Source: Verrucomicrobiales bacterium (GTDB lineage: Bacteria > Verrucomicrobiota > Verrucomicrobiia > Methylacidiphilales > JAAUTS01). From it: a stretch of DNA of 38,229 bases. Position 1 is the first letter of the stretch. Every line of letters starts with the position of its first letter. The stretch covers positions 1-38,229 of the forward strand of contig JAISCS010000172.1 of NCBI GenBank assembly GCA_031265365.1. The letters run 5' to 3'. A program made the position numbers and the translations under genes. The notes under the pieces were generated by a model that did not search any database, had not been told where the DNA came from, and saw nothing but the letters and a program-made list of their open reading frames with translations. This document shows, in pieces, positions 1 through 38,229 of this stretch.

Positions 1-656
1 TCGACGCCAGACTGCTCGCCGACTTCGCCGCCGCGCTGACGCCGCCGCCCACCCACGCCCCGGAGCCGGGGCGCGAGCAGTTGCGCGAACTCCACACCCG
101 CCGCGCCCAGCTCGTCGCCGTGCGTGCCGACGAACTCAAGCGTCAGGAACAACCCGGTCTCGGCAAGGTTGCCACCGCCTCGTTGCGCCGCGCGCTGGCC
201 TTCCTGACCCGCGAAATCTCCAAACTCGAGGTCGCCGCCGACCAACTCGTCGCGCAGTCCCCGGCACTGCACCAGCTCCGCGCCGTGCTCATGTCCACCC
301 AGGGCGTCGGGGCACTCACCGCCACCGCCCTGCTCGCCACCCTCCCGGAACTCGGCCAGGTCTCCCGTCAACGCATCGCCAGTCTCGCCGGACTCGCCCC
401 CTTCGTCTATCACAGCGGCCAGTTTAAGGGGCAAGTCCACATCCACGGCGGGCGGCTGGCGGTGCGCCAAGCCCTCTACATGGCCGCCCTCTCCGCCATG
501 CGCTGCAACCCCATCCTCAAACCCTTTGCCCAGCGCCTGACCGCCCGCGGCAAACCCTTCCATGTCGTCATCACCGCCGTCATGCGCAAGCTCCTCATTC
601 ACCTCAATGCTGACCTCCACCATCACCCGTTCTCCCCGCCAAAAACCGCCCCATAA
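1..656 (+). mobile_element. Right-hand part of an IS110-type insertion sequence
   Basis: Inferred from the transposase reading frame. The left end is outside the window and the right end falls somewhere between the stop codon at 656 and the DUF192 gene at 693; no boundary repeat could be identified. Confidence 0.6.
3..656 (+). CDS. IS110-family transposase, C-terminal part (5' truncated by window edge)
   Basis: The frame is open from the first bases of the window and ends at TAA 654-656, so the start lies outside. The visible part is a helical linker (RRAQLVAVRADELKRQ) followed by the C-terminal Transposase_20-type domain typical of IS110/IS1111 transposases: MSTQGVGALTATALLA, then the small helix-hairpin-helix segment SLAGLAPFVYHSGQFKG and the conserved block GGRLAVRQALYMAALSA. 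In this family the N-terminal domain carries the DEDD catalytic residues and the C-terminal domain a conserved serine; the DEDD half is not visible here, so activity cannot be judged. IS110 elements usually lack long terminal inverted repeats, and none is obvious in the 36 bases up to the next gene. The family call is secure; the exact element end is not. Confidence 0.88.
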   Translation, partial: DARLLADFAAALTPPPTHAPEPGREQLRELHTRRAQLVAVRADELKRQEQPGLGKVATASLRRALAFLTREISKLEVAADQLVAQSPALHQLRAVLMSTQGVGALTATALLATLPELGQVSRQRIASLAGLAPFVYHSGQFKGQVHIHGGRLAVRQALYMAALSAMRCNPILKPFAQRLTARGKPFHVVITAVMRKLLIHLNADLHHHPFSPPKTAP

Positions 657-692
657 TCTTTTTTCACTACACAGTTGCTTCTCGGAAGGGAA

Positions 693-1139
693 TTATTGAC
701 GCGAGAAAAATGTGCCGCTGATGGTCATGCCCGGCGTGATGTGGTTTTTCTTAAACCAGCCTTGGTTCATTTCCAACGCGTAGGTGATGTTGGCGCTGTG
801 GGAGGGGACGGGGGTTTCGTCGTAGGGGAATAGGTCGTGGAGTTCGAGGATGCGGCCGGCGGCGTCGAGGTAGGCGATGGTCAGCGGGATGCTCGTGTTA
901 CGCATCCAAAAGCTCGCGCGGCGCGGTTGTTCAAAGACGAACAGCATCCCGTGGTCGGCAGGCAGGGTGGCGCGGAACATCAGGCCGCGTTGCATGGTGG
1001 CCGGGGTGTCGGCGATTTCGACGTTGATGGTGACGTGGGCGATGGTCAGCGCGGTGGTTTGGGGCGCGGGCTTGGGCTGGCAGGCGGCGGTGAGTGTCAG
1101 CGCGGCCAGGATGGGCCAGAATTGTCGTGTGTTGCTCAT
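693..1139 (-). CDS. DUF192 family secreted/lipoprotein
   Basis: A 148-residue protein of the DUF192 family, small beta-rich exported proteins of unsettled function. It has a hydrophobic N-terminal segment ending in LTLTAAC (Cys20), which fits a lipoprotein signal, although the residue at -3 is Thr rather than the usual Leu. The family core follows: VEIADTPATMQRGLMFR, then GMLFVFEQPRRASFWMRNTS, then IPLTIAYLDAAGRILELHDL, and near the end YALEMNQGWFKKNHITPG. These match the DUF192 signature (R-G-L-M-F-R; M-x-N-T; A-L-E-x-x-x-G). It is transcribed divergently from hflX, with only 27 bases between the two start codons, so the promoters must overlap or lie within the neighbouring gene. The lipid anchor is inferred; the family is clear. 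Confidence 0.88.
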   Translation of the reverse strand: MSNTRQFWPILAALTLTAACQPKPAPQTTALTIAHVTINVEIADTPATMQRGLMFRATLPADHGMLFVFEQPRRASFWMRNTSIPLTIAYLDAAGRILELHDLFPYDETPVPSHSANITYALEMNQGWFKKNHITPGMTISGTFFSRQ

Positions 1140-1166
1140 GCGGGTGGTCTATCTTTATCTGCATTC

Positions 1167-2441
1167 ATGTTTGAAATCAAGGAAAGACCGAGGATGGTGG
1201 AGCGGGCGCTGCTGGTCGCCATGTACACGGCTGCGGCGGACCGCGCGGAGACGGAGAGTTTGTTGGCGGAGCTTGGCGAGTTGACGACGACGCTGGGGGT
1301 GCCGATTGTGGACCGGTTGACGGTGTTCGTGCGGCAGCCGCAGGCGCGCTTGTTCGCGGGGTCAGGGAAGGCGGCGGCGATTTGCCGGCAGGCGGCGGCG
1401 TTGCGGGCGGATGTGATTATTTTTGACAATGAGCTTTCGCCGGCGCAGCAGCGGAATTGGGAGGAGTTGGCGAAGGTGACGGTGCTGGACCGGCAGGAGG
1501 TGATTCTCGATATTTTCGGGCGGCGGGCGCGGACGCGGGAGGCGAAGTTGCAGGTGCAGGCGGCGCGGCTGGAATATTCGCTGCCGCGGTTGACGCGGGC
1601 GTGGAGTCACTTCGGGCAGCAGGCGGGCGGCATCGGCGGGAAGGGCGAGGGGGAGACGCAGTTGGAGATTGACCGGCGGTTGATGCGGGGGCAACTGGAC
1701 CGCGTGAAGCGGGAGTTGGCCGAGGTGCAGCAGCGGCGGGCGACGCAGCGCAAGGAGCGCAAGCGGGTGCCGGTGCCGAACGCGGCCATCGTGGGGTACA
1801 CGAACGCGGGGAAGTCGTCGCTGCTGCGGCGGTTGACGGGCGCTGATGTGTTGGTCGAGGACCAGCTCTTCGCGACGCTGGACACGACGACGCGGCGGGT
1901 GGCGTTGCCGAGCAACCAGCCGCTGTTGTTGACGGACACGGTGGGGTTTGTGCGGAAGTTGCCGCACCGGTTGGTGGAGGCGTTCAAGGCGACGTTGGAG
2001 GAGTCGGTGCTGGCGGATTTTTTGATTCATGTGCTGGACGCGAGTCATCCGCAGGCGGAGGAGTTTTCCCGGACGACGCTGGCGGTGCTGGCGGAACTCG
2101 GCGCGGACCAGAAACGGACGCTGACGGTGTTGAACAAGGCGGATAAGTTGCCGGACGAGGCGCAACGGAAGGCGCTGATGGTGAGGTTTCCCGACGCGGT
2201 GTTTATTTCGGTGAAGACGGGGGAGGGGATGGAGGAGTTGTTGCATCGCCTGGCCGGTTTGGTGGCGGACGGCACGCGGGTGGTGGAGTTGTTGATGCCG
2301 CAGGCGGAGGCGGGGGCGATTGCGCGGTTGCATCGTGAGGCGAAGATTCTTGCCACCGAGTATGCCGGCAATGAGGTGAGGCTCAGCGTGTTGTTGTCGC
2401 AGCGGATGTTGCAGGGGTACGCGAGGTTTTTGGTCCGCTAA
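1167..2441 (+). CDS. hflX: GTPase HflX (ribosome-associated)
   Basis: A 424-residue HflX-family GTPase; HflX binds the 50S subunit and splits or rescues stalled ribosomes. Order of parts: N-terminal HflX domain (LLAELGELTTTLG, then FDNELSPAQQRNWEE and VLDRQEVILDIFGRRA), the glycine-rich linker GGIGGKGEGETQLEIDRR, a coiled segment, then the G domain with G1 GYTNAGKSSL near residue 210, G3 DTVGFVRKLP and G4 NKAD. A C-terminal domain follows. The frame is open back to 837, but the extension is antisense to the DUF192 gene and has no family similarity, so ATG 1167 (MFEIKERPRMVER) is preferred; ATG 1194 is an alternative. Length fits the family. The copy of ACCGTCAGCG at 2119-2128 is read as Leu-Thr-Val on this gene's strand. 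Confidence 0.95.
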   Translation: MFEIKERPRMVERALLVAMYTAAADRAETESLLAELGELTTTLGVPIVDRLTVFVRQPQARLFAGSGKAAAICRQAAALRADVIIFDNELSPAQQRNWEELAKVTVLDRQEVILDIFGRRARTREAKLQVQAARLEYSLPRLTRAWSHFGQQAGGIGGKGEGETQLEIDRRLMRGQLDRVKRELAEVQQRRATQRKERKRVPVPNAAIVGYTNAGKSSLLRRLTGADVLVEDQLFATLDTTTRRVALPSNQPLLLTDTVGFVRKLPHRLVEAFKATLEESVLADFLIHVLDASHPQAEEFSRTTLAVLAELGADQKRTLTVLNKADKLPDEAQRKALMVRFPDAVFISVKTGEGMEELLHRLAGLVADGTRVVELLMPQAEAGAIARLHREAKILATEYAGNEVRLSVLLSQRMLQGYARFLVR

Positions 2442-2475
2442 ACGCGCCAAGTCACGCCCTGGGTTTTGTCGTTCA

Positions 2476-2617
2476 CGTCATCCTGAGCGCAGCCCTGCAA
2501 GGGCGAAGTCGAAGGACCGACCAAGCACTGTTCATCCGTTGGATTGCAACCAAGCCGCTGACGCAGGGCAACCCGGTCCTTCGACTTCGCCCTTGCAGGG
2601 CTGCGCTCAGGATGACG
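2476..2617. repeat. 142-bp palindromic element, copy 1 (43-bp perfect inverted arms)
   Basis: Arms 2476-2518 and 2575-2617 are perfect reverse complements over 43 bases, separated by a 56-base centre. Outer ends read CGTCATCCTGAGCG and the inner ends GTCGAAGGACC. Between these, each arm holds a small self-complementary hairpin (GCCC-tgcaa-GGGC). The element sits between the convergent 3' ends of hflX and pilC. Copies of the same family are at 10396-10537 (also 142 bp) and 29565-29690. Confidence 0.9.
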
Positions 2618-2618
2618 C

Positions 2619-2652
2619 AAAAAGCCCGCTGACGGTGGCCAGCGGGCTTTTT
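2619..2652. terminator. Bidirectional intrinsic terminator between hflX and pilC
   Basis: A 13-bp perfect stem (2619-2631 with 2640-2652) closes an 8-base loop ACGGTGGC. One flank begins with A5 and the other ends with T6, so it can end transcription of both convergent genes. The top of the stem and the loop contain the ACCGTCAGCG word (as CGCTGACGGT, 2627-2636). Confidence 0.9.
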
Positions 2653-2671
2653 TGCATTGGCGGGCGCTTGA

Positions 2672-3919
2672 TTACGCTTGGCCTTGCAGGTTGCTGATGA
2701 TGCTGATAAGCGGCATGAACAGCGCGATGACAATCGTGCCGACAATCACCGCGAGGAACACGATCATTATCGGCTCCAGCAGCGAGGTCAGGCCGGATAC
2801 CGCTGTGTCCACTTCTTCCTCGTACACGTCGGCCACTTTGGTGAGCATCGCGGGTAGCTGGCCGGTCTCCTCGCCGACTTGAATCATGCTGATAACCATG
2901 GGCGGGAACAGGCCGCTGTGTTCCATCGGGCCGACCATGGATTCGCCTTCCTTGACGCTTTCGTAGATGTTGCCGATGGCGTTGGCGATGACGAGGTTGC
3001 CGGAGGTTTCCTTGGTGATGTTCAGCGCTTGCAAAATCGGCACGCCGCTGGAGACGAGGGTGCCCAGGGTGCGGGAGAAGCGGGCGATGGAGGTTTTGCT
3101 GACGAGGTCGCCGAACAGGGGGAATTTCAGTTTGATGCGGTCAATCATGACCGAGCCGCCGGGGGTTTTGGCGAAAATCTTGTAGGCGACAATCAGTACC
3201 ACGACGCCGCCGACGATCCAGAGAATGTTGTCTTGCACGAAGCGGCTGGCGTCAATGACCATTTGCGTGATGAATGGCAGCGGTTTGCCGCCGAGCATGT
3301 CCTTGAAAATCGCCTCGAACTTCGGGACGATGAACAGCAGCAGGAAGGCCAGGATGCCGATGGCGATGACCAGCACCACCACCGGGTAAACCATGGCGGC
3401 GAGGACTTTGCCGCGTATCTTCTGCGATTTTTCCTGAAACTCGGCGAGGCGCACGAGGACGATTTCCAGCACGCCGCCGACTTCGCCCGCCTTGACCATG
3501 TTGACGTAGAGTTTGTTGAAGATGCTGGAGTGCTGGGCCAGGGCGTCGGAGAAGGTGCTGCCGCTCTCGACCGAGTCGGAGAGTGAGGTCATGGCGTTTT
3601 TCAGCGCGGGGTTTCGCTCTTGCTTGACCAGTGTGACCAGACTGCGGAGCAGCGGCATACCGGCGTCAATCAGCGTGGCCAACTGGCGCGTGAAGACCAT
3701 CAGCACCTTGCCCTTGACCTTGGGCTTGCCGAAGGAGAAGGACCTTTTGGCGGTTTTGTTGGCAATCGCCGCCGTGGAGGTGTTGACTTCCACGACCGTG
3801 ACAGGGAACAACCCCTGCTGCTTGATTTTGGCCGTGGCGTCGGCCGTGTTGGTGGCGTCTATGTTGCCAGTTTTTTGCTGCCCGGTGGCATCAACCGCGG
3901 TATAGTTAAATGTAGCCAT
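2672..3919 (-). CDS. pilC: Type IV pilus inner-membrane platform protein PilC / GspF family
   Basis: A 415-residue polytopic inner-membrane protein, the platform on which the PilB ATPase acts to insert pilins. The N-terminus has the usual short beta segment (FNYTAVDATGQQKTGNIDA), followed by two repeated GspF domains. The first contains FTRQLATLIDAGMPLLRSL and the second FSRTLGTLVSSGVPILQAL, each followed by the signature segment (GEVGGVLEIVLVRLAEF; GEETGQLPAMLTKVADVYEEEV). Hydrophobic helices lie at about residues 168-195 and 215-240 and near the C-terminus (PIMIVFLAVIVGTIVIALFM). It is downstream of two PilB-type ATPases with a 6-base gap, which indicates one transcription unit. It ends at the bidirectional terminator at 2619-2652. 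No pilin, prepilin peptidase or PilT is in the window, so pilus versus type II secretion cannot be told for certain. Confidence 0.93.
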   Translation of the reverse strand: MATFNYTAVDATGQQKTGNIDATNTADATAKIKQQGLFPVTVVEVNTSTAAIANKTAKRSFSFGKPKVKGKVLMVFTRQLATLIDAGMPLLRSLVTLVKQERNPALKNAMTSLSDSVESGSTFSDALAQHSSIFNKLYVNMVKAGEVGGVLEIVLVRLAEFQEKSQKIRGKVLAAMVYPVVVLVIAIGILAFLLLFIVPKFEAIFKDMLGGKPLPFITQMVIDASRFVQDNILWIVGGVVVLIVAYKIFAKTPGGSVMIDRIKLKFPLFGDLVSKTSIARFSRTLGTLVSSGVPILQALNITKETSGNLVIANAIGNIYESVKEGESMVGPMEHSGLFPPMVISMIQVGEETGQLPAMLTKVADVYEEEVDTAVSGLTSLLEPIMIVFLAVIVGTIVIALFMPLISIISNLQGQA

Positions 3920-3925
3920 AGTTTT

Positions 3926-5599
3926 TTACGTGTATTTTAACACTTCCTCAATTGTGGTTTCTCCGTCAAAAATGCAGCGCAGGCCGTCCTGTCGCAACGT
4001 GGTCATGCCCAGCTCGATGGCTTTTTGCCGGATGACCACGGTGGGGGCCTTCGCGGTAATAAGCTGGCGGATTGGCTCCTTGATGTCGAGCAATTCGTAA
4101 ATGCCCTTCCGTCCCTTGTAACCGGTTTGGTTGCAGTAGTCGCAGCCGCCGCCGTAGTAGAACGATTTGTCGCCCACGTCATGCGCGGTCAAGCCGATTT
4201 GCGCCAGCACGCTCTCGGTCGGTTCGTAAGGGGTTTTGCACTTGGAGCAGATGCGGCGAATCAAGCGCTGGCCGAGCACGCCTTCCAGCGTGGCGGCGAT
4301 GAGGAACGGCTCGACGCCCATGTCAATCAACCGCGTCACCGCGCCGGGCGCGTCGTTGGTGTGCAGGCTGGTCAGCACCAAGTGGCCGGTCAGCGAGGAT
4401 TGAATGGCGATTTGCGCGGTCTCCAAGTCGCGCGTCTCGCCGACGAGGATGCGGTCGGGGTCCTGGCGCAGGAAGGCGCGCAGCGCGCGGGCGAAGGTCA
4501 GCCCGATGGCCTCGTGCACCTGCACTTGCTGGATGCCCTCAAGCTCGTATTCGACCGGGTCCTCGGCGGTCAGGATTTTCGTGTCCAGCGTGTTGATTTT
4601 CTTGATGCAGGAATACAGCGTGGTCGTCTTGCCGCTGCCGGTGGGGCCGGTGACGATGAAAATGCCGTGCGGCTTGTTGATGGTGTCAACAACGTAGTTC
4701 AACAGATACTCCGGCATCCCCAGCGACTCAAGGTCGAGGTTGATGACGCTGCGGTCGAGCACGCGGAGCACCACGCTTTCGCCGTGCTGCGTCGGCAGCG
4801 TGGAGACGCGGAGGTCAACCTGCCGGCCCGCCATGCTGGTCTGGATGCGCCCGTCCTGCGGGATGCGGCGCTCGGCGATGTTCAGGCCCGACATGACCTT
4901 GATGCGCGAGATGACCGGCAGCGCCAGTCGTTTCGGCGGCGGGGCCATTTCGTAGAGCGCGCCGTCCACCCGGTAGCGAATCTTAAACTCCTTTTCAAAC
5001 GGCTCGAAGTGAATATCGCTCGCCTGTGCCTGGATGGCCTTGGCGATGATGGTGTTGACGAACTTGATGATGGGCGCGCTGCTGGCGGCGCTCTGGTCGT
5101 CGAGGCTGGTCTCGGAAACTTTTTGCGCCTCGCCCGCCAATTGCGACAGCAACTCGTCCATCGAGTCTTGGTCGGAGCCGTAGTATTGCGAGAGCAGCGC
5201 GTCAATTTGCGCGATGGGGGCGACGACCACTTGAATATCGCGGTTAATCGCCCAGCGCAAATCATCCAGCGATTGCGAGTCCAGCGGGTCCTTCAACGCC
5301 ACCGTGACGTTCTGCTTGCTGAAGGCCACCGGCAGCGCCCCGTGGATGCGCGCGGTCTGCGGCGGGATGATGCTCAGCAACTCCGGCGTGAACACCGCCT
5401 CGGACAAATCCACCATCTGCAAGCCGAGGCTGTTGGCAATCAGCTCCAGCAACTTGTCCTCGGCGATGATGCCGAAGTTGGCGATGATTTGCTCGATGGG
5501 TTTCCCCATGCGCTCGGCTTCCTCAATCAAATCGCTGACTTGCTCGTGGTTGACGTAACCTTGCTCGGTCAAAAAGGAGAGAAGGAAATGGGGGTTCAT
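3926..5599 (-). CDS. pilB: Type IV pilus assembly ATPase PilB / GspE family (proximal to pilC)
   Basis: A 557-residue cytoplasmic hexameric ATPase expected to power pilin polymerisation. The N-terminal MshEN/GspE-N domain (GYVNHEQVSDLIEEAERMGK, then FGIIAEDKLLELIANSLGL) is followed by the N2 domain (SDIHFEPFEKEFKIRYRVDG) and the ATPase core: Walker A GPTGSGKTTT near residue 318, Asp box ILTAEDPVEYE, Walker B RAFLRQDPDRILVGETRD, His box TGHLVLTSLHTNDAP. Two zinc-binding Cys pairs (CSKC and, about 30 residues on, CDYC) are typical of PilB/GspE and absent from PilT. It starts 3 bases after the second ATPase and ends 6 bases before pilC. Of the two ATPases this is the closer homologue by position. 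Confidence 0.93.
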   Translation of the reverse strand: MNPHFLLSFLTEQGYVNHEQVSDLIEEAERMGKPIEQIIANFGIIAEDKLLELIANSLGLQMVDLSEAVFTPELLSIIPPQTARIHGALPVAFSKQNVTVALKDPLDSQSLDDLRWAINRDIQVVVAPIAQIDALLSQYYGSDQDSMDELLSQLAGEAQKVSETSLDDQSAASSAPIIKFVNTIIAKAIQAQASDIHFEPFEKEFKIRYRVDGALYEMAPPPKRLALPVISRIKVMSGLNIAERRIPQDGRIQTSMAGRQVDLRVSTLPTQHGESVVLRVLDRSVINLDLESLGMPEYLLNYVVDTINKPHGIFIVTGPTGSGKTTTLYSCIKKINTLDTKILTAEDPVEYELEGIQQVQVHEAIGLTFARALRAFLRQDPDRILVGETRDLETAQIAIQSSLTGHLVLTSLHTNDAPGAVTRLIDMGVEPFLIAATLEGVLGQRLIRRICSKCKTPYEPTESVLAQIGLTAHDVGDKSFYYGGGCDYCNQTGYKGRKGIYELLDIKEPIRQLITAKAPTVVIRQKAIELGMTTLRQDGLRCIFDGETTIEEVLKYT

Positions 5600-5602
5600 G
5601 GC

Positions 5603-7315
5603 TTAATCCTTGTCTCCGGTGGTGGCGGAAATGACTTCCTCCGGGGTGGTGAAACCGGCGACGACCTTGCGGATGCCGTCCTCGCGCAAGGTCCTCATGC
5701 CGAGGTCGCGCGCCCGCTGGCGGATGGCGCTGATGCCGGCTTGGTCGTTAATCAGCGTCCGCAACTCGTCGTCCACGACGAAAATCTCAAAGATGCCGCT
5801 GCGCCCCTTGTAACCGGAACCGCGGCAGGTGTCGCACCCGTGGCCGTGCTTGAAGCTGGCCTCGGTGATTTGCGTGGCGTTCAAGTTCAGCGCCCGCAAT
5901 TCCACATCACTCGGCGTGTACGGTTGCGCGCACTTCGCGCACACTTTGCGAATCAAGCGTTGCGCCATGACCGCGCGGATGGATGACGACACGAGGAACG
6001 GTTTCACGCCAATGTCCGTCAAGCGGGTGACCGCCGTCGGCGCGTCGTTGGTGTGCAGCGTGCTGAACACCAAGTGCCCCGTCAGCGACGCGTTGATGGC
6101 GATGTTGGCTGTCTCTTCGTCACGAATTTCCCCGACCATGATGATGTTCGGCGCCTGCCGCAACATCGCCCGCAATGCCGCCGCGAAGGTCATGCCGGCG
6201 TCCTCGTTCACCTGCACTTGGTTCATGCCGGGCACTTCGTATTCCACCGGGTCCTCCACGGTGATAAGTTTGCGGTCGGGCTTGTTCAGCGTGTTCAAGC
6301 AAGCGTAGAGCGTCGTGGATTTGCCGCTGCCCGTCGGCCCCGTCACCAGGAAAATCCCGTCCGGCAGGCCGAGGATGCGCTCCATCGTCGCCTGGTCGTC
6401 AGCGAAGAAACCGAGCTGCGGCAAGCCGAGTTGCAAGCCGGTCTTGTCCAAAATACGCATGACGATGGACTCCCCGTGCACCGTCGGCACCGTGGACACG
6501 CGCAAGTCCACCGAACTGCCGTCTTGCAGCGCAATCGAGATACGCCCGTCCTGCGGCAGCCGCTTTTCCGCGATGCTGATGTTCGCCATGATTTTTACCC
6601 GGCTCAATATCGTTGACTGCAACCGCTTGGGCGGGTCCCGCATCTCCTGCAACACGCCGTCCATGCGATACCGCAGCCGGAAACGCTTTTCCAGCGGCTC
6701 CATGTGAATGTCCGACGCCTTCAGCCGGTACGCGTCCATGATGATGCCGTACACCATCTTGATAATCGGCGCGTCACCCTCGCCACCTTCCTTCTCCTCG
6801 TCAGTGGATTCGCCGGTGTTTTCCTTCACCTCCAGCCCGAAGTCGTCGCCATAGGTGCTCATCAACGTGCTGACGCTCTCCTCCAGTTCCCCGTAATAGC
6901 GCGTGATGGTCTTGTAAATCTCCGCCTGCGGCACGATGACCGCCTCAACGTCAGTGCCCAGCAAATGTTGCAGCGAATCCAGCGTGCTGAAGTCCAGCGG
7001 GTCGCTAATCGCCACGCGCACCACGCGCCCCTGCTTGGACAGCGGCATGATGTGGTAACGTTTCACCTGCTCCTTGGTCAGCAGCGCCACGGCGTCCTCG
7101 TCCACATGCTCGATGGTCGGCAAAAACTCCGTGCCGGTCTCGTTGGCCATCGTCTGCAAAATTTCCTCGATGGTGATGCGCCCGCCCTGCACCAGAATGT
7201 CAGCGACCGCGGTGCCCTTCTGGCCGGCGACGGCCTTGGCGTCGGTCGCCTCGTCGCGCGAAATCATTCCGGTGTTCACCAGAAGTTCCAACACATAATC
7301 GTCATTAACCGCCAT
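5603..7315 (-). CDS. Second PilB/GspE-type secretion ATPase
   Basis: A 570-residue paralogue of the neighbouring PilB, with the same architecture: N-terminal MshEN-like domain (GMISRDEATDAKAVAGQKG, MANETGTEFLPTIEHVDE), an acidic linker unlike the partner's (ESTDEEKEGGEGDAP), N2 domain (ASDIHMEPLEKRFRLRYRMD), Walker A GPTGSGKSTT near residue 328, Asp box ITVEDPVEYE, Walker B NIIMVGEIRDEE, His box TGHLVFSTLHTNDAP and two zinc Cys pairs (CAKC, CDTC). All catalytic elements appear intact, so it is not a decayed duplicate. It is the first gene of the ATPase-ATPase-pilC unit. Whether the two form mixed hexamers or serve distinct fibres cannot be read from sequence. Confidence 0.9.
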   Translation of the reverse strand: MAVNDDYVLELLVNTGMISRDEATDAKAVAGQKGTAVADILVQGGRITIEEILQTMANETGTEFLPTIEHVDEDAVALLTKEQVKRYHIMPLSKQGRVVRVAISDPLDFSTLDSLQHLLGTDVEAVIVPQAEIYKTITRYYGELEESVSTLMSTYGDDFGLEVKENTGESTDEEKEGGEGDAPIIKMVYGIIMDAYRLKASDIHMEPLEKRFRLRYRMDGVLQEMRDPPKRLQSTILSRVKIMANISIAEKRLPQDGRISIALQDGSSVDLRVSTVPTVHGESIVMRILDKTGLQLGLPQLGFFADDQATMERILGLPDGIFLVTGPTGSGKSTTLYACLNTLNKPDRKLITVEDPVEYEVPGMNQVQVNEDAGMTFAAALRAMLRQAPNIIMVGEIRDEETANIAINASLTGHLVFSTLHTNDAPTAVTRLTDIGVKPFLVSSSIRAVMAQRLIRKVCAKCAQPYTPSDVELRALNLNATQITEASFKHGHGCDTCRGSGYKGRSGIFEIFVVDDELRTLINDQAGISAIRQRARDLGMRTLREDGIRKVVAGFTTPEEVISATTGDKD

Positions 7316-7363
7316 AAAGAGTACCTAGGTTAAAAAATCATTCCGCTGTTGCCAAGTAGATAA

Positions 7364-8818
<1,455 letters not shown>

Positions 8819-8923
8819 TATGGCCGCGGAAAAAAGCGAGACAAGTTTATAGCGCCCGTCAAAATAAAATATTTCGGATAAGCTCCCAACCCTGCGAATA
8901 ATATTATGTTATTAACCTCTCGC

Positions 8924-8998
8924 AGAACGATTAGTTCGTAAAAAGACTTGCTTCTGGGCCAATGGTTGAGCAATTTTAAGAACGGTTGGTTCGTAATA
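8924..8998. promoter_or_regulatory. Paired 20-base direct repeats in the gatB/GT87 divergent spacer (candidate operator)
   Basis: AGAACGATTAGTTCGTAAAA (8924-8943) and AGAACGGTTGGTTCGTAATA (8979-8998) match at 17 of 20 positions and are 55 bases apart start to start. Each has a partial dyad GAAC-n5-GTTC. The spacer 8819-9019 is AT-rich and lies between divergent genes, so it must hold promoters for one or both. A regulator site is inference. Confidence 0.4.
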
Positions 8999-9019
8999 AC
9001 TGAATGGCCATGAAATGGA

Positions 9020-10192
9020 ATGAATAACATGAACGATGACAACACAACATCCCGAAAAAGTTTGATAGTGGCGGCTCTAATTTGGTTGCTACCGTTTCTT
9101 GTCATTACAGTGATGGTAATTCATAAACCGGAACACCGGACGGTAATGGGCACTTACTGCACCGCCACGGATTTATTTTGGAACCGCGCCGATATGTATC
9201 AACCCAAGGAGGTTGGACCGGGAGATACCGCCTTTGTGTATTTGCCCCAAGCGGCGATTTTATTCACTCCCTTTACGTTAATGCCCCGCGTGTGCGGGGA
9301 AGTGCTGTTTCGCGCGTTGATGCTTGGATTGTTAGCACACGGAATTTGGCGTGTGACGCAAACTTTCTTCTCCCGACAAAGAGACCTGGCCTTTTTGTTG
9401 CTCTCGTTAGTTGCCATGCCTATTTCGTTAGGCGCCTTGCGGAATGCTCAAGCCAATGTGCTGTTGGCGGCGATTAGCCTGTACATTATGGCGGCATTGG
9501 CCGGGCAAAAATACTGGTCTGCCGCGCTGTGGATGGGGTTTTCCGTAGTGGTCAAACCGTTGTTAATTCCACTAATCGGTCTTGCCGTGTTGTCATTTCC
9601 GGCAGTGTTAGTGCCGCTGTTGGTCACCATGTCAGCAGCGTTAGCGTTGCCGTTCTTATTTGCTGCGCCTGATTATGTCATCAATCAATATGCCCTGTTT
9701 TGGCAAATGGTGACCGGTTATTCCGCTACAGTTGAGCGCTGGCGGTATGCCGACATCAGCGGGGTCATCTACTTTTTAGGCGGTGACCTTTCGCCTTGGT
9801 TGTCGCGCATTTTGCGGTTTGGCGCGGGGCTTGTTTTTCTGGCACTGGCATTATTCGGCATACGCAAAACCAAGGATGTCGCGCGGCAAGCATTGTGGAT
9901 TGGCACGCTGGGCGGAACGTATTTGATGCTGTTTAATCTCGCGACAGAAAAAAATAGTTATGTAATCATAGCGCCGTTTTTAGGATTATGGGCGACGATG
10001 TTTTTTCAATTATGGAAAGATAAACTGCGGGGCGGAATGATTGTCGGTCTGGTGGCGAGCATGGCATTGTTGCCAACTATTTTTTGGTCATGGCTGCACA
10101 ACCGTTTCGGGATTGTTTGGTTCCCGCTGATGATGATTATGTTTTTGGGTCTCGTTGTCCAATGGTGGTTTTGTCAAACGACTGAGGAATGA
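9020..10192 (+). CDS. GT87-like (DUF2029) polytopic membrane glycosyltransferase
   Basis: A 390-residue membrane protein with about ten hydrophobic helices. The pattern fits the GT87/DUF2029 polyprenol-phosphate-mannose-dependent transferases. It has a short N-terminus and first helix (SLIVAALIWLLPFLVITVMV), then a periplasmic loop with TDLFWNRADMYQP and the VYLPQAAILFTPF motif (family form: YPPxxxLLFxPF). GALRNAQANVLLAAISLY corresponds to the family GQxNxLLxxL helix, and VVKPLLIPLIG to the family KP helix. A late loop (NLATEKNSYVIIAPFLGLW) corresponds to the family HhYxxLL segment. The gene is visibly richer in A/T and uses TTA Leu codons far more than its neighbours, which suggests recent acquisition. 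It stands alone between gatB (opposite strand) and a repeat-rich spacer. Substrate is unknown. Confidence 0.72.
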   Translation: MNNMNDDNTTSRKSLIVAALIWLLPFLVITVMVIHKPEHRTVMGTYCTATDLFWNRADMYQPKEVGPGDTAFVYLPQAAILFTPFTLMPRVCGEVLFRALMLGLLAHGIWRVTQTFFSRQRDLAFLLLSLVAMPISLGALRNAQANVLLAAISLYIMAALAGQKYWSAALWMGFSVVVKPLLIPLIGLAVLSFPAVLVPLLVTMSAALALPFLFAAPDYVINQYALFWQMVTGYSATVERWRYADISGVIYFLGGDLSPWLSRILRFGAGLVFLALALFGIRKTKDVARQALWIGTLGGTYLMLFNLATEKNSYVIIAPFLGLWATMFFQLWKDKLRGGMIVGLVASMALLPTIFWSWLHNRFGIVWFPLMMIMFLGLVVQWWFCQTTEE

Positions 10193-10272
10193 GCGATTTG
10201 ACGGGCATTGGGTTATTTATCTTTAAAAAAAGCTCTATCCCGTTATCAATGGAATAGAACCACATATAATAA

Positions 10273-10377
10273 TCAGCCTCCTTCTTTTTCATCTTTTCTA
10301 TTTCGGATTAGCTTACGCATTGCATAATCTAAATTAGGCTCTCCTTCTACAAAACGATTATATTTGTTCTTGTCCAT
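10273..10377 (-). other. Possible small ORF or gene remnant (34 aa)
   Basis: A minus-strand frame reading MDKNKYNRF... and ending ...RKDEKEGG, very rich in Lys, Arg, Asn and Glu and A/T-rich, unlike surrounding genes. The frame runs upstream into the palindromic element. It could be the tail of a gene cut by that element, or chance. No family was recognised. Confidence 0.2.
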
Positions 10378-10395
10378 TATCAGTGGAATAGTCCC

Positions 10396-10537
10396 CGTCA
10401 TGCTGAGCGAAGTTGCGTAGCAACGCAGTCGAAGCGTCGGGTTGGTAGGGCGAACGGCGCTGACCGTAGCGCTAGATTGCGGTGGGACCAACCGATTCCT
10501 CGACTGCAACAACTTCGTTGTTGCGCTCGGAATGACG
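10396..10537. repeat. 142-bp palindromic element, copy 2
   Basis: Same length as copy 1 at 2476-2617 and the same terminal words (CGTCAT...GAGCG outside, GTCGA inside), but diverged arms. The left arm has an inner hairpin GTTGC-gta-GCAAC; the right arm has CAACAA-cttcg-TTGTTG. So the inner hairpin differs in sequence between copies and between arms while self-pairing is kept. Confidence 0.8.
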
Positions 10538-10598
10538 AGGTGTGCTTACTGGCGGCATGATTATTCCATCGATAACGGCGAGGGACCTAAAAACACAA

Positions 10599-10731
10599 TG
10601 TTCGCGCGGAGACGCTGAGACGCGGAGTTAATTAACGGTACTATCCCATGAGCAGAGGAACCGCTAACAACAAGGAACCTTTTTTATTCGTGTTCATTCG
10701 TGGTTAAAAATCCTCCGCGTCTCCGCGTGGA
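10599..10731. repeat. Inverted pair of CGCGGAGACGC-type dispersed repeats
   Basis: 10599-10627 reads TGTTCGCGCGGAGACGC then TGAGACGCGGAG; 10713-10731 reads CTCCGCGTCTCCGCGTGGA in inverted orientation. The left unit is closely similar to 15578-15606. Related units recur at 14159-14197, 25418-25445, 33669-33698, 35110-35139 and 36816-36848. Confidence 0.7.
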
Positions 10732-10781
10732 CATCCCGATTCCCGTCTTGAATGATTTAGGTTCGGTGAAATACTGTTACC

Positions 10782-13700
10782 ATGTCTGACTTGGGTTCCG
10801 ATGCTCCGTGGCGAATCACGCGGGAAGTCCTTTTGGAAATCGGCGGGTGGCGCGCGATGAAGGAGGGGCTGGCGCTGTGGGAAAGCGGCATGGTGGGGGC
10901 GGTGGTGTACGCGCCGCCGTTGCTGAGCGGCGAGGTGCGGACGGGCACCGGCAGTGTGAAGGCGCGGTTGTATTTGGGTCGGCGGTTGTCCGAGGTGGAA
11001 AACCTTTGCTCATGCCGGCAGGCGCGTGAGTACGGGACGATTTGCCCGCACGTGATGGCGCTGGGGCTGGAGTGGCTCAATCCGCGGTCGCGCCGCCATC
11101 CCGCGTCCCCGCCGGTGGCGGGCGACGCTGACGCCCGCCAGCGTCCGGCGCCGGATTTGCGTTACGTGCCACTGTCGGAGATGCCGGACGGCGCCAAGCC
11201 GTTGCGATTGTCCATCATCCTGCCGCCAAAATTTTCCGAGGCGTGGCACACGGGCGAAATCCATGTCGCGTGCGAGGCGACGGTGGACCAATCGCCGCCG
11301 CTGCCGCTCACGAATTTCCTGCGACCGGAGCGGCCGACCTACGCGGTGGAGGATTGCGACGCGCAGGTGTTCGACGCGATGCGCCGCATCACCGGCGGCG
11401 GGTTGCACGGGCTGTGGACGCTGACGGCGAAGAAATTCGCGGAGTTTTTTTTAAGCCTGGTCGACCATCCGCGCATCACCCTTGGGCGCGCAAGCACGCT
11501 GGAAATCACGCGGGCGGTGCCGCGCACGCGGCTGGAGTTGCGGCTGCGCGACGACGGCGGCTTGAATATTCACGCGGCGGAGGACGTCACCGCCAGCGGG
11601 GTGATTTTGCAATCCACCTACGGGCAGTGGCGGTTTGACGGTCAGCGGCTGGTGTATTTGAACGGGCTGCCGGTGAGCTATCTGTCGTTGCGCGGCAAGG
11701 ACCTGACCGTGCCGCGCGAGCAATTGGCGCGTTTTTTCCAGTATGAGGTGCCGATGCTGGAGCGGCAGGCGAATGTGGTCATGGACGCGGGCTGCGACCG
11801 GCTGGAGTTCCGCGCCATCAAGCCGCGCGTCGAGGTGACGCTCGACGGCCTGTTGTCGGGGCTGAGTTGCAAGGTGGTGGTCGCGTACGGCGACGGGAAA
11901 TTTGTGTTGCAGGGCAATCACGCCGTTGACACCGACCAGGAGGCGTGGCGGCCCGACCCGGACGACGCGTTGCGTTATTTCATCCGCGACCGCCAGGCGG
12001 AACGGGCGCTGGTTGCGCAAATCCTCGGCGCGGGATTTTTGCCGGGCCAGCGCCAGCCGGAATGGTACACGCTGACGGGCGAGGGGCGCGTCGGCTTTTT
12101 CCTCGCCAATGTGCTGCCGAAGTGGTGCGCGGAGTGGGCGGTATCGTTCACGCCGCGCTTGCACGACTTGATTGAGAAGTGCGACCGCATCGAGCCGGAG
12201 GTAACAGTATCAGCGTCGGGCGAGGACTGGCTATCGGTGGGGATTGATTTCCGCGAGGCGCGCGGGCAGTCGTCACTCTCGCACGCCGAGGTACAACGAC
12301 TGCTCAACATCGGCGTCAGCCACCAGCGCATGACGAACGGACGCATCGCATTGTTGCCGACGCAATCGGTGCACGAGTTCCAGGAGGTCATTCGTGATTG
12401 TCAGGCGCGGCAGAGCGGCGGCGGCGGGCCGTTGCGGATTGACGCGCGGTATGCGGCGTATCTGGCGAATACGCTGGCGGCGAACAACTGGCATCTAACC
12501 TCGCGCTCGCGGTGGCAGCCGCCGCGCGCGTTGACCGAGTTTGCCGAGGTGCCGTTGCCGGCGGAGCTGGCGCGGCTGGCACGCCCCTATCAACGAACTG
12601 GCGTCAATTGGCTGCACCACTTGATGCGTAATTCCATGTCGGGGATTCTGGCGGACGAGATGGGCTTGGGGAAAACCTTTCAGACGCTCGCCTACCTGGC
12701 GTATCGCCGGCAACACGGGCCGGACGACCCGCCGGCGCTGATTGTCGCGCCAACCACGCTGGTGCTCAACTGGCTGGACGAGGCGCGGCGCTTTACCCCG
12801 CGTCTGCGCGTGCTGACCATCAGCGGCGCCAAGCGCAAGCCACTGTTTGAAAAAATCACCGGCCATGATTTGGTCATCACCTCATACGCGCTGCTGCGGC
12901 GGGACATTGACGTGTACAAGGAACTGGAGTTTTCCGTCGCGGTGCTGGACGAGGCGCAGTACATCAAGAACCAAGCCAGCCAGAACTCGGCATGCGCGAA
13001 AATGTTGCGGGCGAACAACCGCTTTGTGCTGACCGGCACGCCGATTGAAAACTCGCTGCTGGACTTGTGGTCCATCTTTGATTTTCTCATGCCCGGCTAT
13101 CTCGGCGGCGCGGCGGATTTCACGCGACGCTACGCGCTGCCCATCACCAAGCAGAACGACCGGCCCGCGCAGAACCGGCTGCGCGAGCGCGTGCGCCCGT
13201 TCATCCTGCGCCGCACCAAGGCCGAGGTGGCGCGGGACTTGCCGGAAAAGCTGGAGCAAATCGTGTTTTGCGAACTCACCGGCGAGCAAAAAGCGGTCTA
13301 TCAGCGGCTGTTGGAACAAGGGCGGCGCAACCTGATGGACAGCGGCGACGCGGGCGGGCCGGGGCGCGGCCGCATGGCGGTGCTGACGGCGTTGATGCGG
13401 CTGCGGCAAGTGTGCTGTCACCTTGCCCTGCTGCCGACCGGCGAAGCGCGGGAGTGGAAGGAGCCATCCGCCAAGTTGGAATATTTCTTCGAGTTGTTCA
13501 ACCAAGCGCTGGACGGCGGGCATCGCGTGCTGGTGTTCAGCCAGTTTGTCAGCATGTTGAAACTACTGCGCGCGCAACTGGACGCGCGGGCGCTGCGCTA
13601 TTGTTATCTCGACGGCGGCACGGTTGACCGCGGGGGCGAGATTGGGAAATTCCAAGGCGACGCCGGCATCCCGCTGTTTCTCATCAGCCTGAAGGCGGGC

Positions 13701-13973
13701 GGCACCGGCATCAACCTGACCGGCGCCGACACCGTCGTCCACTTCGACCCGTGGTGGAATCCCGCCGTCGAGGACCAAGCCACCGCGCGCGCGCACCGCA
13801 TCGGGCAGGACAAGATTGTCAACAGCTACAAACTCATCGCGCGCGGCACCGTGGAGGAAAAAATCATCAACCTGCAAAAAAAGAAAACCGACCTGATAGC
13901 GAACACCCTGATGAGCGAGGAAGGGTTCATCCACAGCCTGAGTTGGGCGGAGTTGCAAAGTTTGCTGGAATAA
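10782..13973 (+). CDS. SWIM zinc-finger SNF2-family helicase/ATPase
   Basis: A 1063-residue Swi2/Snf2 superfamily II DNA translocase. A SWIM zinc finger (CSCRQAREYGTICPH, first Cys at about residue 76) near the N-terminus is followed by a long non-catalytic region of about 500 residues, then the helicase core. Motif I is ADEMGLGKT (about 625-633), Ia IVAPTTLVLNW, motif II DEAQ (about 724), motif III LTGTPIENSLLDLWSIFDFL. Motif IV is VLVFSQFVSMLKLL (about 905), V SLKAGGTGINLTGAD, VI DQATARAHRIGQ. All ATPase motifs look intact. Such proteins remodel protein-DNA or nucleic-acid complexes; the bacterial SWIM/SNF2 subgroup has no firmly known role. The start ATG 10782 is 589 bases past the preceding gene and fits the family N-terminus. 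It appears monocistronic. Confidence 0.93.
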   Translation: MSDLGSDAPWRITREVLLEIGGWRAMKEGLALWESGMVGAVVYAPPLLSGEVRTGTGSVKARLYLGRRLSEVENLCSCRQAREYGTICPHVMALGLEWLNPRSRRHPASPPVAGDADARQRPAPDLRYVPLSEMPDGAKPLRLSIILPPKFSEAWHTGEIHVACEATVDQSPPLPLTNFLRPERPTYAVEDCDAQVFDAMRRITGGGLHGLWTLTAKKFAEFFLSLVDHPRITLGRASTLEITRAVPRTRLELRLRDDGGLNIHAAEDVTASGVILQSTYGQWRFDGQRLVYLNGLPVSYLSLRGKDLTVPREQLARFFQYEVPMLERQANVVMDAGCDRLEFRAIKPRVEVTLDGLLSGLSCKVVVAYGDGKFVLQGNHAVDTDQEAWRPDPDDALRYFIRDRQAERALVAQILGAGFLPGQRQPEWYTLTGEGRVGFFLANVLPKWCAEWAVSFTPRLHDLIEKCDRIEPEVTVSASGEDWLSVGIDFREARGQSSLSHAEVQRLLNIGVSHQRMTNGRIALLPTQSVHEFQEVIRDCQARQSGGGGPLRIDARYAAYLANTLAANNWHLTSRSRWQPPRALTEFAEVPLPAELARLARPYQRTGVNWLHHLMRNSMSGILADEMGLGKTFQTLAYLAYRRQHGPDDPPALIVAPTTLVLNWLDEARRFTPRLRVLTISGAKRKPLFEKITGHDLVITSYALLRRDIDVYKELEFSVAVLDEAQYIKNQASQNSACAKMLRANNRFVLTGTPIENSLLDLWSIFDFLMPGYLGGAADFTRRYALPITKQNDRPAQNRLRERVRPFILRRTKAEVARDLPEKLEQIVFCELTGEQKAVYQRLLEQGRRNLMDSGDAGGPGRGRMAVLTALMRLRQVCCHLALLPTGEAREWKEPSAKLEYFFELFNQALDGGHRVLVFSQFVSMLKLLRAQLDARALRYCYLDGGTVDRGGEIGKFQGDAGIPLFLISLKAGGTGINLTGADTVVHFDPWWNPAVEDQATARAHRIGQDKIVNSYKLIARGTVEEKIINLQKKKTDLIANTLMSEEGFIHSLSWAELQSLLE

Positions 13974-14054
13974 CCGCCAGCGCCAACCTAAAAACCGGTG
14001 GTGCGTCAGTTTGATTTCATTCATCTCGCTTTCCAAAAGGCATTTACATTTCCC

Positions 14055-14197
14055 CCATCCATGCGCACGTTTGTAAAATATGTGCGCACGGATGGAGAAA
14101 TTAACGCAAAAGCGTAAAGAATCTTGAAAACAGATTAGTCCTGAGTGATTTACCCAATCTCTGCGCTCTTTGCGTTCTTGGCGCCTTTGCGTTAAAA
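14055..14197. repeat. Hairpin and inverted dispersed repeats downstream of the SNF2 gene
   Basis: 14055-14068 and 14082-14095 pair at 13 of 14 positions around a 13-base loop (GTGCGCACGGATGG arm). No T-run follows, so it is not a standard intrinsic terminator. Next, TTAACGCAAAAGCG at 14100 and CGCCTTTGCGTTAA near 14180 form a loose outer inverted pair around CTCTGCGCTCTTTGCG. The spacer 13974-14267 holds nothing else. Confidence 0.6.
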
Positions 14198-14267
14198 AAA
14201 TAAATCGGCGCACTACCCGCGCGAACATCAAATTGACTTCACGCCGCGTCTCTGCATAATCAGTTCC

Positions 14268-14525
14268 ATGCCCCCCCGCCACACCAGAAAAAAAGTCACC
14301 GGCAGCGCCCCGCGCCGCGCGCGGACGGGGAATCGCGCGCCGCTGGTGGTGGCGGCGCTGGTGGTGCTCGCGTTGCTGGCGGCGGCGGGGTTTTATCTAT
14401 ATCAACAGGAGCGGGACAAGCACGACAGCATCGCCGCGAAGGCGCGGCAAATCGCCGAGGAAAACCCCAACGCCGAGGTGTTTTCCGGCGATGTCAATCC
14501 CGACGCTGATGTAAAAAAAAAGTAA
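14268..14525 (+). CDS. Single-pass membrane N-terminal module, 0-frame product of a probable frameshifted L,D-transpeptidase gene
   Basis: An 85-residue product. It has a basic N-terminus (MPPRHTRKKVTGSAPRRART), one transmembrane helix at about residues 24-45 (APLVVAALVVLALLAAAGFY), then a charged stretch ending DVNPDADVKKK. The stop TAA at 523-525 follows an A9 run. Reading one base back at that run continues without a stop into a Pro/Ala-rich linker and the L,D-transpeptidase domains, which otherwise have no start codon with plausible context and no export signal. The likely full product (14268-15571, about 434 residues) is therefore an inner-membrane-anchored periplasmic enzyme. The alternatives are a homopolymer sequencing error (A10 would be in frame) or two separate genes. 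The short form may be a real product if the shift is programmed. Confidence 0.75.
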   Translation: MPPRHTRKKVTGSAPRRARTGNRAPLVVAALVVLALLAAAGFYLYQQERDKHDSIAAKARQIAEENPNAEVFSGDVNPDADVKKK

Positions 14526-14546
14526 CGGCGCAATTACCCGCGCCGT
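14513..14546 (+). promoter_or_regulatory. Candidate -1 frameshift site: A9G slippery run, stop codon, hairpin
   Basis: Nine A (14513-14521) then G. In the 0 frame the codons are GTA AAA AAA AAG TAA, so the heptamer A_AAA_AAG (14516-14522) is in exactly the register used at E. coli dnaX. After a -1 slip the next codon is GTA at 14522. A 7-bp GC-rich hairpin (ACGGCGC 14525-14531, GCGCCGT 14540-14546, loop AATTACCC) starts 2 bases after the heptamer, which is closer than the usual 5-9. The A9 run is also long enough for transcriptional slippage. Confidence 0.6.
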
Positions 14547-14596
14547 CCAACTCCGAACGTAGCGAAGCCAAAGTAACGGCGTCACCGCCAGCGCCT

Positions 14597-15571
14597 TTGC
14601 CCAAGGCGGAGCCACCGTCAGCGCCCAAAACTCCTGAACCACCGCAGCCGGTCAAACCAGCCGAACCGTCACCGTCAGTAGTGGAAGCCAAGCGCCCCGC
14701 GCTTACCGTCGCGCCCGCGCCGGTGACGAAAATGGATTACGCCGTCTGGCAGGTGCGGATGGAACGGTTGAATTTTTCCTGCGGCACCATTGACGGCGAC
14801 TTCGGCATGAGAAGCAAGCGGGCCATCACCCAGTTCCAGAAAAGCCGGGGGCTGTTCGTTACCGGCACGCTGGATATTGAAACCCGCTTGGCGCTCGGCG
14901 CGCCAGAACAGCCGTTCACCCTGTATACTGTCAGCGCCAGGGACCTCGCGCAAATCAACCCGTCGCCCGCCGCGTGGCGCGACAAGGCGCGGGCGTCTTT
15001 TCTCGGTTATAAAAACGGTTGGGAAATGCTCGCCGACAAATTTCACACCAGCGAGGAATTCATGCGGCAACTCAACCCCGGTGTCACCGCGCTGCCGGCG
15101 GGCGCCATCGTCACCGTGCCGAATCTCGAACCCGCCGCGCCCGTCACCCGCGCGGGCAAAATCGTCATCATCCTCGGCGAGACGACCATGCTGCTGTATG
15201 ACCGCGCCGGCAAGTTGCAAGCCTGTTTCCCGTGTTCCATCGCCGCCGACAAAAACAAACGGCCCAACGGCCGGCTCACGGTCACCAACAGCGCGCTGAA
15301 TCCGAACTACACCTTCAACCCGGAGGTTTTCCAGGAAGCCGCCGCCCGCGAGGGCATCACCTCGCGGCTGCTCATCCCGCCGGGGCCTAACAACCCGGTG
15401 GGCCTCGCGTGGGTGAGCCTGTCGTTGCCCGGCTACGGCATCCACGGCACGCCCAACCCGCGCGAGATTTCCCGCAGCGGCTCGCACGGCTGTTTCCGGC
15501 TGGCGAACTGGGACGCGCTGAAGGTGTATCACGCCGTCGTCCGGGGCACGCCCGTGGAAATAGTGGATTGA
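14597..15571 (+). CDS. L,D-transpeptidase (YkuD) with peptidoglycan-binding and LysM-like domains; -1-frame part of the split gene
   Basis: A periplasmic peptidoglycan cross-linking enzyme. The listed start is a TTG with no support; the frame is open back through 14522, and translation most likely enters by frameshift from the membrane module upstream. Order: Pro-rich linker (PKAEPPSAPKTPEPPQPVKP); PG_binding_1 domain (WQVRMERLNFSCGTIDGDFG, MRSKRAITQFQKSRGL); LysM-like segment (NGWEMLADKFHTSEEFMRQL, LPAGAIVTVPN); YkuD catalytic domain beginning IVIILGETTMLLYDRAGKLQ. The active-site signature is HGTPNPREISRSGSHGCFRL, with Cys as nucleophile and both His residues present. It ends opposite a convergent lytic transglycosylase gene, so a cross-link maker and a cutter of peptidoglycan are neighbours. 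Domain calls are strong; the start is not. Confidence 0.85.
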   Translation: MPKAEPPSAPKTPEPPQPVKPAEPSPSVVEAKRPALTVAPAPVTKMDYAVWQVRMERLNFSCGTIDGDFGMRSKRAITQFQKSRGLFVTGTLDIETRLALGAPEQPFTLYTVSARDLAQINPSPAAWRDKARASFLGYKNGWEMLADKFHTSEEFMRQLNPGVTALPAGAIVTVPNLEPAAPVTRAGKIVIILGETTMLLYDRAGKLQACFPCSIAADKNKRPNGRLTVTNSALNPNYTFNPEVFQEAAAREGITSRLLIPPGPNNPVGLAWVSLSLPGYGIHGTPNPREISRSGSHGCFRLANWDALKVYHAVVRGTPVEIVD

Positions 15572-15575
15572 ATAT

Positions 15576-15655
15576 GATGTTCGCGCGGAGCCACGGAGAC
15601 GCGGAGTTTTTTTATTTTAATTAACTCTGCGTCTCAGCGGCTCTGCGCGAACATC
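15576..15655. repeat. Inverted repeat of CGCGGAGACGC type between convergent genes
   Basis: Arms 15576-15606 and 15625-15655 pair at 27 of 31 positions around an 18-base A/T loop with a T run. It sits between the convergent 3' ends of the transpeptidase and transglycosylase genes and could act as a terminator. The left arm closely matches 10599-10627. Confidence 0.8.
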
Positions 15656-15672
15656 AAATCCCCGTCAGCCTT

Positions 15673-16341
15673 TTAGGAATCCGGTCGCGTCGCGAGCAGT
15701 TTCTTCGACTGTTGCCGCAAGCGCCAGAGGTGGACGGCGAGTTCGTTGCGGACGGCGCGCCAAGGGGTCAGTTGGCGCGTGCTGGTTTTGTAGTTGTCCC
15801 GTTTTTCCAAAATATCCCGCGCGTACGCCTTGGTCGTCGGATAATCAATGTTGGCGATGAACGGCGCGGCTTCCCAGCGCGGCAGCGGTTGCGCCCAGCG
15901 GCGGGCGTGGGTGCGGCCCGCGTTGTACTCGGCAAGGGCGAACGCCTCCGGCAGGTCGGCGTCGCGCCAGCGGCCGATGGCGCGGGCGAGGTACCAACTG
16001 CCCGCCATGATGTTGGTGCGCGGGTCGAACAAATCGGTCTCGCGGAAGGTGGTGATTTTTTCCGCCTTCGCCCATTCCTTGCCGGCGTTGGGGGTGACTT
16101 GCATCAGGCCGCGCTCTTGCGCCGCGCCGAAGACGTCGGGCTGGAAAGCGCTCTCGCGCCAAATCACCGCGCGGATGAGATGCGGGTCGAGGCGGTAACG
16201 CCGGGCGGCTTCGGCGATGAGCGGCTCGTAGATTTGGCTTTGCTTGACCAGCCGCGCGCCCCGCCAATACAGCGCGCCGGCGACCGCTGACAGTGAGAAG
16301 GCGGCGATGAGCAGGAGTTTGGGCCAGTGGTTAAGTCGCAT
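15673..16341 (-). CDS. Soluble-lytic-transglycosylase (SLT) domain protein
   Basis: A 222-residue membrane-anchored or exported lytic transglycosylase that would cleave the MurNAc-GlcNAc bond of peptidoglycan to form 1,6-anhydro ends. An N-terminal hydrophobic helix (LLLIAAFSLSAVAGALYW, residues 9-26) serves as signal or anchor. The SLT domain follows: YRLDPHLIRAVIWRESAF with the catalytic Glu at residue 63, the GLMQVTPNAGKEW motif, NIMAGSWYLARAIGRW, and the FALAEYNAGRTHARRW segment. The C-terminal part is basic. It is compact for the family, comprising little more than the catalytic domain. The gene is convergent with the L,D-transpeptidase and upstream of a large palindrome that separates it from the divergent priA. 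Confidence 0.92.
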   Translation of the reverse strand: MRLNHWPKLLLIAAFSLSAVAGALYWRGARLVKQSQIYEPLIAEAARRYRLDPHLIRAVIWRESAFQPDVFGAAQERGLMQVTPNAGKEWAKAEKITTFRETDLFDPRTNIMAGSWYLARAIGRWRDADLPEAFALAEYNAGRTHARRWAQPLPRWEAAPFIANIDYPTTKAYARDILEKRDNYKTSTRQLTPWRAVRNELAVHLWRLRQQSKKLLATRPDS

Positions 16342-16439
16342 CTTCTAAAATTAAGACGCGCGACGAATAATGGCAAACTTCTTTGTGTTCTTCGCGGAAT
16401 TTTGCGGCTAGGATATTCCCACTTGGCTTGGCGACAGCA

Positions 16440-16564
16440 AAATTCCCCTTCCGTGAAGGGGTGGCCGCGTAGCGGACGGGGTAGTTCAGCGTTCGATGGT
16501 TAGTTTCTTAAACGCTGAACTACCCTGTCGGCTCCGCCGCCACCCCTTCACGGAAGGGGAATTT
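16440..16564. repeat. 54-bp-arm palindrome just upstream of priA
   Basis: Arms 16440-16493 and 16511-16564 pair at 50 of 54 positions around a 17-base loop. The outer word is AAATTCCCCTTCCGTGAAGG. It lies in the divergent spacer between the transglycosylase gene and priA and ends 30 bases before the priA ATG. A reduced relative (AATTCCCCTC-acgca-GAGGGGAATT) is at 33606-33630. As RNA it would form a very strong hairpin in any priA leader. Confidence 0.9.
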
Positions 16565-16594
16565 GGCCCGGTCGCCATCCCAAGGCAAACCACT

Positions 16595-18874
16595 ATGGAA
16601 AAGTCGCGCATGGAACCCGATTTGTTGTCCAACTTGGAACCGCCGACGGTGACGCGCTATGTGCGCGTGGTGCCGGAACTGGCGCTGGACAAGTTGTTTG
16701 ATTACATTCTGCCGCCGGCGCTGGCGGACCAGGTGTGCGAGGGGCACCGGCTGAAGGTGCCGTGGGGGCGACGGACGGCGCTCGCGTATGCGGTGGAGTT
16801 CCCGGAACAACCGCAGGTCGCCAACTGCCGCGAGGTGCTTGGACTGGCCGGCGACGAGCCGCTGTTGCCGCCGGTGCTCATCAAGCTCGCGCGGTGGATG
16901 GCGGATTATTATTGCTGCGATTTCAACCAGGCGTTGCGCGGGATGCTACCCGATGTGGTGCGGGCGCGGGAGGACGGGTTTAAGCAACAGTATTGGGTGC
17001 AAGCCGCCGGTGCTGACGATGAGGCGACGGTCGGCAGCTTGTTGAAGAACGCGAAAGTGCGGCGGCGGGCGTGGGAGTGTTTGCGCAAAAGCGGCGGCGG
17101 GTGGATGGCGGAGTTGTCGCGCGCGTGCGGGGCGACGCCGGCGGTGTGGCGGCAGTTGGAGGACAAGGGGCTGGCGGTCATCAGTCGCGCGCGCGTGGAA
17201 CGCGACCCGCTGGCGGTGAAGACGGAGGCGGACCGCCCGCTGTTGTTGAACGCCGAGCAGCACGCGGCGCTGACGTTGATACGGTCGCAGCTGGACGCGG
17301 AGCAGCCGCGGCCGGTGATGTTGCGCGGCGTCACCGGTAGCGGGAAGACGGAGGTGTATTTGCAGGCGCTCGCGGAGGTGTTGAAACGCGGGCGGAGCGG
17401 GTTGATTTTGGTGCCGGAGATTGCGCTGACGCCGCAGACGGTCGAGCGGTTTCGGCGGCGGTTCGAGGCGATGCACACGCGCGTCGCGGTGTTGCACAGT
17501 CATTTGTCGGCGGGCGAGCGGCACGACCAGTGGCAGCTGATTCGCGCCGGGCGGGCGCGCGTCGTCATCGGCGCGCGGTCGGCGATTTTCGCGCCGCTGA
17601 CCATGACCGGCATCATCATCATTGACGAGGAGCACGAGCACACGTACAAGCAGGAGGAGACGCCGCGTTATCACGCGCGCGACCTCGCCGTGCTGCGCGG
17701 CGCGCTGGAGCGGGTGCCGGTGGTGCTCGGCTCGGCGACGCCGTCGCTGGAGACGGTCCATAACGCGGCGCGGGGGAAGTATTTGGCGGCGGTGCTGAGC
17801 AAGCGCGTCGAGGATATCAAAATGCCGGTGATTCACGTGCTGGACTTGCGGCGGGAGTCGCACGCTGACCGTGAGCGGGCGCTCATCGCCGGCGAGTTGC
17901 GCGACGCGGTGACGGCGCGGCTGGCGCGGCGCGAGCAGTGCATTATTTTCCTCAACCGGCGCGGTTACTCGACGAGCCTGAGTTGCCCGAAATGCGGCTA
18001 CGTCGCGGAGTGCCCGCATTGCTCGCTGCCGCTGACGTATCACCGGACGAGCGGGCAAATTTGCTGTCATCTGTGTGACCACACGGCGCCGGTGCCGCGC
18101 GCGTGCCCGGAGTGCGGCTTCGCGCAATACAAATACCTCGGCACCGGCACGCAGAAAATCGAGGACGCGATCGCGCGGCTGTTCGGCGACGCGCGGATTT
18201 GCCGGATGGACTCGGACTCGATGCGCGGGCGTCACGCGTTTCAGCGGGCGTTGCAGGATTTCCGCGACCATCAGACGGATATTTTGATTGGCACGCAGAT
18301 GATTGCCAAGGGCTTGCATTTTCCGAACGTGACGCTGGTGGGGATTGTGAATTGCGATTCCGCCCTGCAACTGCCGGATTTCCGCGCCGCCGAGCGGGTG
18401 TTTCAGCAAATGGTGCAAGTGGCGGGTCGCGCCGGTCGCGGTGACAAGCCGGGCGAGGTGTTCATCCAAAGCCACACGCCGTTTCATCCCGCTATCCAGT
18501 TCGCGCGGCATCACGACGTGGAGGGATTTTACGACCAGGAGTTGGAGTTTCGCCGCGAGCATTTATATCCGCCGTACCGCCGCGCCGTGCTGCTCTGTTT
18601 TCGCGGTCGCTCCGAGGAAAAGACGAAATTCTGCATCGAGGCGGCGGCGAAACGCTTGCGTGAAAACAAAACGCTGATGCTGGCGAAGCAAGAAATCCCC
18701 GACCCCGCGCCCGCGCCGATTCCGAAAATCCGCGATTATTACCGTTTCCACCTGTTTTTGCTAACCAACCAACCGCTGCCGCTGAGCCGCGTCATCAAGG
18801 AGCAAATCATCAACCAGGAATGGCCGGAGGACATCCGCGTCACCGTGGACGTGGACGCGGTGAATTTGCTCTGA
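16595..18874 (+). CDS. priA: Primosomal protein N', replication-restart helicase PriA
   Basis: A 759-residue PriA, the 3'-5' helicase that recognises stalled or recombined forks and reloads the replisome. Order: N-terminal DNA-binding domain (YVRVVPELALDKLFDYILPP, VPWGRRTALAYAVEF); winged-helix region; Walker A GVTGSGKTEVYL (about residue 245); LVPEIALTPQTVERF; ARVVIGARSAIFAPL; motif II IIIDEEHEHTYKQ; GSATPSLETV. An eight-cysteine zinc region follows (CPKCGY, CPHCS, CCHLCDH, CPECGF), then GTQKIED, MDSDS, IGTQMIAKGLHFPNVTLVGI and QVAGRAGRG. The frame is open to an ATG at 16496, but that lies in the palindrome loop and adds repeat-encoded residues, so ATG 16595 is preferred; ATG 16610 is also possible. 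All helicase motifs and zinc ligands are present. Confidence 0.95.
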   Translation: MEKSRMEPDLLSNLEPPTVTRYVRVVPELALDKLFDYILPPALADQVCEGHRLKVPWGRRTALAYAVEFPEQPQVANCREVLGLAGDEPLLPPVLIKLARWMADYYCCDFNQALRGMLPDVVRAREDGFKQQYWVQAAGADDEATVGSLLKNAKVRRRAWECLRKSGGGWMAELSRACGATPAVWRQLEDKGLAVISRARVERDPLAVKTEADRPLLLNAEQHAALTLIRSQLDAEQPRPVMLRGVTGSGKTEVYLQALAEVLKRGRSGLILVPEIALTPQTVERFRRRFEAMHTRVAVLHSHLSAGERHDQWQLIRAGRARVVIGARSAIFAPLTMTGIIIIDEEHEHTYKQEETPRYHARDLAVLRGALERVPVVLGSATPSLETVHNAARGKYLAAVLSKRVEDIKMPVIHVLDLRRESHADRERALIAGELRDAVTARLARREQCIIFLNRRGYSTSLSCPKCGYVAECPHCSLPLTYHRTSGQICCHLCDHTAPVPRACPECGFAQYKYLGTGTQKIEDAIARLFGDARICRMDSDSMRGRHAFQRALQDFRDHQTDILIGTQMIAKGLHFPNVTLVGIVNCDSALQLPDFRAAERVFQQMVQVAGRAGRGDKPGEVFIQSHTPFHPAIQFARHHDVEGFYDQELEFRREHLYPPYRRAVLLCFRGRSEEKTKFCIEAAAKRLRENKTLMLAKQEIPDPAPAPIPKIRDYYRFHLFLLTNQPLPLSRVIKEQIINQEWPEDIRVTVDVDAVNLL

Positions 18875-18900
18875 AAAATTTCGCCACCGAGGGCACGATA

Positions 18901-18977
18901 TTTTTATCCGCAGATTACACGGATGAACGCATATTAAAAAACAATCTGCGAAAATCCGCGTAATCTGTGGATAAAAA
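18901..18977. repeat. Inverted repeat of ATCCGCAGATTAC type
   Basis: Arms 18901-18924 and 18954-18977 pair at 22 of 24 positions (TTTATCCGCAGATTACACGG and its complement). It lies between the convergent priA and the small unknown gene, ends in A7, and could serve as a terminator in either direction. No other copy was seen in the window. Confidence 0.8.
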
Positions 18978-18998
18978 AATCTTCGTGGCTGGAGTTTT

Positions 18999-19340
18999 TT
19001 ATTTGGCAGTTGAAGTTTTCGCGGCGGCGGCGATTTTTTTCAACAGGTCGTGCGTCTTGGCCGACCATTCGGCGCTGGCGGTCGCGCGCGCGATGTCCTC
19101 CACGGTGCGCGTGGCCCGGCCCTTTTTCCGGCGCGCCATCGCCACCAAGTCGCTGACCGTCACCGTGTCGCCCTCCGTGTCAATCTGCTCCAGACAGGCG
19201 CGCACACATTCCTCAATGAACGCCTTGGCGCTGTGGTTGGTGTAATCACAGGCGCGCATGACCTCCTTCATCAAGTCCTTGCTGAACCGCACCATGGTTT
19301 CCGGGGTGTCCGCCATGACGATATTTTTAAGCATCGACAA
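18999..19340 (-). CDS. Unrecognised 113-residue helical protein
   Basis: No family was recognised. The sequence is predominantly helical, with a Met-rich start (MSMLKNIVMADTPETMVRFS) and several possible starts: ATG 19340, 19334 (MLKNIV) or 19316 (MADTPE). A Cys-containing segment (RACDYTNHSAKAFIEECVRA) is followed by GDTVTVSDLVAMARRKKGRA, a central basic patch, and an Ala/Lys-rich tail (KKIAAAAKTSTAK). There is no signal peptide or membrane segment. The basic patch and size would suit a small DNA-binding protein, but that is a guess. It is divergent from the autotransporter gene, sharing a 69-base spacer. Normal codon use and a clean boundary support a real gene. Confidence 0.6.
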   Translation of the reverse strand: MSMLKNIVMADTPETMVRFSKDLMKEVMRACDYTNHSAKAFIEECVRACLEQIDTEGDTVTVSDLVAMARRKKGRATRTVEDIARATASAEWSAKTHDLLKKIAAAAKTSTAK

Positions 19341-19358
19341 AAAAAGAGAAATTTACAT

Positions 19359-19388
19359 TTGACATGGATAGCTAAAAGATAGCATAAT
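19359..19388 (+). promoter_or_regulatory. Sigma-70-type promoter for the autotransporter gene
   Basis: TTGACA at 19359-19364, an 18-base spacer, then CATAAT at 19383-19388 (5 of 6 to TATAAT). The ATG at 19410 follows, giving a leader of about 15 bases. The region is markedly A/T-rich for this genome. No strong Shine-Dalgarno sequence is seen; GAAG at 19396 is a weak candidate. Confidence 0.6.
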
Positions 19389-19409
19389 GCTAACGAAGCA
19401 AAAAATATT

Positions 19410-22400
19410 ATGAAATATTACTCCTATCTGATTGGCGGCGCGCTGGTGTTCGCCGCTGTTTTATTGCAACCTGCCGCGCCCTGCGCCGCCGCCGATGTTT
19501 ACTGGGGCGAAAGTGCTGCCGGCATGTGGACGACCGGCTCGTGGCGGGTGCAAGACCCAAGCGGCACCTGGCGCTTCAACCCACAGCCGACAGGCACGGA
19601 CAACGCCATCGTGCAGAACGCGCCCGACCCGTCCACCGTCGGCTCTGTCACCGTCAGCGCCGGCACCAGCGGCATCGCGCGAGATGTCATTATCGGCAAA
19701 GCCAACCTCGGCTTCCTGACGATTGAGGGGGTGTTGAGCAACACCAACGCCATCATCGGCGAAATCGTCGGCGCGGCGGGCAGCGGCGTCACCGTCAGCG
19801 GCACCGGCTTTTGGCGCAACAGTGGCACGCTAACCGTGGGACGCGACGGCTCGCTGACTTCCACGTTGGCCATCCTCAACACCGGCAGCGTCAGCGCGGT
19901 GACCAGCATCGTCGGCGAAATCATGAACAGCAACGGCGTGGTCACCATCGGCGGCACTGGCCTCTTCAACGCGGGCGTGCTGACGGTGGGACAATCGGGC
20001 AATGGCGGCGTCACGGTCAGCGGCAACGGCACGGTGGTCAGCGCGAACGCCACGCTCGGCAACGCGACGGGCGCGAGCGGTGCGGTCAGCGTCGGCGACA
20101 GCGGCGTGTGGCGCACGGGCAATTTCATCATCGGCAACAGCGGCGCGGGCGTGTTCACGCTGACGGACAACGCCAGCGGCACCAGCACGGGCGCGACTAT
20201 CGGCGCGAACGCCGGCTCGACCGGCGACGCCACCGTCAGCGACGGCGCGCGCTGGCTCAACAACGGCGCGCTGACCGTGGGCGTGGCGGGCGTCGGCACG
20301 CTGACGGTGAGCGACCACGCCACCGGCACCAACAGCGGCGCGCTGACCGTCGGGCAGAGCGGCACCGGCACGCTAACGTTGACTGACAGCGCAACCTTCA
20401 CCAACGGCGCCGCCGTCATCGGCGCGAACGCCAACAGCCTCGGCACCGTCAACATCAGCGGCTCGGTCGCATGGACGAACAACGGCGCGCTGACCGTGGG
20501 GCAGAGCGGCACCGGTGTCGTCACCATCACTGGCAGCAACATTGTCACCACCAGCGGCAATCTCACCGTCGGGCAGAGCGGCGCGGGCGCGCTCACCGTC
20601 AGCGGCGAAAATATTTTGACTAACAACAATCTCATAGTCGGCCAAAACGGTTCCGGCGTCGGCGAAATCACCATCGGTGGCACCGCGACTTGGACGAACA
20701 GCGGCAGCGTCACCGTCGGTCAGAGTGGCACCGGCACGGTCAAGCTCAGCGAAAACATTACTGTCACCAGCACCGGCGCGGCGGTGGTTGGTGCGAATGA
20801 CAACAGTTTCGGCGCCATCACCATCGGCGACAATGCGACTTGGGCGAACGCCGGCAATTTTACCGTCGGGCAAAGCGGTGCCGGCACGCTGACACTGAGC
20901 GGCAACGCCGTGGTCAGCAATAGCGCGGCGATTATCGGCGACACGGCCGGCGGCGTCGGCACCGTCAGCGTTGACGGCAACGCGCAATGGCGCAACAGCG
21001 GCACGTTCAAGGTCGGCAACAGCGGCACCGGCAAACTCACCATCAGCGGCAACGCGTTTGTGGAAACGCGGGACGCCGACATCGGTTACGACAAGAATGC
21101 GAATGGCGTCGGCACCGTCAGCGGCAGCGCGTTTTGGCAAATCAAGACCGACCCCGCCGCCGGTTACGAGGGCGCGTTGTTCATCGGCCACGGCACCACC
21201 GCGACCGACGCGCCCGCCGGCACGCTGAACATCACCGAGAGCGGCAGTGTCAGCGCCGGCCACAGCTACGTCGGCTACAATGCCAGCGGCGCGGTCAACG
21301 TCAGTGGCTCCGGTTTTTGGAACAGCGGCGATTTGTATCTCGGCGCGCACGGCGACGGCGCGCTGAACATCACCGACAGCGGCAGCGTCACCAGTGGCGT
21401 CGCCGCCATCAGTGACGCGCACGTCGGCGCGAACGGCACCGTCAGCATCGATGGCAACGGCCTGTGGCTTGTCACCGGCGGCACCCTGCAGAACAACGAC
21501 GGTGGCCACCTCGTGCTCGCCGACAGCGGCAGCGTCATCGTCAGTGGCACTTACACGCAAAGCGCGAGCGCGTTGCTGACGTTCACCCTCAGCGACACCA
21601 GCGCGAAAATCGTCGCCGACGGTGCCACCGTCAGCGGCACGCTGACCATCGCCGGCTTCACCGGCACGCTGGCGGACACGGCGAGCCTCGTGCAAAGCAC
21701 GACTTACACGCTCATCCACACCGCCGGGCCGGGCAACCTCAGCGGGCGTTTTGACGAGGTGAATTTCAGCGAGGGGTTTTTCGACGACATCCCCGATTAC
21801 ATCACCTCGCTCGGCGCCTACGTGGACAGCGGGACGCGGAATTATATGTCCGGCTTCAAATTGAGCTGGGACGCCGCCACCGTGGAAATCTCCGCCACGC
21901 GCGCGCACGGTGACTTCACCGTCGCTGACGATGTCTCCTTCGACGTGGACGTGCCGCTCAACGATGTGGCGGAAAATCCCGACAAAAATTGGGATGGCAA
22001 ATCGCTGACCAAGAACGGCCCGGGCACGCTGACGCTGAGCGCATCGAACAATTTTTCCGGCACCACCACGGTCAACGCGGGCTTGCTCAACATCAGCGGC
22101 TGGACGGGCAGCAACGCGGCGGGGGTCATTGACAGCGGCACCGTCAACGTCAGCGGCGCGTGGCTGGTGAGTGAGGATATTACTGTCACCAACGGCGCGT
22201 TGCTCGTGAGCGGCGGCACGGTGAGCGGCGGTACCGCGCTGAACGTGACCGATGGCGAGTTGACCGTCACCGGCGGCTTGCTGGACAGCCTCGCGGCGGT
22301 CGTGGACAACAGCGTCGCCACCGTCAGCGGCGGCACGTGGAACAGTGCGACACTGGATTTCACCGGCACCCTCGATGTCAGCGGCAGCGGCTTGGTCAAC

Positions 22401-25400
22401 AGTGACACGCTGGCGGTGAACGCCGGTAGCGTGATAATCATCGCCGAGAGCGGCACAATGACGAATGCGGCGGCGAAGGTGAACGCGCGCGAAGTCATCG
22501 TCAGCGGTGGCGTGTGGAACAGTGCGACGCTGGGTTTCACCGGCATCCTCAATGTCACCGGCAGCGGCTTGTTAGATACCGGCACACTGACGGTGAACGC
22601 GGGTAGTGTAGTGACCGTCGCGGAAAGCGGTACGGTGAAGAGCGTTGAGGCGGATGTGAACGCGCGTGAAGTTAGCGTCAGCGGGCAGGGTTATTTGGAA
22701 GCGTCACAGCTTGCGGTGAGCGACAGCCTGAGCATCACCGGCAGTGGCGTGGTCAAGAGCGAAACGGCGGACGCGCGCGTGACCAGCGTCAGCGGGAGTG
22801 GTTACTTGGAAGCGTCGCAGCTCACGGTAAGCGACAACCTGAGTGTGACCGGCAGCGGCGTGGTCAAAAGCGAAGCGGCAGACGTGCGCGTGGTCAGCGT
22901 CAGCGAACGCGGATATTTGGAAGCGGCGCGGCTCACGGTGAGCGACAGCCTGAGCCTCACGGACAGCGGCACGGTGATGAGCGAGGCGGCGAATGCGAGC
23001 ATGGTCAATGTCAACGGGAGCGGATATTTGAAAGCGTCGCAGCTCACGGTAAGCGACAGTCTGAGTGTAACCGGCAGCGGCGTGGTCAACAGCGGTGAGT
23101 TGACCACGGCAGTCGGCGGCGTGGTGACCGTCACAGACAGCGGCATAGTGACGAGCAAAACGGTGGACGCGAGCGTGGTCAGGGTTAGCGGGAGCGGTTA
23201 CTTGGAAGTCTTTCAGTTCAAGGTGAACGACAGCCTGAGCGTCACCGGTAGTGGCGTGGTCAACAGTGTTAAGTTGACCACGGCAGCTAACAGCGTGGTG
23301 GCCGTCACGGACAGCGGCGTAGTGATGAGCGAAGAGGCGAATGCGAGCGTGGTCAATGTCAACGGGAGCGGATACTTGAAAGCGTCACAGCTTACGGTGA
23401 CCGACAGCCTGAGCGTGACCGGCAGCGGCGTGGTCAACAGCGGTGGGTTAACCGCGGCAGCCGGCAGCGTGGTGACCGTCGCGGACAGCGGCACGGTGAC
23501 GAGCGAAGCGGCGGTTGCGAGCGTGGTCAACGTCAGTGGGCGCGGATACTTGGAAGCGGCGCGGCTCACGGTGAGCGACACCCTGAGCGTCACTGGCAAT
23601 GGCGTGGTCAAGGGCGACACGCTGACGATGAACACGGCGAAACTTTTGCTCGCGGGCGGCGCGGTGTTGCGCGCTGACGAGACGGTCGTCAACGGCGGCA
23701 CCGTCGCCATCGTCAGCAAGGACGTGCGCTTGCAAAACACCGCCGGCGCCGGACGGCTCACCATCAGCGGCTACGGCGCGACGGTGTTGCTCGACCACCG
23801 CGGCGATTTTACTTTCGACAGCAAGGTTGTCGGCAACACGAATATCAAACTCGTCAGCGGCATCACGACGTTCGCGGCGACGGACAGCACGCACAGCGGC
23901 ACCGTCAGTGTCAGCGCCGGCGCGCTGCTGCGGGCGGGCAGCGCGAATGTGATTTCACAAAACGCCGATGTGTCGCTCGCCGGTGGTGGCGCGTTTGACT
24001 TGAACAATTTTTCGCAACGGTTCCGCAATCTCAACGTCAGTGGCGGCGGCATTGATTTCGGCGGCACCGGCGGGGCGCTGGCGGTGAGCCGGTTGGACGG
24101 CGATGGCACATGGCATTTTTACGCTGACACCGGCAGCGGCGCGCGCAACACCGTCAGCGTCAGCGCCGCCAGCAGCGGGCGCGAGCGCGTGATTTTGAAT
24201 TTATCCGGCAACGAGACGGCCGACCCGCGCGCGGTGTTGGCCGGCATGATTGACGACCCGTATCAGGCGGTGTGGCAGTTTGACGATTTTCATTGGGGCC
24301 TGTTTGATTACAGCGCGGCGCAAACCGCCAACACGCTGACGCTGACCCAACACACCACGTCGGCCAGCGCGGGCATCGGCAGCATCGCGGAGGTGCAGCG
24401 GCGCGCGTGGTTCACGCAACAAAGTTCGCTGGTGAAGCGCATGGGCGATTTGCGGTTGAAAATCGCGCGCGAGCGGCTGGCCGCTGACGATGACGTGGTG
24501 ATGAAAAATTTGAACGCGCAGATTGACCAAATGTTCGCCGACCTCGGCGTGCCGCTGCCGCCGAGGCAGCAGGAGACGCCCGCGACGGTCGCGGAGACGG
24601 CGCGGTCATTTGTCGAGAATGTGTGGATGCGCGGCTTCGGCGCGCAGCAGAATGTCCGCGCCAGCGTCAGCGGCATGGCGTTTGACGAGACGGTTTACGG
24701 CTTCGATGTCGGCGCCGACCACGCGTGGAATATTGGCGCTGACGATGTGTTAGTCACCGGACTGTTCCTCGGTTACAATGGCGGCAGCGCGGATTTCAAA
24801 GGCGCGGGCGTGAAGACGGATTTGCACGGTTACCACGGCGGCCTGTATTTAAGCTGGCTGACGGACAACGGTTGGTACGTGGACGCGGTGGCGAAGGGCG
24901 CGGTCACCAACAGCGACCTCAGCGCGCCGCTGATCGGGCGCGCCACGAGCGTGGACGCTGACGGTGCCGGCGTTGGCGCGAGCGTGGAATTTGGCAAGCG
25001 GTTCGACTTCACCGGCGGCTGGTTTGTCGAGCCACAGGCGCAAATCGCCGCGCTGCACTTGATGACCGACGATTTCACTTTCGGCAGCCTCAACATCAAG
25101 GCCAAAGACCTCGACGCCGTGCAACTGCGCGCCGGCGTCACGGGCGGGCGCACCTTCGCGCTCAACGGCGGGCGCATGGTGCAAGTATACGGCAGAGTGG
25201 CCGGCGTGGAAGAACTCAGCAGCGGCGGTGAATTTCGCAGCGGCGCGCAAAAAGTGCGCGCTGACAGTGACGGCGCGCGCGCCGAGTTAGGCGGCGGCTT
25301 GATTTACCAAATAGACGCGCACAACCAGTTGCACCTCGACTACGAGGCTGGCTTCGGCGCGGGCTATACCTCCCCGTGGGGCCTTAACGGCGGGTATCGG

Positions 25401-25412
25401 TATCAGTTCTGA
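19410..25412 (+). CDS. Giant autotransporter (type V secretion) with repetitive beta-helix passenger
   Basis: A 2000-residue protein. Residues 1 to about 28 form a signal peptide (YLIGGALVFAAVLLQPAAPC, cut near AAA). The passenger has two repeat types. Residues about 150-720 carry short G/T/S-rich units around ALTVGQSGTGTLTLT and VIGANANSLGTVNIS. Residues 1095-1416 carry 37- and 58-residue units starting YLEASQLTVSDSLSVTGSGV. Between them is an autotransporter-associated strand repeat (GTLTLSASNNFSGTTTVNAG). From about residue 1725 comes the outer-membrane beta-barrel (VENVWMRGFGAQQNVRASV, YGFDVGADHAWNIGADDVL), ending in the aromatic C-terminal strand GGYRYQF that BamA recognises. Passengers of this kind are parallel beta-helices; adhesion is a reasonable guess, no more. 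Its own promoter is at 19359-19388. Cysteine is nearly absent, as expected for such proteins. Confidence 0.93.
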   Translation: MKYYSYLIGGALVFAAVLLQPAAPCAAADVYWGESAAGMWTTGSWRVQDPSGTWRFNPQPTGTDNAIVQNAPDPSTVGSVTVSAGTSGIARDVIIGKANLGFLTIEGVLSNTNAIIGEIVGAAGSGVTVSGTGFWRNSGTLTVGRDGSLTSTLAILNTGSVSAVTSIVGEIMNSNGVVTIGGTGLFNAGVLTVGQSGNGGVTVSGNGTVVSANATLGNATGASGAVSVGDSGVWRTGNFIIGNSGAGVFTLTDNASGTSTGATIGANAGSTGDATVSDGARWLNNGALTVGVAGVGTLTVSDHATGTNSGALTVGQSGTGTLTLTDSATFTNGAAVIGANANSLGTVNISGSVAWTNNGALTVGQSGTGVVTITGSNIVTTSGNLTVGQSGAGALTVSGENILTNNNLIVGQNGSGVGEITIGGTATWTNSGSVTVGQSGTGTVKLSENITVTSTGAAVVGANDNSFGAITIGDNATWANAGNFTVGQSGAGTLTLSGNAVVSNSAAIIGDTAGGVGTVSVDGNAQWRNSGTFKVGNSGTGKLTISGNAFVETRDADIGYDKNANGVGTVSGSAFWQIKTDPAAGYEGALFIGHGTTATDAPAGTLNITESGSVSAGHSYVGYNASGAVNVSGSGFWNSGDLYLGAHGDGALNITDSGSVTSGVAAISDAHVGANGTVSIDGNGLWLVTGGTLQNNDGGHLVLADSGSVIVSGTYTQSASALLTFTLSDTSAKIVADGATVSGTLTIAGFTGTLADTASLVQSTTYTLIHTAGPGNLSGRFDEVNFSEGFFDDIPDYITSLGAYVDSGTRNYMSGFKLSWDAATVEISATRAHGDFTVADDVSFDVDVPLNDVAENPDKNWDGKSLTKNGPGTLTLSASNNFSGTTTVNAGLLNISGWTGSNAAGVIDSGTVNVSGAWLVSEDITVTNGALLVSGGTVSGGTALNVTDGELTVTGGLLDSLAAVVDNSVATVSGGTWNSATLDFTGTLDVSGSGLVNSDTLAVNAGSVIIIAESGTMTNAAAKVNAREVIVSGGVWNSATLGFTGILNVTGSGLLDTGTLTVNAGSVVTVAESGTVKSVEADVNAREVSVSGQGYLEASQLAVSDSLSITGSGVVKSETADARVTSVSGSGYLEASQLTVSDNLSVTGSGVVKSEAADVRVVSVSERGYLEAARLTVSDSLSLTDSGTVMSEAANASMVNVNGSGYLKASQLTVSDSLSVTGSGVVNSGELTTAVGGVVTVTDSGIVTSKTVDASVVRVSGSGYLEVFQFKVNDSLSVTGSGVVNSVKLTTAANSVVAVTDSGVVMSEEANASVVNVNGSGYLKASQLTVTDSLSVTGSGVVNSGGLTAAAGSVVTVADSGTVTSEAAVASVVNVSGRGYLEAARLTVSDTLSVTGNGVVKGDTLTMNTAKLLLAGGAVLRADETVVNGGTVAIVSKDVRLQNTAGAGRLTISGYGATVLLDHRGDFTFDSKVVGNTNIKLVSGITTFAATDSTHSGTVSVSAGALLRAGSANVISQNADVSLAGGGAFDLNNFSQRFRNLNVSGGGIDFGGTGGALAVSRLDGDGTWHFYADTGSGARNTVSVSAASSGRERVILNLSGNETADPRAVLAGMIDDPYQAVWQFDDFHWGLFDYSAAQTANTLTLTQHTTSASAGIGSIAEVQRRAWFTQQSSLVKRMGDLRLKIARERLAADDDVVMKNLNAQIDQMFADLGVPLPPRQQETPATVAETARSFVENVWMRGFGAQQNVRASVSGMAFDETVYGFDVGADHAWNIGADDVLVTGLFLGYNGGSADFKGAGVKTDLHGYHGGLYLSWLTDNGWYVDAVAKGAVTNSDLSAPLIGRATSVDADGAGVGASVEFGKRFDFTGGWFVEPQAQIAALHLMTDDFTFGSLNIKAKDLDAVQLRAGVTGGRTFALNGGRMVQVYGRVAGVEELSSGGEFRSGAQKVRADSDGARAELGGGLIYQIDAHNQLHLDYEAGFGAGYTSPWGLNGGYRYQF
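19980..21060 (+). repeat. Degenerate short repeats in the first passenger region
   Basis: Repeated units coding for TVGQSGTG-, VIGANANS- and TW(T/R)N(N/S)G-type segments, each an expected beta-helix coil. Copies are diverged, with a coil roughly every 20-25 residues and a longer period of about two coils. The boundaries are approximate. Confidence 0.7.
22692..23655 (+). repeat. Long near-identical coding repeats (37- and 58-residue units)
   Basis: Seven starts of YLEASQL-type units: three 37-residue units from 22692, then three 58-residue units, then a partial one at 23547. Neighbouring copies share long identical stretches at the DNA level, for example TGAGCGTGACCGGCAGCGGC-type segments. 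That indicates recent tandem duplication or gene conversion. The long units equal a short unit plus a 21-residue insert (around TVTDSG). Confidence 0.8.
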
Positions 25413-25417
25413 TTTTC

Positions 25418-25445
25418 ACCGCGGAGACGCGGAGGGCGCGGAGAG
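25418..25445. repeat. CGCGGAGACGC-type dispersed repeat
   Basis: One unit (CACCGCGGAGACGCGGAGGG) directly after the autotransporter stop codon. The rest of the spacer to the tRNA is A/T-rich with no recognised terminator. Confidence 0.55.
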
Positions 25446-25529
25446 TGGTTCTATCTTGTTCCTTGTACTCATTTGCACCAAAAACGACATCTTTTAGCGC
25501 CTTTTGCCACCTTAAATTAAAAAGAAATC

Positions 25530-25617
25530 TGGCGGACAGGAGAGGATTCGAACCTCCGGTACCTCGCGGTACACGCGCTTTCCAGGCGCGCACAATAGAC
25601 CACTCTGTCACCTGTCC
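25530..25617 (-). tRNA. tRNA-Ser (anticodon GGA)
   Basis: Acceptor GGACAGG pairs with CCTGTCC. The discriminator is G and the CCA end is encoded (complement of 25530-25532). The anticodon loop CTGGAAA gives GGA, closed by a GCGCG/CGCGC-type stem. The long variable arm (TACCGCGAGGTA) and T loop TTCGAAT are typical of a class II serine tRNA reading UCC/UCU. Length is 88 bases. Confidence 0.96.
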
Positions 25618-25684
25618 GGTTATTGGCGGGGATGAAATGTTATCGCATTTCCCCGCCGGCGTCAGCTTTTATTCGCGCGTGTTC

Positions 25685-28600
25685 TCAGGTGGCGACGGTG
25701 CCGGCCAGCGCCTTCAGCCGCGCGTAATTGACCTGGATTTGAACTTGCGCCAAATCGGCCAACTGCCGCTGACGGTCGGGATTCATTTGCTTGAGCGATT
25801 TGAACCGCGTCTCGTTGTCCATGAATTGCGCCAGCGGTGTCTTCGGCTCGGCGGAGTCGAGCGTCAGCGGGTTCTGACCGGCGTTGGCGCGACGGGGGTC
25901 GAAGCGATACAGCGGCCAGTAGCCGGTGTCCACTGCCAACTTTTGCTGGGCGAGGCCGGTTTCCATGTTGATGCCGTGGGCGATGCAATGGCTATAGGCG
26001 ATAATCAGCGAAGTGCCCGGATAATTGTCAGCCTCATGAATGGCCTTGACCGCCTGGCTGTCCTTCGCGCCGAACGCGACACGGGCGACATAGACGCCGC
26101 CGTAGCTCATGGCCAGCAAGCCCAGGTCTTTTTTATTCTGCGCCTTGCCGTTGACGGCGAACTTCGCCACCGCGCCGAGCGGCGTGGATTTGGACTGCTG
26201 GCCGCCGGTGTTGGAATAAACCTCGGTGTCGAGCACGATGATGTTGACTTTCTTGCCGAGCGACAACACATGGTCGAGGCCGCCGTAGCCGATGTCGTAG
26301 GCCCAGCCGTCGCCGCCGACAATCCACACGCTTTTCTTCACCAAGTAGTCGGCGATGAGGGCGAGTTCCTGCGCCTCAGGCGCGCTGACGGTGACCAACG
26401 CCTGACGCAACGCGACCACGTGGCGACGTTGCGCGGCGACGCCAGCCTCGGTGCTTTGGTCGGTGTTGAGCAAGTCGTTGACCAAGCGCTCGCCGACCGT
26501 CGCTGCCAGTGACGCCAGCAAATAGCGGGCGCGGTCGGTCTTTTGGTCGACGCCCATGCGAAGGCCAAGCCCGAACTCGGCGTTGTCCTCAAACAGCGAG
26601 TTCGCCCACGCCGGCCCGCGACCGTCAGCGTTCTTGGCGTAAGGCGTGACGGGCAGGTTCCCGCCGTAGATGGACGAGCATCCCGTCGCGTTCGCAATGA
26701 GCGCGCGGTCGCCGTACAACTGGCTGATGAGTTTGACATACGGCGTCTCGCCGCAACCCGCGCACGCGCCGGAGAACTCGAACAACGGTTGCAGGAATTG
26801 CGAGTCCTTGACGAGGTCGGTCTTGAGCTTGGCGCGGTCGGGATTCGGCAGTTTGAGGAAATAATCCCAGTTCACGCGCTCATCGGCAAGGATGGGTTCC
26901 TGCGGCACCATCGTCAGCGCGCGACGGGTCGGGTCTTTCTTGTCCTTGCCCGGACAGACAGCGACGCACAGCGTGCAGCCGGTGCAATCCTCCGGCGCGA
27001 CCTGAATGGTGAACAGGTTGCTGGGATTCTCACGCGACTTGAACGGCGTGGATTTGAATGTCGGCGGCGGGTCTTTCAACTCACCCTCGGCGTAAAACTT
27101 CCCGCGAATGGCCGCGTGCGGGCAACCCAGCGAGCATTTGTTACACTGAATGCACAGCGAGGCATCCCACGCCGGAATCATTTGCGAAAGATTGCGTTTC
27201 TCCCAGCGCGCCGTGTCGGTCGGCCAAATGCCGTCCACCGGGAAGGCGCTGACCGGCAGCGTATCGCCGCGCCCCTCAATCATCAGCGCCGTGACGCGGT
27301 GCATGAACTCCGGCGCCGCGTCCGGCACGGCGGCGGGACGAGTGCGCGTGGCGCTGACGGTCGCCGGAACCTTGACCTCGTGCAAATTGGCGAGCGTCTG
27401 GTCCACCGCCTTCCAATTCTTCTCGACCACCGCCTGCCCCTTGCGGAGATAAGTCTTTTCGATGGACTTTTTGATTTGCGCGATGGCCTCCTCGCGCGGC
27501 AACACGCCGCTGATGGCGAAGAAACACGTCTGCATGATGGTGTTCGTGCGGCTGCCCATGCCGGTCTCGCGCGCGACGCGGTAGGCGTCAATGGCGTACA
27601 CGCGCAGTTGCCTGGCGATGATGTCGGTCTGCAATTCGGCGGGCAGATGCTCCCAGATTTTGCCAACGGCGAACGGGCTGTTCAACAGCAGCGTCGCTCC
27701 CTTGGCCGCGTAGGAAGTGAAATCGCACTTCTCGACAAACTGCCACTGGTGCACGCCGACGAAATTCGCCTGCTTGATGAGATATGGCGAGCAGATGCGT
27801 TTCGGCCCGAAGCGCAGGTGCGAGATGGTCATCGCACCGGACTTCTTTGAATCGTACACGAAGTACGCCTGCGGTTTGAACTCGGTCTCGTCACCGATGA
27901 TTTTGATGGTGTTCTTGTTCGCGCCCACCGTGCCGTCGGAGCCGAGGCCGAAGAACACCGCGCGCTTGGTCTCGGCGGGTTCGATGTCAAAGCTCTCGTC
28001 CACCGTCAGCGAGGTGTCCGTCACGTCGTCAATGATACCGACGGTGAAATGCCGGCGCGGCGTGACCTTGTCCAACTCCTCGTAAATCGCCTTGACCATC
28101 GCCGGCGTAAATTCCTTCGACCCGATGCCGTAGCGCCCGCCGAAGACCCGCGCTGACCAGGCCGTGTCCTCATGCAGCGCGGTGATAACGTCTTGGTACA
28201 GCGGCTCGCCGACCGAACCCGGCTCCTTGGTCCGGTCCAGCACGACGATTTTCCTGACGGTGCGCGGCAGCGCCTTGGTAAATGCGCCCACGTCGAACGG
28301 GCGGAACAACCGCACCTGCAACACGCCGAGCTTCGCCCCGCCGGCGTTCAGATGATTCACCGTGTCAATAATGGTCTCCCCGCCGGAGCCGAGCACCACG
28401 ATGACTTTCTCAGCGTCAGCGGCGCCGGTGTAATCGAACAAATGATACTGCCGCCCCGTGACCTTGGCGAACTGGTCCATGATGCGCTGCACCGCCGCGG
28501 GCGTGTCGAGATAGAACGGATTGCCCGCCTCGCGCGTCTGGAAATACACATCGGGATTTTGCGTCGTGCCGCGCAGGGTCGGACGGTCCGGCGTCAGCGC

Positions 28601-29218
28601 GTTTTTGTAAAAATTGGTCAGCGCGTTCGCGTCGAGCAGCCCGCGTAGCGCGTCGTCGGTCAAGTAATCAATCTGGTTGATTTCATGCGAAGTGCGGAAC
28701 CCGTCGAAGAAATGCAAAAACGGCACGCGCGTCTGCAACGTGGCCAGATGGGCAATCGCCGCCATGTCCTGCGCTTCCTGAACATTGGCCGAGTTCAACA
28801 TCGCAAACCCCGTCTGCCGCACCGCCATCACGTCCGAGTGGTCGCCAAAGATGGACAGCGAATTGGTCGCCAACGCCCGCGCCGTCACATGCAGCACGAA
28901 CGGCGACAACTCGCCCGCGATTTTGTACATCACCGGAATCATCAACAACAACCCCTGCGACGCCGTGAACGTGGTCGCCAACGTCCCCGCTTGCAAAATG
29001 CCGTGAATCGTCCCCGCCACCCCCGCCTCCGATTGCATCTCCACCACCGCCGGCGTGTTACCCCAGAGGTTCTTCTTGCCCTTCGCCGACCATTCGTCGG
29101 ACGACTCGCCCATCGGCGTCGAAGGGGTGATGGGATAAAGGGCGATGGCCTCGCTGAGCCGGTACGCCACGGAAGCGGCGGCTTCATTGCCGTCCACGGT
29201 AATAGCATTGTGTTTCAT
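25685..29218 (-). CDS. nifJ: Pyruvate:ferredoxin (flavodoxin) oxidoreductase, single-chain type
   Basis: A 1177-residue homodimeric-type enzyme that oxidatively decarboxylates pyruvate with CoA to acetyl-CoA and CO2 and reduces ferredoxin or flavodoxin; cytoplasmic. Order: domain I (VAYRLSEAIALYPITPSTPM, SEAGVAGTIHGILQAGTLAT); domain II/III (VVLGSGGETIIDTVNHLNA, KIVVLDRTKEPGSVGEPLYQ); a bacterial-type ferredoxin insert with two [4Fe-4S] motifs (CIQCNKCSLGCPHAA at about residue 685 and CTGCTLCVAVCPG at about 745). The C-terminal TPP domain has the third cluster ligands (CAGCGETPYVK) and GDGWAYDIGYGGLDHVLS, and NTGGQQSKSTP. The length matches the family. The gene is monocistronic between two tRNAs. 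The enzyme is oxygen-sensitive in most organisms, so it points to anaerobic metabolism. Confidence 0.97.
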   Translation of the reverse strand: MKHNAITVDGNEAAASVAYRLSEAIALYPITPSTPMGESSDEWSAKGKKNLWGNTPAVVEMQSEAGVAGTIHGILQAGTLATTFTASQGLLLMIPVMYKIAGELSPFVLHVTARALATNSLSIFGDHSDVMAVRQTGFAMLNSANVQEAQDMAAIAHLATLQTRVPFLHFFDGFRTSHEINQIDYLTDDALRGLLDANALTNFYKNALTPDRPTLRGTTQNPDVYFQTREAGNPFYLDTPAAVQRIMDQFAKVTGRQYHLFDYTGAADAEKVIVVLGSGGETIIDTVNHLNAGGAKLGVLQVRLFRPFDVGAFTKALPRTVRKIVVLDRTKEPGSVGEPLYQDVITALHEDTAWSARVFGGRYGIGSKEFTPAMVKAIYEELDKVTPRRHFTVGIIDDVTDTSLTVDESFDIEPAETKRAVFFGLGSDGTVGANKNTIKIIGDETEFKPQAYFVYDSKKSGAMTISHLRFGPKRICSPYLIKQANFVGVHQWQFVEKCDFTSYAAKGATLLLNSPFAVGKIWEHLPAELQTDIIARQLRVYAIDAYRVARETGMGSRTNTIMQTCFFAISGVLPREEAIAQIKKSIEKTYLRKGQAVVEKNWKAVDQTLANLHEVKVPATVSATRTRPAAVPDAAPEFMHRVTALMIEGRGDTLPVSAFPVDGIWPTDTARWEKRNLSQMIPAWDASLCIQCNKCSLGCPHAAIRGKFYAEGELKDPPPTFKSTPFKSRENPSNLFTIQVAPEDCTGCTLCVAVCPGKDKKDPTRRALTMVPQEPILADERVNWDYFLKLPNPDRAKLKTDLVKDSQFLQPLFEFSGACAGCGETPYVKLISQLYGDRALIANATGCSSIYGGNLPVTPYAKNADGRGPAWANSLFEDNAEFGLGLRMGVDQKTDRARYLLASLAATVGERLVNDLLNTDQSTEAGVAAQRRHVVALRQALVTVSAPEAQELALIADYLVKKSVWIVGGDGWAYDIGYGGLDHVLSLGKKVNIIVLDTEVYSNTGGQQSKSTPLGAVAKFAVNGKAQNKKDLGLLAMSYGGVYVARVAFGAKDSQAVKAIHEADNYPGTSLIIAYSHCIAHGINMETGLAQQKLAVDTGYWPLYRFDPRRANAGQNPLTLDSAEPKTPLAQFMDNETRFKSLKQMNPDRQRQLADLAQVQIQVNYARLKALAGTVAT

Positions 29219-29351
29219 ATAAAATTGTCCTGTTCACGATGCCGAAACGCGCGGCACCAAATACAAAACGTTACGCCGATGTCCAGCCCCCGTCAAACAA
29301 GAAAACCTGCTTGCCAAAATAAAAAACGGCGATAGCATAACATTTCTCAAA

Positions 29352-29425
29352 GCACCCGTAGCTCAGTTGGATAGAGTACAAGTTTCCGGAACTTGGTGTC
29401 GCAGGTTCGAATCCTGCCGGGTGCG
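29352..29425 (+). tRNA. tRNA-Arg (anticodon CCG)
   Basis: Acceptor GCACCCG pairs with CGGGTGC and the discriminator is G. The D arm is GCTC-AGTTGGATA-GAGT. Anticodon stem CAAGT/ACTTG encloses loop TTCCGGA, anticodon CCG, reading CGG. The T arm is GCAGG-TTCGAAT-CCTGC. CCA is not encoded, unlike the tRNA-Ser in this window. Length is 74 bases. A repeat block begins 17 bases downstream. Confidence 0.95.
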
Positions 29426-29441
29426 CGTTCAAGCCAGCGGC

Positions 29442-29752
29442 TATAGCATTTCATTACGACATTGGCCGACTAGTTTGTCATCCTGAGCGAAGCCGAAGAG
29501 CGAAGGAGCGATTGGGGCAAGGTCAGCGGATTATAGTAGTTCCTCTTAACATTGGCAGACTCCTCGTCATCCTGAGCGCAGCCGAAGGAGCGGCCAGGCA
29601 CTGACTAACCGGCGGGCGGCAACCAATCCGCTACCGTGCACTACACCGCTCCTTCGACTACGCACCTGCGGCGCTACGCTTAGGATGACGAGGAGCCTGC
29701 CAATGTTAAGAGGAACTACTATAGTCCACCAATGTTATGAGGAATTGCCATA
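29442..29752. repeat. Nested palindromic element block (142-bp family copy 3 with 29-bp flanking repeats)
   Basis: Fills the spacer between tRNA-Arg and the glycoside hydrolase. A 29-base repeat occurs four times: direct copies at 29442-29470 and 29532-29560, and inverted, directly abutting copies at 29695-29723 and 29724-29752 (core CTTAACATTGG). Inside 29565-29690 lies a third palindromic element with the CGTCATCCTGAGCG ends. Its left arm is 16 bases shorter than its right, so 126 + 16 = 142. A half copy (GTCATCCTGAGCGAAG...) sits at 29477-29510. The whole looks like one element inserted into another. Confidence 0.85.
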
Positions 29753-29779
29753 AACATTGTTCAGTGTTAAGGGTGCGCG

Positions 29780-32700
29780 TTATTTTTCAAAGGCAAATTC
29801 CACCTCGTTGGCCCAGTGGGTCATGAAGTGGGGGTGGAAGGTGTGGAGGTTGATTTTGGAGACGCTGCGGCGCTCGGCGAGTTCCATTGCCGGGCCGTTG
29901 TTGTCGTTGACGCGGAAGCTGAATTTCACGGTCCGGCCCGCGTCAACGGCTTTTTTCACCAGCGGGATTTCAGCCCACGGGAGCGCGGCCTCGACGACGC
30001 GGGTGTTGCCGTCGTATTTCACCACCAGCTTGGCGTCTTTCACGGGGCCGTCGAACGGGCTGGCGGGCTGGCGCGCGTAGAAGTGTTTGCGCGGCATTCC
30101 GGGAACCAGGTTGCGCCAGACTTCCACGCCGCCGCCGTGTTCGTCAGCGACTTGGTTTAAGCTGTATTCGTAGTCGGTGTCGCCGTATTGGATGAACTTT
30201 TCCATCGTGCCGGGCGGATACGGATACATGTCGGGCTTTTGGTCGGCGGGGATGACGTTGAAGGCCAGCAGCACGTTGTCGTGTTTCGGGTTGGTGCCGA
30301 AGGGCAGCGTGGCGCGGGTGCGGTAGGAGTAGCGGCGGACGCCTTCGGGCCAGTAGTAGTCGGTTTTGACAATTATCTCGGTCGGGGCGCACTTGGCGTA
30401 GGCGGGGATTTGCGGGTCGGTGCCGAAGACGTGGTAGCCGTCCTTGCCGTATTTTTCGGGCCAGTTGCCGGCGGTGGTCAAGTCCTCGCCGGCCAGTTCC
30501 GCGCTCGCGCCGGCGGGATTTTTCGCGGCGGGGTCGGGGTCGAAGAAAATGCCGCTGAGGTTCGTCTCCATCCAACCGTTCGGCGTGATGGCGATTCTGA
30601 CCTTGCCGGAAAGCCGGAAGGTGAGGTAGTTGCCGGGGCCGTATTCCTTGACATTGGCGGTGGCCAGCACTTTGTTGGTGGCGAGGTCGAGCACCTCGAT
30701 TTTGCTGTTGCCGCGGCCGTTCAGGTGCTGGTCGAAGTCGTGGAAGTAGAGCGAGACGAGCTTGGTGGCATCGGCCGGCAAGTCAAGGTCCACGCCAAGG
30801 TTGCGGGCGACGGGCACCCAGCAAACGTAGCTGCGCTCGGTCTTGGAGCCGGGCTTGAGCAAGGCGCCGGCGGCGCGCGCGCCGGAGTGGTCGCGGTGGA
30901 GCCAGTCGAAGTCAATTTTCTGGAAGGTCTCCTTCGTGTCGTACTCCATTGAGTGAGCGGGATAGAAATCGTCGTCCATGTTTCGCGTGGCAAAACGATA
31001 GGTGCCGGCGTCGGGCGTGGGGTCGGCGATTTTCGCGGCGAAGTAAAAATACTGGTCGTCATGGGCGAGATAGCCGGTGGCGAGGCCGGGTTTTTGCGCG
31101 GTGTCGAATTTCGTGAACGGCAGCCACATCGCCTCCATCATGCCGGGGCCTTGGTCAGCGCCGGCGAACACCGGCTGCGGCAGCACGTCCGGCCAGTCGT
31201 CAAGATTGCCGTCCACGCTGACGGTGCGTTTGGCGACATAGTTGACACGCAAGTTTTCCTGGAGCGCGGACTGACCGTCAGCGCCGGCGTCGAAGGTGAC
31301 ACTCAGCGGGTAGGTGTTGTTGGTCACCGCCACGCCGCCGGTGACGGGGATGAGGAGGTCCTTGGTCTCGTGCGCCTGCAAGTCAACCCTGGCGGGCAAG
31401 TCGAGGGCGAGCTGGCCAAGGGTGACGTTCAGCGAGCCGCTGACGGGGCGGTTGAGGATATTGGTCAGGGTGAGCCGCAGCGCGGGTTTTTGCGCGACGG
31501 GCGCGGTGAGGTCGTGGGCGGTGAGGGCCAGCGGGTCGTAACCGTCAACACGAGCGGCGGCGATGGCCTTGAGCAAACGCCCGAACGAGCCGGGCGCGCC
31601 GTTGGCGCGAAGGAAATGCCCGGCGTGGCTGAGCGGGACGAGCAGGTCGCCATTGTCAGCGGCGGGCACGGGGTTGCCGTAGAGGTCGTACATGGCGAAC
31701 TCCCCGGCGGGGTTGGGCAGCGTCAGCTTGGTGTCCAGCGAGGCGCCGAGGGGGTAAAGTTCCTGGAGAATGGCGACCCGCCGGGGGTCGTCGGACGGCG
31801 CGGTGGCGGGCAGCGCGGCGAGTTGGGCGGCGAGTTCCTTGCGCTTGGTCTCGACCTTGCTGCGCACGCGGTGGAACAGCGTTTGGTTGTCGCCGTAAGC
31901 CTCGGTGAGATTGCCGACGATGACGATGGTGCCGTCCTCGGCGTTGTTCTTCAGACCGTCGAACACCATGACCCACGGGAGGCCGTTCTTGAAGAGCAGT
32001 TCGCGGAAATCGCGCTCGCCGACGAAATGCTGCGTGGCCCCGATGACCGCGGCGGTGGACCACACGTGATAGTTGTCGAGCCTTTTCTTCGTGCCATCCG
32101 GCAAGGTAACCACGCCGCGCGGGGGCGTGGAGATGTTGCTATGACAAGTGCCCATGGACCGGTCATAGCCGGCGGCGCGGTTGGAGGCGATGACGGCGAT
32201 GACGCGGTCGTCAGCGTTGGCAACCCAGCTTTCGGTGTCCCAGATTTTGACGCGCCCGTTCGGCCCCTGCCGGTCGAACCATGATTTGTACAAGACGGGA
32301 CAGCTCATGCCTTGGTAGTGGATGGTGCAGGCGTCGAACCATTTCAGGAAATCGTCCCTGCCGTCGCCGAAGAGTTTGTCGAGCGAGTTCATGGACGAGT
32401 CGCAGCCGGTGACCAGCACCTCCGCGCCGGCCTGCCGGCCTTCCTCGACGCCCCTGGCCATCGCCGTGTAAATCTCGCGGTAACGCAGCATGTCCGCGCC
32501 CCAGCCGCTGATGCTGATGCCTTCCCACGGCTCGTTCCACAACTGCACGGCGGTGACCGGGCCGTTGGGCCAGCCGAATTTTTTGCACAACGCGGCGACA
32601 TAATACTGGAACTCCCCGTCGTCCTTGGGCAGCCAGGCCATGTCGTATTTGGTCTTGAGCATGACCCCGTCGGCGCTGAGATGCGGACGGTAGCGGTTCA

Positions 32701-33445
32701 TGGGCTGCTCGCCGCCGGCGCCGATGGTGCAGAGGACGGTGATGTTGCGGTCGGCGAAGGATTTTAATTCCCCGGCGAGCCGCTCCATTTTTTTCTCATA
32801 GTCAGCGTCAGTGCGCTTGTGGAAGCCGATTTCCATGCGGACGGCGCGGACGCCGAGGCGGTCGAGGACGGGCGGGCCGACCACGTGGTCGAGGGAGTAT
32901 TTGGGGTACTGGATTTTTTCGGGGTTGGGGGCGAAGGTGCGGATGCACGAGGTGCCGAAGACGCGGCCCGGCCCGCCGAGGTCGAAGACCAGCGCGTAGG
33001 CGCCGAAGGTTTCCGGCAAGGTGGCGCTGACGGTCACGAGTTGCGAGCCTTTGGCCGGCAGGTCAATATTGACGGGAATGTCGGGGAGGTCGGCCTTTTT
33101 GTACAATATTGGGAACCAGCAGTTGCCATAGTCAGCGGTCGGATCGCCGACATTGCCGTAGGCGATGACACTGACCCTGGCATCGGCGGCGCGGATGGGT
33201 TCGGCGAGATTGTTTTTGACCAGAAAAGTGAACACGGGCTGCTCGCCGGGAACCAGCACATTACCGGCGGGCTGGCTGTCAATGAGAGCGACCTCGTAGG
33301 GGTAGGAGCGTTGCTTGAGTTTGACGCCGAAAACGGAGTCGTAATTTTTTTGCTGGTCCGGCGTGGACAATTGGGCGTGGCAGTTGACCGTCAGCGCGCC
33401 GGCGGTGACCGACAAACAACAGAATAGGGCGAGGGATTTTTTCAT
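29780..33445 (-). CDS. Large secreted glycoside hydrolase (clan GH-A-like, GH39-like) with C-terminal CBM9-like modules
   Basis: A 1221-residue exported protein. The signal peptide is residues 1 to about 24 (MKKSLALFCCLSVTAGALTV, then NCHAQ). The frame is open further upstream to 33598, but ATG 33445 gives the proper signal peptide. After an N-terminal beta domain comes a TIM-barrel-like region. AVQLWNEPWEGIS supplies the Asn-Glu-Pro acid/base (Glu at about 305) and RVKIWDTESWVAN a nucleophile-type Glu at about 405, the spacing seen in clan GH-A. Middle beta domains follow. A CBM9-like module begins near residue 745 (SVDGNLDDWPDVLPQPVF), with a second related stretch at the end (AGRTVKFSFRVNDNNGP, HWANEVEFAF). 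The substrate is not evident. It lies head-to-head with a discoidin-like secreted protein. Catalytic assignment is by motif only. Confidence 0.75.
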   Translation of the reverse strand: MKKSLALFCCLSVTAGALTVNCHAQLSTPDQQKNYDSVFGVKLKQRSYPYEVALIDSQPAGNVLVPGEQPVFTFLVKNNLAEPIRAADARVSVIAYGNVGDPTADYGNCWFPILYKKADLPDIPVNIDLPAKGSQLVTVSATLPETFGAYALVFDLGGPGRVFGTSCIRTFAPNPEKIQYPKYSLDHVVGPPVLDRLGVRAVRMEIGFHKRTDADYEKKMERLAGELKSFADRNITVLCTIGAGGEQPMNRYRPHLSADGVMLKTKYDMAWLPKDDGEFQYYVAALCKKFGWPNGPVTAVQLWNEPWEGISISGWGADMLRYREIYTAMARGVEEGRQAGAEVLVTGCDSSMNSLDKLFGDGRDDFLKWFDACTIHYQGMSCPVLYKSWFDRQGPNGRVKIWDTESWVANADDRVIAVIASNRAAGYDRSMGTCHSNISTPPRGVVTLPDGTKKRLDNYHVWSTAAVIGATQHFVGERDFRELLFKNGLPWVMVFDGLKNNAEDGTIVIVGNLTEAYGDNQTLFHRVRSKVETKRKELAAQLAALPATAPSDDPRRVAILQELYPLGASLDTKLTLPNPAGEFAMYDLYGNPVPAADNGDLLVPLSHAGHFLRANGAPGSFGRLLKAIAAARVDGYDPLALTAHDLTAPVAQKPALRLTLTNILNRPVSGSLNVTLGQLALDLPARVDLQAHETKDLLIPVTGGVAVTNNTYPLSVTFDAGADGQSALQENLRVNYVAKRTVSVDGNLDDWPDVLPQPVFAGADQGPGMMEAMWLPFTKFDTAQKPGLATGYLAHDDQYFYFAAKIADPTPDAGTYRFATRNMDDDFYPAHSMEYDTKETFQKIDFDWLHRDHSGARAAGALLKPGSKTERSYVCWVPVARNLGVDLDLPADATKLVSLYFHDFDQHLNGRGNSKIEVLDLATNKVLATANVKEYGPGNYLTFRLSGKVRIAITPNGWMETNLSGIFFDPDPAAKNPAGASAELAGEDLTTAGNWPEKYGKDGYHVFGTDPQIPAYAKCAPTEIIVKTDYYWPEGVRRYSYRTRATLPFGTNPKHDNVLLAFNVIPADQKPDMYPYPPGTMEKFIQYGDTDYEYSLNQVADEHGGGVEVWRNLVPGMPRKHFYARQPASPFDGPVKDAKLVVKYDGNTRVVEAALPWAEIPLVKKAVDAGRTVKFSFRVNDNNGPAMELAERRSVSKINLHTFHPHFMTHWANEVEFAFEK

Positions 33446-33792
33446 AATTGCGAATGCTTCGACCCAGATAATGACGAAGCCGTTGCTGATGTCAATGAAT
33501 ATTGGCGCGGCAGCGAGATTGGGCGGCAAGGCCCAAAGGGATTCTCGTGGAGAGGAATTGCCCCCGCTGCGACCACCCTCACCGGACATGCCTCTCACCC
33601 GCGCTAATTCCCCTCACGCAGAGGGGAATTTGTTCCGCCGTTGGCTATTCCATCAGTCAAAAAGGGACCTCGCGCAAAGACGCGGAGACGCCAAGTTTAC
33701 AACTGGAAAACCAAAAAACTGCCGCGTCCCTCGCGTTGCCGCGGTGAATTTAAGGCTTGGCTTTTGGGATTTTTGCAACAGAATCGTGAGCT
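33446..33792. other. Divergent spacer with hairpin and dispersed repeat
   Basis: 347 bases between the glycoside hydrolase and the discoidin-like gene. It contains a perfect 10-bp hairpin (33606-33615 / 33621-33630, loop ACGCA), a reduced relative of the palindrome at 16440-16564. It also contains a dispersed repeat unit at 33669-33698 (CGCGCAAAGACGCGGAGACG). No gene is supported, and promoters for both flanking genes should lie here. Confidence 0.65.
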
Positions 33793-34434
33793 ATGAAAAA
33801 AACCGTCTGCATATCCTTGGCACTAACGCTAACCGTGACCGTCGCGCTTGCCGCGGATTTGGTGCCGCTTAAAACTGAATTGCCCAAGCCGGTGCTCATC
33901 GGCACGCCCGTGCCGGTGAAGGTGGCCAACCTGGAACCCGCGCGCAAGGGCGAGCGCCCGCCGTTTATGTTGCCGAGGGACGCGGTGAATTTGGCGCAGG
34001 GCAAGGCCGTCACCAGCAGCGACAGCGAGCCGTTGCTGGGCGAGTTGGTGATGATTACCGACGGGGTGAAGGACGGCGACGAGGGCAATTTCGTCGAGCT
34101 GGGCGACGGCAAACAGTGGGTGCAGCTCGACCTCGGCCAGACCTCCATCATCAACGCGGTTTTGGTGTGGCATTTCCACTCGCAAGCCCGCGTGTATCAC
34201 GACGTGGTGGTGCAGGTGTCCGATGACCCCGATTTCATTTCCGGCGTAACCACGGTGTTCAACAGCACGCCCGGCGCGGGCAAGGATTTTTCCTACTTGG
34301 AGACTTACGAGGGCAAGTTGATTGACGCCAAGGGCGCGAAGAGCCGCTACGTCCGCCTCTTCAGCAAGGGCAACACGACCAACGCGGCGAATCACTACAT
34401 CGAGGTCGAGGTCTGGGGCGTGCCGGCGAAATAA
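33793..34434 (+). CDS. Secreted F5/8 type C (discoidin)-like domain protein
   Basis: A 213-residue exported protein with a clear signal peptide (MKKTVCISLALTLTVTVALA). From about residue 60 it resembles a galactose-binding/discoidin fold: NLAQGKAVTSSDSEPLLGEL, then MITDGVKDG, WVQLDLGQTSIINAVLVWHF, VVVQVSDDPDF and a closing SRYVRLFSKGNTTNAANHYI followed by EVEVWG. The D-G-x-x-D near TDGVKDGDEG and the WVQLDLG strand are typical for the family, which binds glycans or cell surfaces. No catalytic domain is attached. It is divergent from the glycoside hydrolase and precedes an Agl23-like gene by 72 bases on the same strand, so a shared role in surface glycans is plausible but unproven. Confidence 0.75.
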   Translation: MKKTVCISLALTLTVTVALAADLVPLKTELPKPVLIGTPVPVKVANLEPARKGERPPFMLPRDAVNLAQGKAVTSSDSEPLLGELVMITDGVKDGDEGNFVELGDGKQWVQLDLGQTSIINAVLVWHFHSQARVYHDVVVQVSDDPDFISGVTTVFNSTPGAGKDFSYLETYEGKLIDAKGAKSRYVRLFSKGNTTNAANHYIEVEVWGVPAK

Positions 34435-34506
34435 TCTGGAGGTTTTGCGGGGCGCGGGATTGATTCCAAGGTTGTCGCCGACGCTGGTGCGCGGCATAAT
34501 CTCGCC

Positions 34507-35925
34507 ATGAATTTTTCGCGTTGCCTATGCGCCGCCGCCCTCGCCGTGTTTTTGCTTGCGCTGTTGTTGCGCTGGCCGGGGTTGGGTGATATGCCGTTTC
34601 ACACGGACGAGGCGAATAACGCGCTGTTGCTGGAGGAGTCATTGTCGGCGGGCGGTTTTCAGTACCGGCCGCATGAGCATCACGGGCCGACGTTGTTCTG
34701 GCTGGCCGGGGTGCCGTGCAAAATCCTGGGGGTGAGTTCCATGTCGCAAATGGAGGCGTGGGCGCTGCGGTTGACGACGGTGTGGTGCGGGGCATTGGCG
34801 GCGGCGTCGGTGTTGTTGCTCGCGCCGTGGCTGGGGAAGGTTCCGGCGTTGCTCGCGGCGCTGATGGTCTGCGTCGCCGCGCCGTTTCATTATTATAGCC
34901 GCGTCTTCATCCATGAAAGTTTGCTGCTGCTGCTGACGGTGTGGTTGCTGGCGGCGTTGTGGCGCTGGCGCGAGTCGGGCCGCTGGCGATGGGCCGTCGT
35001 CAGCGGCGCGCTGGCGGGATTGATGGTGGCGACCAAGGAGAACGCGGCGGTCACGGTCGTTCTCGTGGGCTGGCCGTTTTGGCTGGGCTTTCGTGAAAAA
35101 CCATTGGGGTTCGCGCCAAGACGCCGAGACGCCAAGTTAATTTTTGGGGCGGGGCTGGTCGCGCTGGCGGTGGTGTTGGTGTGCATTGGACCGGAGAATT
35201 TGTGGCGGGCGATGGCGTTGCATACGCGGCGCGGGTTGGGGGCCGAGCATCATTGGCCGTGGTGGCAATTCTTCGCGTGGTTCGGTTCGTGGCATGGGCC
35301 GGGGTTGCCGTGGAGTGTGTGGCTGGGGTCGCTGGCGGCGACGACGGCGGTGCTGTTTCAATGGCGCGAACCGGCGGTGAGGATTTTGGCGACGGGGCTG
35401 GCCGGGTTGTTGTTGTTCCATTGCGCGCTGCCATACAAGACGCCGTGGTTGATGCTGGAGCCGCTGCTGTTGTTGACGCTGCTGGCGGGCGTCGGGCTGG
35501 ACGGGCTGCGGCGGCGCCGGTCGCTGATGGTCGGCGGGCTGGTGCTGGGCGTGTTCTTCGCGCTGCTGCTGGCGGAAACTTGGGCGCGCAGTTTTCACCA
35601 TCAGGCGCGCGCGGATAATCCGCTGGCTTACGCACCGTCGGCGCCGGCGATGAACGACCTCGCGCGCGACTTGGCGGCGCGCTGCCCGCCGGACGCGGTG
35701 ATTCAAGTGGTCGCCGGGGATTACTGGCCGCTGCCGTGGGTGTTGCGGAAGTTTCCCAACGCCGGCTTTTGGCCGGGTGAGCCGCGGCGGTGGTTTGGTG
35801 ACGTGCTGATTTGCGCGCCGGAAATCATTGGCCGGGTGCCGGACGCGGGCGCGTGGCGGTTCACGCCGTATGCGTTGCGGCCCGGCGTCATTGTGTTGGT
35901 CGGCTTTCGCAAGGGGGCATGGTGA
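34507..35925 (+). CDS. Agl23-like polytopic glycosyltransferase (PMT/GT39-like)
   Basis: A 472-residue membrane protein with about ten to twelve helices. It resembles the TIGR03663 'flippase activity-associated protein Agl23' group, which is related to ArnT/PMT-type transferases using lipid-linked sugars. The first periplasmic loop has MPFHTDEANNALLLEESLS (Asp-Glu acidic pair), then FQYRPHEHHGPTLFWLAGVP. Further on are HYYSRVFIHESLLLLLTVWL and GLMVATKENAAVTVVLVGWP, all typical of the group. The segment at about residues 201-211 (FAPRRRDAKL) is encoded by a copy of a dispersed DNA repeat found elsewhere in spacers. The stop overlaps the start of apbE (ATG 35919 within ATGGTGA), which indicates translational coupling. 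The sugar donor and acceptor are unknown. Confidence 0.75.
   Translation: MNFSRCLCAAALAVFLLALLLRWPGLGDMPFHTDEANNALLLEESLSAGGFQYRPHEHHGPTLFWLAGVPCKILGVSSMSQMEAWALRLTTVWCGALAAASVLLLAPWLGKVPALLAALMVCVAAPFHYYSRVFIHESLLLLLTVWLLAALWRWRESGRWRWAVVSGALAGLMVATKENAAVTVVLVGWPFWLGFREKPLGFAPRRRDAKLIFGAGLVALAVVLVCIGPENLWRAMALHTRRGLGAEHHWPWWQFFAWFGSWHGPGLPWSVWLGSLAATTAVLFQWREPAVRILATGLAGLLLFHCALPYKTPWLMLEPLLLLTLLAGVGLDGLRRRRSLMVGGLVLGVFFALLLAETWARSFHHQARADNPLAYAPSAPAMNDLARDLAARCPPDAVIQVVAGDYWPLPWVLRKFPNAGFWPGEPRRWFGDVLICAPEIIGRVPDAGAWRFTPYALRPGVIVLVGFRKGAW
35110..35139 (+). repeat. Dispersed CGCCGAGACGCCAAG repeat inside the Agl23-like gene
   Basis: 35110-35139 (TTCGCGCCAAGACGCCGAGA then CGCCAAGTTA) matches the intergenic unit at 33669-33698 at about 26 of 28 positions. 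It is in frame, encodes FAPRRRDAKL, and sits in a basic loop between hydrophobic helices. Confidence 0.75.
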
Positions 35926-36812
35926 GTGGCGACGTCGTCAAGGACCCGCCCGCGCGGGTGTTCCGGCATCAGGCGATGGCGACGTGGTTTGAGTTGCACC
36001 TCGCTGATGGTGATAAAAAATTCGCCGCCGGCGCCGCGACGGAGGCGTTTCGGTTGCTCGACCATTTGGAGGAACTGTTGAGCCGTTACCGCGAGGAGAG
36101 CGAGGTGTCCATCATCGCGCGGCTGCGGGACGGCGAGTCGTTCATCGCGGACGGCGTGGTGTTCGACTGCCTCGCCCGCGCGCTGACGCTGACAGAGCGG
36201 ACCGGCGGCGCGTTCGACCCGGCGCTGGGCGCGTTCGCCGACCAACGGCGCGGCGCGGGTGGTGACGGCGGCGCGCGCGGGCGTTTGCTGCTGGACGCGG
36301 CGACGCTGGCGGTGACATGCGAGGGCGCGCCGGTGCCGCTGGACCTCGGCGCCATCGGCAAGGGCTACGCGCTCGACCGCATGGTGGAATTGTTGCGCGA
36401 GTGGGGCGTGGCCGGCGCGCTGCTGGTAGCCGGCGGCAGTTCGGTCAAAACGCTGGCGGTCGGCAGCGACGGCGCGCTGTGGTGGTCGAGCAGTTTGCCG
36501 GACAGTGGGATGTTGTGGTTGCAAAACGCCGCGCTGGGGTGTTCCGGCATCGCCGTGCAGGGCGCGCATATCATTGACCCAACCACTGGCCGACCCGCTG
36601 ACCGTCACGCCCGCGCGTGGGCCGTCGCGCCGGACGCCGCTGACGCCGACGCTTTTTCCACGGCGTTCATGACGTTGCCGGAGGAGGTTGTCGCCGGACT
36701 TTGCCGCCGGTATCAGCTCGCCGCCGCCGTCCAATCCGCCGATGGTGAGGCGGTGCGCTGGCTGGTTCCGCCGGAGTTGGCGAGGCACGGCGCGGTTTTT
36801 TGGGCGCATTGA
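35919..36812 (+). CDS. apbE: FAD:protein FMN transferase (ApbE family)
   Basis: A 297-residue ApbE-like flavin transferase, which attaches FMN from FAD to a Thr/Ser of target proteins in the envelope. Visible motifs are FRHQAMATWFELHL, LLDHLEELLSRYREESEVS, GGAFDPALGAFADQRR, LDLGAIGKGYALDRMVELL, GALLVAGGSSVKTLA (family form GGD/N), GIAVQGAHIIDPTTGRPA and the metal-site region AADADAFSTAFMTL. No signal peptide or lipobox is visible, although most exported ApbE proteins have one. The start ATG 35919 overlaps the upstream stop codon; the frame is open farther upstream but there it overlaps the transferase gene. No obvious FMN-binding target (Rnf/Nqr, FMN_bind domain) lies in the window. Confidence 0.88.
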   Translation: MVSGDVVKDPPARVFRHQAMATWFELHLADGDKKFAAGAATEAFRLLDHLEELLSRYREESEVSIIARLRDGESFIADGVVFDCLARALTLTERTGGAFDPALGAFADQRRGAGGDGGARGRLLLDAATLAVTCEGAPVPLDLGAIGKGYALDRMVELLREWGVAGALLVAGGSSVKTLAVGSDGALWWSSSLPDSGMLWLQNAALGCSGIAVQGAHIIDPTTGRPADRHARAWAVAPDAADADAFSTAFMTLPEEVVAGLCRRYQLAAAVQSADGEAVRWLVPPELARHGAVFWAH

Positions 36813-36815
36813 ACT

Positions 36816-36848
36816 CCAGTCACGAAGACGCGAAGGCGCAAAGTTTTT
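36816..36848. repeat. Dispersed ACGAAGACGCGAAGGCGCAAAG repeat unit
   Basis: One unit of the CGC-GAGACGC family (GAAGACGCGAAGGCGCAAAG) just after the apbE stop. The remaining spacer to 37025 shows no gene or clear terminator. Confidence 0.6.
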
Positions 36849-37025
36849 TGGAAATTGGTAACGGCGGCAAGGTCTTCCCGCAAGTGGTGGCGACATTTTG
36901 TAATCGTTACAGACGTGGGGGCACAGCGTTATTGAGACCGTGCGGCAGTCACAAAAATATCGTCAAGCTATTGATTTACTGACTATTGCGCCAATTTTTA
37001 CGGTTCTCGCTGTTTTTACCCAGTC

Positions 37026-37244
37026 TCAAAAATCATCCTTGCGGACGCTGATGACTTCGACTTCGATGACTTCATCGTTGGCGGACTTTTTAACCGGTTC
37101 CCCGCGCTTGGTGGCGCTGGACGGAGCCGGGGGCTTGGGTGGGGCGAGGAGAGTGCCGAGGATTTTGCCGACGATGGCGAAGAAGCCGACGATGCCGAGG
37201 AAGATAAACAGCAGGAACGCGCCGATGATGCGGAGGAGGGTCAT
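37026..37244 (-). CDS. Small single-pass membrane protein of unknown function
   Basis: A 72-residue protein with one long N-terminal hydrophobic helix (IIGAFLLFIFLGIVGFFAIV), a Pro-rich hinge (LLAPPKPPAPSSA) and a charged C-terminus with EVIEVEVISVRKDDF. It starts one base after the stop of the 197-residue gene and follows floA on the same strand, so it is probably the third gene of that operon. No family was recognised. The orientation is likely N-out/C-in or the reverse; sequence does not settle it. Confidence 0.65.
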   Translation of the reverse strand: MTLLRIIGAFLLFIFLGIVGFFAIVGKILGTLLAPPKPPAPSSATKRGEPVKKSANDEVIEVEVISVRKDDF

Positions 37245-37245
37245 G

Positions 37246-37839
37246 TCAACTCCTCATGGCCAGCGGCGCGGCAAGGATTTCGCTCATGATGACGGCTTCG
37301 CGGATGGATTGGCGGTGGTGGAAACGGGCGCGGACAGGGTGCGCGGCGCGGTGGTCGGCGCTGACGGTGGGGGCGGCGACGGGGACGATGTTGGTGGCGT
37401 TGGCGGTGAATTTTTCCGCGAGGTCGCGCTGCACGGCGAACTCGCGCTCGTCAATTTGGTCGAGCGGGCGGGATTCGTAGTCGGAGACGCGGACGAATTT
37501 TTCGCCGCCGTCATGGCCGCTGGCGGTGGCGGCCACGGGCAGCGGGGGTGGTTTGACGGCTCTGGCGGTGGCGGATGGCAGCCTGACGGGGGCTGACGGT
37601 GGCGGTTCGGTTATCGTTATCGCGTCGTCATCGGTCTGGTCTTTGCCGAGGGCTTCGAGCAAGTCTTCCCAGTCGTCGCGCGCGGGTTTGGGCGGCGGCG
37701 CGGGTGCCCATGCGGGCCGCTGACGGTGGGCCGGCTTCTGCGGTTGTTGCTTGTTGGCCTTGGCAATCTTGACGATAAAATTGACGATAACCACCGCGAA
37801 GATGATTAGCGGGACAATGATGTCGCTAAGTTTTTCCAT
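37246..37839 (-). CDS. Membrane-anchored protein of unknown function in the floA operon
   Basis: A 197-residue protein with an N-terminal helix (DIIVPLIIFAVVIVNFIVKI), a long low-complexity Pro/Ala-rich middle (KPAHRQRPAWAPAPPPKPAR, then EPPPSAPVRLPS), and a C-terminal tail ending SIREAVIMSEILAAPLAMR. That tail resembles a short conserved C-terminal motif that I associate, from memory, with small PVC-group membrane proteins. It begins 24 bases after floA, so it is very likely co-transcribed. The DNA word ACCGTCAGCG or its one-mismatch form occurs three times in this short gene in three different frames (37359, 37591, 37718). It looks like a tethered cytoplasmic or periplasmic tail protein that may partner with flotillin; that is inference from position only. 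Confidence 0.7.
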   Translation of the reverse strand: MEKLSDIIVPLIIFAVVIVNFIVKIAKANKQQPQKPAHRQRPAWAPAPPPKPARDDWEDLLEALGKDQTDDDAITITEPPPSAPVRLPSATARAVKPPPLPVAATASGHDGGEKFVRVSDYESRPLDQIDEREFAVQRDLAEKFTANATNIVPVAAPTVSADHRAAHPVRARFHHRQSIREAVIMSEILAAPLAMRS

Positions 37840-37863
37840 AATCGGTCACCGGTAGCGGCGGTA

Positions 37864-38229
37864 TTATTGCTGGGTCTTGTGCGGGTTATTGTCACCGGCG
37901 ATGGAGGAGCGCATGGAGGTGTCGGCTTGGATGTTGCGGTACTTCATGTAGTCAATCACGCCCAGGTTGCCCTGCCGGAAGGCCTCGGCGATGGCCATCG
38001 GCACCTCGGCCTCGGCCTCGACGACTTTGGCGCGCATTTCCTCGACGCGGGCTTTCATTTCTTGCTCGGTGGCGACGGCGGCGGCGCGGCGCACTTCGGC
38101 CTTGGCTTGCGCGACGCGCTTGTCGGCCTCGGCCTGGTCGGCTTGCAGGCGGGCGCCGATGTTTTCGCCGACGTCAACGTCAGCGATGTCAATCGAGAGA
38201 ATTTCAAACGCGGTGCCGCTGTCGAGGCC
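37864..38229 (-). CDS. floA: Flotillin-like protein FloA, C-terminal 121 residues (5' part outside window)
   Basis: The frame is open to the window edge. The visible part contains the end of the SPFH region ([20 protein letters not shown]), the coiled-coil Glu/Ala-rich stretch ([40 protein letters not shown]) and the FloA-type ending [20 protein letters not shown]. FloA proteins (formerly YqfA/UPF0365) are inner-membrane scaffolds of functional membrane microdomains and help organise secretion and envelope synthesis. The partner nfeD/yqeZ gene usually lies upstream and would be outside the window. Two small membrane-protein genes follow directly downstream. Confidence 0.93.

Follow-up and report, generated by a model that had tools for sequence, protein, structure and literature searches.

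Probable programmed frame change at a conserved A run between a small membrane module and an L,D-transpeptidase in the Methylacidiphilales

Results

The locus in the window

The window, which is the whole 38,229-nucleotide stretch of DNA analysed, contains two overlapping reading frames on its forward strand that meet at a run of nine A (Table 1). The 0-frame product, read from the ATG at 14268, begins with MPPRHTRKK, continues through the transmembrane segment to ENPNAEVFSGDVNPDADVKKK and ends in DADVKKK. Its last codons are GTA (14511) AAA AAA AAG TAA. This confirms the earlier note, which had read the end of a membrane module here, with A_AAA_AAG in the 0 frame and an immediate stop. No Pfam family matches the 85-aa part above the cut-off, and the Pfam and NCBIfam matches far under it (PrgH and an anti-sigma factor) were discarded. 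In an alignment of 23 members, P, A, E and K are invariant in the module. Judging from the sequence, the product would span the inner membrane once, with the enzyme part of the longer product in the periplasm.

From the A run to its own stop at 15571, the -1 frame (KKKVTAQ...) reads without interruption. ORF reading and the Pfam matches bear out the Pro-rich linker, the PG-binding domain and the intact YkuD site first described in this frame. The catalytic motif SHGCFRL is intact, with its Cys codon at 15491-15493, and the active-site H and C of the YkuD motif are invariant in the 10 members compared. As both the domain and the H...SHGC motif are present, the trans-frame part is a predicted YkuD L,D-transpeptidase. 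The LysM-like region of the earlier note stands as a fold and not as a Pfam family, as it has no Pfam call in any of 10 members but models well in a structure of the conserved enzyme part built from ten relatives (mean pLDDT 92). The nearest solved structure is the Acinetobacter baumannii L,D-transpeptidase 8da2 (profile E 2e-65, 274 positions aligned; Foldseek fold match of the model, E 5e-22). The whole three-part chain of PG-binding, LysM-like and YkuD parts aligns with this structure.

In the -1 frame, no start codon comes before a TTG at 14597. In the frameshifted relatives, the -1 part is generally without a strong hydrophobic segment (best 19-residue hydropathy mean mostly <1.1), compared with best means of about 1.2-3.0 in the in-frame relatives. 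The claim that the downstream part lacks a credible start or export signal of its own is upheld by this late TTG and by the absence of an export-type hydrophobic segment. Alternatively, the transpeptidase could be made as its own cistron, from an internal start used by re-initiation or coupling after the 0-frame stop. That stop lies inside the overlap, and TTG and other possible starts lie downstream, as such a cistron would have. Against this, the open stretch of the -1 frame already begins at the run, the -1 part has no export signal although its substrate is periplasmic, and the A run would need no keeping. A separate cistron is very unlikely.

The short sequence GCGCGAACATCAAAT occurs three times in the window (14219-14233, 15572-15586 and 15645-15659), a count reached in 0/100 shuffles, and flanks the gene on both sides. 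It looks like an intergenic repeat family. The convergent neighbour of the transpeptidase gene is a lytic transglycosylase (SLT) gene on the minus strand (15673-16341), which encodes another peptidoglycan enzyme. A 2000-aa autotransporter with a passenger repeat is located at 19410-25412.

Table 1. Features of the locus and its neighbourhood in the window
Feature	Position	Strand	Remarks
0-frame ORF, 85-aa membrane module	14268..14525	+	K/R-rich N-terminus, one TM segment, P-x-A-E-V-F motif, KKK, stop
Predicted transmembrane segment APLVVAALVVLALLAAAGFYLY	14337..14402	+	Hydropathy 2.71
Juxtamembrane motif PNAEVF, conserved	14466..14483	+	P, A and E invariant (alignment, 23 members)
Putative slippage site, nine A (T A9 G)	14513..14521	+	Contains 0-frame A_AAA_AAG
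0-frame stop TAA	14523..14525	+	Right after AAG codon
7-bp hairpin, stem ACGGCGC/GCGCCGT, 8-nt loop	14525-14531/14540-14546	+	
-1 frame continuation (trans-frame part): Pro-rich linker, PG-binding domain, LysM-like region, L,D-transpeptidase	14513..15571	+	
PG_binding_1 domain	14750..14896	+	Pfam PF01471, E 5e-8
YkuD L,D-transpeptidase domain	15161..15562	+	Pfam PF03734, E 1e-16, above cut-off
GatB, two T2SSE ATPases, T2SSF	2672..8818	-	Same contig, about 5-11 kb from the gene; context, not part of the gene

Distribution among related genomes

The -1 protein was searched against 142 related genomes, and the DNA upstream of each match was read. The same layout is present in 33 genomes of the order. 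In these relatives, a basic N-terminus, one transmembrane segment and P-x-A-E-V-F or a close variant lie in frame 0, KKK (or KKN) on the A run and a stop come next, and the -1 frame then encodes the transpeptidase. Four further genomes of the order (G005, G016, G057 and G060) have the same run and module, for a total of 37 genomes and at least as many species. In three of these four, the enzyme is on another contig, which begins just past the run and is presumably continuous with that of the module. Two genomes of f21, in a neighbouring order of the same class, are also frameshifted, which brings the number to 39. Within the order, the frame break is found in six families, which are most of its families. 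It is carried by the cultured rice-root strain Verrucomicrobia bacterium LW23 (L171) and by G012, a genome assembled as a single contig. LW23 and the genus JABDGH01 have been placed in the GTDB order Methylacidiphilales (PMC8706344). The window's order is taken to be this one, as the searches for related genomes group these genomes with it. In family f9, genus g13 has a plain fused ORF without the A run.

The break could be a sequencing or assembly error, or the gene a recent pseudogene. The window assembly consists of 213 contigs and is 77.6% complete, and the named records are mostly metagenome assemblies, in which single homopolymer lengths can be wrong, though hardly in 39 concordant cases. 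The break is shared by 38 further genomes, in independent assemblies from several families that include cultured LW23 and the one-contig genome, and both frames are under purifying selection (see below). Error or decay was therefore rejected as a general explanation, its probability being negligible. Error or decay may account for one unrelated locus, a Pedosphaera-type L,D-transpeptidase (L186) whose -1 break falls at A8, about 64 nt upstream of the matched domain. It was not counted as a conserved slippage site, as the close relative L188 is in frame and the 0-frame stop is about 100 nt off; it is probably an error or a fresh mutation, and possibly a fresh, independent slippage site. At L231 (G005:C117), the reading frame of the transpeptidase breaks a second time within the domain, probably through an assembly error or decay in G005.

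The window genome contains about 34 separate runs of nine or more A, only one of which was found at such a frame break. The others are mostly intergenic or at gene ends, and a few are in frame inside genes. A9 is in frame in four ordinary genes (G000 contigs C79, C119/C120, C161 and C187; loci L116, L120, L131 and L139), named by eye as a glycosyltransferase, a LOG-like protein, an efflux adaptor and a long coiled-coil protein. A suspected second slippage gene in this genome, L128, turned out to have a normal gene start.

Length and register of the A run

The slippery site proposed for the window is conserved in its relatives. The run is A9 or A10 in 39/39 genomes, never interrupted and never shorter than nine, and the shift is -1 (an extra A) at all 39 sites and +1 at none. 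The run occurs in several registers. It is A9 as GTA or ACA AAA AAA AAG in genera g1 and g3 and family f7 (one f7 genome reads GCG GTA AAA AAA AAG), and as GAT or CCT AAA AAA AAA in f3 and LW23. It is A10 as GAA or CAA AAA AAA AAG or AAC in f5, f6, f9g11, f1g2 and f21g28, and as CCA AAA AAA AAA in f21g39. The earlier note would have been refuted by relatives in which ten A give a single ORF; this is not the case, as the A10 relatives use another register and their frame is still broken. No in-frame A10 version was found in the groups that have the run, though one would be a single replication slip from the A9 genes, and the broken frame is therefore kept by selection. In all frameshifted loci except the double-run locus L048, the 0-frame stop is 0-24 nt from the run; at L048, the slip run also has an immediate stop after it.

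The heptamer A_AAA_AAG or A_AAA_AAA (AAC in two) is in the 0 frame at every site; it is unavoidable in any A9. Where only eight A come from the Lys codons, an A precedes them in every lineage concerned. These preceding Val, Glu, Gln or Thr codons end in A in only 6-62% of their codon family in the same genes, and AAA makes up 0-72% of the other Lys codons in these genes. The product of the A-ending shares over nine lineages, including the Pro site of f21g39, is about 10^-6.5, a rough, after-the-fact value that is indicative only because the species are related.

In f3, a +1-frame stop also lies directly after the run in many genomes. The Asp codon before the A9 (e.g., L011:1484-1486, L016, L019 and L030) is GAT in 16/16 f3 genomes, compared with about half for the other invariant Asp codons. 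This GAT puts a -1-frame TAA directly at the run and is, as far as is obvious, required by neither slippage model.

Downstream structure and upstream signals

The earlier note had proposed a ribosomal shift of the dnaX type, aided by a 7-bp GC hairpin. The hairpin is present in the window and a comparable one occurs in 4/5 members of the window's genus; it is absent in most other families. In the window, it begins 2 nt after the AAG of the heptamer, and its fold energy is unexceptional against shuffles (z -1.4). Over 35 sites, the downstream folds have a mean z of -0.39, with z < -2 in 3/35, and several f3 sites have no downstream structure (0.0 kcal/mol). These near-chance folds rule out downstream RNA structure as a general stimulator. 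No consistent upstream Shine-Dalgarno sequence was found among the sites compared.

These results bear on programmed -1 ribosomal frameshifting on A_AAA_AAG or A_AAA_AAA, as in Escherichia coli dnaX, with two products from one mRNA. The in-register heptamer at every site, the direction conserved in 39/39 and the hairpin in the window's genus favour this explanation. In most lineages other than f3, the slip codon also has a stop right behind it, as would suit a ribosomal slip. Neither the hairpin nor a Shine-Dalgarno sequence is conserved, however, the f3 sites often have 0.0 kcal/mol and the spacing in the window is only 2 nt. The heptamer needs six A plus G, yet no lineage keeps fewer than nine A. 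The dnaX-type mechanism with its hairpin is not supported by these data, and ribosomal frameshifting is rather unlikely to be the explanation.

Selection and history

Purifying selection acts on both frames. The pN/pS of the module is 0.26-0.55 in four groups and that of the -1 ORF is 0.17-0.41, which is <0.6 in both parts. In a quick tree of the enzyme domain (83 rows), the frameshifted state needs four changes, compared with a shuffled mean of about 26. The in-frame genera f9g13 and f2g4 are nested among frameshifted families. The frameshifted state is therefore probably old, with losses.

The run could also mark a contingency (phase-variable) locus, at which replication changes the run length and cells have either the module only or the full enzyme. 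Replication slips readily on A9 runs (PMC1088944). A mixture of states is expected at a phase-variable site, whereas 39/39 genomes are in the same off-frame state and neither an in-frame A10 nor an A8 occurs in the run-bearing groups. Phase variation is highly improbable here.

Stand-alone modules and their neighbourhood

A module profile was made from the 23-member alignment and used to look for further copies. Besides the frameshifted genes, it finds stand-alone modules in f2g4 and f24g33. The f2g4 module has 82 aa (E about 1e-8), ends in RENPDAEVFEVKSEKAEK followed by the stop, and is without an A9 run at its end. The transpeptidase of f2g4 is a separate, in-frame gene on another contig. 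The f24g33 modules have about 95 aa and no transpeptidase downstream. Two of them (L243 and L244, both on the complement strand) are ~95-aa membrane proteins with an ENPxAEVL motif, and the neighbour of the stand-alone module at L243/L248 is polynucleotide phosphorylase. The small membrane proteins with P-x-A-E-V-F form a new family, the window's member of which is without a library match above the cut-off.

The f2g4 module lies directly after a T2SSE-T2SSE-T2SSF set, with no more than about 100 nt between it and the T2SSF stop. The corresponding T2SSF gene of f7 (G012) ends about 35 nt before the start of the frameshifted gene. The f2g4 stand-alone module and the f7 frameshifted gene look like positional orthologues. 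The frameshifted gene of f9g11 is also near this cluster, from which a single 714-aa ORF separates it. The pair of T2SSE ATPases stays with T2SSF in several families (the window, L247, L249 and L250), and GatB joins this set in the window and in f2g4.

Because the module stands alone in two other lineages, the short product is probably a protein with its own role. The strongest available argument that both products matter comes from f2g4, with its two genes, one for each predicted product. The neighbourhood suggests a possible tie of the module to a pilus or secretion platform. It is distinctly unlikely, though worth stating, that the module belongs with the T2SSE/T2SSE/T2SSF platform (type IV pilus or type II secretion) and that the frame change puts an L,D-transpeptidase on a share of its copies, which would bring cross-linking there at a set ratio.

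Discussion

Conservation in six families supports the central claim of the earlier note, a programmed frame change with two products, the membrane protein by itself and a membrane-anchored L,D-transpeptidase. In the proposed reading, the locus is one gene whose frame change is programmed and conserved. Frame 0 would give a single-pass inner-membrane protein of ~70-130 residues that ends just after the A9/A10 run. Part of the time, expression would in effect include one more A, most likely added to the mRNA by RNA polymerase as it slips on the nine A. Such a message, translated normally, would then give the module, the Pro-rich linker and the PG-binding, LysM-like and YkuD L,D-transpeptidase parts. 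This long product would be anchored in the inner membrane with its enzyme part on the periplasmic side. Both products would be wanted and made in a set ratio, which may tune cross-linking, as the earlier note suggested. As a whole, this proposal is fairly likely.

Transcriptional and ribosomal slippage can both act on one site. We infer that slippage occurs at the run, and the evidence favours, without proving, RNA polymerase over the ribosome as roughly twice as probable an agent. Transcriptional slippage is preferred mainly because the extra A is kept, which a plain A_AAA_AAG heptamer would not need. It is also favoured because the run occurs in several registers, the preceding A is kept and the hairpin and Shine-Dalgarno sequence are absent in most relatives. 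Efficient slippage of bacterial RNA polymerase is classically tied to nine A (PMC1088944, PMC5009743), and the sites have the about nine or more sense-strand A, in whatever register, that poly-A realignment takes. The dnaX gene of Thermus has nearby stops in both non-productive frames (PMC5009743). The +1-frame stops of f3 resemble these and fit a process that yields transcripts of several lengths.

Some observations do not favour this proposal. Genus f9g13 does without the run, and the in-frame A9 in four ordinary genes shows that A9 alone is tolerated. Antonov et al. take an unvarying direction among orthologues to point to ribosomal and not transcriptional shifting (PMC3711429). The sites here are all -1; as variable direction is a permissive criterion (PMC3711429), this makes membership in the transcriptional class less probable without excluding it.

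The closest known system is tssM of Citrobacter rodentium, in which transcriptional frameshifting occurs on A11 and both lengths and their ratio are needed (PMC4256274). In tssM of C. rodentium and of the Yersinia pseudotuberculosis T6SS-3, as here, the short form of an envelope protein ends after the A run and slippage adds a C-terminal domain (PMC4256274). The tssM genes belong to another protein family, and their frameshifting was shown by experiment and reported for two genes; the arrangement described here is order-wide and known from sequence. The added part is an enzyme here, unlike in tssM.

The dnaX genes offer further likenesses. The A9 of Thermus thermophilus dnaX is a run of the A9/A10 type, with two products that share a common N-terminus (PMC5009743). 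In the two-ORF dnaX of Chlorobi (A7-A10, mostly A10), a -1 break lies between the ORFs and transcriptional realignment has been proposed (PMC3711429, PMC5009743). Both encode a DNA polymerase subunit and neither a membrane nor a cell-wall protein, and the unslipped product of Thermus dnaX is the long one. The dnaX of E. coli, with its Shine-Dalgarno sequence and hairpin, has the same A_AAA_AAG in the same register as the window. In contrast to it, the sites described here have no Shine-Dalgarno sequence, their hairpin is not conserved, at least nine A are kept and not the heptamer alone, and the shift gives the long and not the short product. The enzyme itself resembles A. baumannii 8da2 (YkuD-type) in its PG-binding, middle and YkuD regions; it differs in that it would be translated only after the frame change and is carried on a separate membrane module.

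To our knowledge, few chromosomal genes outside mobile elements use programmed frame changes. No peptidoglycan enzyme made by a frame change, L,D-transpeptidase or other, turned up in a literature search that did not cover the pilot survey of Sharma et al. 2011. Across an order, gene callers would miss or mis-start the transpeptidase. The in-frame A9 genes of the window genome are a natural test of how much transcriptional slippage the organism tolerates. A natural control is also at hand, as the products are two genes in one genus and a plain in-frame gene is present in another lineage. As LW23 is cultured, the question of why an L,D-transpeptidase would be made in two forms at a set ratio is directly testable.
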